A DNA stretch of 64,000 bases from contig NZ_MUNQ01000007.1 in the NCBI RefSeq assembly GCF_002001165.1, forward strand, positions 124,001 through 188,000, in the 5' to 3' direction. Below the pieces are notes generated by a model that saw only the letters and a list, made by a program, of their open reading frames with translations, was not told the origin of the DNA and did not search any database. A program made the position numbers and the translations under genes. The DNA comes from Rhodanobacter sp. C05 (lineage in GTDB: Bacteria; Pseudomonadota; Gammaproteobacteria; Xanthomonadales; Rhodanobacteraceae). Shown piece by piece: positions 1-64,000 of this stretch. How positions within the stretch are numbered: the first letter of the stretch is position 1; each line of letters opens with the position of its first letter.

Positions 1-1
1 G

Positions 2-307
2 GTGGCGCTGGAATCGCTGAAGAAGGGCCTCGGCAAGCTCACCGTCAATGCCGACCGCCTCGGCACCGACCTCGACACCAGCTGGGAAGTCCTGGCTGAA
101 GCCGTGCAGACCGTGATGCGTCGCTACGGGCTGCCCGAGCCGTACGAACAGCTCAAGGCGCTGACCCGCGGCCAGGGTATCACCCGCGACTCGATGCGCA
201 CCTTCATCACCGGCCTCGACCTGCCGGCCGAGGCGAAACAGCGCCTGCTCGAATTGACACCCGCCAGCTATATCGGACTCGCCGAGACACTGGCGAAAGA
301 CGTCTGA
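2..307 (+). CDS. purB: Adenylosuccinate lyase, C-terminal part (5' truncated by window edge)
   Basis: Purine biosynthesis enzyme that splits adenylosuccinate to AMP and SAICAR to AICAR. The visible 101 residues match the C-terminal helical domain of the E. coli-type PurB: a segment reading LGKLTVN, then WEVLAEAVQTVMRRYG, PYEQLKALTRG and a terminal TPASYIGLAE. The reading frame is open from the first base, so the true start and the catalytic domains lie upstream of the window. It ends a few bases before a strong bidirectional terminator shared with the convergent cysK. Identification is from family knowledge of the PurB C-terminus; the truncation is due to the window, not to gene damage. Confidence 0.9.
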   Translation: MALESLKKGLGKLTVNADRLGTDLDTSWEVLAEAVQTVMRRYGLPEPYEQLKALTRGQGITRDSMRTFITGLDLPAEAKQRLLELTPASYIGLAETLAKDV

Positions 308-312
308 GTCAC

Positions 313-348
313 ACAACAAAAGGCCCGCAGATGCGGGCCTTTTGTTGT
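313..348. terminator. Bidirectional Rho-independent terminator between purB and cysK
   Basis: Perfect 17-bp inverted repeat (313-329 with 332-348) with a GC core (ggcccgc) and flanking A-rich and T-rich arms. It sits between convergent genes and its right arm reaches the first base of the cysK stop codon, so it can end transcription from both sides. Confidence 0.9.
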
Positions 349-1289
349 CACTCGATCTCGTCCGAGCCTTCGTTGACACCCTCGAACAGGAAGGTCGACA
401 GATAGCGCTCGCCGGTATCCGGCAGCATCGCCAACAGCACCGAGCCATGCGGTGCATCCGTTGCGACCTGCAGTGCCGCGGCAAGCGTGGCACCGGACGA
501 TATCCCGACAAAGATGCCCTCCTGCTGCGCCAATGCCCTCGAGGTATCGCGGGCCAGCACATCGTCGACCGGCAAGATCGCATCGACCACCTTGCGGTTG
601 AGTACGGCCGGCACGAAGTCCGGCGTCCAGCCCTGGATCTTGTGCGGCTGCCACTCCTTGCCCGACAGCAACGCCGCACCAGCCGGCTCGGTGGCGATGA
701 TCTTCACCTGTGGCCGCGCCACCTTGAGGACTTCACCGACGCCGGTAATGGTGCCACCAGTGCCCCAACCGCTGACGAAATAATCCAGCCGACGACCGGC
801 GAAGTCGCGCAGGATCTCCGGCGCCGTGGTCTGGCGGTGATAGGCCGGGTTGGCCGGATTCTCGAACTGGCTGGCAAGGAACCAGCCGTGCTTCTGCGCC
901 AGCTCTGCTGCCTTCTGCACCATGCCAGTGCCGCGAGCAGCAGCCGGTGTCAGCAGTACCTTGCCGCCGTAGGCGCGGATCAGCTTGCGTCGCTCGATCG
1001 AGAAGGTCTCGCTCATCACCGCTACGAACGGATAGCCGCGCGCTGCACACACCGCCGCCAGCGCCACGCCAGTATTGCCCGAGGTGGCCTCGATCACGGT
1101 CTGGCCCGGTTTTAGCGCGCCCCGCTGCTCGGCATCGAGGATGATCGCCAGCGCCAGGCGATCCTTCACCGAGCCGGCCGGATTGAACGCCTCCACCTTC
1201 ACGTACAGCTCGACGTGCTTCGGCGCCAGGCGGTGGAGTTTGATGATCGGCGTATTGCCGATGGTGTCGAGAATGCTGTTGTAGATCAT
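348..1289 (-). CDS. cysK: Cysteine synthase A (O-acetylserine sulfhydrylase)
   Basis: PLP enzyme that joins sulfide to O-acetyl-L-serine, the last step of cysteine synthesis. The 313-residue length is normal. The PLP lysine lies in SVKDRLAL (K42), the substrate loop TSGNTG is at 69-74, and the phosphate-binding GTGGTITG and the C-terminal ISSGATLAA are present. The ATG is preceded by GGAGTGA. It is the downstream gene of cysG (69 bp gap, same strand), so the pair is probably one transcript supplying siroheme and fixing the sulfide that the nearby cysJIH operon makes. The CysM paralogue, or a cystathionine beta-synthase role, cannot be excluded from motifs alone, but the cys context favours CysK. 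Confidence 0.93.
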   Translation of the reverse strand: MIYNSILDTIGNTPIIKLHRLAPKHVELYVKVEAFNPAGSVKDRLALAIILDAEQRGALKPGQTVIEATSGNTGVALAAVCAARGYPFVAVMSETFSIERRKLIRAYGGKVLLTPAAARGTGMVQKAAELAQKHGWFLASQFENPANPAYHRQTTAPEILRDFAGRRLDYFVSGWGTGGTITGVGEVLKVARPQVKIIATEPAGAALLSGKEWQPHKIQGWTPDFVPAVLNRKVVDAILPVDDVLARDTSRALAQQEGIFVGISSGATLAAALQVATDAPHGSVLLAMLPDTGERYLSTFLFEGVNEGSDEIE

Positions 1290-1358
1290 GGGTCACTCCA
1301 TGGAAACCGGCGGGGAAACAGCGTCGGCGATGATGCGCCCACACAGGTAAAACTATCG

Positions 1359-2849
1359 TCAGCCACGGTGGATAGCGGCCAGCAGATCGGCATGCACCGG
1401 CGATGGCTGGATGCTGCTGCGCCTACCCGTCGCTGCCACGCGAATATCGTGCACCGTCGCACCCAGCGGTGGCTGACCGAACCAGGCCAACGACTGCGCC
1501 AGCGCCGCGACTTCGCCCAGGATCAGCAGCGCCGGCGAGCCCACGGCGTGCGCAGACGCGCGCTCGGCCAGGTTCGCCAAGGTGCCGGTGACCACCCGCT
1601 GTTCCGCGCGCGAGCCGTTTTCGATCAACGCAAACGGGGTCGTGGTTGCGCGACCGTGTTCGATCAAACGCGCCTGCAGCGACGCCAGTTCGCCCACGCC
1701 CATGTAGACCGCCAACGTCTGCCGCTCCTGCGCCAGCGCCACCCAGTCCAGCGTGTCGAGCGAACTGCGGCAGTGCGCAGTGACGAAACGTACCGACTGT
1801 GCATGATCGCGATGCGTCAACGGTATGCCGGCATAGGCTGCGCAAGCCACCGCAGCGGTAATGCCAGGCACCACCTCGTAGGGAATTTCGTGGCTGCGCA
1901 GGAACTCCAGCTCCTCGCCACCACGGCCGAACACAAACGGATCGCCGCCCTTCAACCGCACCACCCGCCGACCCGCACGCGCATGCTCCAGCAGCAAGGC
2001 ATGGATGCCATCCTGGGTCGTGTGATGATTGCCCGCCTGCTTGCCGACCTCGATGCGTTCGGCATCGCGCCGCGCCAGTTCCAGCACCTCGGCACTGACC
2101 AGCCGGTCGTGCAGGATCACGTCCGCCTCGTTCAGTGCACGCAAGGCGCGCAGGGTCAGCAGACCGGGATCGCCGGGGCCGGCGCCCACCAGCACGACCG
2201 ATCCCGTGTGCACCGGTGACGCCGAGGCGAGCGCCTGCTCCGCTGCCTGAAGTGCCTCCTTTGGCTGTCCTTGACGCAACAGCGCTGCGACCGGGCCGGC
2301 AAACAGAGTTTCGTAAAACTGCCGCCGCGCCGCCATGTCCGGCAGTCGGCTGCGGATGCGCCCACGCAGCCCGGCCGCCAGGGTTGTCAGCGCGCCCAGC
2401 GAATGGTCGAGCACGGTCTCCAGCCGTTCACGCAACAGCCGCGCCAGCATCGGTGCTTCGCCGCCACTGGAGATCGCAATGACCAGCGGCGCACGGTCGA
2501 CCACCGCAGGCACATGGAAACTCGACAGCGACGCATCATCGACCACGTTGACGAAGATCCGCCGCAACCCTGCCAGCGTGGCGACCAGGGCATTCGTCTC
2601 GCGATCGGACGTAGCCGCCACCACCAGCCAGAGCCGATCGAGCCAGCCTTCCTGGAAGGCATCGGCACGATGCGCAACACGCCCTTCGCTGACCCAGCGA
2701 CGCAGTTGCGGCGTCAGCGTCGGCGCATTCACCGTCACCTGGGCCTGCGCGCCTAGCAACGCAGCAACCTTGCGTTCGGCTACCGCACCACCGCCCACCA
2801 CCAGCACGGCACGATGCGACAGATCCGCGAACAGCGGGTAGAGCTTCAT
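1359..2849 (-). CDS. cysG: Siroheme synthase, fused CysG (uroporphyrinogen methyltransferase / precorrin-2 dehydrogenase / ferrochelatase)
   Basis: Trifunctional enzyme making siroheme, the cofactor of sulfite reductase CysI encoded just downstream of cysB. The N-terminal half (about residues 1-210) is the NAD-dependent dehydrogenase/ferrochelatase with [14 protein letters not shown] near residue 15 and [15 protein letters not shown]. The C-terminal half is the SAM-dependent methyltransferase, with [35 protein letters not shown] and VPGITAA. The start used is the ATG at 2849 ([10 protein letters not shown]), which aligns with E. coli CysG MDHLPIFCQL. An in-frame ATG nine codons further up at 2876 is less likely. 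It is probably co-transcribed with cysK and divergent from cysB. Confidence 0.92.
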
Positions 2850-2971
2850 GATGGGATGAACCTGCCTTGCGTGCATGGATGCAGAGCTACGCTACGAAGA
2901 GCACACCAGCCCGGCAAATGATTTGTTCCGGCGCGCATATGCCATTGGGTTATGGCCATCCATAAAAATGG

Positions 2972-3000
2972 TTGACTTATTTGTTAAATGGCCGTATAGA
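2972..3000 (+). promoter_or_regulatory. Sigma70-type promoter of cysB
   Basis: TTGACT (2972-2977), a 17-bp spacer and TATAGA (2995-3000): near-consensus hexamers at ideal spacing, reading towards cysB. The implied start point near 3007 leaves a leader of about 160 nt. The -10 hexamer overlaps the Met-box-like palindrome at 2998-3005. Confidence 0.7.
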
Positions 3001-3005
3001 CGTCT
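2998..3005. promoter_or_regulatory. Met-box-like operator (AGACGTCT) on the cysB promoter
   Basis: The 8-mer AGACGTCT is identical to the enterobacterial MetJ operator half-site consensus and is embedded in a 10-bp palindrome, TAGACGTCTA (2997-3006). The adjoining upstream 8-mer (2990-2997) matches at 5 of 8 positions, as expected for a weak second box in a tandem operator. It covers the end of the -10 element, so a bound protein would block polymerase. The binding protein is inferred; no metJ gene is in this window. Confidence 0.5.
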
Positions 3006-3166
3006 AACAATGAAAAGCACAACCAATCATCAAGCAAGCATCCACAACGTCCTTGGCATCGTTGCCTCCGCCGTGCCATGCACGATGCCGGCCAGTTCCA
3101 TGCGATGTATCTGTACTTCGCTCGCGCCTCAATCCATCGACCACGACCGCCTACGGACCCATCGTC

Positions 3167-4159
3167 ATGACACTTACCCAGTTGCGCTATCTCATCGCCA
3201 TCGCCGACTCCGGCCTCAACATCACGCTTGCCGCCGAGCGCGTGCATGCCACCCAGCCCGGGCTGAGCAAGCAGCTAAGACAGCTTGAGGACGAGCTCGG
3301 CTTCCAGCTGTTTGTGCGCAAAGGCAAGAGCCTCGACGCAGTAACCCCAGCCGGCGCCCAGGTGCTGGAACGCGCACGCACGATCCTCGCCGAGGCCGGC
3401 AATATCCGTTCGATCGCCGCAAACCTGCGCAACGAGGCGCATGGCGAGCTGCGCATCGCCACCACCCATACTCAGGCACGTTTTGCCCTGCCAACCGCGA
3501 TCGGCGCGCTCAATGCCGACTATCCGCAGGTCAGCGTGCACCTGCAGCCGGTACGTGATGCCGAAGTGCTGGCGCAGCTGGAGGCCGGCCGGGTCGATCT
3601 GGCCGTGGTCAGCAGCACCGGCGCACCGCCAGCGAACGGCATTGCGCTGCCGGCTTATCACTGGCAGCGGGTGATCGTCGTGCCGAGAGGCCATCCGCTG
3701 GCTACGCACAAGCAGCCGGTATCGCTGGAACAATTGGCGCAACTGCCGCTGATCAGCTACGACTCCTCGCAAAAAGCGGAGTCATCGCTGCGCCGCGCCT
3801 TCGATGCCGTCGATCTGTCACCGCAGATCGCGATGACCGCCAGTGACGCCGACCTGATCAAGACCTATGTACGTGCCGGGCTGGGCGTCGGTGTGCTGGC
3901 CGAGATGGCCATGCTGCCCACGGACACCGACCTGCATGTGTTGCCGGCCGATCACCTGTTCCCGCCTTGCACGACCTGGATCGTGCTGCGCCGTGAACGC
4001 GTGTTGCGTGCCTATGTGCTGGAGTTCATCAGCCTGTTCGCGCCACACCTGCAGCGCCGCGAAGTGGCGCGGGCGCTGGCCGCCGATGCGGCAGGCGACT
4101 GGCCGGCCGTGCCGCACTGGCGGGAACGCTCACGGGCAACGCTGCCGGACGCCGCCTGA
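3167..4159 (+). CDS. cysB: CysB-type LysR-family transcriptional regulator of cysteine biosynthesis
   Basis: LysR regulator of 330 residues. The N-terminal winged helix reads MTLTQLRYLIAIADSG with ATQPGLSKQLRQLEDELG as the recognition helix region, followed by a linker and the periplasmic-binding-like effector domain (about 90-300). In E. coli the CysB effector is N-acetylserine or O-acetylserine, and CysB activates cysJIH, cysK and others. The ATG at 3167 is chosen because the family starts MxLxQLRY; an in-frame start at 3053 would add 38 low-complexity residues. It is flanked by cysG/cysK and cysHIJ, which fits a local regulator. It is convergent with cysH, only 30 bp apart. Confidence 0.88.
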   Translation: MTLTQLRYLIAIADSGLNITLAAERVHATQPGLSKQLRQLEDELGFQLFVRKGKSLDAVTPAGAQVLERARTILAEAGNIRSIAANLRNEAHGELRIATTHTQARFALPTAIGALNADYPQVSVHLQPVRDAEVLAQLEAGRVDLAVVSSTGAPPANGIALPAYHWQRVIVVPRGHPLATHKQPVSLEQLAQLPLISYDSSQKAESSLRRAFDAVDLSPQIAMTASDADLIKTYVRAGLGVGVLAEMAMLPTDTDLHVLPADHLFPPCTTWIVLRRERVLRAYVLEFISLFAPHLQRREVARALAADAAGDWPAVPHWRERSRATLPDAA

Positions 4160-4179
4160 TCCACCAGCCCCCAGCCCAT

Positions 4180-4202
4180 CGGCCCGGGGTCAACCCGGGC
4201 CG
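4180..4202. terminator. GC-rich hairpin at the cysB/cysH convergent junction
   Basis: Perfect 9-bp stem (4180-4188 with 4194-4202, core CGGCCCGGG) with a 5-nt loop. It overlaps the cysH stop codon and lies 20 bp after cysB. There is no T-run, so it may be a weak terminator or an mRNA 3'-end stabiliser for both genes. Confidence 0.5.
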
Positions 4203-4912
4203 TGCAACCCGCATTCACGCTTCAACCCGAAGAAGCGGGTGTCTTCAGCCTCCATGCCAGGCTCCCAGCGACGAGTGGTATGGGTGTCGCCGATCGAGAC
4301 ATAGCCCTGATCCCATAGCGGGTGATAAGGCAAACCGTGGCGTTGCAGATACATGCCCACGTCGCGGTCGCTCCAGTCGGCGATCGGATGGAATTTCCAG
4401 CGGTCACGATTCCACTCGACAAACGCGATGTCCTGTCGGCTCCTTGACTGGCTGCGCCGCAGACCGGCAAACCAGCTCTGCACGCCCAGCTCGGTCAAGG
4501 CACGCTGCATCGGCTCCACCTTGCGGATATTGTTGTAACGGTCGATGCCGTCCACACCCTGCTCCCACAGTCGCCCGTAGCGTGCCTCGGCCCAGGCGCG
4601 GCCGATCGCCGGGCGGTAGACCTTGAGATTCAGTTCGAGGCGCTCGGCCAGCGTATCGACGAATTGATAGGTTTCGGCAAACAAGTAACCCGTGTCGATC
4701 AGGATCACCGGGATATCCGGCTGCTGACGCGTCAGCAGATGCAGCGAGACTGCAGCCTGCGCACCGAAGCTCGACGACAGCGCGTGCCTGCCGGGCGTGT
4801 GTTGCAACGCCCACGCCACACGCTGCTCGGCTGTCTGTCCGGCCAGCCAGTCATTCAACCTGGCCAGCGCACGTGGATCGCGCGGATTGCGTGGCAACTC
4901 GATCGCGCTCAT
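4190..4912 (-). CDS. cysH: Phosphoadenosine phosphosulfate (PAPS) reductase
   Basis: Reduces PAPS to sulfite with thioredoxin as electron donor. The 240-residue protein shows the PP-loop-like [15 protein letters not shown], the LIDTGYLF segment, KVEP and the C-terminal redox motif ECGLH with the catalytic cysteine (C234). That cysteine is the only one in the protein: the CC...CxxC cysteines that bind the 4Fe-4S cluster of APS reductases are absent. This is therefore the PAPS-specific, E. coli-like form, and an APS kinase (cysC) should exist elsewhere. The ATG overlaps the cysI stop (ATGA), so cysJ-cysI-cysH form a tight operon. Confidence 0.94.
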
Positions 4913-6612
4913 GCGTTGACCTTGAGCGGAATCAACCGCGGCTGACTCAGTATCCCCACACGTAGCAGGAAATCACCGAAGCGCTCCTCCGTGTCGCGTT
5001 CACCGGCATAACGGGCAAACAGCTGGTCGAGCACTTCGAGCAAGACCGCTTCATCGACATTTTCCCGGTACAGCTGATTCAGGCGCTGCCCTCGGAAGTC
5101 CGCGCCAAGGCGTAGGTCGTAACGACCCGGAGCGCGTCCCACCAGGGCGATCTCGCCAAGGTACGGGCGCGAGCAGCCATTCGGGCAACCGGACAGGCGC
5201 AGCAGGATCGGCGCGTCGATCAGCCCATGACGATCGAGCAGCACTTCAAGCCTGGGCAACAGCTGCGGCAGATAGCGCTCGCTTTCGGCCATCGCCAGCC
5301 CGCAGGTGGGCAACGCCACGCAGGCGATCGCGTGCTGCCGGATGGCGCTGTGCTTCCGGTAGCCGTCCATGCCGTGACGGGCGACCAGCGCGTCGATGGC
5401 AGCACGATCCGCAGCCGCCACGCTGGCGATGATCAGGTTCTGGTTGCAGGTCAGGCGGATGTCGCCTTTGTGTATCGCAGCCAGCTCGCGCATACCGCTG
5501 AGCCAGGTGTGCGCTTCGGTATCGAGCAGACGGCCGGACTCGACCTGCAGAGTCAGATGCCAGCGACCGGCATGGCCTTCGATCCAGCCGTAACGATCGC
5601 CGTTGTGGTCGAAGCGAAACGCACGCTCCGGCTGCAGCGCAAAGCCGAGGCGATGTTCCAGCTCGGCCTTGAATGCGGCAAGCCCATGCCGGTCGATGGT
5701 GTATTTCAGGCGCGCATGTTTGCGCTCATTGCGATCTCCCCAGTCGCGCTGCACCGCAATCACGGTTTCGGCGAGCGCCAGCAGTTGCTCCGGCAGCACG
5801 AAGCCGATCACGTCGGCCAGCCGCGGATAGGTCGACGGGTCGCCATGGCTGGCGCCCATGCCACCGCCGATCGCTGCATTGAAGCCGGACAGCCGACCAT
5901 CCTCGATGATCGCGATCAGACCCAGGTCCTGGGCAAACACGTCGATATCGTTGAGCGGCGGAATCGCCAGTCCGATCTTGAACTTGCGTGGCAGGTAGGT
6001 CGGTCCGTACAGCGGCTCGACCTCTTCTTCGCCGACCAGCTTTTCGCCGTCGAGCCAGAGCTCGTGATAGGCGCGGGTCTTCGGCTTGAGATGCTCGGAC
6101 AGGCGCACCGCCCACGCATACGCTTGCTCATGCGCCTGCGATTCGACCGGGTTGGTATTGCACACCACGTTGCGGTTGACGTCGCCGCACGCGGCGATGG
6201 TGCTGGCCATGGCCGCATCGATCGCCGCGATGGTCGGCTTAAGGTTGCGCTTGATGATGCCGTGCCACTGGAAGGTCTGTCGCGTGGTGATGCGCAGACC
6301 ACTGCTGGCGTAGTCCCCGGCGATCTTGTCGAACGCCAGCCATTGCGCCGTCGTCATCACTCCGCCAGGCAGGCGCGCGCGCACCATGAAAGCATACGCC
6401 GGCTCCAGCTTCTGGCGGCGACGCTCGTCCCGGATGTCGCGATCATCCTGCAGGTAGCTGCCGTGGAACTTGAGCAGCTTGTTGTCATCCTCGCTGATCG
6501 CACCGGTGACCGTGTCAGCCAGCCCTTCGGCGATGCTGCCGCGCAGGTAGCGGCTTTCTTGCTTGATTGTCTCGAGATGGGAAGGCATGGACTGACTCGT
6601 ATCAATAGACAT
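4909..6612 (-). CDS. cysI: Sulfite reductase hemoprotein beta-component
   Basis: Six-electron reduction of sulfite to sulfide, using siroheme and a 4Fe-4S cluster fed by CysJ. The start at 6612 ([12 protein letters not shown]) gives 567 residues, as in E. coli. A much longer in-frame extension inside cysJ is rejected because homology begins at [10 protein letters not shown]. Substrate-site basic residues are in RLPGGVMTT and RTTRQTFQ-like segments (here [12 protein letters not shown]) and in [10 protein letters not shown]. The cluster/siroheme cysteines are CVALPTC and CPNGC. The first bases overlap the end of cysJ by 11 bp, and the end overlaps cysH by 4 bp, suggesting translational coupling. 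Confidence 0.95.
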
Positions 6613-8437
6613 CGCGGGCGTAACGGCCCTGTTGCAGCAATTCGGCAAGCCAGGTTCTGGCATCTTCGACGGACAGGCCGCCGTGCGTGGCGACCACGTC
6701 CTGAAGCGCCTCATGCACATCCTTCGCCATGTGCGCAGAATCCCCGCAGACATAAAGATGGGCACCCTCGCGCAGCCATGCGTACAACTCGCGGCCGTTC
6801 TCGCGTATGCGCTGCTGGACATAGGTCTTCTGGACGGAATCCCGGGAGAACGCCAGATCAAGGCGATGCAATGCACCGCTACGCAGGGCTTCCTGCCATT
6901 CCACCTGGTAGAGGAAATCCTGTGAGAAATGACGGTTTCCGAAGATCAGCCAGTTGCGGCCACTGGCTGTCGTCGCCTGGCGCTCCTGCACGAAGGCGCG
7001 GAAGGGCGCAATGCCGGTACCAGGACCGATCATGATTACGTCGCGACTGCCATCGGCGGGCAGCCGGAAGCGCTCGTTCGACTCGACGAATACCGGTACC
7101 CGCGTGTCATCTCCAGCACCCGCGAGGAAGGCCGAAGCAGCTCCATAGTGAGCACTTCCGTACGCGGCGTACTCCACCACACCGACCGTCAGGTGGACTT
7201 CGTCGTGACCAACCAGCCCGGCGCTGGACGCGATCGAGTACAGCCGTGGCGTCAGTGGACGCAGTGTTGCCACCAACTGTGCTGCATCCCAGCTCGCCGG
7301 AAATTCGCGCAGCAGGTCGATCGGCTGATGGCTTTCCAGCAAAGTCGCGAAGGCGGCCTGCTGCCCCGGCTCAAGCACACGCTGCAGGTCAGCATGCCTG
7401 GTCACTGCGGCCTGAGCCGTCACCAGCGGCCGGGTCAACCGGGTAAGTTCACGCTCATGGCTGAGCCAGCGCGCCAGCGGCAGGCGGCGGCCCTCATGCT
7501 CGATCTCGCGCGAACCGTCGAGCCTCAACGCCGACAGCCACTGCTCGACGAGCACGGGTGGATTCTGCGGCCACACACCGATGGCATCACCGGGCTCGTA
7601 ACGCAAGCCGGAACCTTCCAGCGAGAGCTCGATATGGCGCACGTCGCGAACACTGTCGCGCGACACGATGCGCTGGTTTTCCAGCACGGTGGCCGGAAAC
7701 GGTTTGTCGCGGGAATGCAGCAACGGCGCACTGACCGCATGCAACGGGCCGGCATGGCGCACCGAGGCGACCGGCACGCTCAAAACCTCTCGTGCCGTCT
7801 CCAGCACACCAGCTGACCATTCGGCAGCGGTCGAATCGAAATCCACGTCCGCCTCACCAAGCGCAGCGAAGCGGCTGGCGCCGAGCTCGATCAGGCGCGC
7901 ATCCAGCTCGCGGCTGACTGCACAGAACTTCGGATAGCTCGAATCACCCAGCCCCAGCACGGCAAACTTCAGCTGTGGCAACCTGGGCGCACGCTTGCCG
8001 GAAATGAACTCGATGAAGCCAATCGCATCATCCGGCGGATCGCCATCGCCCTGGCTGCTGATCACCACGACCAGATGGCGCTCCTGCACCAGCTCCCTCG
8101 ACGGGTAGGCGCCGGCCCGCAACAGGCGCACCGCCAATCCGGCAGCTTCCGCCCTGCCCGCCAACTGCTCAGCCACGCGCCGCGAATTGCCGGTCTGGCT
8201 GCCGTAGACGATGCTCAGGCGTTCGCCTGCCTGAGCGATTGGAGCCATCAGTGGCCCGCCGACCACAGTCAGTCCGGCATGCTCCGTGGATCCCGCCGCC
8301 AGGGCCGCGCTGTATGCCGCGATCCAGTACAGGTCAGCCGCCGCCAGGCCGCTCGTCAGACTGGCCAGTTGGGCAAGCCGTCCTGCATCAAGTGTCGGGG
8401 CTGGCATCGACGGTTTCAGCGCAGCGTTCACGTGCAT
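6602..8437 (-). CDS. cysJ: Sulfite reductase [NADPH] flavoprotein alpha-component
   Basis: Passes electrons from NADPH via FAD and FMN to CysI. The 611 residues are organised as a flavodoxin domain (about 70-215, [16 protein letters not shown]), a ferredoxin-reductase FAD domain (PRLYSIAS) and an NADPH domain ([24 protein letters not shown]), ending in the conserved RYARDVY. It is the first gene of cysJIH. The ATG at 8437 touches its Shine-Dalgarno AAGGA. An in-frame GTG two codons in (8431) is spaced 6 nt from AAGGA and could be the real start. A tandem Met-box-like array begins 8 bp upstream. Confidence 0.94.
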
Positions 8438-8444
8438 TCCTTTT

Positions 8445-8476
8445 GGACGTCTTTACGTCTCGATGTCCATATTACG
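8445..8476. promoter_or_regulatory. Tandem Met-box-like array and cysJ promoter region
   Basis: Three contiguous 8-mers, GGACGTCT (8445-8452, 7/8 to AGACGTCT), TTACGTCT (8453-8460, 6/8) and CGATGTCC (8461-8468, 5/8), are spaced exactly 8 bp apart, which is the register of MetJ operators. A minus-strand -10-like TAATAT lies at 8469-8474, putting the array over the expected cysJ start point. The region is shared with the divergent exporter gene. The regulator is inferred. Confidence 0.5.
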
Positions 8477-8510
8477 TATCCATGAAAATCACCGGAAAGC
8501 ATATGTTGGC

Positions 8511-9335
8511 ATGTCGTTATGCCCGGCACTCATTTCTATGCACTGCGTTGCAGGGCTGATACTCTTCCGGGACGCCCTGAATGACCCGACAGACTTGATC
8601 GAACTGCTTACCTTCATCGCCGTCGGCGCTTTCGCCCAGCTGATCGACGGCGCGCTCGGCATGGCTTATGGCGTGACCTCGGCGGGGCTGCTGATGGGGC
8701 TTGGCATGCCGCCGGTCGCCGCCAGCGCCAGCGTCCATTACGCCGAGACGTTCACCTGCGGCGCCTCGGGTATCAGCCATCTGATGGCCGGCAATGTGCG
8801 GCGATCGCTTTTTCTTGCGCTGGTGATACCAGGCGTACTGGGTTCCCTGCTCGGCGTGCTGGTCGCCGTCAATGTGCCGCCACAATGGATGCGGATCGCA
8901 CTGACACCGTATCTGCTGGGCATGGGTCTGTTTCTGCTGTTTCGCCGCAGCCACCGGCCGGGGGAACGCACCGACGTGCCACGTGGCACCTCACCCATGG
9001 CACTCGCTGCCGGGTTTGTCGACGCGATCGGCGGCGGCGGCTGGAGCGCGCTGACCGTCACTATCCTGATTGCACGTGGCCTGCCGCCACGCGTGGTGAT
9101 CGGCAGCGTGCACCTGGCCAAATGCGTGGTGAGCATCGCTGCCAGCATGAGCTTCCTGCTTACCATCGGCACCAGTCATGGCATGGCGGTGATCGGCCTG
9201 ATCATTGGCGGCGTGCTCGCCGCACCGTTCGGCGCGCTGTTCATCCGCCGCATTCCGGCGCGGGCCGCAACCTTGCTGGCCGGCCTCGCCGTGCTCGCCC
9301 TGGGCATCAACAACGCCGTTCGCATGTTCGGCTGA
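8511..9335 (+). CDS. TSUP (TauE/SafE) family membrane exporter, probable sulfite exporter
   Basis: Integral membrane protein of the 4-toluene-sulfonate uptake permease (TSUP) family, whose TauE/SafE members move sulfite, sulfoacetate or related anions. The repeat signature is visible twice: GAFAQLIDGALGMAYG near the N-terminus and AAGFVDAIGGGGWSALT in the middle, with about 7-8 hydrophobic helices. The start is uncertain. The ATG at 8511 with ggaaag upstream gives 274 residues; ATG 8538 or TTG 8595 are alternatives, the last nearest the usual family start. It is divergent from cysJIH across a 73-bp spacer, so export of excess sulfite from the same pathway is a reasonable inference. The substrate is not proven by sequence. 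Confidence 0.8.
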   Translation: MSLCPALISMHCVAGLILFRDALNDPTDLIELLTFIAVGAFAQLIDGALGMAYGVTSAGLLMGLGMPPVAASASVHYAETFTCGASGISHLMAGNVRRSLFLALVIPGVLGSLLGVLVAVNVPPQWMRIALTPYLLGMGLFLLFRRSHRPGERTDVPRGTSPMALAAGFVDAIGGGGWSALTVTILIARGLPPRVVIGSVHLAKCVVSIAASMSFLLTIGTSHGMAVIGLIIGGVLAAPFGALFIRRIPARAATLLAGLAVLALGINNAVRMFG

Positions 9336-9374
9336 GGCCAATCCAAACCCGGCCGCCGCCACTACAATGGGCGG

Positions 9375-10568
9375 ATGAAACCCGCCAACCACCTACCGAT
9401 TGAAGTCCGCGGCAGTGCCGCGCATCCGCTGGGCATGAGCCCGGCCCGATTCCTGCGCGACTACTGGCAGAAACGGCCGTTGCTGATCCGTCGTGCATTC
9501 ACGGATTTCAAGCCACCGCTGCAACCGGACGACCTGGCCGGCCTGGCCTGCGAAGATGGTGCATTGGCCCGGCTGATCATCCACGACGAGAAGCGTGACC
9601 GCTGGCACGTCAATCCCGGCCCGCTGACCGAGGCCGATTTCAGCAAGACTCCCAATACCAACTGGACCCTGCTGGTGCAGGATGTCGACAAGTGGGATGC
9701 GGACGTCGCCGGGCTGCTCGATCACTTCAGCTTCCTGCCGAGCTGGCGCGTGGACGACATCATGGTTTCCTACGCTGAGCCGGGTGGCGGTGTCGGTGCG
9801 CATGTTGACCAGTACGACGTCTTCCTGCTGCAGGGCCTGGGCCAGCGCCACTGGGCGATCAACGACGATCCGATGGCGCCGAAGGAATTCCGCCACGACG
9901 TGGAACTGAAGCAGCTCGCCCACTTCGAGCCCACCCACGAATGGCTGCTCGAACCGGGTGACATGCTGTATCTGCCGCCAGGCGTGCCGCACGACGGTGT
10001 GGCTTTCGGTGGCCCGTGCATGACGTTCTCGATCGGCATGCGCGCGCCCTCGCAAGCCGAACTGACCGGCGACCTCGCCGATCATATTGCCGAGCATCTG
10101 CCGGAAGAACTGCGTTATGCCGATCCGGACCTGAAACCGGCCAAGGCCAGCGGTGAGATCGATCGTGCCGCGATCGAGCGTCTGAAATCGGCCCTGCCGT
10201 TTGCCGCAGTGCTGCGTGACGACATGCTGCACGACTGGTTCGGCCGCTTCATCACCCGCTACCGCAACGCGCAGATACCGGCGCCGCTGGACAAGCCACT
10301 GAGCGAAGAGACATTGATCAAGCAGCTCGCTGCCGGCGCGCAGTTGCTACGTCATCCATGGTCACGGCTGGCCTGGAGCCAGGGCAAGTCCAACTGCACG
10401 CTATATGTCAGTGGCCACGCCTATCCGGCCACACCAGCGCTGGCACAGCAGCTTTGCGAACAACGCGTGCTCAGTTCCACCGGCAAACCGAACGCGACCG
10501 AACGCGCTCTGCTGCTGGCGCTGGTCAATGACGGCCATCTATTGCCGAGCAAATCCCGCCGTCGATGA
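9375..10568 (+). CDS. roxA: Ribosomal protein uL16 arginine hydroxylase (JmjC/cupin oxygenase)
   Basis: Fe(II)/2-oxoglutarate oxygenase of the YcfD/RoxA family (397 residues), which in E. coli hydroxylates an arginine of ribosomal protein L16. The JmjC core carries the HxD iron ligands in GAHVDQYDVF (H143, D145) and the distal histidine in LPPGVPHDGVAF (about residue 206). The C-terminal dimerisation and winged-helix part follows. The N-terminal SPARFLRDYWQKRPLLIRRAF is typical of the family. The stop overlaps the next gene by 4 bp (ATGA), so the two are co-translated. Functional assignment is by family. Confidence 0.9.
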   Translation: MKPANHLPIEVRGSAAHPLGMSPARFLRDYWQKRPLLIRRAFTDFKPPLQPDDLAGLACEDGALARLIIHDEKRDRWHVNPGPLTEADFSKTPNTNWTLLVQDVDKWDADVAGLLDHFSFLPSWRVDDIMVSYAEPGGGVGAHVDQYDVFLLQGLGQRHWAINDDPMAPKEFRHDVELKQLAHFEPTHEWLLEPGDMLYLPPGVPHDGVAFGGPCMTFSIGMRAPSQAELTGDLADHIAEHLPEELRYADPDLKPAKASGEIDRAAIERLKSALPFAAVLRDDMLHDWFGRFITRYRNAQIPAPLDKPLSEETLIKQLAAGAQLLRHPWSRLAWSQGKSNCTLYVSGHAYPATPALAQQLCEQRVLSSTGKPNATERALLLALVNDGHLLPSKSRRR

Positions 10569-11515
10569 AACTGCAGAACTTCCACGTCGAAGTCGCCGAA
10601 TGGTCGCGCGAGGATCAGCGCACGGCCCTGCTCGATTTGCGCTACACGGTATTCGTGCAGGAACAAGGCGTTCCCGAGGCACGCGAGCGGGACGGCCTCG
10701 ATGTGGATTGCTGGCACGTGCTGGCACGAGACGAAGCCGGCCAGCCGATCGGCTGCGGCCGGCTCACGCCGGCGCGCAAGATCGGCCGCATGGCCGTGTT
10801 GCCGACATGGCGTGGCCAGGGTGTCGGCGTGGCCTTGCTGCGTGAACTGATCGGACGCGCCCGCACCCAAGGCTTGCCGGAAGTCGCACTGGATGCCCAG
10901 GTCAGTGCACTCGGTTTCTACGAACGCGAAGGTTTCATTGCCTATGGCGATGAATTCGAGGACGCCGGCCTGCCGCACCGGAGCATGCGCCTGTCCCTGC
11001 CAGCGGACAGCATCGACGACGCACCAGCACGTGACATCGGTGCCTTGCCTGCCACCACGCGCAGCGAAACCGCCGCAGCGCGACTGCAGTTGCTGGGCGA
11101 GGCACGACATCGGTTGGCCATCTACATGCCGCAGCTTGGCAACGACAGCTACGCCAGCATGGAAGAACTGGCCGAACTGCGGCGCATCGCGACCTCCGGT
11201 CGCAGCGCGCAGATCCGCATCCTGCTGCATGACCCCGAGGCGGCCTTGCGCAACGACCATCGGCTGATCACGCTGGCGCAGCGCCTCCCGAGCATGATCC
11301 AGATCCGCATGCCGGTGGAGGAAGCCGATCTGACCTACGCTTCGGCCTATCTGCTCAACGACCTCGGTGGCTATCTGTTTCTGCCCGAGGCAGGTCGTGC
11401 CCAGGGCCGCGCAGCCCGTCACGACCGGGCTGCACACGCACCCCTGCAGCAGCATTTCAATGAAGTATGGGAGCGTGCCGAGCGCGCCGGCATGCTGCAG
11501 ACGCTGGATATCTAG
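10565..11515 (+). CDS. GNAT acetyltransferase with additional C-terminal domain
   Basis: The N-terminal half (about 1-145) is a GNAT fold of the ElaA-like kind: acetyl-CoA motif MAVLPTWRGQGVGVALL (RGQGVG at 83-88) and LDAQVSALGFYEREGF. The C-terminal half (about 165-316) is not GNAT. It contains SYASMEELAELRRIATSGRSAQIRILL-type alpha/beta sequence and resembles the uncharacterised domain (DUF7931-type) seen fused to acetyltransferases in this order; it may be a phospholipase-D-like remnant, but I see no HKD motif. It overlaps roxA by 4 bp, which may link it to ribosome or protein modification. The substrate is unknown. Confidence 0.75.
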   Translation: MKLQNFHVEVAEWSREDQRTALLDLRYTVFVQEQGVPEARERDGLDVDCWHVLARDEAGQPIGCGRLTPARKIGRMAVLPTWRGQGVGVALLRELIGRARTQGLPEVALDAQVSALGFYEREGFIAYGDEFEDAGLPHRSMRLSLPADSIDDAPARDIGALPATTRSETAAARLQLLGEARHRLAIYMPQLGNDSYASMEELAELRRIATSGRSAQIRILLHDPEAALRNDHRLITLAQRLPSMIQIRMPVEEADLTYASAYLLNDLGGYLFLPEAGRAQGRAARHDRAAHAPLQQHFNEVWERAERAGMLQTLDI

Positions 11516-11811
11516 CTGCAAGCTGCGACTGAACACCAGCTGGCCGCCTGCCGCGGACACCAACTCACGGCAACAACCATGAAAGTGCATGAAACCGGTG
11601 TCTGCACCGCATGCCGATGGCACGGCGCCTGCCCACAGCCCATTTCCTGCCGCTTTCGGGGTGTCGCGGCGCAGCAGGCCAAGGCTATAATTGACCGGAT
11701 TCTCTCCACTCGTCCGTTTGAGCGGTTGGTCGGACTTGAAAACCGACATAACGCTGCGACTTCCCAGCTCACACGGATGGCTGCAAGCATCCCTTCCCTG
11801 CCGGTGGTGAC
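11516..11811. other. Intergenic region and leader of sucA
   Basis: 296 bp with no supported gene; a 78-codon open frame here has no recognisable features. It contains a perfect -10 hexamer TATAAT at 11686-11691, but the matching -35 position is GC-rich and poor, so any promoter there probably needs an activator. A sucA leader of roughly 110 nt would follow. Confidence 0.45.
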
Positions 11812-14649
11812 GTGAGTACAAACCTGATCCGCGAGTTCTTCGATTCCTCCCAACTCGCTGGCGGCAACGCCGATTACGTCGAATCGCTTTATGACGCCTG
11901 GTTGGCCGACACCTCTTCGGTGTCTGCCGATTGGGCCAGGTACTTTGAGACCTTCAAGGGCCGTGAGTCGGGAGACGTATCCCATACCGCGGCCATTGCA
12001 CGTATCGAGGCCGCCCAGAGGCAGCGCCATGTCAACGGCGCAGCCGCTCCGATGAGTGACGAGCACGCACGCAAACAGGCCGGTGTGCTGCGCCTGCTGA
12101 CCGCCTACCGCTCGCGCGGCCACCTCGCCGCCAATCTCGACCCGCTCGGCCTTGCCGAGAAGATGCCTGCGCCGGATCTCGGCCTGGCCTTCCATGGCCT
12201 CACCGATGCCGACCTGAACACCGAATTCGATACCGGCAACTATGCCGGTAGCGGTCAACGCCTGAAGCTGGGCGACCTGTTGAGCCGCTTGCAGAAGACC
12301 TATGCCAGCACGATCGGCGCCGAGTTCATGCACATCAGCAACCATGAGCAGCGCCACTGGATCTACAGCCGGCTTGAGCAGGCTGCCGGCAAGAGTCCGC
12401 TGGACAAGGCCGGCAAGCAGCGCGTGCTGGACGGCCTGACCGCAGCCGAAGGCCTGGAACGCTATCTGCACACGAAATACGTGGGCCAGAAGCGCTTCTC
12501 GCTGGAGGGCGGCGACAGCCTGATCCCGATGATCGACGACGTCGTGCGTGCCGCTGGCGACAACGGCATCAAGGAGCTGGTGATCGGCATGGCCCATCGT
12601 GGCCGCCTCAACGTGCTGGTCAACATCCTCGGCAAGCCGCCGAAGACGCTGTTCGACGAGTTCGAGGGTCGCTTCGAGCATCCGGACGACCCCGCACACT
12701 CCGGTGACGTGAAGTACCACATGGGCTTCTCCGCCGACGTCAAGACGCCCAACGGCGGCACGCACGTCGCGCTGGCGTTCAACCCGTCGCACCTGGAAAT
12801 CGTCAATCCGGTGGTGACCGGTTCGGTGCATGCGCGCCAGACCCGCCGCCGCGACACCATGCACACGCAGTCGATGGCCGTGGTGATCCACGGTGATGCC
12901 GCGCTGGCCGGCCAGGGCGTGAACATGGAACTGTTCAACATGTCGCAGGCCCGCGGCTTCAAGATCGGCGGCAGCCTGCACATCGTGGTGAACAACCAGG
13001 TGGGCTTCACCACCTCGAATCCGCAGGACGCCCGCTCCACCATGTACTGCACCGATCTGGCCAAGATGGTCAATGCGCCGGTGCTGCACGTGAACGGCGA
13101 CGATCCGGAAGCAGTGATTGCCGTCACCCGCCTCGCCTATGATTTCCGCAAGCAGTTCCGCAAGGATGTGGTGATCGACCTGGTCTGCTACCGCCGCCAC
13201 GGTCACAACGAGGCCGACGAGCCGGCCGCCACCCAGCCGGTGATGTACCAGATCATCCGCGCCCGCCCGACCACGCGCGACCTCTACCAGCAGCAGCTGG
13301 TGAAGGATGGCGTGCTGGCCGAGGGCGACGCCCAGAAACAGTTCGAGGCCTATCGCGACCGTCTGGAAACCGGCGACACGATGACCGAGCTGGATCCCTC
13401 GCCGGCACGCGATATCCATATCGACTGGGCCCGCTTCAACGGCAAGCTGTCGACCAAGACCGATACCAGCGTGCCCAGGCAGCGGCTGGTCGAGCTGGCC
13501 AACACGATTCTCGACCTGCCGAAGGATATGGTGCTGCAGGCGCGCGTGGCCAAGATCTACGACGATCGCCGCAAGATGGCTGCCGGCGAGCTGCCCGGTG
13601 ACTGGGGCTTTGCCGAGAATCTGGCCTACGCCACCTTGATCGACCAGCAGCACAACCTGCGTCTGGTCGGCCAGGATTCCGGCCGCGGCACATTCTTCCA
13701 CCGTCATGCCGTGTTGCACGACCAGAAGGACGGCCATACTTATATGCCGCTGGCGATGGTGCGCGAAGGCGCCGACGTCGAAGTGATCGATTCCCTGCTC
13801 AGCGAGGAAGCGGTCATGGCGTTCGAATACGGCCACGCCACGACCGATCCCGATACGCTGCATATCTGGGAGGCCCAGTTCGGCGACTTCGCCAATGGTG
13901 CCCAGGTGGTGATCGACCAGTTCATCAGCTCCGGCGAATCGAAGTGGAACCGCCTGTGCGGTCTGGCGCTGTTCCTGCCGCACGGCTATGAAGGCCAGGG
14001 TCCGGAACATTCCTCCGCACGTCTGGAGCGCTTCCTGCAGCTGTGCGCATTCGACAACATGCAGGTCTGCGTGCCGACCACGCCGGCGCAGGATTTCCAC
14101 ATGATCCGCCGGCAGATGCTGCGCCCGGTGCGCAAGCCGCTGATCGTGATGACGCCGAAATCACTGCTACGCCACAAGCTGGCGGTGTCCACGCTGGACG
14201 AGCTGGCCAACGGCAGCTTCCAGCTGGTGATCGGCGAGCATCGCGAACTGCAGGCGAAGAAGGTCAAGCGGGTCGTGCTGTGCTCGGGCAAGGTCTATTA
14301 CGACCTGCTGGAAGAATCCGACAAGCGCGGCTTGCAGGATGTCGCCATCGTGCGCGTCGAGCAGCTGTACCCGTTCCCGCGTGCCGAAGTCACCGCCGAA
14401 CTGGACAAGTATCCTTCCGCCAAGGAAGTGATCTGGTGCCAGGAAGAGCCGATGAACCAGGGCGCATGGTTCCAGATCCGTCATCACCTGCAAGCCTGCA
14501 TCGGCAGCAAGCACAGCCTTTCCTACGCGGGGCGCGCTCGCTCGCCGGCACCGGCTGCCGGTCATCTCAACACCCATGTTGCCGAACAGGCAGCGCTCGT
14601 CGAGCAGGCACTGGTCGCGCCAGTCGGCACCGACCACGCGGCAGAATAA
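11812..14649 (+). CDS. sucA: 2-oxoglutarate dehydrogenase E1 component
   Basis: Thiamine-diphosphate decarboxylase of the TCA-cycle 2-oxoglutarate dehydrogenase complex. The 945-residue protein begins MSTNLIREFFDSSQLAGGN, the usual peripheral-subunit-binding-like N-terminus of OdhA/SucA. It carries FSLEGGDSLIPM, GMAHRGRLNVL, the ThDP motif around VHVNGDDPEAV with DLVCYRRHGHNE, and the transketolase-like C-terminal part with AVMAFEYGHATTDP. The start is GTG at 11812 with GGTGGTGA directly upstream; no better ATG exists. It is first in sucA-sucB-lpdA, with 15 bp to sucB. Confidence 0.96.
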   Translation: MSTNLIREFFDSSQLAGGNADYVESLYDAWLADTSSVSADWARYFETFKGRESGDVSHTAAIARIEAAQRQRHVNGAAAPMSDEHARKQAGVLRLLTAYRSRGHLAANLDPLGLAEKMPAPDLGLAFHGLTDADLNTEFDTGNYAGSGQRLKLGDLLSRLQKTYASTIGAEFMHISNHEQRHWIYSRLEQAAGKSPLDKAGKQRVLDGLTAAEGLERYLHTKYVGQKRFSLEGGDSLIPMIDDVVRAAGDNGIKELVIGMAHRGRLNVLVNILGKPPKTLFDEFEGRFEHPDDPAHSGDVKYHMGFSADVKTPNGGTHVALAFNPSHLEIVNPVVTGSVHARQTRRRDTMHTQSMAVVIHGDAALAGQGVNMELFNMSQARGFKIGGSLHIVVNNQVGFTTSNPQDARSTMYCTDLAKMVNAPVLHVNGDDPEAVIAVTRLAYDFRKQFRKDVVIDLVCYRRHGHNEADEPAATQPVMYQIIRARPTTRDLYQQQLVKDGVLAEGDAQKQFEAYRDRLETGDTMTELDPSPARDIHIDWARFNGKLSTKTDTSVPRQRLVELANTILDLPKDMVLQARVAKIYDDRRKMAAGELPGDWGFAENLAYATLIDQQHNLRLVGQDSGRGTFFHRHAVLHDQKDGHTYMPLAMVREGADVEVIDSLLSEEAVMAFEYGHATTDPDTLHIWEAQFGDFANGAQVVIDQFISSGESKWNRLCGLALFLPHGYEGQGPEHSSARLERFLQLCAFDNMQVCVPTTPAQDFHMIRRQMLRPVRKPLIVMTPKSLLRHKLAVSTLDELANGSFQLVIGEHRELQAKKVKRVVLCSGKVYYDLLEESDKRGLQDVAIVRVEQLYPFPRAEVTAELDKYPSAKEVIWCQEEPMNQGAWFQIRHHLQACIGSKHSLSYAGRARSPAPAAGHLNTHVAEQAALVEQALVAPVGTDHAAE

Positions 14650-14664
14650 AAACCAAGGATACCT

Positions 14665-15861
14665 ATGTCCATCGAAGTCAAAGTCCCCGTTCTGCCCGAG
14701 TCCGTCTCCGACGCCACCATCGCCAGCTGGCACAAGAAGGCCGGCGACGCGGTGAAGCGCGACGAGAACCTGGTCGATCTCGAAACCGACAAGGTGGTGC
14801 TGGAAGTGCCCTCGCCGGTCGATGGCGTACTGAAGGAGATCCGCCAGCAGGTCGGCGACACGGTCAACAGTCAGCAGATCATCGCGATCATCGAGGAAGG
14901 TGCGGTTGCTGCCGCACCGGATCCGGTCGCAGCACCTGCAGCTGCGACACCGGCTCCGGCCGCCCCCAAGCCTGCTGCCAAGGGTGCCGCGGATCTCTCC
15001 CCGGCTGGCCTGCGCGTCGCCACCGAGCAGAGCATCGATCCGTCCAAGGTCGCCGGCACCGGCCGCGACGGCCGCGTGACCAAGGAAGACCTGGTCAATT
15101 ACGGCAAAGGCGGTAACGCTCCAATCGCAGCTGCGCCGGCCGCCGCACCGACGCCTGGCTCGCGTCCGGAAGAGCGCGTGCCGATGACCCGCATGCGCGC
15201 CAAGATCGCCGAGCGCCTGATGCAGTCCAAGAACTCGATCGCCATGCTGACCTCGTTCAACGAGGTGAATCTGGCCGAGGTGGTGAAGATGCGCAAGACA
15301 CTGGGCGAGCAGTTCGAAAAGTCGAACGGCGTCAAGCTCGGCTTCATGAGCTTCTTCGTCAAGGCCACTGCCGAGGCGCTGAAGCGTCACCCGATCGTCA
15401 ACGCGTCGGTCGACGGCAACGACATCATCTATCACGGCTACCAGGACATCTCGATCGCGGTGTCCACCGAGAAAGGTCTGGTCACGCCGGTGCTGCGCGA
15501 CGTGCAGGACATGAGTTTCGCCGATATCGAGAAGGGCATCATGGCGTACGCCAAGAAAGCCCGTGACGGCAAACTCGGCCTGGACGACCTGCAGGGCGGC
15601 ACCTTCACGATCACCAATGGCGGCACCTTCGGCTCGCTGCTGTCCACGCCAATCGTCAATCCGCCGCAGAGCGCGATCCTCGGCATGCACACGATCAAGG
15701 ATCGCGCCATCATCGAGAACGGCCAGGTCATTGCCGCCCCGATGATGTATATCGCGATCTCCTACGACCATCGCATCATCGACGGCAAGGACGCGGTGCT
15801 GTTCCTGGTCGACATCAAGAACCAGCTCGAGAATCCGCAACGTATGCTGCTCGGACTCTGA
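14665..15861 (+). CDS. sucB: Dihydrolipoyllysine-residue succinyltransferase (E2 of 2-oxoglutarate dehydrogenase)
   Basis: E2 core of the 2-oxoglutarate dehydrogenase complex. A single lipoyl domain lies at 1-80 with the lipoylated lysine in [10 protein letters not shown] (K43). An Ala/Pro-rich linker follows, then the E1/E3-binding domain (about 108-145, [11 protein letters not shown]...[11 protein letters not shown]), a second flexible linker and the catalytic acyltransferase domain from about 165 to 398, ending with the active-site [13 protein letters not shown]. The ATG has AAGGA upstream. It sits between sucA (15 bp) and lpdA (164 bp, with a perfect palindrome). Confidence 0.96.
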
Positions 15862-15870
15862 TCGCTGCGC

Positions 15871-15898
15871 CACCTTGATCGCCATGGCGATCAAGGTG
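15871..15898. repeat. Perfect 28-bp palindrome between sucB and lpdA
   Basis: Two 13-bp arms (15871-15883 and 15886-15898, CACCTTGATCGCC and its complement) around a 2-bp centre, starting 9 bp after the sucB stop. There is no T-run, so it is not a standard terminator. It could be an mRNA-processing or stabilising hairpin, or a protein-binding site, separating sucAB from lpdA expression. Confidence 0.75.
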
Positions 15899-15899
15899 A

Positions 15900-17450
<1,551 letters not shown>

Positions 17451-17506
17451 GGTCAGGACGACTTCATGCCGTGCAGGCCATGGATGGCCGGTGACACGGA
17501 ATCCGC

Positions 17507-17545
17507 GGCCCGCTCGTGGCGACATGAGCGGGCCATTTGCTTTTG
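17507..17545 (+). terminator. Rho-independent terminator after lpdA
   Basis: Nine-bp stem GGCCCGCTC (17507-17515) with GAGCGGGCC (17526-17534), a 10-nt loop, followed by a T-rich stretch (atttgctttt). It lies about 55 bp after the lpdA stop and closes the sucA-sucB-lpdA operon. Confidence 0.8.
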
Positions 17546-17570
17546 TGACATATGCCGAAGCACTCTTCAC

Positions 17571-17653
17571 CGTCATTCCAGCGCAAGCTGGAACCCAGCG
17601 ACTTTAGCGCCTGAGGCCGAAGGCACTGGATTCCAGCTTGCACTGGAATGACG
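17571..17653. repeat. Imperfect 28-bp inverted-repeat element (dispersed-repeat type)
   Basis: Arms 17571-17598 and 17626-17653 match at 26 of 28 positions in inverted orientation, and each arm contains its own small dyad (TTCCAGCGCAAGCTGGAA). The start CGTCATTCCAG resembles the GTCATTCC repeats scattered through many proteobacterial genomes. It sits between the lpdA terminator and the LOG gene. Its dispersed nature is inferred from the motif; only one copy was noticed here. Confidence 0.7.
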
Positions 17654-17684
17654 AACACTTTCTTCTGCGCACCACGATATTCCC

Positions 17685-18281
17685 ATGCCCAAGCCAAACT
17701 CTCTCTGCGTCTACTGCGGCTCCAGCCCCGGCCACCATCCCGAATACACCGAGCAAGCCCGTGCGTTTGGTACCGAAATGGCCCGTCGCGGCATCGCCCT
17801 GATCTACGGTGGCGGCAAGGTCGGCCTGATGGGCACCGTGGCCGATGCCGTGCTGGCAGGCGGCGGCAAGGTCATCGGCGTGATTCCGCGCCAGCTGGTG
17901 GAGCTCGAAGTGGCGCACCCCGGTCTGAGCGAGCTGCAGGTCGTCGAGACCATGCACCAGCGCAAGACGCGCATGTATGAACTGTCGGACGCGTTCGTCG
18001 CGTTGCCGGGTGGCTTCGGCACGATGGACGAGATGTTCGAGATGCTGACCTGGGCGCAGCTCGGCCTGCATCGCTATCCGTGCGCGTTCCTCGATGTACG
18101 TGGCTATTACAACGGCTTGCGTACCATGATGGATCACATGGTCAGCGAAGGTTTCGTGCGGGCCGGCCAGCGCGAAAGTGTGTGGCTCGGCGACTCGATG
18201 GCCGCACTGTTCGACTGGATGGACAGTTACGACGGTGGCAGCGCATCGCGCGTGATCGGCCCGTCCAGCATCAAGGCCTGA
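17685..18281 (+). CDS. LOG-family nucleoside 5'-monophosphate phosphoribohydrolase
   Basis: TIGR00730/LOG ("lonely guy") family protein of 198 residues, with the hallmark PGGFGTMDE (108-116) and the upstream MHQRK segment (90-94), plus the Rossmann-like GGGKVGLMG. Family members release free base from (cytokinin) nucleoside monophosphates, producing ribose 5-phosphate. In bacteria with no plant link the role may be purine-nucleotide turnover. It is 15 bp upstream of the acuI/yhdH-like gene, probably co-transcribed. The cytokinin label should be treated as a family name only. Confidence 0.85.
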   Translation: MPKPNSLCVYCGSSPGHHPEYTEQARAFGTEMARRGIALIYGGGKVGLMGTVADAVLAGGGKVIGVIPRQLVELEVAHPGLSELQVVETMHQRKTRMYELSDAFVALPGGFGTMDEMFEMLTWAQLGLHRYPCAFLDVRGYYNGLRTMMDHMVSEGFVRAGQRESVWLGDSMAALFDWMDSYDGGSASRVIGPSSIKA

Positions 18282-18296
18282 AACCGGAGATCCAGG

Positions 18297-19295
18297 ATGA
18301 GCACGTTCCGCGCCTTTCGCATCCACAACGATGATGCCGGCTATCGCGCCGGCATCGAGAGCATGACCGCTGATGCACTGTCGCCTGGCGAAGTGCTGGT
18401 CAAGGCTGCGTATTCGTCAGTGAACTTCAAGGATGCACTGGCCGGTACCGGCAAAGGCAAGATCCTGCGTCAGTTTCCGCTCAACGGCGGCATCGACGTG
18501 GCCGGCCATGTGGTTGCCTCCACCGATCCCGTGTTCAGGGAAGGCGATGCGGTGTTGTGCACTGGCTCAGGCTTGTCGGAAACCCGCGATGGTGGTTACG
18601 GTGAGTACGCGCGTCTCGACGCGCGCTGGACGATCCCGCTGCCGTCAGGCCTGAGCCTGCGCGAAAGCATGATCCTCGGCACCGCCGGCTTCACCGCTGC
18701 GCTGGCGTTGTTGCGCATGCATGACAACCGGCAGACGCCGGCGCTCGGGCCACTTGCCGTGACCGGGGCCAGTGGTGGCGTCGGCCAGCTTGCGATCGAT
18801 ATCTTCACCCGCGCCGGCTACGAAGTGCATGCGATCAGCGGCAAGGCCGATCACTTCGATTTCCTGCGCAGTCTCGGCGCAACATCGTGCGTCGACCGCC
18901 ATGCTCTCGCCTTCAGTGGCAAGCCGATGGATTCGGTTCGGTTCGGTGGCGCACTGGACAACGTCGGCGGCGCCATGCTGGCCGGCCTGCTGCCGCTGAT
19001 CGCGCCCTACGGCAATGTGGCGATCTGCGGCAATGCCGGCGGCATCGCGTTCGACAGCACCGTGATGCCGTTCATCATCCGCGGCGCCAGCCTGCTCGGC
19101 ATTGCTTCAGCCGGCACGGCCCGCGACATTCGCGACGAGGTCTGGCAGCATCTGGCCAGCGACTGGAAGCCGAGACACCTGGAGCGCATCGCCACGCGTG
19201 AAATCAGCCTCGATGAACTGCCCGGGGTGTTTGCGCACATGCTCGCCGGTGACTCGTTCGGCCGCACCTTGGTACGCATCGGCAGCACGGTTTGA
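18297..19295 (+). CDS. acuI: YhdH/AcuI-type NADPH-dependent acrylyl-CoA reductase (MDR superfamily)
   Basis: Zinc-free medium-chain dehydrogenase/reductase of 332 residues, close to the YhdH/YhfP quinone-oxidoreductase group whose characterised member AcuI reduces acryloyl-CoA to propionyl-CoA. The N-terminal catalytic domain has NFKDALAGTGKGKI and FPLNGGIDVAGHV. The Rossmann motif is TGASGGVGQLAIDIF, and the C-terminus has GRTLVRIG. The ATG has GGAG upstream. A zinc-site cysteine/histidine set is absent, as expected for the group. Substrate assignment rests on family similarity, so it could also be a general acrylate/quinone detoxification enzyme. Confidence 0.8.
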   Translation: MSTFRAFRIHNDDAGYRAGIESMTADALSPGEVLVKAAYSSVNFKDALAGTGKGKILRQFPLNGGIDVAGHVVASTDPVFREGDAVLCTGSGLSETRDGGYGEYARLDARWTIPLPSGLSLRESMILGTAGFTAALALLRMHDNRQTPALGPLAVTGASGGVGQLAIDIFTRAGYEVHAISGKADHFDFLRSLGATSCVDRHALAFSGKPMDSVRFGGALDNVGGAMLAGLLPLIAPYGNVAICGNAGGIAFDSTVMPFIIRGASLLGIASAGTARDIRDEVWQHLASDWKPRHLERIATREISLDELPGVFAHMLAGDSFGRTLVRIGSTV

Positions 19296-19306
19296 TGAAA
19301 CCATGC

Positions 19307-19335
19307 TTGGAAGTCGCTTCGCCACAGCTTAGAAT
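19307..19335 (+). promoter_or_regulatory. Sigma70-type promoter of pilH
   Basis: TTGGAA (19307-19312), 17-bp spacer, TAGAAT (19330-19335), placed between the acuI stop and the pilH ATG at 19365. Start point near 19342. Confidence 0.6.
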
Positions 19336-19364
19336 CAACGAAACTCGCTGGGGACCACCACCTT

Positions 19365-19730
19365 ATGGCACGTATCCTGATCGTCGACGATTCCCCGTCC
19401 CAGTTGCTGGGCATCAAGCGGATCGTCGAAAAACTCGGGCATGAGACTCTTTCCGCCGAAGACGGCGCCGCTGGCGTGGAAGTAGCCAAGCAGGAAAAAC
19501 CCGACCTGATCCTGATGGACGTGGTGATGCCCAATCTCAACGGATTCCAGGCCACCCGTACAATCAGCAAGAATGCCGACACCGCGCATATCCCGATCAT
19601 CCTGGTGACCACCAAGGATCAGGAAACCGATCGGGTCTGGGGCATGCGCCAAGGTGCGAAGGCCTACGTGACCAAGCCGATCAAGGAAGAGGAACTGGTC
19701 AAGGCGCTGAACGAGTTCCTGCCGCACTGA
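19365..19730 (+). CDS. pilH: PilH-like CheY response regulator of twitching motility
   Basis: Stand-alone receiver domain of 121 residues. The acidic pocket is in ILIVDDSPSQ, the phospho-acceptor is D52 in LILMDVVMPNLNG, VTTKDQETDRVWG is strongly PilH-like, and the conserved lysine is K104 in YVTKPI. In Pseudomonas PilH receives phosphate from ChpA and controls type IV pilus retraction together with PilG. The rest of a pil-chp cluster is not adjacent, so the gene stands alone with its own promoter and terminator, which is unusual compared with pilGHIJ arrangements. A second type IV pilus regulator gene, pilZ, is in the same window. Confidence 0.85.
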   Translation: MARILIVDDSPSQLLGIKRIVEKLGHETLSAEDGAAGVEVAKQEKPDLILMDVVMPNLNGFQATRTISKNADTAHIPIILVTTKDQETDRVWGMRQGAKAYVTKPIKEEELVKALNEFLPH

Positions 19731-19758
19731 GCCGATTCGGCAACGCTCCAGATTCAGC

Positions 19759-19785
19759 AAAACGGCGCCTCTCGGCGCCGTTTTT
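19759..19785. terminator. Bidirectional terminator between pilH and cbpA
   Basis: Eleven-bp perfect stem (19759-19769 with 19774-19784) around TCTC, with A-rich and T-rich flanks (AAAACGGCGCC / GGCGCCGTTTTT). It lies between convergent genes. Confidence 0.9.
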
Positions 19786-19807
19786 CATTGACTGACCGGG
19801 GCCCTGC

Positions 19808-20707
19808 TTAGCGACGCGGGTCATAATCCTTGAAGTGTTCGTGCAACGCTTCGTAGGCCGCGCGCTGATCGTCACTGTCCGCCAGCGGGATACGGATCGA
19901 CAGTTCCACCATCTGATCGCCCGGATGCGCGCCTGGCATGCCACGACCCTTCAGGCGCAGCTTGCGGCCCGACTGCGAACCTGCAGGTATGCGCAGATCC
20001 ACCGTACCAGCCAGGGTCGGCACCGGCACCGTGGCACCTAGCGCCGCTTCCCAAGGCGTGATCGGCAACACATGCACCACGTTGCGACCGTCCAGGCGGA
20101 AGCGCGCATCGTCGTGAATGCCCACTTCCAGCAGCAGATCCCCATTCGGCCCACCAGCCATGCCTGGCTGGCCCTGGCCGGAGAGGCGGATCACCTGTCC
20201 GGGATTGATGCCGGCCGGAATCTTCACTTCCAGCACGCGCTCGCCACCGGCCGGATCATGCATCGCCAACCGCGTACGACCACCGTCGAACGCCGTCTGC
20301 AGGTCGATCCGCACCGACGCCTGCACATCCTGGCCACGACGTGGTCGCGGCTGACCACGCTGTCCACCACCGGCTGCACCACGGCCGAACAGGCTCTCGA
20401 AGAAATCGCTGAAATCGCCGTCGTCTCCGCCACCGAAGCCTTGTTGCCCTTGCCAACCCGGTGGCGGGCGGAACTGCTCGCCCTGCCGATAGCCGCCGGC
20501 GCGCAGCTGGTCGTAGGAGCGCCGCTTCTCGGCGTCCTTCAGTACTTCGTTAGCCTCGTTGACCGACTTGAACTTCTCCTCGGCACCGGCTTCCTTGTTC
20601 TTGTCCGGATGGTATTTGCGCGCCAGCTTGCGATACGCCGCCTTGATCTCGGCTTCGCTGGCATCGGGCTTCACACCCAGGATCTCGTAATAGTCTTTGA
20701 ATTCCAC
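19808..20707 (-). CDS. cbpA: CbpA-like DnaJ-domain co-chaperone
   Basis: DnaJ-type co-chaperone without a zinc-finger domain. The J domain covers residues 1-65 with HPDK in [14 protein letters not shown] Gly/Phe-rich linker follows ([21 protein letters not shown]), then two C-terminal beta domains (about 125-290) containing [22 protein letters not shown]. This layout is that of curved-DNA-binding protein CbpA/DjlA-like class B J proteins. The start chosen is the GTG at 20707 ([13 protein letters not shown]), with GGGGAG spaced 5 nt upstream; a GTG six codons earlier would overlap this Shine-Dalgarno. No partner such as cbpM is seen next to it. Confidence 0.85.
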
Positions 20708-20961
20708 CAATACTCCCCAACTCACGCAAACCGCGGTGGATCGACTCCGCCACGGGCAAGACCTGCATCTGACTCAGTGATTGCTGCTGATGGTAATGCG
20801 TCCCGGCGTCGCCGGCGCTTTCTTCACCAGATGTCGCCGCGAATCGATTGCGCTCAATCACTACTTGTCACAAGAAGTAGGTCCAGCTGCCGACGATTCA
20901 AGGCGACAGCCCATCGCCGGGCGATTTAGCATGGCGAAGCTTCCCCCATCCCGAGACCCGC
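20708..20961. other. Divergent intergenic region between cbpA and the peroxiredoxin gene
   Basis: 254 bp with no gene. It contains a short dyad CTACTT/AAGTAG (20861-20866, 20875-20880) upstream of the peroxiredoxin gene. No promoter with two good hexamers stood out on either strand. Confidence 0.4.
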
Positions 20962-21444
20962 ATGACCATCCAGCCTGGCAACACGATTCCCGATACCACC
21001 ATTCAGGTCATCGACGGCGAGATAAGGCCAGACCATACCGGCGAACTGTTTGCCGGCCGAAAAGTCCTGCTGTTCGGCCTGCCCGGCGCATTCACCCCGA
21101 CCTGCTCGAACAAACACCTGCCCGGCTATATCAGTCATTACGCCGAATTCCAGCAACGCGACATCAGCGTAATGTGCCTCGCCGTCAACGATGCCTACGT
21201 GATGCAGGCCTGGGCCGCCGCGCAACAGGTTCCCGCCGGGCTGCTGATGCTGGCCGACGGCAACGCCAGCTTCACCCGCGCACTGGGACTGGAACTGGAT
21301 GGCACCGCGTTCGGCATGGGGCTGCGCACGAGGCGCTTTGCGCTGTACGCGGTAGATGGCGTGGTGCGTCTGCTGCAAGTCGAAGCGCCCGGCGAACTGC
21401 GGGTTTCCAGTGCGGAGGCGATGCTGGCGACGATCGGGCATTGA
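20962..21444 (+). CDS. Peroxiredoxin, Prx5/redoxin type
   Basis: Thiol peroxidase of 160 residues. The peroxidatic cysteine is C48 in PGAFTPTCSNKHLPG, the Prx5 (AhpE/TSA-like, "glutathione-dependent peroxiredoxin") signature. The downstream part has AVNDAYVMQAW and FGMGLRTRRFALY, as in the family. Reduces hydrogen peroxide or alkyl hydroperoxides in the cytoplasm, probably with glutaredoxin/glutathione or thioredoxin; no fused glutaredoxin domain is present. Expressed alone, divergent from cbpA. Confidence 0.88.
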   Translation: MTIQPGNTIPDTTIQVIDGEIRPDHTGELFAGRKVLLFGLPGAFTPTCSNKHLPGYISHYAEFQQRDISVMCLAVNDAYVMQAWAAAQQVPAGLLMLADGNASFTRALGLELDGTAFGMGLRTRRFALYAVDGVVRLLQVEAPGELRVSSAEAMLATIGH

Positions 21445-21508
21445 GGTACCCGAACTGATGCGTTTAACCCGATCGAGTCCTTTCTATATCAATGCTTGGG
21501 GATACTCC

Positions 21509-22138
21509 ATGCGTCACGACGCTCGCAGTTTGTTCCTTGTCATCGTCATCCCTGTGCTTGTATCTGGATGCACCACCTTGGCGGGCAAAATGGTTTCAAC
21601 GCACATCTACGAGATGCGTGTCGATGGCGGGAATGCGGTTTATTCCAAACCGGAGCATTGCAGCAATCCTAGCTATAGCGTCACTTATCATCCCAGCGAT
21701 GATGCCAAGTTGACACTTACCGATATCTCGGGCAACGGAAACATTGAGTTTGATGTTGAGATAACACTTAAAACTAATGCGACGTTTTTTTTCGTTTCTT
21801 CAAGTATCACGGCATCGTCCAGCGAATGGAAAAAACCCATCAACGTTCCGTTGCCTAAATTCTCTTCCTATCAAAAAAATGGAACGCAAATTTTTCCATT
21901 GAGTGAACTTACAGGACCAAAAGAAAATACACCGACAGCGACGCCCTCGCCCTACTACACCACACATTTTTTTAGCTCGTACACTTATTCTGGAACGGTT
22001 GACGGCAATATTGATCGTGTTGATGAGCTCACCATTAATTTGCCTGCTGCTGTTGTGGATGGTAAACATGTCGAGTTCGGACCTATCGTTCTTCACGACA
22101 AAAAACTTACTTACTTTCAAAGCTCGTGCTTGCGCTAG
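21509..22138 (+). CDS. Predicted lipoprotein of unknown function, AT-rich
   Basis: I do not recognise a family. The 209-residue product starts MRHDARSLFLVIVIPVLVSGC, a lipoprotein signal peptide with lipobox LVSGC (C21). The rest is beta-rich in appearance, Ser/Thr-rich (SSSITASSSEW), with no helices long enough for membrane spans, and contains five cysteines or fewer. The ATG at 21509 has GGGGA upstream; a longer in-frame start at 21356 overlaps the peroxiredoxin gene and is rejected. Base composition differs sharply from neighbours: three 60-base stretches I counted (21781-, 21841-, 21961-) hold only 35-42% GC. Homopolymer runs of T8, A7 and T7 occur. Likely recent acquisition or a fast-evolving orphan. 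Confidence 0.65.
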   Translation: MRHDARSLFLVIVIPVLVSGCTTLAGKMVSTHIYEMRVDGGNAVYSKPEHCSNPSYSVTYHPSDDAKLTLTDISGNGNIEFDVEITLKTNATFFFVSSSITASSSEWKKPINVPLPKFSSYQKNGTQIFPLSELTGPKENTPTATPSPYYTTHFFSSYTYSGTVDGNIDRVDELTINLPAAVVDGKHVEFGPIVLHDKKLTYFQSSCLR

Positions 22139-22246
22139 AGGTATAAAAACCAGCCTCGCTATGCAGCTGCCGTACTATATGTGGCAGTGAGACACTCGTA
22201 GTAACTATCGAGAGGTCTACCTAGCTAATAATGGATTTGATGCACA

Positions 22247-22280
22247 AAAGAAAAACCCCGGCATGCCGGGGTTTTTCTTT
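22247..22280. terminator. Bidirectional terminator between the lipoprotein gene and gyrA
   Basis: Perfect 34-bp palindrome (17-bp arms, 22247-22263 and 22264-22280) with a GC core, five As/Ts on each side and further A/T flanks. Works for both convergent genes. Confidence 0.9.
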
Positions 22281-22302
22281 CAAAACAACATCAGACTCAT
22301 TC

Positions 22303-24912
<2,610 letters not shown>

Positions 24913-24996
24913 GAATCGGCTTCCCTGATAACGAAAAAAAGGACGCTGGCACCGCGCCTCAAGCGCATGCGCGAGCGACCCGAAATCAACCTGAAG

Positions 24997-25005
24997 AGTG
25001 TAGCA
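24997..25005 (-). promoter_or_regulatory. Extended -10 promoter of gyrA (putative)
   Basis: On the minus strand TGC-TACACT (25005 down to 24997) is an extended -10 element about 85 nt before the gyrA ATG. The -35 position is weak, as is common for supercoiling-sensitive gyrase promoters. Confidence 0.4.
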
Positions 25006-25051
25006 CGAATGTCATCAAAACGACAGGATTTAGTCGTTTAAAATCAGTGAC

Positions 25052-25465
25052 TTACGATGATGTCTTGGTGACCTTGAAAAGCACTCCGCGCGCTGTCGAA
25101 AAATTGACCAGCGCGGCCACTGCCGAACCCGCGGCCGCCGCCACGGCGGGCCAGCGATGCAGCGCGGGAAAGTTCATCAGCAACAGGGCATAAATCCCGT
25201 AATTGATCACTGCACCGAAGCTCATCAGCCCCACCCAGTGCAGCCATTCGGCATGCGCGGCACGATCGCTGGAGCGTGCGGCGAAGGTATAGCGACGATT
25301 CCACCACCAGGTGAACGTGGCCGCCAGCAGGAACGACAACACCCGGGCCAGGTAGGGGTTCCAGTTTTCGATGCCCACCAGCAGCTGCACGATGCCGGCG
25401 TCGACCACCAGGCCTCCGACACCACCCACTGCAAACAGCGTGATTTCGCGCGACAGCCTGATCAT
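25052..25465 (-). CDS. GtrA-family membrane protein
   Basis: Small four-helix membrane protein (137 residues) of the GtrA/DPMS family, implicated in moving polyprenyl-linked sugars across the membrane. It begins [29 protein letters not shown] and contains the family motif [11 protein letters not shown] after the second helix, then two more helices ([15 protein letters not shown] and the last near 110-125). The start at 25465 overlaps the mtnA stop (ATGA). No glycosyltransferase gene is adjacent, so the partner is unknown; in this position it simply rides behind mtnA. Function is inferred only at family level. Confidence 0.8.
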
Positions 25466-26472
25466 CCGAACATGGCCTGCATCGCGATGCTGTTCGGCCG
25501 CTCGATCACGCCGCGTTCGGTCACGATGGCGTCGATCAGCTCGGCAGGTGCCACGTCGAATACCGGGTTCCAAGCCTGCGCGCCGTCGATCACGGTACGC
25601 ACGCCGTTGGTGCTGAGCAACTCGGCAGAATCGCGCAACTCGATCTCGATTTCCTCGCCACTGCCGGTGCGCATGTCGACCGTGGATGACGGCGCCACCA
25701 CCATGAACTTCACGCCGTGGTACTTCGCGGCGATCGCCAGCTGGTAGGTACCGATCTTGTTGGCGGTATCGCCGTTGGCAGCGATCCGGTCAGCACCCAC
25801 GATCACCCATTGCACGGCACCGGATTTCATCAGATGCGCCGCGGCGGAATCGGCAATCAGCTGTGCCGGAATGCCATCGCGCACCAGTTCCCACATGGTC
25901 AGGCGCGCACCCTGCTGCCACGGCCGGGTTTCGCCGGCATAAACCCGGCTGATCCGCCCCGCCGCCACGCCGGCACGGATCACGCCCAGCGCGGTACCGA
26001 AACCAGCCGTGGCCAGCGAGCCGGTATTGCAGTGGGTCAGCACGCCCGAACCGGATGTGATAAGCGAGGCGCCCAGTTCACCCATATGCCGGTTCGCAGC
26101 CAGATCCTCGTCCTGGATTGCCTGCGCCTCGCGTACCAATGCCTCGCCGTCGGCCCCGGCAGCGATACGCTTCTTCATGCGATCCAGCGCCCACATCAGG
26201 TTCACCGCAGTGGGCCGTGCCGCGCGCAGCATCGCCAGCACGTCATCCAGCGCGGCATGTTGCTGTGCTGCCATCGCCGTACCCCAGGCCGCGGCAATGC
26301 CGATCGCGGGAGCGCCGCGTACAGCGAGGTCCCTGATCGCCTGGGTTACCTGCGCGGCATCGCGGCAATCGATCCAGAGTTCCTCATGCGGCAGCCGGCG
26401 TTGGTCCAGCAGGCGCAGATGATCGCCGCGCCATTGCACGGCGCGGATGCGGTCGTATCGGTCGTAGTCCAT
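25462..26472 (-). CDS. mtnA: Methylthioribose-1-phosphate isomerase
   Basis: Converts 5-methylthioribose 1-phosphate to 5-methylthioribulose 1-phosphate in methionine salvage. The 336-residue eIF2B-alpha-like fold shows [13 protein letters not shown], the catalytic cysteine in [18 protein letters not shown] (C148) and the catalytic aspartate in [18 protein letters not shown]. No other mtn genes are adjacent, so the rest of the salvage pathway must lie elsewhere. The ATG context is ordinary. It is coupled to gtrA by a 4-bp overlap. Confidence 0.93.
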
Positions 26473-26532
26473 CGGAATGATCTTTTACTCGAACAGGAAC
26501 GGTGCCAGCGGATGACCCGAAGCCCTAGTGCA

Positions 26533-26718
26533 TCAGGGCGCTTCGGGCATCACCAACCACATGATCAGATACAGCAGGATGCCGGATCCGCCCATCAGTG
26601 TAAGGATGATCCAGCCGACGCGCACCAGGGTCGGATCCCAGCCGTAATACTCGGCAATGCCACCGCACACGCCGGCAAGCGAGCGGTAGCGGCGAGAACG
26701 ATACAGACGCTTTTCCAA
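26533..26718 (-). CDS. PspC-domain mini membrane protein
   Basis: 61-residue protein consisting only of a PspC domain: KRLYRSRRYRSLAGVCGGIAEYYGWDPTLVRVGWIIL followed by one hydrophobic helix (LMGGSGILLYLIMWLVMP). In E. coli PspC is a larger envelope-stress sensor that engages PspA/PspB; stand-alone mini versions are common and uncharacterised. It lies between phaC (26 bp) and mtnA (60 bp) on the same strand. No pspA or pspF is nearby, so a phage-shock role is not supported by context. Confidence 0.85.
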   Translation of the reverse strand: MEKRLYRSRRYRSLAGVCGGIAEYYGWDPTLVRVGWIILTLMGGSGILLYLIMWLVMPEAP

Positions 26719-26744
26719 GAATTACACCTCGCTGGTCGTGGGTA

Positions 26745-27812
26745 TCAATCGCGTGCCCGCAGCCACTGGTGGATTGCCGGTGGCACTTCGCGCTGCGCGC
26801 GGCCTGACACGTAGATGCCGATATGGCCACCCTTGAACGCGAGCTGGGTGTAATCGGTAGTGCCAACGTGCCTGCCCATTGCACGCGAGGCATCCGGCGG
26901 CACCAGGTGATCCTGCTCGGCAAAGATGTTCAGTACCGGATGGGTCACCAAGCCCAGGTCCACCGGCTTGCCGCCGATCTCCAGGGTGCCCTTGACCAGC
27001 TTGTTGCCCTGGTAGAAATCCTTGATGAACTGGCGGAACGCCTCGCCGGCCTGATCCGGCGAATCGAAGATCCAGCGCTCCATGCGCAGGAAATTTTCAA
27101 GCTCGGCCGGATTGTCGAGGATGTCGACCATGCCGATGTACTTCTGCTGGTTCAGCCGCACCGGCTTCAGCGTGAGGTAGACGTAGTTCATCAGCCCGGC
27201 GGGGATATTGCCCATGGTGTCGACAAACAGGTCCACGTCCATGTTGCGGCACCAGTGCGACAGCATGTTGTCCGGCGTATGAAAATCCACCGGCGTGACC
27301 ATCGTGATCAGATTCTTCACCTTGTCCGCGTGCAGCGCGGTGTAGCAGAGCGAGAAAGCGCCACCCTGGCAGATGCCGAGCAGGTTGATCGCATCCAGGC
27401 CGTGCCGCTTGCGCACCACATCGACGCAACGATCGAGGTAACCGTTGATGTAATCATCAAGGGTCAGCCAGCGATCGGCACCATCGGGATAACCCCAGTC
27501 GATCAGGTAAACGTCCTCGCCCTGCTCCAGCAGGTTGCGCACCATCGAGCGGTCGGCCTGCAGGTCGGTCATCCACACCGTGTTGACCAGCGCATAGACG
27601 ATCAGCAGCGGCGTCTTGGAGGTTGGCCTGCCAGTGCCCTTGAAATGCCACACCTGCAGCTTGTCTTCGCTGTAGACCAGTTCACGCGGCGTATTCGCGT
27701 ATTCGGGTTCGCGCATGCTGCGCAGGTGACCCATGCCTGCCGCGAGCTTGCGCTGGAACGTGGCGATGTCGCCCAGAGCCTTGCTCGGATCGATGCGCAA
27801 TGGCGTATGCAT
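26745..27812 (-). CDS. phaC: Class III poly(3-hydroxyalkanoate) synthase subunit PhaC
   Basis: Catalytic subunit of the two-subunit PHA synthase that polymerises 3-hydroxyacyl-CoA. The short length (355 residues, versus about 560-600 in class I/II) and adjacency to phaE define class III. The lipase-like box is GICQGG with the nucleophile C148; the Asp and His of the triad are in NIFAEQDHLVPP and KGGHIGIYVSG. WDWGYPD-type sequence (IDWGYPDGADRWLTLDDY) is also conserved. The ATG is 12 bp after the phaE stop. The granule-building genes phaA/phaB are not in the window. Confidence 0.93.
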   Translation of the reverse strand: MHTPLRIDPSKALGDIATFQRKLAAGMGHLRSMREPEYANTPRELVYSEDKLQVWHFKGTGRPTSKTPLLIVYALVNTVWMTDLQADRSMVRNLLEQGEDVYLIDWGYPDGADRWLTLDDYINGYLDRCVDVVRKRHGLDAINLLGICQGGAFSLCYTALHADKVKNLITMVTPVDFHTPDNMLSHWCRNMDVDLFVDTMGNIPAGLMNYVYLTLKPVRLNQQKYIGMVDILDNPAELENFLRMERWIFDSPDQAGEAFRQFIKDFYQGNKLVKGTLEIGGKPVDLGLVTHPVLNIFAEQDHLVPPDASRAMGRHVGTTDYTQLAFKGGHIGIYVSGRAQREVPPAIHQWLRARD

Positions 27813-27824
27813 GACGAAGTCTCC

Positions 27825-28901
27825 TTACTTGCGCTTGGACGAGCTGTTGCGGGACTTGGAAGCGGCCGCGCTCTTGCGCGGCGCCGCAGCCGGAGACTTG
27901 CTGACGATCTTTCCTGCCGCCGATGCGTGTGTCTTCTTTGCAGCGGCGGCCGGCTTGGCGGTGGACGCAGCCACTACCGGAGCACTGGCGAGCTGGCGTT
28001 TGAGTGCCGCCAGTTCGCGGCGCAACGCCATGATTTCGTCGGCATGATCCTCCGGTGCCGACGTCTGACTGGCACGGAACTCGCGACGCAATGCCTGCAG
28101 CCTCTCACCAAGACTGGATACTTCGCTGCGTGTCGGCACACCCAGTTGCTGGCACATCTGTTCGGTCTGCTGCTGCTGCAACTGGCGTACATGCATCTGC
28201 GTGTTGACCATCTCGCCATAGGCTTCGCGGAATTCGTCCGAGAGCGCGATCTCGGCATAAGCTTCCTCGGCCGAATCCACCCAGAGGTCGTACAACGCCT
28301 TCAGCGAATCGATCTGGCGACCCGGCTCGGCATGTTGAGCCAGCTTGCCCTGCAGCCGCTCCATGCCTTGCGTGTTGGCGCGCTGGATCAGCGCCTGGTA
28401 ACGCGCTGAAGCCTGCAACGAGGCCAGCACCGCGGCGCTCATCGCCTGCTGCTGCATTTGCTGTTCGCGGTTCAGTCCGAATGCCGGTGCCGGTCCATGC
28501 GTGCCGGGCAGATCGCCGAAGCCGCCGTGCTGTGCCGCCTGCCACCAGGACTGCCATTGCCGGGCAAAACCTTCTGCGCCGGCGCTGTCGATGCCGCTGA
28601 ACGCCTGGGCAAACGGCTGGCTGGCGCCGCCGAACAACTGTTGCACTTGCTGACGCCAGTCAGCCGGCGGCGCCGCGGCACCGCCGGCGGCTGCACCCTG
28701 CATCCAGTCGAAATATCCCTTCAGACCGGCCAGGGTGCGTTCCAGCGTGTCGTTGCCGGATGCAGGTGCTGCTGGCGGTGTGAAAAAAGGATTGGCGACA
28801 GGCTGAGCTTGCTGCTGTTGCAGCTGACGTGTCCAGGCGTCCCACGATTGTTGTGCCAGCGTCTGGTAGTCCCTGATGAAATCGTTTGCCGGGTCAGCCA
28901 T
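27825..28901 (-). CDS. phaE: Class III PHA synthase subunit PhaE with basic C-terminal tail
   Basis: Partner subunit of PhaC, 358 residues from the ATG at 28901 (MADPANDFIRDYQTLAQQSW), preceded by AGGA at good spacing; an upstream in-frame start at 28988 is rejected because it would run into the pnp terminator. Gln-rich helical segments (QLQQQQAQP, QQQTEQMCQQLG), LKALYDLWVDSAEEAYAE and FREAYGEMVNTQM are the PhaE hallmarks. The last 45 residues are a Lys/Ala/Ser-rich tail resembling histone H1-like tails of PhaF/PhaM. A predicted coiled coil (about 285-330) precedes it. Confidence 0.88.
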   Translation of the reverse strand: MADPANDFIRDYQTLAQQSWDAWTRQLQQQQAQPVANPFFTPPAAPASGNDTLERTLAGLKGYFDWMQGAAAGGAAAPPADWRQQVQQLFGGASQPFAQAFSGIDSAGAEGFARQWQSWWQAAQHGGFGDLPGTHGPAPAFGLNREQQMQQQAMSAAVLASLQASARYQALIQRANTQGMERLQGKLAQHAEPGRQIDSLKALYDLWVDSAEEAYAEIALSDEFREAYGEMVNTQMHVRQLQQQQTEQMCQQLGVPTRSEVSSLGERLQALRREFRASQTSAPEDHADEIMALRRELAALKRQLASAPVVAASTAKPAAAAKKTHASAAGKIVSKSPAAAPRKSAAASKSRNSSSKRK

Positions 28902-28973
28902 CGGTGCATCCTCGTACAAGGTTCCCTGCATCCTAGCAAAAGCCTGTTGCACAAAATCATCACCCTCGAAACG

Positions 28974-29003
28974 CACAAGGCCCGGCATGAGCCGGGCCTT
29001 GTG
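28974..29003 (-). terminator. Hairpin terminator after pnp
   Basis: Thirteen-bp perfect stem (28974-28986 with 28991-29003) around a 4-nt loop, 20 bp after the pnp stop. The T-run is poor on the minus strand, so it may act partly as a 3' stabiliser. Confidence 0.65.
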
Positions 29004-29023
29004 TATTCACACTACCGTGCAAC

Positions 29024-31129
29024 TCAGGCGTTGGCGCTTTCGTCTTCCAGCACAGCCTTCATCGACAGGCGGATACGACCCTGCTTGTCCACTTCCAGCA
29101 CCTTGACCTTGACGATATCGCCTTCCTTGAGCTTGTCGGAAACCTTCTCGACGCGCTCGCTGGAGATCTGCGACACGTGCACCAGACCATCCTTGCCCGG
29201 CATGATCGTCACGAATGCACCGAAGTCCATCAGCTTGGCGACCTTGCCCTCGTAGATGCGACCCGGCTCGACGTCAGAAGTGATCTGCTCGATGCGCTTC
29301 TTCGCCGCCTCACCTGCCTCACGATTGACCGAACCGATGATGATGGTGCCGTCGTCGCTGATGTCGATCGTGGTGCCGGTCTCTTCGGTGATCGAACGGA
29401 TCGTGGCGCCACCCTTGCCGATCACTTCGCGGATCTTGTCCGGATGAATCTTGATGGTGATCAGACGCGGGGCGTACTCGCTCATCTCCGCACGGGCGGT
29501 GGTGATGACCTTGGCCATTTCGCCGAGGATGTGCAGACGACCACGCTTGGCCTGGGCCAGCGCCACCTTCATGATCTCTTCGGTGATGCCGTCGATCTTG
29601 ATGTCCATCTGCAGCGCGGAGATGCCATCGGCGCTACCGGCCACCTTGAAGTCCATGTCGCCGAGGTGATCTTCGTCGCCCAGGATGTCGGACAGCACGA
29701 CGAAGTCGTTGCCTTCCTTGACCAGACCCATCGCGATACCAGCCACCGGTGCTTTCAACGGCACGCCTGCGTCCATCATCGCCAGCGAGGAACCGCACAC
29801 CGAAGCCATCGACGAGGAACCGTTGGACTCGGTGATTTCCGAGACCACGCGCACCACGTACGGGAATTCCTCGATGGTCGGCTTGACCGCCTGCACGCCG
29901 CGCTTGGCGAGACGACCGTGACCGATCTCGCGACGCTTCGGCGCACCGAAACGACCAGCCTCACCCACCGAGAACGGAGGGAAGTTGTAATGGAACAGGA
30001 ACGGATCCTTCGACTCGCCTTCCGGTGCGTCGATGATCTGCGCGTCACGCGTGGTGCCCAGCGTGGCCACGACCAGCGCCTGCGTCTCGCCACGGGTGAA
30101 CAGCGCCGAACCGTGGGTACGCGGCAGCACGCCGACGCGCACGGTGATCGCGCGCACGTCGTCGAGCTGACGGCCGTCGATACGCACCTTGGTCTTCAGC
30201 ACGCTGTCGCGCATGGTGTGGTACTCAAGCTCGCCGAATTCCTTCGACAGCTCGCCTGCCGACCAGCCATTGGCTTCGGCCTGCGCCTTGAGCTCGCCCA
30301 GCACGTCGGCCTTGATCGCGGAGATCGCATCGCGGCGCTGCAGCTTGTCGCGCACCTGGAAGGCTTCTTCCAGCTTGCTGCCGACCGCGCCCTTGAGGGT
30401 GGCAACCAGCGACTCGTTGCGGGCCGGCGCCTGCCAGTCCCACGACGGCTTGGCCGCTTCGGCAGCCAGCTCGGCGATCGCACGGATCGCGACCTGCATC
30501 TGCTGGTGACCGAACATCACCGCGCCGAGCATGACGTCCTCGGACAGCAGCTTGGCTTCGGATTCCACCATCAGCACCGCACCGGCAGTACCGGCGACGA
30601 CCAGATCCAGCTCGGAGGTCTTCAGTTCGGTGTGCGACGGGTTCAGCAGGTACTGGCCATTCGCGTAGCCGACGCGGGCGGCGCCGATCGGACCCTTGAA
30701 CGGGATGCCGGCCAGCGACAGCGCGGCGGAGGCGCCGAGCAGCGCGACGATGTCGCCGTCAACCTCGGGGTTGAGCGAAACGACCTGCGCGATAACCTGC
30801 ACTTCATTCTTGAAATCTTCCGGGAACAGCGGACGCACCGGACGATCGATCAGACGCGAGGTCAGCGTTTCCTTCTCGGTCGGACGGCCTTCGCGCTTGA
30901 AGAAGCCGCCCGGGATGCGGCCGGCGGAGTAGAACTTTTCCACGTAGTCGACGGTGAGCGGGAAGAAATCCTGCCCTTCCTTCTGCTTGGTGGCAGCCAC
31001 TGCGGTGACCAGCACCACGGTGCCGCCCATGCTGGCCATCACCGCACCGGACGCCTGGCGGGCAATTTCGCCCGTCTCCAGCGTGACTTCGTGACTACCG
31101 TACTGGAATGACTTGGTTACTTTTGCCAC
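29024..31129 (-). CDS. pnp: Polyribonucleotide nucleotidyltransferase (PNPase)
   Basis: 3'-5' phosphorolytic exoribonuclease of the RNA degradosome, 701 residues. Two RNase PH domains (about 1-220 and 310-540) flank the alpha-helical domain. [12 protein letters not shown] and [14 protein letters not shown] are the catalytic-core signatures. The KH domain has [15 protein letters not shown] and the S1 domain has [29 protein letters not shown]. It lies 25 bp after rpsO, the standard rpsO-pnp order. In E. coli the pnp leader is cleaved by RNase III and autoregulated; the 25-bp gap here leaves little room for the same hairpin. Confidence 0.97.
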
Positions 31130-31154
31130 GTTGTTCTACTCCTCGTCCGGTGGA

Positions 31155-31424
31155 TTAACGGCGCAGGCCGAGGCGTTCGATCAGGGTCTGGTAGCGCGCA
31201 AGATCGCGATCTTTCAGGTAGCTGAGCAGACGCTTGCGCTGGTTGACCAACTTCAGCAGACCACGGCGGGAATGATGATCCTGCTTGTGTTCCTTGAAGT
31301 GGCCGGTGAGATGGTCGATGCGGGCGGACAGCAGGGCCACCTGAACTTCGGTCGAACCGGTGTCGTTCGGCACGCGGCCGAAATCAGCAATGATCTTGCC
31401 GGTCTGTTCTGCGGTAAGGGACAT
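31155..31424 (-). CDS. rpsO: 30S ribosomal protein S15 (uS15)
   Basis: 89-residue primary 16S rRNA-binding protein. It contains [35 protein letters not shown] and the rRNA-contact [11 protein letters not shown], ending [17 protein letters not shown] lies before the ATG. In E. coli S15 represses its own translation through a leader structure. Here the leader contains a 48-nt hairpin (31452-31499) 28 nt before the start codon, which could serve such a role. It is located between truB and pnp. Confidence 0.98.
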
Positions 31425-31451
31425 GGGTATACGTTTCCTTGGAAAGGCGAT

Positions 31452-31499
31452 GCGAAGCTTGTGCTTGCATCATCGCGATGACGCAAGCACAAGCTTCGC
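31452..31499 (-). promoter_or_regulatory. Long hairpin in the rpsO leader
   Basis: 17-bp perfect outer stem (31452-31468 with 31483-31499), one A.C mismatch (31469/31482), then a further self-complementary 12-mer (31470-31481, TCATCGCGATGA). There is no T-run, so it is not a classical terminator. It is placed between truB and rpsO. Confidence 0.8.
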
Positions 31500-31591
31500 C
31501 TAGATGAATGAAAGCGTTGAAATAACCTGTCTATTCTACTGACGGGAGTGGTGTTACAACAAGTGCGGAGCAGCTTATCCGCGCAATTTCT

Positions 31592-32518
31592 TCAGTCGGG
31601 CGGCAGGTTGAAGCCGCGCAGGATGCGCGCACGACCACCATCGTCCAGTTCCAGCAGCGCCAGCAGCGCACCATCGCTGGCAAACGCGGCAAAGCATCCA
31701 CTTGATGGAGCCGACGGCAGCGCAATCTGCTGACCACGCGAGATTGCCATGCTCTGCACCTCATCGAGCCGCAGTGCCGGCAAATCGGACAATCCGGCCG
31801 ATACCGGCAACAGATGCGCCAGCAACGCCTCATCACTCTGTTCCGATGCCTGCTGCAACGCTTCCAGCGTTACCATGCGCGGCTCGCGGAACGGCTCCAC
31901 CCACAGCCGGCGCAGTGCGGTCAGATGCGCACCACAGCCCAGATCCTCGCCCAGATCCACCGCCAGCGAACGGACATAGGTACCGGAGCCGCATTCCACA
32001 TGCAGCCTCAGTGTGTCGTCTGCGCGCGCCAGCAACTCGAGCTGGTGGATCTCCACCTCGCGCGGCGGCACGTCGACGATTTCGCCACGGCGCGCCTTCG
32101 CGTACAGCCGCTCGCCATCCTGCTTGAGTGCCGAGTACATCGGCGGCACCTGCTGGATGCGCCCACGCAACTTCGCCAGCGCCGCCTCGATGCGGGCATC
32201 ATCGATCGCCGGCACCGGACGCTGCTGCATCATTTCGCCTTCGCAGTCGGCCGTATCGGTGGTGATGCCAAGCCGGCACTCGGCCACATAGGCCTTGCGC
32301 GCCCCAAGCAGGCTGCCGGCCAGCTTGGTCGCCTCACCGAAACACAGTGGCAACAGGCCGGTTGCCAGCGGATCGAGCGCACCGGTATGGCCGCCCTTGG
32401 CTGCGCGCAGCAAACGGCGCACGGATTGCAGCGCCTGGTTGGAGCTCAGACCCAGCGGCTTGTCGAGCAGGACGATGCCGTGCAGATCACGGTGCTGGAT
32501 ACGCGGAAGACGACTCAT
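31592..32518 (-). CDS. truB: tRNA pseudouridine(55) synthase
   Basis: Makes pseudouridine 55 in the T loop of tRNAs. The start at 32518 (MSRLPRIQHRDLHGIVLLDKPLG) matches the family N-terminus. An in-frame GTG at 32563 would overlap rbfA and adds non-homologous residues. The catalytic aspartate is in GHTGALDPLATGLLPLC. PPMYSALKQDGERLYAKARRG and GSGTYVRSLAVDLG are family motifs, and the C-terminal PUA-like part follows. 308 residues. It lies between rbfA (28 bp) and rpsO, the conserved order. Confidence 0.95.
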   Translation of the reverse strand: MSRLPRIQHRDLHGIVLLDKPLGLSSNQALQSVRRLLRAAKGGHTGALDPLATGLLPLCFGEATKLAGSLLGARKAYVAECRLGITTDTADCEGEMMQQRPVPAIDDARIEAALAKLRGRIQQVPPMYSALKQDGERLYAKARRGEIVDVPPREVEIHQLELLARADDTLRLHVECGSGTYVRSLAVDLGEDLGCGAHLTALRRLWVEPFREPRMVTLEALQQASEQSDEALLAHLLPVSAGLSDLPALRLDEVQSMAISRGQQIALPSAPSSGCFAAFASDGALLALLELDDGGRARILRGFNLPPD

Positions 32519-32546
32519 CGGTTCAACGAAACCCTGCTTTTCCAGC

Positions 32547-32930
32547 TCAGTCCTGCTTGTCACCGGTGGGTGGCAACAGGTCCCGCGCCTGTCCGCGCAG
32601 CAGCGATTCGATGCGCTCGCCCTTGTCGACCGAATCGTCGTACTTGAATTTCAACTCCGGCACCCGGCGCATGCGCATGCCGCTGTGCGCCAGTGAATGG
32701 CGGATTTCGTGACTGATCGCGTTCAGTGCCTTCACCGTCGGCAAACCCTGCTCGGGCAGCATGGCGGTCACCCATACCGTGGCCCAATCCAGGTCACGAG
32801 TGATTTCCACGTCCGACACGCTGACCGACGGCAGCCCGTGATCGCGCACGGCCGCATGCACCAGCAAACCCAGTTCGCGGCGCAACTCGGCACCGATGCG
32901 GTCGGTACGTTTGAAATCACGGGATGGCAT
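32547..32930 (-). CDS. rbfA: Ribosome-binding factor A
   Basis: 127-residue cold-shock 30S assembly factor that binds near 16S helix 1. It has the KH-type fold with FKRTDRIGAELRRELGLLV at the N-terminus and the family stretches VSVSDVEITRDLDWATVWV and LPELKFKYDDSVDKGERIESLL (here VPELKFKYDDS). The ATG is in a normal context. Gene order infB-rbfA-truB is conserved in gammaproteobacteria; the 89-bp gap to infB holds two hairpins. Confidence 0.96.
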   Translation of the reverse strand: MPSRDFKRTDRIGAELRRELGLLVHAAVRDHGLPSVSVSDVEITRDLDWATVWVTAMLPEQGLPTVKALNAISHEIRHSLAHSGMRMRRVPELKFKYDDSVDKGERIESLLRGQARDLLPPTGDKQD

Positions 32931-32950
32931 GAGAGTCTCCAGATCAGATC

Positions 32951-33007
32951 GAGGTCCATCGCCGCATCACGGCGACGGACCTCGCCCTTCCCCCTTTGCA
33001 GGGGAAA
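32951..33007 (-). promoter_or_regulatory. Two tandem hairpins in the infB-rbfA spacer
   Basis: Hairpin 1 (32951-32983): 7-bp stem, one mismatch, 6-bp stem, 5-nt loop. Hairpin 2 (32988-33006): TTCCCC/GGGGAA with a 7-nt loop. No T-run follows, so processing or stabilisation is more likely than termination. Confidence 0.55.
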
Positions 33008-33019
33008 GGCAACAGTTCA

Positions 33020-35839
33020 TTACAGGGTCCGCGCTACTTCCGTGCGCTCGAAGCACTCGATCTGGTCGCCCGGCTTGACGTCGTTGTACTGCTTGACGGC
33101 AATGCCGCACTCCATGCCGTTGCGCACTTCGTCGACCAGGTCCTTGAAACGGCGCAGCGATTCCAGCTCGCCCTCGAAGATCACCACGTTGTCGCGCAGC
33201 ACGCGGATCGGCTTGCTGCGCTTGACCGAGCCTTCGGTGACCATGCAACCGGCCACGGCGCCGAACTTGGAGCTGCGGAACACGTCGCGAACCTCGGCGG
33301 TGCCGATGATGTCCTCGCGCACTTCCATGCCGAGCAGACCGGTCGCCGCCTGGGTCACCTGATCGATCACGTCATAGATGATCGAGAAGTAACGCACGTC
33401 GAGGCCAGCTGTCTCGATCACCTTGCGTGCGGATGCATCGGCACGCACGTTGAAGCCGATGACCAGCGCCTTCGAAGCGGCCGCCAGGGTGGCGTCGGAT
33501 TCGTTGATGCCACCCACGCCGGACGAGACCACGTTGACCCTGACCCGATCGTTGCCGATCTGGGTCAGCGACTCGCGCAGTGCCTCGACCGAACCCTGCA
33601 CGTCACCCTTGACCAGGATGTTGAGCGTCTGCTGCTCCACGCCCTGACCCATCTTGGCGATGATGTCCTCGAGGCGGTTGCTCTTGCTGACCATGCGTGT
33701 TTCGCGGCGCTTGAGTTCACGCTCCTGCGCGACCTCGCGGGCGAGACGCTCGTCTTCGACGCAGACGAAGTCGTCGCCGGTTTCCGGTACGCCGGACAGA
33801 CCCAGTACCTGCACGGGAATCGACGGACCGGCCTCCAGCACCTGCTGGCCAGTTTCATCAATCAGCGCGCGCATGCGACCGTATTCGATACCGCAGACGA
33901 CGAAGTCGCCCTTGCGCAACGTACCCTGCTGCACCAGCACCGTCGCAACCGGGCCACGACCGCGGTCCAGACGGGACTCGATCACCACACCGGAGGCGCG
34001 GCCATCGGCCACGGCCTTGAGCTCCATCACCTCAGCCTGGATCGAGATCGCATCGAGCAGATCCTCGACGCCAGCGCCGGTCTTGGCCGACACCGGCACG
34101 AACTGGACGTCGCCGCCCCAGTCTTCCGGCACCACTTCGTACTGCACCAGACCCTGCTTGACGTTGTCCGGGTTGGCGCCGTCCTTGTCCATCTTGTTGA
34201 CCGCGACGATCAGCGGCACCTTGGCGGCGCGCGCATGCTTCACGGCTTCCACAGTCTGCGGCATCACGCCGTCATCGGCGGCGACGACCAACACCACCAG
34301 ATCGGTCGACTGCGCGCCACGGGCACGCATCGAGGTGAAGGCGGCGTGGCCCGGGGTGTCCAGGAACGTGATCACGCCCTTGGAGGTTTCCACGTGGTAC
34401 GCACCGATGTGCTGGGTAATGCCGCCGGCTTCGCCGGCAGCGACCTTGGTACGACGGATGTAATCGAGCAGCGAGGTCTTGCCGTGGTCGACATGGCCCA
34501 TGATCGTCACCACCGGTGGGCGCGTGGTTTTCTCGCCTTCCAGTTCGACGTTCTGGGTATGTGCTGCCAGCGCTTCCTCGGCATTGTTCTGGTTGTCGGC
34601 AACCGGCGTATGGCCAAGCTCCTCGACCACCAGCACTGCAGTATCGTGATCGATGGTCTGGTTGATGGTCGCCATGACGCCCATCTTGAACAGCGCCTTG
34701 ACCACCTCGGAACCCTTGACGGCCATCTTCTGCGCCAGCTCGGCAACGACGTTGGCGTCACCCACCACCACTTCGCGCACCACCGGTGCGGTTGGGCGCG
34801 AGAAACCATGCGGGCCGGACGGCGCATTGTTGCTGCCACGCGACAGTTCGCGGACATTGCCGCGTCCGGGTTTGCCGCGCTTGTTGCTGGAGGAGGAACG
34901 GCGAGCCCGGTCGGCATCGCTCAGGTGCATCTGGCCGCCGGCGAAACGCTTGCTGCCATCGCGCTCTTCCTTGCTGTTGGTCTCCTCGCGTTCGCGACCA
35001 TGCTTGGGCTTGCCACGGGCATCGCTGGCAGGAGCCGGTGCCGCCGCGGGGCCACCCACACTGGGGCGCGCGGTAGGCTTCACTGGGGCCACTGGGGCTG
35101 TTGGCGCTACGGGTGCTGCCACTGGTGCGGCTACCGGCTTGACCAGCTTTTCGCGTTTGCGCGGCTCGTGGATGCGCGGCAGGATCATGCCCAGGTCGCG
35201 CTGGTCCATGCGCTGCACAGCCGCGGATTCATCTTCGGGCTTGTCCGCAGGGGTTGCTTCGACGACCGGAGCCGGCTCTGGCGCAGACGCAACCACATCA
35301 CTCTCGTCGGCGACCTTGGCCTCAGCCTGGCGCCGCTCCTGTTCCTGCTGCTCGTGGAGGGCGCGCTGCTGCGCCTCTTCCTGACGGCGCTGTTCGGCCT
35401 CGATCCGCTCGCGCTCTTCCTGCTCACGCTGCTGCTGGGATTCCTGCAGCTTGCGCACGGCATCCTCGCGCTCGCCGTCGGCACCGGCTTCCTCGGCGAT
35501 CACGCTGCGCTTGACGTAGGTACGCTTGGCGCGCACCTCGACGTTGACCGTCTTGGCTGCACCGGCCGCACCGCGACCACCCGGCGTGGCCACTTTCAGC
35601 TCGCCAACTGTGCGACGCTTGAGAGTGATCTGGCGTGGTGCGCTGTCCTCGACCTCGGCGGCAGCTTCGTTCTTGCCGTGCGTGCGGCGCAGGAAACCAA
35701 GCAGTTTCACCTTTTCGGTGCTGCTGATGACCTGCTCCTGATCGGAGAATTTCATGCCTGCCTCGCCAAGCTGCGACAGCAACTTGTCGACCGGCATGCC
35801 CAGTACCTGGGCTAGTTGTTTGATCGTGACGTCCGACAT
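33020..35839 (-). CDS. infB: Translation initiation factor IF-2
   Basis: GTPase that brings initiator fMet-tRNA to the 30S subunit. The 939-residue protein starts [21 protein letters not shown] (IF2_N) at 35839, chosen for family match and the upstream GGAGCAGAG. An in-frame ATG 23 codons earlier lies in untranslated leader. A long charged Ala/Glu/Arg/Gln-rich linker (about 100-430) is followed by the G domain: G1 GHVDHGKTS near residue 447, [17 protein letters not shown] and SAKTG. Domains II-IV follow, with [15 protein letters not shown]. Internal starts giving IF2-beta forms are possible but not assigned. Confidence 0.97.
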
Positions 35840-35985
35840 CGTGTTCTCTGCTCCGCCGTTCCCGCGCTTGGGCCTTTCGGCCCTTATCGTCAGTGCGACA
35901 TTATCCATGCCGCCACCTCCATCCTTGGTGAAAGGCTCCGTAAAGCCTTTCTCGGCACACCCATCCAGGGTGTTGCCGTCCGCGG
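35840..35985 (-). other. nusA-infB spacer with two small hairpins
   Basis: 146 bp. GAAAGGC/GCCTTTC (35931-35937, 35946-35952) forms an 8-nt-loop hairpin, and GGGCC/GGCCC with a GAAA-containing loop lies near 35870-35884. Neither is followed by a clear T-run on the minus strand. Confidence 0.45.
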
Positions 35986-37491
35986 TTAGCCGCCTTTCTC
36001 CAGCCGCTCGATCATCGGTGCACGCGCGGCCATGATCAGTGCCGCAGCGCGCTCCTCGTCCATGCCTTCGATATCAATCAGGTCGTCCACCGCCAGATCG
36101 GCCAGATCGTCGACCGTACTCACTTCGCGGGCCGCCAGCGTATAGGCAGTCGCTTCGTCCATGCCAGGCAGTGCGAGCAGTCCGGCGGACGGCTGATGCT
36201 CGTCGACGCCCTCCTCCACAGCCAGTGCCTCGGTGAGCAGCGCGTCGCGTGCACGGGCGCGCAGTTCCTCAACGATGTCCTCGTCGAAACCTTCCACCGC
36301 CAGCAGCTCCGCGCTGGGCACGTAGGCAATTTCCTCGATACTGGAGAAACCTTCCTGCACCAGGATGACGGCAATCTCCTGATCCACTTCGAGCTTGTCC
36401 ATGAACAGCTGGCGCGCGGCCTCCTGCTCGGACTCGCTCTTGGCGGTGACCTGGTCCTGGGTCATCACGTTGAGCTGCCAGCCGGTCAACTTGCTGGCAA
36501 GACGCACGTTCTGGCCACCACGACCGATCGCCTGGGACAGCTTGTCCTCGGCCACCGCGATGTCCATCGAGTGCTTTTCCTCGTCCATGATGATGGACTG
36601 CACTTCGGCCGGCGCCATCGCATTGATGACGAACTGCGCCTGGTTCTCGTGCCACAGGATGATGTCGACGCGTTCGCCGTTCAGATCGTTGGATACTGCC
36701 TGCACGCGCGAACCGCGCATGCCGATGCAGGCGCCGATCGGATCGGTGCGGCTGTCATGCGCCAGCACGGCGATCTTCGCGCGATCGCCCGGGTCGCGGG
36801 CGCAGCCCTTGATCTCGACCAGGCCCTGACCGACTTCCGGCACTTCCAGCTTGAACAGCTCGATCATGAACTCCGGCGCCGCACGCGACACGAACAGCTG
36901 CGGGCCGCGCGCCTCGGACTTCACTTCGTACAGGTAACCGCGAACACGATCGCCGACGCGTGCCGATTCACGTGGAATCGTCTTGTCGCGCGGGATGAAC
37001 GCCTCGGCATTGCTGCCCAGGTCGAGGTAGATGTTGCCGCGCTCGACGCGCTTGACGATGCCGGTGACCAGTTCGCCGACGCGATCGGCAAAGGCATCGA
37101 CCACCTGCTGGCGCTCGGCTTCGCGCACGCGCTGGACAATCACCTGCTTGGCGGCCTGCGCGGCAATACGGCCGAATTCGGCGTTCTCGATCTGCTGTTC
37201 GATGTACTCGCCCACTTCGGCGTCGGCACGCTCGTCCAGCGCATCCATCAGGCGCAGCTGGTAGAACGGCGATTCCATCTCGCCATCGTCGGCAATGACT
37301 TCCCAGCGGCGGAACGTCTGGTATTCGCCGGTATCGTGGTCGATCGACACGCGGATGTCCGGTTCCTCTTCCGGATAGCGCTTCTTCGCGGCCGAGGCCA
37401 GTGCGGCCTCCATCGCCTCGAAAATCACATCCAGCGGCACGCCCTTTTCATTGGCGACTGCCTCGACGACCAGCAAAAGTTCTTTGCTCAT
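35986..37491 (-). CDS. nusA: Transcription termination/antitermination protein NusA
   Basis: RNA polymerase-associated elongation factor that promotes pausing and intrinsic termination. The 501-residue protein has an N-terminal domain (1-130, [21 protein letters not shown]), S1 (about 135-200, [16 protein letters not shown]), two KH domains (about 230-345, [17 protein letters not shown] and [20 protein letters not shown]) and two acidic C-terminal repeats (about 360-495, [29 protein letters not shown] and the [21 protein letters not shown] segment). The terminator-like hairpin just upstream (37569-37586) suggests feedback by NusA on its own gene. Confidence 0.97.
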
Positions 37492-37538
37492 TGCAGCAAC
37501 TCCATAGGCGCCCAGCGGCGTCCAAATCGTTAGCTTTT

Positions 37539-37586
37539 GCGCTCATCCCTGAGCGCGAGGATCAAAAAGCGGCCATCCATGGCCGC
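37539..37586 (-). terminator. Terminator-like hairpins between rimP and nusA
   Basis: Reading on the minus strand: GCGGCCAT/ATGGCCGC (37579-37586 with 37569-37576), followed immediately by TTTTTG (37568-37563), an intrinsic-terminator layout. A second hairpin GCGCTCA/TGAGCGC (37539-37545, 37550-37556) lies closer to nusA. Read-through must occur for nusA expression, so this is probably an attenuator. Confidence 0.65.
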
Positions 37587-37597
37587 ACTATTCACTT

Positions 37598-38152
37598 TCA
37601 ATCAGCCTGCTTCTTGCCGGGCGTCTTGCCGCCGCGCTTGGGCTGTGGCGCATAACCCAGCGCCACCCAGTCCGGCACCACACGCGCACTTTCCACCAGC
37701 GCATGCTCGAATTCGAATGTCTTGCCTTCCGCTTCCAGCACAATGTGCTCGCCTTCCACCGACACCAGCTTGCCGCGCAGGCGACGACGACCTTCCAGCG
37801 ACGCCTTCAGCAGCAACTTCACTTCTTGTCCGCTGACTCGCGCAAACTGCTCCGCGGTGAACAACGGCCGATCAATTCCGGGCGAGGAAACCTCCAGCAC
37901 GTAATGGCCTGGAATCGGATCCTCTACGTCGAGCAACGCGGACAGCTCGCGACTGGCACTCTCGCAGTCCTCGATGCCGACCTCGCGACGTTCGCCCTCA
38001 TTGCCCATGTCGGGCTCGCCCTTGTCGAGCAAGTCCAGGTAAACGCGCAGCGTACTCTGTCCATGCGACGGGGTGAACTCCACGCCGAGGCATTCCAGGC
38101 CCAGATCGGCCAGTACCTCGGTGAAGCGTTGTGCCAGTGCCTGTGTATCCAT
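37598..38152 (-). CDS. rimP: Ribosome maturation factor RimP
   Basis: 30S subunit assembly factor, 184 residues. The N-terminal domain has [24 protein letters not shown] and the conserved [36 protein letters not shown], and the C-terminal SH3-like domain covers about 95-165. The last residues are a Lys-rich tail ([16 protein letters not shown]). The purine-rich GGAAGGAAG precedes the ATG. First protein gene after the initiator tRNA in the nusA operon; terminators separate it from the tRNA. Confidence 0.95.
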
Positions 38153-38193
38153 GGATTTGTCTTCCTTCCCAGCTCACTCTCTCAGAACAGCAG

Positions 38194-38223
38194 AAACAAA
38201 AAATGGGCTCCAACGGCCCATTT
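38194..38223 (-). terminator. Rho-independent terminator upstream of rimP
   Basis: On the minus strand AAATGGGC/GCCCATTT (38216-38223 with 38201-38208), 7-nt loop, followed by TTTTTTGTTT (to about 38194). It lies 40-70 nt before the rimP ATG, so it is an attenuator of the nusA operon rather than an operon end. Confidence 0.75.
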
Positions 38224-38308
38224 CCTTATCTCGCCGATGTTCCTCCCTGCGCAGCTCCTTCCGGCACCCGAATCAGTCTTGGATCCGGTGCGACGCATCC
38301 GTGCGCCC

Positions 38309-38335
38309 AACAAAAAAGCCTCACGAGGAGGCTTT
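38309..38335 (-). terminator. Rho-independent terminator after tRNA-fMet
   Basis: On the minus strand AAAGCCTC/GAGGCTTT (38328-38335 with 38315-38322) with a 5-nt loop, then TTTTTTG (38317-38311). It lies 18 nt beyond the tRNA 3' end. Confidence 0.85.
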
Positions 38336-38353
38336 CTTGCATCAAGAAAGATC

Positions 38354-38430
<77 letters not shown>

Positions 38431-38443
38431 TCAGAGTCCGAAG

Positions 38444-38472
38444 AGTTTATCGGGATGGCCAGCTTCTTGCAA
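38444..38472 (-). promoter_or_regulatory. Promoter of tRNA-fMet / nusA operon
   Basis: On the minus strand TTGCAA (38472-38467), 17-bp spacer, TAAACT (38449-38444), with the expected start point around 38437, 7 nt before the mature tRNA 5' end. A strong sigma70-type arrangement. Confidence 0.75.
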
Positions 38473-38554
38473 GCCTCAACTTAACAATCTGTTGCTTTGT
38501 CACTGTGCAGTGAACCATCTCAGCATGACACGATGGTTTCCACACCCGCATCGA

Positions 38555-40009
38555 TCAAAGGCCGAACGCTGACCGGCACCAGCCCAGCAGCGGCCCCCAG
38601 TACAGACCCAGCACCAGCAACGACAGCGCGTTCAACGACAACACCACGCGCAGGGACGCATCCGGCTTGGCCTTCAACTCACTGCCCTCGGCCGGCTTGT
38701 CGAAGTACATCACCTTGATCACGTGCAGGTAGTAGTACAGACCGATGATCGCGAACACGATACCGACGATGGCCAACCACAACATGTTCGCGTGGATCGC
38801 CGCTTCCAGCACCAGGACCTTGGCCCAGAAACCGAACAGCGGCGGCACACCGGCCAGCGAGAACATCGCCAGCAGCATCAGGAACGCCATCCACGGAGAC
38901 TTCTGGTTGAGTCCCTTCAGGTCGGCAATTTCCTCGCACTCGAAACCCGCACGGGTCAGCGCCAGCATCACGCCGAACGCAGCCACACCCATCAGCGCAT
39001 AGCAGATCGCATAGAACATCGCCGCGGCATAGCCTTCCGGCCCGGCCGCGGCCAGACCCAGCAGCAGGTAGCCCATGTGCGAGATGGTCGAATACGCCAG
39101 CATGCGCTTGAGGTTGGTCTGCACGATCGCGACCAGATTGCCGATCGCCAGCGAAACGACTGCCAGCACCGCCAGCATCAACTGCCAATGCTGCGACAGG
39201 TCGCCCATGCCCGAACTGAGCAGGCGGTACGCCATGCCGAAGGCAGCCAGCTTTGAGCCCGAGGCAATGAAGGTGGTGACTGGCGTCGGCGCACCCTGGT
39301 AGACGTCAGGAATCCACATGTGGAATGGTGCAGCACCCAGCTTGAAGCCGATGCCGACGATCATGAAGATCAGTCCGAACAGCAGCAGCTTCGGCGCCGT
39401 GGTGTACGCCATCACGTTGTGCAGTTGCGCCAGATCCAGGCTCGGCGTGCCGCCCATGCCGGAGGCACCGTAGACCATCGACATGCCGTACAGCAGCATG
39501 CCCGAGGCCAGTGCGCCCAGCACGAAGTACTTGATCGCCGCCTCGGACGGCAATCGTGCATCACGGTTCAATGCGACCAGTGCATACGACGACAGCGACA
39601 GCAGCTCCAGTCCCAGGTACACGGTGACCAGGTTGCCGGCTGACACCAGCAGCATGATGCCGATCACCGCGAAGATCATCAGCGTGTAGAACTCGCCGAT
39701 CAGCAGCTTGCGGTCGATCAGGTAGGGCCGCGCGTACACCATCACCAGCACGGTGGTCAGCAACGCAAAGATCTTGAGGATATCCGCCACCCGGTCACGC
39801 ACGAACATGTCGCCGAAGGCGGTTACCGCCGGCTCCTGCTGGCCCGCAATCAGCATATAGACGGCCACCAGCAGCACGACGATCGAAATCCAGTGCAGCA
39901 TGGGGCGCTGCTCGGGTTTCATGAAGGCATCCAGCAGCAACAGCAAGCACGCCGCTGCGACCAGATAAAACTCCGGTGCCATGATCAGGATGTCAATAAA
40001 AGTCGGCAT
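38555..40009 (-). CDS. nuoN: NADH-quinone oxidoreductase subunit N
   Basis: Proton-pumping, antiporter-like membrane subunit of complex I (484 residues, about 14 hydrophobic helices). Conserved pieces include LGLELLSLSSYALVALNR, the broken-helix region KLGAAPFHMWIPDVYQGAPTPVT with the essential lysine, and LKRMLAYSTISHMGYLLLG. It is the last gene of nuoA-N. No strong terminator follows; only short dyads (38500-38513) lie in the 124 bp before the initiator tRNA promoter. Confidence 0.97.
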   Translation of the reverse strand: MPTFIDILIMAPEFYLVAAACLLLLLDAFMKPEQRPMLHWISIVVLLVAVYMLIAGQQEPAVTAFGDMFVRDRVADILKIFALLTTVLVMVYARPYLIDRKLLIGEFYTLMIFAVIGIMLLVSAGNLVTVYLGLELLSLSSYALVALNRDARLPSEAAIKYFVLGALASGMLLYGMSMVYGASGMGGTPSLDLAQLHNVMAYTTAPKLLLFGLIFMIVGIGFKLGAAPFHMWIPDVYQGAPTPVTTFIASGSKLAAFGMAYRLLSSGMGDLSQHWQLMLAVLAVVSLAIGNLVAIVQTNLKRMLAYSTISHMGYLLLGLAAAGPEGYAAAMFYAICYALMGVAAFGVMLALTRAGFECEEIADLKGLNQKSPWMAFLMLLAMFSLAGVPPLFGFWAKVLVLEAAIHANMLWLAIVGIVFAIIGLYYYLHVIKVMYFDKPAEGSELKAKPDASLRVVLSLNALSLLVLGLYWGPLLGWCRSAFGL

Positions 40010-40021
40010 GTTCGATCCCGA

Positions 40022-41530
40022 TCAAATCTTGTGAATGGCAATCTGGTGCACCAGCTGCGATACCGAACTGTCCATCAGATGGACCAGCGGTTGCGGCCAG
40101 ATGCCCAGCGCCAGTACGGCGGCGGCGAAGGCCACCAGCACGAACGTTTCGCGGCCGTTGATTTCCTTCATCTCGGCCACGTGCGAATTGGTGATGTCGC
40201 CCCACAGTACGCGCTTGACCAGCCACAACGTGTAGGCCGCACCGATGATCAGGGTGAACGCGGCAAACAGGGCGATCCACGGATTTGCCGCGAAGCTGGC
40301 CAGGATCACCATGAACTCGCCGACAAAGCCGCTGGTGCCCGGCAGACCGCAGTTTGCCATCGCAAACAGCACATAGAAGAAGCCGAACCACGGCATCACG
40401 TTGATGACACCACCGTAATCCTTGATCGAGCGGGTGTGCATGCGGTCGTACAGCACGCCGATGCAGGTAAACATCGCGCCGGAGACGAAACCGTGCGAGA
40501 TCATCTGCACCATCGCGCCCTGCATGCCCAGCTGCGCCATATCGATGTTGCCCGATTCACGCACCAGCATGAACGCGATGAAGATGCCCAGGGTGACGAA
40601 GCCCATATGGGCCACAGATGAATACGCCACCAGCTTCTTCATGTCCTCCTGCACCAGCGCCACGTAACCGATGTAGACCACCGCGATCAGGCTCAGCGCG
40701 ATCACCACCCAGGCGAAGTGCTCGGAGGCGTCCGGCACGATCGGCAGCGAGAAGCGCAGGAACCCGTATCCGCCGATCTTCAGCATCACTGCCGCCAGCA
40801 CCACCGAGCCGCCAGTCGGCGCCTCCACGTGGGCATCCGGCAACCAGGTATGCACCGGCACCATCGGCACCTTGATCGCAAACGCGATCAGGAACGCGAA
40901 GAAGATCCAGCTCTGCTCCTTCATCGTCAACGGCAGAGCGGCCAGCGTGGCGAGGTCGAACGTATGCGCCTTCTCGTACAGGTACAGCAGCGCGATCAAC
41001 ATGAAGACCGAGCCGAAGAACGTGTAGATGAAGAACTTCAGCGTGGCGTATACCCGCCGCGGACCACCCCAGATACCGATCAGGATGAACATCGGGATCA
41101 GGATTGCCTCGAACAGCGCATAGAACAGCAGCGCGTCGGTGGCGCAGAACACGCCGATCAGCAGACCTTCGAGGATCAGCATCGCGGCCATGTACTGGTG
41201 CGGCTTGTCCTGGATGACTTCCCATGCACCGGCGATCACCAGGATGCCGACGAAGGTGGTCATCAGGATCAGCGCCACCGAGATGCCGTCGACCGCCAGC
41301 CCGTAGTGGACGCCCCACGAAGCGATCCACAGATAGCTTTCGGTCAGTTGCATGCCTCCGGTATCGGGGTTGTACTGCACCAGCAGGAACAGGCTGACCG
41401 CGAAGGTCAGCACGGCCACCAGCAGCGACAACCAGCGTGCCAGATTGGGACGGGTGGAGCCGGCAAGCAGCACCGGGATGGCGCCGGCAACGGGGAGCCA
41501 GATCAGCAGGCTGAGCAAGTGATTGAACAT
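40022..41530 (-). CDS. nuoM: NADH-quinone oxidoreductase subunit M
   Basis: Second antiporter-like pumping subunit, 502 residues. It shows the N-terminal WGVHYGLAVDGISVALILMTT, the FALFEAILIPMFILIGIWGG block (here YALFEAILIPMF) containing the essential helix-5 glutamate, AFAIKVPMVPVHTWLPDAHVEAPTGGSVVLA with the helix-7/8 lysine region, and KKLVAYSSVAHMGFV. It lies 12 bp upstream of nuoN and 15 bp after nuoL. Confidence 0.97.
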   Translation of the reverse strand: MFNHLLSLLIWLPVAGAIPVLLAGSTRPNLARWLSLLVAVLTFAVSLFLLVQYNPDTGGMQLTESYLWIASWGVHYGLAVDGISVALILMTTFVGILVIAGAWEVIQDKPHQYMAAMLILEGLLIGVFCATDALLFYALFEAILIPMFILIGIWGGPRRVYATLKFFIYTFFGSVFMLIALLYLYEKAHTFDLATLAALPLTMKEQSWIFFAFLIAFAIKVPMVPVHTWLPDAHVEAPTGGSVVLAAVMLKIGGYGFLRFSLPIVPDASEHFAWVVIALSLIAVVYIGYVALVQEDMKKLVAYSSVAHMGFVTLGIFIAFMLVRESGNIDMAQLGMQGAMVQMISHGFVSGAMFTCIGVLYDRMHTRSIKDYGGVINVMPWFGFFYVLFAMANCGLPGTSGFVGEFMVILASFAANPWIALFAAFTLIIGAAYTLWLVKRVLWGDITNSHVAEMKEINGRETFVLVAFAAAVLALGIWPQPLVHLMDSSVSQLVHQIAIHKI

Positions 41531-41545
41531 GTGTGCTTGCTTCCC

Positions 41546-43621
41546 TTATTGCCCGATCAGGCCGGAACCGATCGGCCCAGAACCAAAGAACCAGTACCCG
41601 CCAAGCAGCAGGATCAGGCCAAGAATCATCGCGAAGGCGTAGTGGTAGAGATAACCCGACTGCAGACGGCGCGTAGCGGCAGCGATACGGTGAATCAGGC
41701 TCACCGAGCCGTTGACCATGGTGTCGTCGATCACCGCCGTGTCACCCGCCTTCCAGAACAGGCGACCGAGTTTGAGGCCGCCGCGGGCGAACACCGCGAA
41801 GTAGACGTCGTCGACCCAGTACTTGCGGTCGAGCACGGTCCACAACGGCTTCAACGCCGACTTGATCTTGTCGGCCATCGAGGGGTTGAACAGATAGATG
41901 TATGTCTGGATCACGAAAGCCAGCAGCACTAGGCCGAACGGGCCGATCAGGGAGAACCCGTGCAGGGCCATAGAGAGTGAACCGTGGAATTCCTGACCGA
42001 GTTCGGCCAGTACGTTGTTCGCTTCGTCAACGTGGATCGCGCTGCCGAACCAATTGCCGAACAACATCGGCCCGACCGTGAAGAAACCGACCAGCAGCGA
42101 CGGGATCGCCAGCAGCACCAGCGGCAGCGTCACCACCCACGGCGATTCCTTCGGGGCATGTTCCAGCACGCCCGGCTCATGGTGGCCATGATCGTCGTGA
42201 TGATCGTCATGCGCATCGTGATGCGCGTGACCATGGTGAGCGACGACGGTGAAGCGCTCTTTGCCATGGAACGTCAGATACATCTGGCGGAAAGTGTAAA
42301 GCGACGTGACCAGCGCACCAGCCATCACGCAGAAATAGGCGTAGCCCGAACCCCAGCGATGCGATTCGCCGACCGCTTCGATGATCGCGTCCTTCGAATA
42401 GAAGCCTGAGAAGAACGGCACGCCGCACAGCGCCAGCGAACCGATCCACATGGTGATCCAGGTGATCGGCATGTACTTGCGCAGGCCGCCCATGTAGCGC
42501 ATGTCCTGCTCGTGATGCATCGCGATGATCACCGAGCCGGCGCCGAGGAACAACAGCGCCTTGAAGAACGCGTGCGTCATCAGGTGATACACCGCACCGC
42601 TGTACATCGACACGCCCAGCGCCACCGTCATGTAGCCCAGCTGCGACAACGTCGAGTACGCAATCACTCGCTTGATATCGTTCTGCACGATGCCGATCAA
42701 GCCGGTAAACAGCGCGGTGGTGGCACCGATCACCAGCACGAAACTGAGCGCAGTTGACGACAACTCGAACAGCGGCGACATGCGCGCCACCATGAAGATG
42801 CCCGCGGTCACCATCGTGGCTGCATGGATCAGCGCGGAGATCGGGGTCGGGCCTTCCATCGAGTCGGGCAACCACACGTGCAGCGGCACCTGCGCCGACT
42901 TGCCCATCGCACCGATGAACAGGCAGATGCAGATCACCGTGGCGGCATCCCACTGCGTACCCGCGGTGATCTGCAGGGTCTTGCCGATCAGCGAGGGCGC
43001 CGAGCCGAACGCGGTGGCGTAATCCAGCGTGCCGAGGAAATACAGCACCGCCGCGATGCCGAGCAGGAAGCCGAAATCGCCCACGCGGTTGACCAGGAAC
43101 GCTTTCAGGTTCGCGAAGATCGCGGTCGGCCGCTTGTACCAGAAGCCGATCAGCAGGTACGACACCAGGCCTACCGCTTCCCAGCCGAAGAACAGCTGCA
43201 TGAAGTTGTTGCTCATCACCAGCATGAACATCGAGAAGGTGAACAGCGAGATGTAGCTGAAGAAGCGCTTGTAGCCATCGTCGTCGGCCATGTAGCCGAT
43301 GGTGTACACGTGCACCAGCAGCGACACGAAGCTCACCACCACCAGCATCATCGCGGTCAGGCGGTCGACCAGGAAGCCGACGCTGGCGTTGAAGTGGCCG
43401 ATCTGGAACCAGGTGTAGATGTTCTGGTTGTACGTCTCGGCGCCACCCAGGGTGAGCTGGTACAGCACATAGAACGACAGCGCACAGGAGATCGCCACGC
43501 CGAGGATGGTGACGCTGTGCGAGCCAGTGCGCCCGAGGAACTTGCCCAGGAAGCCGGCCAGCACGCAACCGACCAGCGGGGCCAGCGCGATCGTCAGCAG
43601 AATGGATGTCGAAAGCTGCAT
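41546..43621 (-). CDS. nuoL: NADH-quinone oxidoreductase subunit L, with His/Asp-rich loop
   Basis: Distal antiporter-like subunit of complex I with the long lateral helix, 691 residues. Conserved pieces are FFGWEAVGLVSYLLIGFW, GKSAQVPLHVWLPDSMEGPTPISALIHAATMV and KRVIAYSTLSQLGYM. Between helices near residues 461-483 there is a loop with 11 histidines and 5 aspartates in about 23 residues (AHHGHAHHDAHDDHHDDHG and on), which E. coli NuoL does not have. The C-terminal amphipathic helix and last membrane helix (AMILGLILLLGGYWFF) are intact. Confidence 0.96.
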   Translation of the reverse strand: MQLSTSILLTIALAPLVGCVLAGFLGKFLGRTGSHSVTILGVAISCALSFYVLYQLTLGGAETYNQNIYTWFQIGHFNASVGFLVDRLTAMMLVVVSFVSLLVHVYTIGYMADDDGYKRFFSYISLFTFSMFMLVMSNNFMQLFFGWEAVGLVSYLLIGFWYKRPTAIFANLKAFLVNRVGDFGFLLGIAAVLYFLGTLDYATAFGSAPSLIGKTLQITAGTQWDAATVICICLFIGAMGKSAQVPLHVWLPDSMEGPTPISALIHAATMVTAGIFMVARMSPLFELSSTALSFVLVIGATTALFTGLIGIVQNDIKRVIAYSTLSQLGYMTVALGVSMYSGAVYHLMTHAFFKALLFLGAGSVIIAMHHEQDMRYMGGLRKYMPITWITMWIGSLALCGVPFFSGFYSKDAIIEAVGESHRWGSGYAYFCVMAGALVTSLYTFRQMYLTFHGKERFTVVAHHGHAHHDAHDDHHDDHGHHEPGVLEHAPKESPWVVTLPLVLLAIPSLLVGFFTVGPMLFGNWFGSAIHVDEANNVLAELGQEFHGSLSMALHGFSLIGPFGLVLLAFVIQTYIYLFNPSMADKIKSALKPLWTVLDRKYWVDDVYFAVFARGGLKLGRLFWKAGDTAVIDDTMVNGSVSLIHRIAAATRRLQSGYLYHYAFAMILGLILLLGGYWFFGSGPIGSGLIGQ

Positions 43622-43625
43622 CGGA

Positions 43626-43931
43626 TCAACCCTTCATGCTGTCGATGTCGGCGATATTGATCGTGCTGCGATTGCGGAACAGCAGCACCAGGATCGCCAG
43701 GCCGATGGCTGCTTCTGCCGCGGCCACGGTGAGGATGAAGAACACGAACACCTGCCCCGACACATCGCCGAGGAAGCGCGAGAACGCCACGAAATTCATG
43801 TTCACCGCAAGCAGCATCAGCTCGATCGACATCAGCAGCACGATCACGTTCTTGCGGTTGATGAACAGGCCGGCGACGGCGATGCAGAACAGCACCGCGC
43901 CAAGCACGATGTAGTGCGATAGCGTGATCAT
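43626..43931 (-). CDS. nuoK: NADH-quinone oxidoreductase subunit K
   Basis: 101-residue, three-helix membrane subunit carrying the two functionally important membrane glutamates: [16 protein letters not shown] and [18 protein letters not shown]. It overlaps nuoJ by 4 bp (ATGA) and is 4 bp from nuoL. Part of the E-channel connecting the quinone site to the pumping subunits. Confidence 0.97.
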
Positions 43932-44578
43932 GATTTGGATTCCTGCGACGGGGCCGCCGTTTCGTCGACGGGGCGCTCGGCCGCCATCTTCACGAGGCGG
44001 ACGCGGTCACGCGGGTTGACCTTGACCTGCTGGCTGGCCGACTCGTAACGCGCGTCGACACGCTGGCGCAGGGTCAGCGCCACCGCTGCGACCACGCCCA
44101 CGGTGAGGATCAGCGCGGCGACTTCGAACGGCAGCAGGTATTGCGTATACAGCGCACGACCCAGCCACGCCGTATTGGACGTACCCGCTGCGGCAGCCGG
44201 ATCGGCCCCCATGACCTGCGTGTGCATCGCGCGCACGCCGATCAGGCCGAGCATCTCCACCAGCATCGCCGCCGCCACGATCAGGCCGACCGGCAGGAAC
44301 TTCACGAAGCCCTCGCGCATCTTCTCCTGGTCGATGTCGAGCATCATCACCACGAACAGGAACAGCACCATTACCGCGCCGACATAGACCACGATCAGCG
44401 CCAGCGCCAGGAACTCGGCGTCCAGCAGCATCCACAGGCAGGCCGCGCTGAAGAACGTCAGCACCAGCGCCAGCACCGCGTGCACGGTGTTCTTCAGCGT
44501 GATCACCGACAGTGCGGCGGCCACGGTGACGAAGCCGAAGGCGTAGAAACAGATGAGTTGGAACAGTTGGGGATTCAT
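43928..44578 (-). CDS. nuoJ: NADH-quinone oxidoreductase subunit J
   Basis: 216-residue membrane subunit with five helices. [42 protein letters not shown] covers the first two helices; [21 protein letters not shown], the pi-bulge helix 3, is conserved. A hydrophilic C-terminal tail (about 178-216, [19 protein letters not shown]) is longer than in E. coli. Coupled to nuoK by a 4-bp overlap and 8 bp after nuoI. Confidence 0.96.
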
Positions 44579-44586
44579 CGTTGGCC

Positions 44587-45078
44587 TCAGCGGTACGCCG
44601 CGTCTTGCGCACGGTCGGCGGCAATCTGCTGCTCGAAGCGATCACCGATGGCCAGCAGCTGCTGCTTGGTCACCACGTTCTCGCCGCGATGCTCGAAGTG
44701 ATACTCGTGGATGCTGGTCTCGACGATCGAGTCGACCGGGCAGCTCTCTTCGCAGAAGCCGCAGAAGATGCACTTGAACAGGTCGATGTCGTAGCGCGTG
44801 GTACGGCGCTGGCCGTCGCTCTCGCGCGGAGCCGAGTCGATCGTGATCGCCAGCGCCGGGCACACCGCCTCGCACAACTTGCACGCGATGCAGCGTTCCT
44901 CGCCGTTCGCATAGCGACGCAGCGCATGCAGGCCGCGGAAGCGGTTCGACTTCGGAATGTGCTCCATCGGATAGCGCACGGTGTACTTCGGCTTGAACAT
45001 GTAACGCAGGGTCAGGCCCATGCCCTGGAACAACTCGACCAGCAGCAGGCTCTTGAAATAATGGGTAATGCGGGACAT
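44587..45078 (-). CDS. nuoI: NADH-quinone oxidoreductase subunit I
   Basis: Peripheral-arm subunit with two 4Fe-4S clusters (N6a, N6b). Motifs [12 protein letters not shown] and [14 protein letters not shown]. The 163-residue length counts from ATG 45078 ([20 protein letters not shown]). The longer upstream frame lies inside nuoH and is rejected. The nuoH stop lies 8 bp upstream. Transfers electrons to NuoB cluster N2. Confidence 0.97.
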
Positions 45079-45086
45079 GACTTTCT

Positions 45087-46115
45087 TCAGACCCCCGTGC
45101 CGATGGTGACCAGGCCGTAGTACTTCATGCAGCCGGCCACGAGAACCCACACGATGGCGATGGGGATGAACACCTTCCAGCCCAGCCGCATGATCTGGTC
45201 ATAGCGGTAGCGCGGAAAGGTGGCGCGAAACCACAGGAACATGAAGGCGAACAGGAACGCCTTGATGAACAGCCAGATGAAGCCGCCCTGGCCGATGAAG
45301 CCCCACGTATCGGGGAATGGCGACAGCCAGCCACCCATGAACAGAATCGCGGCCAGGAAGCTGACCAGGATCATGTTGGCGTATTCGGCCAGGAAGAAGA
45401 TCGCGAAGGCCGAACCGGAATATTCCACATGGAAACCGGCGACGATTTCCGACTCGCCCTCGGCCACGTCGAACGGCGCGCGGTTGGTCTCGGCCACGCC
45501 GGAGATGAAATAGATCACGAACACCGGCAGCAGCGGCAGCCAGAACCAGCCGAACAGGCCCTTGTGGCCCGCCTGTGCGTTGACGATGTCGGTCAAGTTC
45601 AGCGAACCGGCCAGCACCAGCACGCAGACCAGGCACAGACCCATCGCCAGTTCATACGAGATCACCTGCGCCGCCGAACGCATCGCACCGAGCAGTGCGT
45701 AGCGCGAATTGGACGCCCAGCCGGCCAGGATGATGCCGTACACACCCATCGAGGTCATCGCCAGCAGATACAGCACGCCGGCATTCGCGTTGGACAGCAC
45801 CATCTTGCTGCTGAACGGAACCACCGCCCATGCCGCCAGCGCCGGGATCAGCGCCAGCAACGGCGCCAGGTAATACAGCGCCCGGTTCGCCTTGGTCGGC
45901 AGGATCACTTCCTTGATCAACAGCTTGACCACGTCGGCGAATGCCTGCAGCAGGCCGAACGGACCGATCTTGTTCGGCCCCATGCGTACATGCATCCAGC
46001 CGATGACCTTGCGCTCCCAGTACACGAACATCGCCACCGCGATGATCAGCGGCAACACGATGGCCACGATGTACAGCACCGGGATCAGGAGCTGATGGAT
46101 AAGTTGATCAGCCAT
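45087..46115 (-). CDS. nuoH: NADH-quinone oxidoreductase subunit H
   Basis: Membrane subunit forming the quinone pocket, 342 residues from ATG 46115 ([22 protein letters not shown]). Conserved loops are [63 protein letters not shown] and [23 protein letters not shown]. About eight helices. It follows nuoG closely (5 bp). Confidence 0.97.
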
Positions 46116-46120
46116 GATGC

Positions 46121-48448
46121 TTATGCCTTGCTCAAGGTGATGGCCGCGCCATACGGCGGCAGCGTGGCAGTGAGATCCTGGGCGGCCTCGATCCATGCCG
46201 CGCCATCCGGCACGGCCACATCGACGACCAACGGCAGCAACACGTCGCCTATGCGCACCTGCGCACCATCGGTCAGGCCGAGCCGCTGCGCCTCAGCCGC
46301 ATTCAGACGTACCGCGGGGGTACGATTGAGCGGATGCGCATTCAACGCAGTGGCACGACGCAATACCGCATCGCCACGATAGATCGGCCAGGTGGCGAGA
46401 CGGGTCAGGCCAGCGGCAGCCGTACGTGTGGCCAGATCGCTGCGCGGCGCCACTGCACGTTCGCTGATGCCGTCACGCAGACCAGCCAGGTCGTCGAACT
46501 CGAAACCGGCCAGCTGCAAGGCTCCACCCAATGCACGCAACACCTTCCAGCCCGGGCGGGCCTGACCGGGTGCCTTGGCGCCGGCGCTGACACCCTGTGC
46601 CAGGCCATCGACATTGACCACGGTGGCGTCAATCTCCGGCAGCAGCGCGATCGGCAGGATCACGTCGGCCACTTCACGCAACGCTGCGCTGGCGTAGGCG
46701 CTGAACGCTACTACCTGCTCCGCACTGCGCAATGCCTTCAGGGTTGCCGTGCCATCGGCGAAATCGTGCGGTGGCTCGACGCCATACAGCACATAGCTCA
46801 TGCGCGGCTGCGCCAGCATCGCCTGCGCGTCGAGTCCGCCGTTACCCGGCAGCACGCCGAGCTTGGCCAGACCCACGGCATTCGCGCCCACCGGCAGTTC
46901 GTTGTAACCGGCGCCAGTGGCGTCGGCAATGAACCGGGCCAGTGCACGCAGCCATGAAGCCTGCGGATGCGTGACCGCGGCTTCACCGAGAATCACCACT
47001 GCACTGCCCGATTTCAGCGCAGCGATCGCATCGCTGTCGCCCTGATCGCCAGTCGCAGCATCGATCGCGTCGACCAGCGTCGCCGGTGCCGTTGCACCGG
47101 CGGCCACGGCCGACTTGGCCAGTGCCAGCAGCGCATCGACCAGCGTCTGCGGCGCGACGATGGATTCGCCAGCCAGGTTGTAATTGAAATCGAAGCTCGC
47201 AGGATTGACCGTGTAGACCTTGGCGCCCTTCTTCACCGCCTGATGCAGGCGATGGTTGAGCAAGGGCATTTCGTGACGCAGATCGGAGCCGACCAGCAAG
47301 GCAGCCTTGACCTGCGCGACGTCGGTGACTGGCAGCGCGAAACTGCTGGCAAAGGCGTTGTCGGCAAAGTCGAGCTGACGCAGACGATGATCGACATGTG
47401 CGCTGCCCAGACCACGGGCCAGACGCATCAGCAGATCGCCTTCCTCGTTCGAGCTGCCCGGATGCACCAGGATGCCGAGCTCGCTGCCCGGCACCTTCTT
47501 CAGCGCCTCACCGGCAAACTGCAAGGCATCTTCCCAGGTGGTCGTCTGCCACTGGCCGTTGCGCTTCACTTCCGGCGCATGGATGCGGTCGGCCGCGTAC
47601 AGGCCCTGGTGGCTGTAGCGGTCGCGATCGGACAGCCAGCATTCGTTGATCGTTTCGTTGTCGCGCGGCACCGTGCGCAGCACTTCACCGCGGCGCGTAT
47701 GCAGCCACAGGTTGGAGCCGAGCGCGTCGTGATAAGCAATCGACGGCTTGGCAATCAGCTCCCAGGCGCGCGCCTGGAACTGGAACGGCTTGTTGGTCAG
47801 CGCGCCAACCGGGCAGACGTCGACGATATTGCCGGACAGCTCCGTCTCGATCGTCTTGCCGATATAAGTGCCAATCTGCAGGTTCTCGCCACGACTCATG
47901 CCGCCCAGTTCATAGGTGCCGGCAATCTCGCTGGTGAAGCGCACGCAGCGCGTGCACTGGATGCAGCGGGTCATCTCGGTGGCGACCAGCGGCCCGAGGT
48001 TCTCGTCGGCGATGGTGCGCTTGCGTTCGGTGTAGCGCGACACGCTGCGGCCGTAACCCAGCGCCACGTCCTGCAGCTCGCACTCGCCGCCCTGATCGCA
48101 GATCGGGCAGTCGAGCGGATGGTTGATCAGCAGGAACTCCATCACGTCTTTCTGGAATTTCAGCGCCTTGTCCGAGCGCGTCATCACCTTCATGCCTTCC
48201 GCTACTGGAGTAGCACACGCCGGCTGCGGCTTGGGCATCAGCTTGCCGCCCATTTCCACGTCGACCAGGCACATGCGGCAGTTCGCGGCGATCGGCAGTT
48301 TGCGGTGATAGCAGAAGCGCGGGATCGCGACGCCGATCGCGTCGGCCGCCTCGATGATCATCGCGCCCTTGCGGATCTGCGTGGGCTTGCCATCGACCTC
48401 GATGTTGATCAGGTCGGGCGCGGTGTTATTGCTGGGCTGCGCACTCAT
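46121..48448 (-). CDS. nuoG: NADH-quinone oxidoreductase subunit G
   Basis: Largest peripheral subunit (775 residues) with 2Fe-2S N1b and two 4Fe-4S clusters in the N-terminal 220 residues: [40 protein letters not shown] and [12 protein letters not shown]. The rest is a molybdopterin-oxidoreductase-like fold without a cofactor, with [33 protein letters not shown]. It overlaps nuoF by 4 bp. The extra cluster N7 motif of E. coli NuoG (CxxCxxxC...C) was not looked for in detail. Confidence 0.96.
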
Positions 48449-49770
48449 GCGGCAACTCCCTGGTTGGCTTCGGCCAGTTGGTCATCAACCATCGAGCGCC
48501 CGTGCTGCACAAAATATTCGAATTCGTTCCAGAAACGCGCGAGGAAACCCTGCACCGGCCACGCCGCAGCTTCGCCGAACGCGCAGATGGTGTGACCCTC
48601 GATCTGGCCGGCAATCGCCTTCAGGCGGTGCAGGTCGTCCTGGGTGCCCTTGCCTTCGACGATGCGCGAAAGCACGCGGTACATCCAGCCGGTACCTTCG
48701 CGGCACGGCGTGCACTGACCGCAGGACTCGGCCATGTAGAAACGCGAGATGCGATGACAGACCTTGACCATGCAGGTGGTCTCGTCCATCACGATCACCG
48801 CGCCGGAACCGAGGCCCGAACCGGCCTTCTGCAGGCAGTCATAGTCCATCGTGCTCTCGAGCATGATGTCGGCCGGCAGCACCTTCATCGAGGAACCGCC
48901 AGGAATCACTGCCTTGAGCTTGTGGCCGTTGCGCACGCCGCCGGCCATGTCCAGCAAGTCCTTGAACGATGTGCCGAGACGAATCTCGAAGTTGCCCGGG
49001 TTGTTGACGTGACCGGACACCGAGAAGATCTTCGGGCCGCCGTTGTTCGGCTTGCCGAGATTGAGAAACCAGTCGGCGCCATTGCGCAGGATCGCCGGCA
49101 CCGAGGCATAGGTCTCGGTGTTGTTGATCGTCGTTGGCTTGCCATACAGGCCGAAACCGGCCGGAAACGGCGGCTTGAAGCGCGGCTGGCCCTTCTTGCC
49201 TTCCAGCGATTCCATCAGTGCGGTTTCCTCACCGCAGATGTAGGCGCCGGCGCCGAGCGCGTTGTAGATATCCACGTCGATGCCACTGCCCTGCACGTTC
49301 TTGCCAAGCAGGCCGGCCGCATACGCTTCCTTGAGCGCTTCTTCGAGGTGTTCGTACGGCTCGTGATGGAATTCGCCACGCAGGTAGTTGTAGGCCACGG
49401 TCGAGCCGGTGCAATAGCAGGCGATGGCCATGCCCTCGATCACCGAATGCGGGTTGTAGCGCAGGATGTCGCGATCCTTTGACGTGCCCGGTTCGGATTC
49501 GTCCGAGTTGCACAGGATGTATTTCTGCATCGTGCCTTTGGGCATGAACGACCACTTCAGCCCGGTCGGGAAACCCGCGCCACCGCGACCGCGCAGGCTG
49601 CTCTTCTTGATTTCCTCGATCAATGCGGCCGGATCGGGCTTCTCGGCGAGGATCTTTCTCCATGCCTTGTAGCCATCGACCTTCTCGTAGCTTTCCATCG
49701 CCCACGGCTTGTCGAAATGCAGCGTGGTGTAGACGACCTGATGTTCCTGCGGTGCGGGTCCGACTGCCAT
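48445..49770 (-). CDS. nuoF: NADH-quinone oxidoreductase subunit F
   Basis: NADH- and FMN-binding subunit, 441 residues, with 4Fe-4S cluster N3. The nucleotide-binding region is [20 protein letters not shown] contacts are in [15 protein letters not shown] and [28 protein letters not shown], and the cluster motif [18 protein letters not shown] is near residues 345-362. The ATG is 3 bp after the nuoE stop. Entry point of electrons into complex I. Confidence 0.97.
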
Positions 49771-49773
49771 GGC

Positions 49774-50301
49774 TTATTCCAACCCGTCCAGAATTTCGTC
49801 GAGCTTCACGGTGGTGAGACGCTCGTGGTAATGCCCATTCACCGTCATCGCCGGCGCGTACACGCAAGCGGCGATGCATTCCTCTTCCTGCTTCAGATAG
49901 ATGCGGCCGTCCGGTGTGCTCTCGCCGGTCTTGATACCGAGCTTCTTCTCGCAATGGCGCACCAAGCCTTCCGCGCCGTTGAGCCAGCACGAGATGTTGG
50001 TGCAGATCGCCACGTTATTGCGGCCGACCGGCTTGGTCTCGAGCATCGAGTAGAAGCTGGAAACCTCGTAAGCCCACACCGCTGGCAGGTCGAGATACTT
50101 CGCGACCGCAGTGATCAGTTCGTCGGTGAGGAAGCCCTGGTTCTGCTCCTGCGCGGCAAACAGCGCCTGGATCAGCGCCGAGCGCTTGCGATCCGGCGGG
50201 AACTTGGCCACCCACTCATCGATGTGATGGCGGGTGTGGTCGTTGAGTACGACGAGCGGATCGACGTTCCTGACCTGCTCGAAATGTCCGGTGGCTTTCA
50301 T
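49774..50301 (-). CDS. nuoE: NADH-quinone oxidoreductase subunit E
   Basis: Thioredoxin-like 2Fe-2S (N1a) subunit, 175 residues. The four cluster cysteines are in ICTNISC and CIAACVYAPAM. EVSSFYSML (after LDLPAVWAY) and KLGIKTGESTPDGRIYL are family segments. It is followed by nuoF and lies 21 bp after nuoD. Confidence 0.96.
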   Translation of the reverse strand: MKATGHFEQVRNVDPLVVLNDHTRHHIDEWVAKFPPDRKRSALIQALFAAQEQNQGFLTDELITAVAKYLDLPAVWAYEVSSFYSMLETKPVGRNNVAICTNISCWLNGAEGLVRHCEKKLGIKTGESTPDGRIYLKQEEECIAACVYAPAMTVNGHYHERLTTVKLDEILDGLE

Positions 50302-50322
50302 GCGTTTCTCCGTCGTGCCGGC

Positions 50323-51576
50323 TCAGCGATCCACTTCGCCGAACACGAGGTCATAGGTACCGATCATGGCCACCACGTCAGCGAGCATGTGGCCGCGCAC
50401 GATGGTGTCCATGGATGACAGGTGGGCAAAACCCGGTGCGCGCAGGTGCACGCGGAACGGCTTGTTGGCGCCATCAGAAACCAGATAGCAGCCGAACTCG
50501 CCCTTCGGCGCCTCGACCGCGGCATAGGTCTCGCCGGCCGGCACGCAGTAGCCTTCGGTGAACAATTTGAAGTGATGGATCATGGCTTCCATGTCCTCCT
50601 TCATCTCGACCCGCGACGGCGGCGCGACCTTGAAGTTCTCGACCATCACCGGGCCGGGATTCGCCTTCAGCCACTTCACGCACTGCTGGATGATCCGGTT
50701 CGACTGGCGCATCTCTTCGACGCGGCACAGGTAACGGTCGTAGCAATCGCCGCCGACGCCGACCGGGATGTCGAAATCCATCTCGGCGTACTTCGCATAC
50801 GGCTGCTTCTTGCGCAGATCCCATTCGACGCCCGAACCGCGCAGCATCACGCCGGTCATGCCCCACTGCTGGGCCAGCTCCGGGCTGATCACGCCGATGC
50901 CGACGGTGCGCTGCTTCCAGATGCGGTTGTTCGTCAGCAGATCTTCGTACTCGTCCACCTTCGACGGGAAGTCGCTGGTGAACGCTTCGAGATAGTCCAG
51001 CATCGAACCTTCGCGCCAGCTGTTGATGCGCTTGAGGTCGTTGCCCTTGTGCCACGGCGACTCGCGATACTGCGACATCTGCGCCGGCAGGTCGCGGTAG
51101 ACGCCGCCTGGACGATAGTAGGTCGCATGCATGCGCGCGCCCGACACCGCCTCGTACACGTCCATCAGCTCTTCGCGCTCACGGAACGCGTACAGGAACA
51201 CCGCCATCGCACCGAGATCGAGCGCGTTCGAGCCGATCCACATCAGGTGGTTCAGGATGCGGGTGATCTCGTCGAACATGGTGCGGATGTACTGCGCGCG
51301 TTCCGGCGCCTCGATCCCCAGCAGGTTCTCGATCGCCTTCACGTAGGCGTGCTCGTTGCACATCATCGAGACGTAGTCGAGCCGGTCCATGTAACCGATC
51401 GACTGGTTGAACGGCTTGGACTCGGCCAGCTTCTCGGTACCACGATGCAACAAGCCCACGTGCGGATCGGCACGGATGATCGTCTCGCCGTCCATCTCCA
51501 TGATCAGGCGCAGCACGCCGTGCGCGGCCGGGTGCTGCGGGCCGAAGTTCATCGTGTAATTGCGAATTTCTTGCAC
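50323..51576 (-). CDS. nuoD: NADH-quinone oxidoreductase subunit D
   Basis: 49-kDa quinone-site subunit, 417 residues. The start is GTG at 51576 ([20 protein letters not shown]), with GAGG upstream inside the end of nuoC; an ATG eight codons in would leave out conserved residues. [27 protein letters not shown] and [17 protein letters not shown] are the quinone-pocket motifs, and the C-terminus is [13 protein letters not shown]-like ([37 protein letters not shown]). nuoC and nuoD are separate, not fused as in E. coli. Confidence 0.97.
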
Positions 51577-51578
51577 GA

Positions 51579-52307
51579 TCAGTTCCTCTGCCAATCGTCG
51601 GCCGCTTCGGCCTTGGCTTGCATCAGGTCGGCGTCGTTGCGGATGGTGCGCGGTACCAGCACGCGCGGCTCGATCGATACCGGCTCGTAGATCACCCGCT
51701 TCTGCTCGGGGTCGTAGCGCACTTCGACATTGCCGATCAGCGGGAAGTCCTTGCGGAACGGATGGCCGACGAAACCGTAGTCGGTCAGGATGCGGCGCAG
51801 ATCCGGATGGCCATCGAAGATGATGCCGTACAGATCGAACGCTTCGCGCTCGAACCAGTTCACGCCCGGCCACACCAGGGTCAACGACGGCACCACCGGC
51901 ATGCTGTCGTCCGCGCAGAACACGCGCAGGCGCAGGCGGCGGTTGTGTTCGATCGACAGCAGATGAACCACCGAGGCGAAGCGACGCGGCTCGTCGTTGC
52001 CGCGTGGGCGCCCTGCCCAGTCGAAACGACCCATCGCCTGGCCTTCCACGCCACGCGAAAAACCGGTCCACGAGATATCGGTCGTATCCCACTCGGTCTG
52101 GCCGTAACCGAGGTAGTCGACGCCGCACAGGTCGATCAGCTCGGTGAAGCGGAAGCCCGGCTCGTCGCGCAGCGCGGTGGCCACCGCGATCAGGTCGGCA
52201 GCAGCCAGCTCGGCGGTGATTTCGTTGCGCTGCGTGCTGATGGTCAGCGTGTCGCCGAATCGCGCAGCGAGGCGTTCGGCCAGCGAGGTCGCAGGTGTGT
52301 CGGACAT
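51579..52307 (-). CDS. nuoC: NADH-quinone oxidoreductase subunit C
   Basis: 30-kDa peripheral-arm subunit, 242 residues. It has the conserved [40 protein letters not shown] and [16 protein letters not shown]. An unusual 30-residue stretch [28 protein letters not shown] sits in the middle. It overlaps nuoD at its very end (stop 3 bp before the nuoD GTG) and is 9 bp after nuoB. Confidence 0.95.
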
Positions 52308-52316
52308 ATCAGGGCC

Positions 52317-52864
<548 letters not shown>

Positions 52865-52874
<10 letters not shown>

Positions 52875-53221
52875 TCCAGTGCTCCCTTCTTCCACACGTA
52901 GGCAAAACCGATGACCAGCAGCAGCAGGAACAGCGCCATCTCGATCAACGCGATGATGCCGATCTGCTGGAACACGACCGCCCATGGAAACAGGAAGGCG
53001 ATTTCCAGATCGAAAATGATGAACAGGATGGCGAGCAGGTAGTAGCGCACGTCGAAACGCATGCGCGCGTCTTCGAATGCCTCGAAGCCGCACTCGTAAG
53101 GCGCGAGTTTTTCCGCCTCGGGACGGCTAGGCCCTACCAGCAGGCCGACGGCCAGCAACACCAGGCCAAGGCCGGTGGCGACGCCGATGAACAACAGAAC
53201 GGGCCAGTATTCGGCAAGCAC
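52865..53221 (-). CDS. nuoA: NADH-quinone oxidoreductase subunit A
   Basis: 118-residue, three-helix membrane subunit, first gene of the operon. It carries the conserved loop [36 protein letters not shown] (with the cysteine sensitive to the active/deactive state in related enzymes). The start is GTG 53221, preceded by a perfect GGAGGT at 10-nt spacing. Translation is likely efficient despite the GTG. Confidence 0.95.
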
Positions 53222-53494
53222 GATGCAACTTACCTCCGCGCCATCAGGCGCATCAGTGACCGTGGCGACTTGTCCAGTAACTCACGGTCCGGCGACTTCG
53301 ATTCGGCAGGCCGAGGCAGCCATGGGCTGCTCGACCACACTTGCGGGCATTGAAGCCGCAAGCATCCGATGTTCCGCGAGATGAACTCGCGAATCCCGCC
53401 ATTGTATCAGCGCGCATGGGTACAACGACAAGCCTTGACGGCTGACAGCATGCGGACTATCGCCATGCGTTGCGGCCATGGCGTGACGGTATCG
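53222..53494 (-). promoter_or_regulatory. nuo operon promoter and structured leader
   Basis: 273 bp between pilZ and nuoA without a gene. A minus-strand extended -10 element TGA-TACAAT lies at 53409-53401, giving a leader of about 170 nt. Three stem-loops follow in the leader: CGCGAG/CTCGCG (53375-53380, 53386-53391), CTTGCGG/CCGCAAG (53340-53346, 53356-53362) and GCAGCC/GGCTGC (53316-53321, 53325-53330). I see no tRNA here. Confidence 0.5.
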
Positions 53495-53848
53495 TCACAT
53501 GGTGTGGGTGGCACGCTCCGAGTTCAGCGTACCGGCAAGGATGTTCTCGATGCGGCTACGCGCAGCTTCGGCGTCGCCCGACTCGTTGAAGTGGATGCCG
53601 ATGCCGGCGGTACGATTGCCTTGCGCACCCAGCGGACTGATCCAGACCACCTTGCCGACCACCGACAGCCGCTCGGTTTCCTCGGCCAGGGTGACCAGCA
53701 GCACCACTTCATCACCCAGCGAATAGGCTTGCGCGGTTGGCGCGAACAGGCCGCCATGCTTGAGAAACGGCATGTACGCGTTGTACAGCGAGGCCGCATC
53801 CTTGATTTTCAGTGAAATGATGCCCTGACGGGCGCCCATGGGTTTCAT
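53495..53848 (-). CDS. pilZ: Type IV pilus assembly protein PilZ
   Basis: Founder-type PilZ, 117 residues, required for pilus biogenesis in Pseudomonas and Xanthomonas. The sequence (GARQGIISLKIKD, YNAYMPFLKHGGLFAPT, VVWISPLGAQGNRTAGIGIHF and the final THTM) follows P. aeruginosa PilZ closely. The RxxxR/DxSxxG signature for cyclic-di-GMP binding is absent, as in that protein, so it acts by protein contacts (PilB/FimX type). An ATG three codons in is an alternative start. The GGDEF-EAL gene directly upstream is suggestive, since FimX is also a GGDEF-EAL protein. Confidence 0.93.
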   Translation of the reverse strand: MKPMGARQGIISLKIKDAASLYNAYMPFLKHGGLFAPTAQAYSLGDEVVLLVTLAEETERLSVVGKVVWISPLGAQGNRTAGIGIHFNESGDAEAARSRIENILAGTLNSERATHTM

Positions 53849-53944
53849 GCGGGACTCCTGCCGGACGATTCCGCCGCCCGATCAATGATACTGATCTTAG
53901 ACGCTACAATCCGCTGGTGCCACCACGGCGGCGCAGCCACGACA

Positions 53945-56824
53945 TCATGCATTGTCGGATTGACTGGACAGCAGTGATTGTCGCTCGTTCACGAGTCGAC
54001 CCCACGAAGCCGGCGGCACCCAGTCAGTGACCCAGGCCGGCACGGCGTCAGCCGCCATCGGACGCGAGATCGAAAAACCCTGTAGCTGGTGGCAGCCCAG
54101 CGAAGCCAGCAGATCACCCTGCTCCGCCGTCTCGACCCCTTCGGCAATCACCGTCTTCGCCAGCATGCGGGCGGTGGTAATGACGCCTGCGGCAATCGCC
54201 ATGTTGCGCTCGTCGCTGAGGATATTGCGTACGAAACTCTGATCCAGCTTGATGTGCTCGATATCCAGTTTCTGGATATGGCTGAGCGACGCGCTACCCG
54301 TGCCGAAATCGTCCAGGCCGACGCGAATGCCGCGCCGACGACACTCCTCGATGACGGTTTTCGCGCGGGAATGATCCATCGAAGGACCGGTCTCGGTGAC
54401 CTCGATGCCGAAGCCCACATCCATCACGTCCGGATAAGTATCGAGCACGGCGTCGATGTCGTTGAAAAACGCCGGATGCAGCAGATGACGGGTGCTGATG
54501 TTGATCGACACCGGAATCGAGATGCCTTCACGCATCCATGCCTGACAACGACGCAACGCCTCATCCAGCACATAGCGGCCAATCGGGCGCGCCAGCTGGG
54601 GATCGTCCAGCACATGCATGAAGCTGGCAGGCTCGATCAGTCCCTGCTCGGTGTCCTTCAGGCGAAGCAAGGCTTCCATTCCCGCCACTCCATGCCGCCC
54701 TGGCAGACCGTCGATGAACACAATCGGCTGAAACAGCAGCTGCAGATGTGACTGCTGCAACGCCTGGGCGATCCGTTCGCGCATCGCCTGCAGCCGCAGC
54801 TGCTCCAGCTCCATCACCGGCTCGTAAAGCGAGCCCCGATCCTTGCCATCTTCCTTGGCCGCATACATCGCCAGATCGGCATGCCGCACCAACCCTTCAG
54901 CATCGGACCCATCAAGCGGAAACAGGGTCCAGCCGATGCTGGCGGACAGATAAAGCTGCTCGCCCATGACATTGAACGGTGCCCGCAACGCCTGCAGGAT
55001 GCAGCGACTGATCACGTCAAGCTGCTCCTGGCTGTCAAGACCGGAGATCACCAGCGCGAATTCATCACCACCGAAACGGGCCAGTACGTCTGCTTCACGC
55101 AGCATGCCCAGGATCCGTGCCGCCGCTTCCGCCAGCACACGATCGCCGCCGCCATGCCCGATCGTGTCATTGACGCTCTTGAAGCGATCCAGATCGAGCA
55201 CGCCGACGGCAAGTTGTGACTGATCCCTGCCGGCCCGCGTTCTCGCCTGCTCCAGCAACTCGAACAACAGGCGCCGGTTCGGCAAGCCCGTGACCACGTC
55301 GTAGAAGGCCAGCCGCTCGACCCTGGCCTCGTGCATCTTCTGTTCGGTGATGTCGCGCTGCTGCCACAACCGCCCCTGCGGCACACCATCGATCCTGATC
55401 GGCACAAAGTCACGCAGGAAAATGCGGCCGCCCCGCATGGAGATCTCCTCGGCCTCGACCGGCTCGCCGCGAGCCAGAATCTGCTGGATCCTGGCCCACT
55501 CCCGCTCAGGGTCCTCATAGGCCGGTTTCAGAGAGTCATACATCCTGGATGCAGGTTGATTCTCCAGCTCGGCCGGTGTCTCGGACAAACCGAACAGGTT
55601 GCAGAAAGCCTCGTTGGCAAACTTCACGCGATTGTCTTCGGAAACCACCAGGATGCCGGTGTACTGGTTCGACAGGATGGTGCGGAAATGCTGCAGACTC
55701 AGCCGCAGATTGTGCTCAGCCACGACACGGGCAGCGCGCGCTCGCTGCATCTGGATACCCAGGCCGAGCTCGACCGTCATTTCCGAGAAGACCTGAACCT
55801 CCACCGCGTTGAAAGCATCCGTTCCAACCGCGCCAATCACGAACACTCCGATGATTGCCCCGTCCACCCGCAGCGGCAGGGCCAGCAATGCGTGCAAGGC
55901 TCCCATGCCTGTCCCCGACGGCCAGTCCATGCGACCCGACGACAGCCGATGACGGATATGCGCCTGACCTGTTGTCATGGCGATCACGGTTGCATCGTCT
56001 GCATGGCCGGGATCGCTCAGATCGAGCCTGACATTCGCGCCGATCTCCGGAATCAAACCATCATGGGCACGCAATTGCAGCAGCGTGCCGGAGTCTTCCT
56101 GCAGCAGACCGATCCACGCTGCCTGATAGCCGCCGGTACGCCTGGCCACACGACAGGCATCGGTCAGCAGCACCTGTTCGTCCACGCTGTGCGTTGCAAG
56201 CTTGATCATCTCGCTGAGCAATCGCAGCGCGCAGCGCTGGCGCGCCTCGTCCTGCACCGATTGCAGCAACCGCGTGCGCTGCGCGTCCGCCTCCAGCCCC
56301 AGCCCGATGCTTGCCGCGACCTGCTGCAGCAATTCGATCATCTGCGGTGAAAAGAAGCTGGCGTGCGACGACCGTATGACCAGTCCGGCACACACTTCAC
56401 CAAACTTCAGCACCGGCACGGCGACGACAGAGGTGACCCCATGCCGCACATAGGCCGGGCGGAACATCTCCAGACCAGGGGTATGCCGGATATCAGCCTC
56501 CACCTGCGGTGCGCCCTGCCAGAACGTCGGGCGTGCAACCGAGAACGACATGCCTTCGGGGTAGATATCGCCCATGCCTGGGGCCACCCGTGCCGGCGCT
56601 ATGCGGCGGAATTGGCTGCTGCCGCGATCAAGCTCACCCACCATCACAAAGCGGGCACCGATCCGGCGCTCAAGTACTTCGATGACTCCCTCGTACAGTA
56701 CCGACGGGGCCAGTGAGCGGACCAGCAACTGACCGATCTCCGAGAGCGCTGCATAGAAGCTCTCACTGGACGCGTTGACCGCTCCCGTATCGACCTGCAT
56801 CGAGTTCTGATCCGGATTGTGCAT
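53945..56824 (-). CDS. GAF-GAF-PAS-GGDEF-EAL cyclic-di-GMP signalling protein
   Basis: Cytoplasmic, 959 residues, no clear membrane segment. Two GAF-like domains (about 27-180 and 205-360), a PAS domain (about 375-490, FRTILSNQYTGILVVSEDNRVKFANEAF), a GGDEF domain with intact RFGGDEFALV and DLDRFKSVNDTIGH, and an EAL domain with MEALLR, SINIS, FGIEVTET, LDDFGTG, IKLDQSFV and AEGVET. Both active sites look intact, so it could make and break cyclic-di-GMP, or one domain may regulate the other. It lies 96 bp upstream of pilZ on the same strand and 192 bp after the PIG-L gene. FimX-like roles are inferred, not shown. Confidence 0.9.
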   Translation of the reverse strand: MHNPDQNSMQVDTGAVNASSESFYAALSEIGQLLVRSLAPSVLYEGVIEVLERRIGARFVMVGELDRGSSQFRRIAPARVAPGMGDIYPEGMSFSVARPTFWQGAPQVEADIRHTPGLEMFRPAYVRHGVTSVVAVPVLKFGEVCAGLVIRSSHASFFSPQMIELLQQVAASIGLGLEADAQRTRLLQSVQDEARQRCALRLLSEMIKLATHSVDEQVLLTDACRVARRTGGYQAAWIGLLQEDSGTLLQLRAHDGLIPEIGANVRLDLSDPGHADDATVIAMTTGQAHIRHRLSSGRMDWPSGTGMGALHALLALPLRVDGAIIGVFVIGAVGTDAFNAVEVQVFSEMTVELGLGIQMQRARAARVVAEHNLRLSLQHFRTILSNQYTGILVVSEDNRVKFANEAFCNLFGLSETPAELENQPASRMYDSLKPAYEDPEREWARIQQILARGEPVEAEEISMRGGRIFLRDFVPIRIDGVPQGRLWQQRDITEQKMHEARVERLAFYDVVTGLPNRRLLFELLEQARTRAGRDQSQLAVGVLDLDRFKSVNDTIGHGGGDRVLAEAAARILGMLREADVLARFGGDEFALVISGLDSQEQLDVISRCILQALRAPFNVMGEQLYLSASIGWTLFPLDGSDAEGLVRHADLAMYAAKEDGKDRGSLYEPVMELEQLRLQAMRERIAQALQQSHLQLLFQPIVFIDGLPGRHGVAGMEALLRLKDTEQGLIEPASFMHVLDDPQLARPIGRYVLDEALRRCQAWMREGISIPVSINISTRHLLHPAFFNDIDAVLDTYPDVMDVGFGIEVTETGPSMDHSRAKTVIEECRRRGIRVGLDDFGTGSASLSHIQKLDIEHIKLDQSFVRNILSDERNMAIAAGVITTARMLAKTVIAEGVETAEQGDLLASLGCHQLQGFSISRPMAADAVPAWVTDWVPPASWGRLVNERQSLLSSQSDNA

Positions 56825-57016
56825 TCACGTGACCAGTCAGTGGATGGAATCGCCGCTACTGCCTAGATCTGCCACATCGGCGGTCGGCTGAAACAGTCGT
56901 CGACACGGGAGGATAGCCCGACACCGAGGCAAGCGCGCAGCCATGCCGTGATGATTCGCCACCATTGGTCGCACCCCCTGGTTCCCCTTGGCACCACGCT
57001 AGCCCTGTCAATCGAC

Positions 57017-58015
57017 CTATGCAAGGCCGGCACCATGACGTGACAGATCGCACGGCAGCTCGCACCAGCCCCAATGATCGAAAATCCACGGCGATGGCAG
57101 GGTGGAAGCCAATCTGGCGAACTGTGATTGCCCTGCCATTCCGCCAGTTGGCGACAACCGATAACCACCACCCGGGACATGCTGCAGCGGGGCCTCATGC
57201 CAGTTCCAGCTCTGCGCACCTCTCGCACTGACCAGACTCAGTCGCAGCCATGGTCGCAGCCATCGGGGTGGCTGCCACGGCAGAACGGCAGATGACACTG
57301 CCGGCACTGTGAGGTAACTCTCGGCACGCATGGCCAGTCGTCGCATGCGCTGGCCGCTCAAGGCCATCTGGCTCTCATGTGCATCCAACGCCGCCAGCTT
57401 GTTCATCATTTGCTCGCGCGAGCCTTCAATTTCCACGAACCCGGCATGCCTGGCATGACCATGCACCAGATAGGTCAGCAGCTGCGGCGCGGCGGCCTGA
57501 CTCGCCAACGCCAGCCGTACCAGCACGTGCGCCGCGCCATGATCGGGATGACGGTCATCGATCGATGGCAATGCGATCAGGCTGGGCCGAAACCGGCCGA
57601 TTGTCGTGGCCAGCAGTGATACCGCCAGGCTTTCCGGCTGCAACAGGCAGGCATTGAGCCCCATGTCCGGCCAGCCCATGCATTCCAGCGCCGACTCCGG
57701 CAGATCAAGCTGTTGCATTGCTTGCCGCATTTCAGCCTGACGACGCTGCCCCCAGCGCTGCCTGTCGGCGTCGCGGATCCACAGTCGCCGCTCCAGCCAG
57801 CGCTGTGGCCACGGATTGTTGTCGCCGGCGGTCAACAGCAGAATGCGCACCTCGCCGCCCGCCGCCACCACCTGCTGGATCAACAGGCCAGTGGCGATAG
57901 TCTCGTCATCCGGGTGTGGCGCTATCACCAACAGCCGCGTCTGCCCGGAAAAAGCCGGCAACTCTGGCGCTGTCATCGCTGGCAACGCGTTGGCGACGAC
58001 TCCCGTCAACGCCAC
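57017..58015 (-). CDS. PIG-L/LmbE-family deacetylase
   Basis: Zn-dependent N-acetylglucosaminyl-type deacetylase, 332 residues. The catalytic motif APHPDDE is at 32-38, and the downstream DDRHPDHGAAH (near 155) gives the metal-binding histidine. Family members deacetylate GlcNAc on lipids, mycothiol precursors or polysaccharides. The substrate is unknown here. The start is GTG 58015, overlapping the holB stop by 10 bp; an ATG at 57976 is possible and would still keep the active site. Translational coupling to holB is probably positional rather than functional. Confidence 0.82.
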   Translation of the reverse strand: MALTGVVANALPAMTAPELPAFSGQTRLLVIAPHPDDETIATGLLIQQVVAAGGEVRILLLTAGDNNPWPQRWLERRLWIRDADRQRWGQRRQAEMRQAMQQLDLPESALECMGWPDMGLNACLLQPESLAVSLLATTIGRFRPSLIALPSIDDRHPDHGAAHVLVRLALASQAAAPQLLTYLVHGHARHAGFVEIEGSREQMMNKLAALDAHESQMALSGQRMRRLAMRAESYLTVPAVSSAVLPWQPPRWLRPWLRLSLVSARGAQSWNWHEAPLQHVPGGGYRLSPTGGMAGQSQFARLASTLPSPWIFDHWGWCELPCDLSRHGAGLA

Positions 58016-58941
58016 TGCGCCAGCAGCTCCAGCAGCAGCAGATCGCCGCGCAGCGGACCGCGCAAGCCTTCGCGGGTGCGATTGAGGGCGTCGTACCAGT
58101 GCCCCAGCGCTTCAACGTCCATTGCGCTGGCCAGCGGCCCCGTGCTTCCCGCCGCGCGTGCCTTGATCTCGTCGGCCGTAGCCTGGGCAGCAAACCACAA
58201 GCGCTGGGCCGGCTCGCTATCCAGCCAGCGCTTGATCACCTCGGTCGACTGGCCGCGCCCGGCTGCCAGCGCGGCCAGGTCCTTGCGCACTTCCAGCCGT
58301 CGCTCCAGCGCTCCTTCCTGTGCCCAGAGATAGGCCTGACCCGGATTGCCGCTTGCGGCAACGAGTGCTGTCGCAGCGTCACTCACGCCTACGGCCTGCA
58401 ACCAGGCCAAAGCATCGGCGGCAGCCGGCAACTGAAACTCGATCCGCTGGCAGCGGCTGCGGATGGTCTGTGGCATCCGCCATGGCGCATCGGCGAGCAG
58501 GATCAGCATGGTCTGTTGCGATGGTTCCTCCAGCGTCTTCAGCAACGCGTTGGCGGCGGCGGTATTCATCGCGTCGGCCGGGTCGATCATGGCTACCTGC
58601 CAGCCGCCGAACTGGCTGCGCATGGCCAGCCGCGCCGACAGCTCGCGGATCTGCTCGACCACGATCTCGCTGCGCTGTACGCCGTCCTTGCGCAGGCCGA
58701 AGCTCAGCGCAACCAGGTCCGGGTGCGAGCCAGCCGCCAGCAGCAGGCAACTGCGGCAACCACCGCAGGCTTCGCCGTCGATCGGTCGCTCGCACAGCAA
58801 GCCCTGCACGAAACGCTGGGCGAATGCGCGCTTGCCGAGTCCAGCCGGTCCGCATAGCAACAGCGCATGCGGCAGCGCATCGCGCTGGCGGCGTGCCTGC
58901 AGGCGCAGCCAGTGTTCCGCATGCCAGGGCATGGTGCTCAT
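58006..58941 (-). CDS. holB: DNA polymerase III subunit delta'
   Basis: Clamp-loader subunit of 311 residues. The AAA+ domain has LLCGPAGLGKRAFAQ (modified P-loop), the zinc-finger cysteines in EACGGCRSCLLLAAGSHPDL, and NALLKTLEEPSQQTMLILLAD (the SRC-like motif region then IRSRCQRIEF). The delta' C-terminal collar domain follows. The ATG overlaps the tmk stop (ATGA). The order tmk-holB is standard. Confidence 0.93.
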   Translation of the reverse strand: MSTMPWHAEHWLRLQARRQRDALPHALLLCGPAGLGKRAFAQRFVQGLLCERPIDGEACGGCRSCLLLAAGSHPDLVALSFGLRKDGVQRSEIVVEQIRELSARLAMRSQFGGWQVAMIDPADAMNTAAANALLKTLEEPSQQTMLILLADAPWRMPQTIRSRCQRIEFQLPAAADALAWLQAVGVSDAATALVAASGNPGQAYLWAQEGALERRLEVRKDLAALAAGRGQSTEVIKRWLDSEPAQRLWFAAQATADEIKARAAGSTGPLASAMDVEALGHWYDALNRTREGLRGPLRGDLLLLELLAQWR

Positions 58942-59594
58942 GTGATCGCCTCGAACAGATGCGCCATCGCAACCATCGCTGCCTGGAGCACATCGGACGG
59001 TGACTGACCGGCATCGATCATGCGGAAGCGCTGCGGTTCGGCAGCGGCACGCTGGCGATACGTTGCGCGCACGCGCTCGAAGAAGCTGTCCGCTTCGACC
59101 TCGATGCGATCAGCATCGCCGCGACCGGCAGCACGCGCCCGTCCGGTCGCCACCGGCAGATCGAGCAACAACGTCAGGTCTGGCCTGATACCGGCACAGG
59201 CCCAGTGCTCAAGTTCGGCAATGCGCGACTCCGGCTGACCGCGACCGCCGCCCTGATAGGCGTAGCTGGCATCGGCAAACCGGTCGCACAGCACCCACTT
59301 GCCCGCGCGCAGTGCCGGTTCGATCAATTCGCGCACCAATTGCGCGCGCGAGGCGAACATCAGCAACAGTTCGGTCTCGGCGGCCAGGTCGTGCAGCGCC
59401 GGATCGAGCACGATGGTGCGCACCGCCTCGCCCACCCGCGTGCCACCGGGTTCGCGAGTCTGCACCAGGGCGATGCCGTGCTGCTCGATGCAGGCGCGCA
59501 ACCCGGCCAGCAGGGTGCTCTTGCCGGCACCCTCGCCGCCTTCGAGGCTGATGAATTTCCCACGCGCGGCTTCCATGGACGATGCGCTCATCAT
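58938..59594 (-). CDS. tmk: Thymidylate kinase
   Basis: dTMP to dTDP kinase, 218 residues. P-loop LEGGEGAGKSTLLAG near residue 18, TREPGGTRVGEAVR and DRFADASYAYQGGGRGQ. The start is ATG 59594, which overlaps the mltG stop (ATGA) and has GGAAG eight nt before it; a TTG two codons further up is not needed. The lid arginine pattern RARAAGRGDADRIE is of the E. coli-like type. Confidence 0.95.
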   Translation of the reverse strand: MMSASSMEAARGKFISLEGGEGAGKSTLLAGLRACIEQHGIALVQTREPGGTRVGEAVRTIVLDPALHDLAAETELLLMFASRAQLVRELIEPALRAGKWVLCDRFADASYAYQGGGRGQPESRIAELEHWACAGIRPDLTLLLDLPVATGRARAAGRGDADRIEVEADSFFERVRATYRQRAAAEPQRFRMIDAGQSPSDVLQAAMVAMAHLFEAIT

Positions 59595-60622
59595 TGGCAA
59601 TGCTTCCGCTGGTAGCAGTCGACGTTGCGGTTGTGCTCGTCCAGCGTGCTGGAAAACGCATGGGCGCCGTCGCCACGGGCAACGAAGTAGAGCTCGGTGC
59701 CGGGTGCCGGGTGCAAGGTCGCCAGCAGCGCCGGCTTGCCCGGCAGCGCGATCGGCGTCGGTGGCAAACCCGGTCGGGTATAGGTGTTGTACGGCGTATC
59801 GGTGGCGAGGTCGCTCTTGTGGATATTGCCGGTGTAACTCGCGCCCATGCCGTAGATCACGCTGGGGTCGGTTTGCAGCAGCATGTGATTTTCCAGACGC
59901 CGTACGAACACGCCGGCGATCCGCGCACGCTCATCGGCACGGCCGGTTTCCTTCTCCACGATCGAGGCCAGGATCAGCGCATCGTACGGCATGGCCAAAG
60001 GCAAATCCTTGTCACGTGCAGGCCATAGCGCATCGAGCGTCTTGACCATGTCGGCGTGCGCGCGCTTGAGAATGTCCAGATCACCATCCCCTTTCACATA
60101 GGCGTAGGTCTCCGGCAGGAAACGTCCTTCCGGCGCCTCCCCGGGAGCACCGATCTTCTGCATGATCGTTGCATCGTCCAGACTGGCACTGTCGTGGTCG
60201 AGCTTGTCGGCCTTGGCCAGTGCCTGGCGCAATTCGGCGAAAGTCCAGCCGTCCACGATGGTGAAGTTGCGCTGCATCACCTTGCCGGCCGCCATGTTGG
60301 CGAGCAGCTGGCGTGGCGTGATGCCCGTCGTCAGCGCGTACTCGCCGGCATGCAGCTTGCCTGCCACTCGCATCTGCTCGGCCAGCAGCCGCCAGTACAG
60401 CGGATTGGCCATGCTCAGCTTGCGCTGGTTCAGTTCACCAACGATGTTCCTGAAGCTGGTACCACGACCGATATCGATGCTGTCGCCCTGCGTGGTCACC
60501 TGCAGAGGCGTGTTGCTGAAACGATTGAAGTCGTTCCAGCCATACAGCAGCGCACCGCCGATCGCCAGCAGCGCGAGCAGTATCCATGGCCATGCGCGTC
60601 CGCGCATCGATCGGTGACTCAT
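59591..60622 (-). CDS. mltG: Endolytic murein transglycosylase MltG (YceG-like)
   Basis: Cuts nascent glycan strands and is thought to set their length. 343 residues. A single N-terminal membrane helix (WPWILLALLAIGGALLYGW, residues 11-29), a LysM-like subdomain and the catalytic domain with the essential glutamate in ILASIVEKETGRADER and the family blocks MGASYTGNIHKSDL and YNTYTRPGLPPTPIA. It overlaps pabC and tmk by 4 bp each. Confidence 0.93.
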   Translation of the reverse strand: MSHRSMRGRAWPWILLALLAIGGALLYGWNDFNRFSNTPLQVTTQGDSIDIGRGTSFRNIVGELNQRKLSMANPLYWRLLAEQMRVAGKLHAGEYALTTGITPRQLLANMAAGKVMQRNFTIVDGWTFAELRQALAKADKLDHDSASLDDATIMQKIGAPGEAPEGRFLPETYAYVKGDGDLDILKRAHADMVKTLDALWPARDKDLPLAMPYDALILASIVEKETGRADERARIAGVFVRRLENHMLLQTDPSVIYGMGASYTGNIHKSDLATDTPYNTYTRPGLPPTPIALPGKPALLATLHPAPGTELYFVARGDGAHAFSSTLDEHNRNVDCYQRKHCQ

Positions 60623-61446
60623 CCGTCCTGCTCCATCGAAAAACCCAGATTGTGCCAGTGCAGTTGCAGCCGGCGTGTGAGTACGCCTGGGGCATACGCC
60701 CGATCATCCAGCGACTGTACCGGCAGGATGCCGCGCACGCTGGAACTGAGAAAGACCTCGCTGGCACCCAACAAGGCATCCAGTGTCAGTTCGCCCACTT
60801 GCGCCTGCGGGCATGCCGCCAACACTTCGGCACGGGCCACGCCAGCCACGCCGCAGCGATCCAGCGCCGGCGTCAGCAGTACACCATCAACCACGGCAAA
60901 CAGGTTGGCCATGGTTGCCGAAATCACTCGACCGTGGCTATCGCAAAGCACACCCTCGGCGATCGCCTCATCGTCCCACTCGGCACGCGCAAGCACCTGT
61001 TCCAGCCGGTTCAGATGTTTCATGCCGGCGAGCCGCGGTTGTTCGGCCAGACGGAGATCGCACACACGCATGCGCACGCCCTGCACATGCGCCGAGTCCG
61101 CGACCTTCGGCGGTGCGAAAGCTGCCACTACACGCATCGGCTGCGGCGATACCGGCAACGCGTAACCGCGCTCGCCGACACCGCGGGTTACGGTGATGCG
61201 TACCACCGCCTGCGGCATGTCGCGAATGACTTCCAAGGCCTCGCGCCACAATTGCGCCGTATCAGGCGCCGGTATCCGCAGGCGTTCGCAGCTTTCGCTG
61301 AGCCGTTGCATGTGGCGCGACCACAACGGCGCCACGGTACCGACAAAACGGATGCTCTCGAACAGGCCGTCGCCGTAAGCCAGGCCGCGATCCCGTGCCG
61401 GAACCCGGTCGGCCGCTGCGCCGTTGATCAGCATGCGCGCCGTCAT
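60619..61446 (-). CDS. pabC: Aminodeoxychorismate lyase
   Basis: PLP enzyme of fold type IV that removes pyruvate from aminodeoxychorismate to give p-aminobenzoate for folate. 275 residues. LINGAAADRVPARDRGLAYGDGLFES at the N-terminus and MKHLNRLEQVLARAE with the PLP lysine. The ATG overlaps the pabB stop by one base (61446), so pabB-pabC-mltG-tmk-holB form one tightly packed operon. Confidence 0.92.
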   Translation of the reverse strand: MTARMLINGAAADRVPARDRGLAYGDGLFESIRFVGTVAPLWSRHMQRLSESCERLRIPAPDTAQLWREALEVIRDMPQAVVRITVTRGVGERGYALPVSPQPMRVVAAFAPPKVADSAHVQGVRMRVCDLRLAEQPRLAGMKHLNRLEQVLARAEWDDEAIAEGVLCDSHGRVISATMANLFAVVDGVLLTPALDRCGVAGVARAEVLAACPQAQVGELTLDALLGASEVFLSSSVRGILPVQSLDDRAYAPGVLTRRLQLHWHNLGFSMEQDG

Positions 61447-62792
61447 CAGTCCGGCACTCCCAGCGCACGCAGCAGACCTCGCGCCTTGGCGCGGGTTTCA
61501 TCGAGCTCCAGCTCAGCCACCGAATCAGCGACGATTCCGGCACCCGCGCGCAGGCTGACTTCATCGCCGGTCAGGGTCAGGGTGCGGATCAGGATGTTCA
61601 AGTCGAGGTCACCGTTGCGATCGAGATAGCCCAGCGCGCCGGTATAGGCGCCACGCGGAGCGTCTTCCAGTGCGGCGATGATTTCCATGCAGCGCACCTT
61701 GGGACAGCCAGTGATGGTGCCGCCGGGGAACGTGGCGGCGATGACTTCACCGGGCGTCACTTCGGCCCGCAGGCGGCCTCGTACATTGGAGACAATGTGG
61801 TGAACGTGGGCGTAACTTTCCACCGCCATCAACTCGTCGACCTCGACCGTGCCCGGCACGCAGACGCGACCGAGATCGTTGCGCTCCAGATCGATCAGCA
61901 TCACATGTTCGGCGCGTTCCTTCGGATGCGCGCTCAATTCGCGGATGCGGGCCAGCTCGTCATCGCCAGGCAATCGCGGTCGCGTGCCGGCGATCGGCCG
62001 GGTCTGCGCCAGGCCACGACGCACCTCGACCAGCCGTTCCGGCGAGGAACTCACCACGGCCCAGGCCGGTTGCTGCAGCAGGCCGGCAAACGGGGCCGGA
62101 TTGGCCCGGCGCAGCACGTCATACAACGCCGCCGGCGTGGGTGGTTGCGCATAGCGAGCACACCAGGCGCGCGACAGGTTCACCTGAAAAATATCGCCGG
62201 CATAAAGGTGTTCGTGGATGCGTGCAACACCATCGAGAAACAATGGCGGCGCATCCTCTTCCCATGTGGTCGGTGCAGGCAACGACGGGATCAGCGGTGC
62301 GGCGGCGAGATCTGACTCCAACATGTCGAGCAAATCCTCATGGCCAGCCTCGGCAAGCAGGATCGTGCAGTCGCGCGCGTGATCGACGATTACCGCGGCC
62401 GGGCAGCGCACAGCCAGTGCCACCGGCAAGGCAGACGGCGGCCGCAACCTCAGCTTCGGCTCGATCTCGCCTGCCAGTTCGTACGCCAGCAGCAGCACCC
62501 AGCCACCATGGAATGGCAGCTCATCGTCAGCTGGCGGCAATCGTTCGGCTTGCCAGGCCGCATCCAGCGCATCGAGGAAACGCCCACTCTGCAGATTTCC
62601 GGCGCCATCACACAGACGGCCATCCGCGTACAGCGTGAGCCGATCGCGGGGGAACCCGAAAAGGATGTCGTAACGCGACTGCGCGGTGCCGCGCACCACG
62701 CTTTCGAGCAGGCACGGGTAGCGTTCCGGAAACGAAGCGGCCGGCGCGAGCAAATCGCGCCGGCCGGCCAGAATACGACGATGGCAGGTCAC
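61446..62792 (-). CDS. pabB: Aminodeoxychorismate synthase component I
   Basis: Chorismate-amination subunit for folate synthesis, 448 residues. The chorismate-binding block is complete: TRPIAGTRPRLPGDDE, HVMLIDLERNDLGRVC, PGGTITGCPKVRCMEIIAALE and RGAYTGALGYLDRNGDLDLNILIRT. The start is GTG 62792. The ammonia-supplying amidotransferase PabA is not adjacent. Anthranilate synthase TrpE is excluded by gene context and by the GxYxGAxGY motif variant. Confidence 0.9.
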   Translation of the reverse strand: MTCHRRILAGRRDLLAPAASFPERYPCLLESVVRGTAQSRYDILFGFPRDRLTLYADGRLCDGAGNLQSGRFLDALDAAWQAERLPPADDELPFHGGWVLLLAYELAGEIEPKLRLRPPSALPVALAVRCPAAVIVDHARDCTILLAEAGHEDLLDMLESDLAAAPLIPSLPAPTTWEEDAPPLFLDGVARIHEHLYAGDIFQVNLSRAWCARYAQPPTPAALYDVLRRANPAPFAGLLQQPAWAVVSSSPERLVEVRRGLAQTRPIAGTRPRLPGDDELARIRELSAHPKERAEHVMLIDLERNDLGRVCVPGTVEVDELMAVESYAHVHHIVSNVRGRLRAEVTPGEVIAATFPGGTITGCPKVRCMEIIAALEDAPRGAYTGALGYLDRNGDLDLNILIRTLTLTGDEVSLRAGAGIVADSVAELELDETRAKARGLLRALGVPD

Positions 62793-62794
62793 TC

Positions 62795-64000
62795 TCAGAC
62801 GCGGCGGAATGCCAGCGTGCCGTTGGTGCCGCCAAAGCCGAACGAGTTGGAGATCGCCACGTCGAGCTTGGCTTCGCGCGCGGTGTGCGGCACGAAATCC
62901 AGATCGCAGCCTTCGCTCGGCTCGTCCAGGTTGATTGTCGGTGGCAACACCTGGTCGCGCAGCGCCAGGATGGTGAAGATTGCCTCGACGCCGCCGGCTG
63001 CACCAAGCAGGTGGCCGGTGGTCGACTTGGTCGAGCTCATCGCCAGCTTGTAGGCGTGATCACCGAAGACCTTCTTCGCTGCCATCACCTCACCCAGATC
63101 GCCAAGTGGTGTGGAGGTGCCATGCGCGTTGATGTACTGCACGTCGGCCGGGGCAAGCTGGGCATCGTTCAAGGCGCTCTGCATGCAGCGCGCCGCACCC
63201 TCGCCGCCCTCGCTCGGCGCGGTCATGTGGAAGGCGTCGCCGCTCATGCCGAAGCCCGCCAGCTCGGCATAGATCCGGGCGCCGCGCGCCTTGGCATGTT
63301 CGTACTCTTCCAGCATCAGCACGCCGGCGCCGTCGGACAGCACGAAGCCGTCACGATCCTTGTCCCACGGACGACTGGCCTTGGTCGGCTCGTCATTGCG
63401 GGTGGACATCGCCTTGGCCGAACAGAAGCCGGCCATCGCAGTACCGGTGGTGGCGAACTCGGCGCCGCCGGCGATCATCGCATCGGCATCGCCGTACTGG
63501 ATCATCCGCGCGGCCAGACCGATGTTGTGGGTCGCCGTGGTGCATGCGGTAACGCAAGCGATATTCGGCCCCTTCAGGCCGAACATGATCGACAGCTGGC
63601 CCGAGACCATGTTGATGATCGAGCTGGGCACGTAGAACGGCGACACCCGGCGCGGTCCCTTGGCGGCAAGTTCGAGCGTGGTCGCTTCGATCGTGTACAA
63701 ACCGCCGATGCCGGCGCCGACGGCCACACCGATGCGCGGTGCGTTCTCTTCGGTCACTTCCAGCCCGGAATCACGCAAAGCCTGGGTACCCGCCGCCACG
63801 CCATAGTGGATGAACGGGTCCATCTTCTTGACGTCCTTGAGCGGCATCCACTGGGACGGATCGAAACCGCTGACCTGGCCGGCGATGCGCGTGGAATAAG
63901 CTGAGGTGTCGAAATGGGTGACCGGGCCGATCCCGCTGACACCCTTGAGGACACGCTCCCAGGCGCTGGCGAGTTCGTTGCCGACCGGCGAGATGATGCC
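62795..64000 (-). CDS. fabF: Beta-ketoacyl-ACP synthase II (KAS II), 5' truncated by window edge
   Basis: Fatty-acid elongation condensing enzyme. The frame is open to the last base of the window, so only the first ten or so residues are missing; the visible part starts at [20 protein letters not shown]. The catalytic cysteine is in [14 protein letters not shown] and the two histidines are in [14 protein letters not shown] and [18 protein letters not shown]. The stop lies 2 bp upstream of the pabB GTG. fabF followed by pab genes is typical in Pseudomonas and Xanthomonas. Confidence 0.95.

Follow-up and report, generated by a model that had tools for sequence, protein, structure and literature searches.

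Two adjacent 8-bp Met boxes lie directly before the ribosome site of cysJ, at positions 8445-8460 of the window (the whole stretch of 64,000 bases analysed here), and very probably form an operator through which MetJ bound to S-adenosylmethionine (SAM) would repress cysJIH, both directly and by way of cysB. Sulfate reduction and methionine synthesis would probably both be turned down when S-adenosylmethionine is plentiful. We infer binding, its SAM dependence, repression, and the activation of cysJIH by CysB from sequence. An earlier examination of the letters alone (hereafter the sequence-only reading) had already pointed to MetJ, and this gains support from the presence of an ortholog in the host, from boxes that pass a published rule, from their recurrence in relatives, and from their absence in the tested relatives that lack MetJ.

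Paired Met boxes at cysJ and cysB

On the minus strand, the window carries cysK (cysteine synthase, 348-1289), cysG (siroheme synthase, 1359-2846, divergent from cysB), cysH (PAPS reductase, 4190-4912), cysI (sulfite reductase hemoprotein, 4909-6684, start approximate) and cysJ (sulfite reductase flavoprotein, 6602-8437), each matching its model above cut-off (TIGR01139, PRK10637, TIGR02057, TIGR02041 and TIGR01931, respectively). The ATG of cysJ is at 8437, and relatives suggest a GTG start at 8431. The plus strand holds a cysB-type LysR regulator (3167-4159), whose best NCBIfam models, PRK12680 (LysR) and PRK12681 (CysB), both score below their cut-offs, and a TSUP-like open frame divergent from cysJ (8286-9335, start approximate), which has a weak NCBIfam match to PRK10621 and takes its name from the sequence-only reading.

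Between cysJ and this divergent frame, GGACGTCT (8445-8452), TTACGTCT (8453-8460) and CGATGTCC (8461-8468) follow one another without a gap and in one register, agreeing with AGACGTCT at 7, 6 and 5 of 8 positions, exactly as the sequence-only reading had described them. With the published Met-box matrix, which according to the available portions of its source was derived from gammaproteobacterial orders other than the host's (PMC3228920), they score 10.35, 6.48 and 2.23 bits. The rule given in those portions calls for at least two adjacent 8-bp boxes, each reaching at least a quarter of the consensus score, with a total of at least the consensus score (PMC3228920). Boxes 1 and 2 (8445-8460) pass it with 16.83 bits against a cut-off of 12.58, while the third box stays under the single-box cut-off of 3.145; by this rule the cysJ array therefore consists of two boxes and a weak third, so that the proposed three-box array holds for its first two members and fails at the last. 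Membership of 8445-8460 among MetJ operators does not require the third box.

The array is flanked on one side by a -10-like TAATAT on the cysJ strand (8469-8474, minus; ATATTA on the forward strand), noticed in the sequence-only reading as well, which coincides with a conserved T/A-rich stretch of relatives and is a putative promoter element. On the other side, immediately next to the array, stands a ribosome-site-like AAAGGA read from the sequence (8438-8443, minus), which in relatives is likewise kept after the last box. Some 25-55 bp beyond the array, a further element on the same strand (8494-8521, minus) resembles a stretch upstream of cysJ in relatives, and may be a candidate CysB site.

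A second probable operator lies between cysG and cysB, where GGCCGTAT (2990-2997) adjoins, in one register, the perfect AGACGTCT (2998-3005) known from the sequence-only reading. Together these two boxes (2990-3005) score 17.21 bits and pass the same rule (PMC3228920), which bears out the claim that two sulfur promoters of the window share one motif. The operator covers the -10 of a cysB promoter-like TTGACT-N17-TATAGA (2972-3000, plus), and in 23 of 29 anchored loci of relatives (L078, which has no anchor, was left out) a TTGAC-N17/18-TATAGA promoter is overlapped in the same way, with its -10 within the operator. Placement over the -10 at cysB and before the ribosome site at cysJ would suit a repressor. 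In the cysB leader (3006-3166), a stretch around GCGATGTAYC is kept in many relatives, with an ATG just 3′ of the operator; a leader peptide upstream of cysB was considered and dropped, as by eye its frame differs among relatives.

Could the boxes be accidental, and relatives alike merely by descent? Single boxes give some ground for thinking so: in the window we counted 13 matches with at most one mismatch where 19.3 were expected, and a further perfect AGACGTCT (298-305) is a lone box within an open frame. Nor did the 16-mer AGACGTCTAGACGTCT, allowing at most three mismatches, show bulk enrichment genome-wide, with 12 places against 21 for a reversed control. Judged by eye on open frames, eight of these loose places fall within long frames and four outside likely genes, at metX, cysB, cysJ and L013; the one at cysJ precedes both likely gene starts. 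The published rule tells against accident, since exactly two sites in the 64,000 bases pass it and both are the cys promoters described above, as compared with two passing sites (15.4 and 13.7 bits, one of them within a called frame) in 400 kb of background from the same genome (twenty stretches). First-order Markov sequences gave a mean of 0.5 and a maximum of 2 passing sites per 64 kb in 30 trials. A rule-passing site of the 400-kb sample, L225:1739-1754, is situated 24 bp upstream of a called gene's start. The motif is above chance as paired arrays, not as single boxes.

Recurrence in relatives and co-occurrence with MetJ

Within the sample of 59 genomes from the host family, cysJ was found in 45 and cysB in 47, and conservation was assessed on the best 30 loci of each, the window's own included. 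The published rule is passed at 18 of the 30 cysJ loci (between 100 bp upstream and 20 bp downstream of the estimated start), spread over 13 of the 16 genera represented, and at 27 of the 30 cysB loci (240 bp upstream), counts that are not independent given the shared ancestry of the relatives. Shuffle tests on the best 16-mer gave p<0.01 in 23 of the 30 cysJ upstream stretches. The region upstream of metJ itself satisfies the rule in 23 of the 28 loci parsed (L020, L034 and L040 uncounted). Among the 12 cysJ loci that fail are all three same-genus relatives (L050, L053, L055) and every locus fetched from genera g4, g6 and g25, which leaves chance or mere ancestry with some room. Against it, box columns are more conserved than their flanks, although anchoring inflates the last box; arrays are missing in relatives that lack MetJ; and the motif is common to metJ, metE and metX. 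We consider accident or mere ancestry very unlikely.

The same loci bear on the divergent gene. The cysJ array occupies the divergent region common to both genes and is enclosed by the open TSUP frame, which a simple gene caller also draws around the 8445 site and which stays open far upstream; the portion matched in relatives starts well downstream. The array might thus serve the TSUP-like exporter and not cysJ, and the sequence-only reading had it front both genes. When we searched for TSUP with its downstream part only as query and flanks of 1500 bases, 12 of the 30 cysJ loci had it as a neighbour, and the array passed in 7 of these 12 as compared with 11 of the 18 loci without TSUP. These rates, together with the position of the array next to the cysJ ribosome site, led us to reject TSUP as the target, and we judge that it is exceedingly improbable as such.

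MetJ was present in all 59 genomes of the host-family sample and in 28 of 101 genomes of an order-wide sample (15 of the host family, 7 of family f9 and 6 of family f12). From these 101 we picked 24 control genomes of other families, 18 lacking MetJ and 6 carrying it; of the 24, 15 yielded a cysJ locus and 15 a cysB locus (16 places). No locus of the MetJ-less controls passes the rule (0 of 10 for cysJ; 0 of 12 for cysB, in 11 genomes), as opposed to two of five cysJ and two of four cysB loci in MetJ-bearing genomes outside the host family. The difference between 0/22 and 4/9 gives a one-sided Fisher p of 0.004 on the assumption of independent loci, an independence that is not strict. Five of the nine MetJ-bearing loci fail; at two of them (L140, L239) the total score is reached with one box too weak, and G086, a MetJ-bearing genome with one pass and one fail, has an in-frame TGA within its MetJ match.

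Co-occurrence also bears on whether another regulator occupies the array, for instance CysB, or SamR, an ArsR-type regulator of Xanthomonadales described in the accessible part of a 2014 survey with a 24-bp palindrome ATC-N10-GAT (PMC4239095). On the cysJ strand the array contains ATC-N10-GAC, a single base off the SamR pattern. At 2990-3005 there is no ATC-N10-GAT, the palindrome test fails at both sites, and arrays track MetJ across families and stand before metJ itself; as for CysB, MetJ-less genomes with a CysB-type protein have no arrays at cysJ or cysB. A regulator other than MetJ therefore appears very unlikely to us.

MetJ and its probable operators elsewhere in the genome

The host genome has one metJ gene (G000:C2:48164-48418), which matches PF01340 with 121.9 bits (cut-off 25) and PRK05264 with 124.9 bits (cut-off 110). 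Its product aligns with E. coli MetJ structures over residues 6-90, the KIT strand falling on the KIT of the E. coli protein, whose lysine and threonine we take to be the DNA-contacting residues of MetJ. The nearest named records are from Dyella choica, a Proteobacteria MAG and a Rhodanobacter MAG.

A family matrix combines 61 arrays (20 of 29 cysJ, 24 of 29 cysB and 17 metJ loci), each the best 16-mer of its locus and matching at 12 or more of the 16 positions; picking best 16-mers inflates the agreement among these arrays, and the tests with the published matrix are independent of them. The sequence-only model R1, trained on 55 arrays from other genomes (of 59 distinct 24-mers), scored 150 of 708 first-look candidates in the host genome. 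Within that portion, the metJ, cysB, metE and metX promoters took rows 1-4 of 31, and the cysJ site of the window came at row 28 with an E of 1.6; rows below the fourth are mostly within open frames. A scan without enrichment at sulfur-gene promoters would have told against the sequence-only reading, and at the top of the list the outcome was different; the lack of bulk enrichment and the low row of cysJ count against the proposed operators. Neither metE nor metX was part of the R1 training, and each is found again in one relative, again with its type of riboswitch (L183 and L197, respectively). By the published matrix, the four-box array of metX scores 32.0 bits, metE 15.0 and metJ 12.75.

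At metX (L002:1350-1534), the four-box MetJ array stands upstream of a SAM-I riboswitch, giving two successive controls that are both linked to SAM, and at metE (L151) the array is paired with a cobalamin riboswitch. These arrangements matter for the idea that the conserved GGACGTCC of the cysJ leader acts as an RNA hairpin or translation element. It immediately precedes the ribosome site, and on our reading an RNA copy of such repeated palindromic boxes is able to base-pair. At cysB, however, the array overlaps a -10, and at metE and metX it precedes riboswitches that are separate from it, so that a common RNA role does not fit and we regard this explanation as highly improbable.

Applied to eight relatives (E 0.01), R1 returned 46 rows at 30 loci in seven of the eight genomes, most of which, beyond those named here, are unexplained. 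For the nine loci at cysJ, cysB and metJ the argument is circular, R1 having been trained on sites of this kind; those free of this circularity are metE (L183) and metX (L197), together with an aspartate-kinase gene (L191) and two TonB-receptor genes (L178, L179). The aspartate-kinase gene is preceded by an array at L191:1504-1519, and the TonB-receptor genes by arrays at L178:1504-1519 and L179:1496-1519; the best model for these receptors is a vitamin B12 receptor, matched far below cut-off and in the N-terminal part only. In three genomes, arrays (L174:1488-1515, L177:1504-1519, L200:1503-1518) lie between a lipoprotein-like gene and its convergent neighbour, by a terminator-like hairpin, an unusual place for an operator, from which perhaps an overlooked small RNA is transcribed.

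In the host family, MetJ does not end in the usual short C-terminus but in a Lys/Ala-rich tail 44-313 residues long. Of 31 loci fetched, 28 are complete and parsed (L034 and L040 are unparsed, and L020 is cut by a contig end); the tail is present in all 28 and absent from MetJ in all 26 parsed loci outside the family; a tailed example from outside the window is L001:1243-1824 (minus strand). Histone-H1-like models match it below their cut-offs only, and among the open-access matches listed we found no report of a Lys/Ala tail or of MetJ with histone H1. It is possible, if doubtful, that a SAM-gated MetJ with a histone-H1-like tail serves as master repressor of sulfate assimilation (cysB, cysJIH) and methionine synthesis, and that with this tail MetJ on its operator would hold or bridge the DNA on either side, making it a small chromatin-type silencer.

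Proposed control and known systems

The control that we propose would run as follows. SAM-loaded MetJ dimers would occupy adjacent 8-bp boxes covering the cysJ start region and block transcription of cysJIH, while on the second operator, situated over the -10 of cysB, they would lower the supply of CysB, which activates the cys genes. Acting on cysJIH directly and through cysB, MetJ would form a coherent feed-forward loop. Sulfate reduction would in this way be tied to SAM supply as metE, metX and metJ are, and this costly reduction would stop when methionine and SAM are plentiful.

The available portions of a 2011 survey indicate that, in the species covered, cysteine-metabolism genes appear never to carry Met boxes, and that enteric bacteria keep cysteine control by CysB apart from methionine control by MetJ (PMC3228920). 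Here, the methionine repressor is seemingly wired to the cysteine-pathway activator and to sulfate reduction, an instance of a rewired regulon for which families that lack MetJ provide natural controls, and one that also exposes the tailed MetJ. Nothing on MetJ sites at either cysB or cysJ came up among the open-access literature matches listed. In its accessible sections, the 2014 survey lists MetJ in six groups and in none of four Xanthomonadales genomes, and the main text there makes no mention of cysJ or cysB (PMC4239095). Excerpts of other studies describe metJ as missing in Xanthomonas campestris 8004 (PMC6230763), and the MetR/MetJ system as seemingly conserved in Xanthomonas (PMC7270179). 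For strain R12, from work on a Rhodanobacter community, a putative MetJ is mentioned, and the excerpts give no list of its sites (PMC12146267).

Set beside these systems, the SamR regulon resembles ours in governing methionine genes within the same bacterial order and differs in its regulator, which the consulted part of the survey gives as ArsR-type with an ATC-N10-GAT palindrome (PMC4239095). The met operon of Xanthomonas, as portrayed in the same excerpts (PMC6230763, PMC7270179), resembles metX here in its SAM-I riboswitch, and it is the MetJ operator upstream of the riboswitch that sets the host apart. Closest is the known MetJ regulon, with which the host has in common a MetJ ortholog, rule-passing paired 8-bp boxes, and sites at metJ, metE and metX. 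It differs from that regulon in its additional sites at cysB and cysJ (compare the portions cited of PMC3228920), in the SAM-I and cobalamin riboswitches added at metX and metE, and in the Lys/Ala-rich tail of its MetJ. Judged by sequence, the putative extension of the MetJ regulon to cysB and cysJIH is a variant of the known regulon and no new kind of system.
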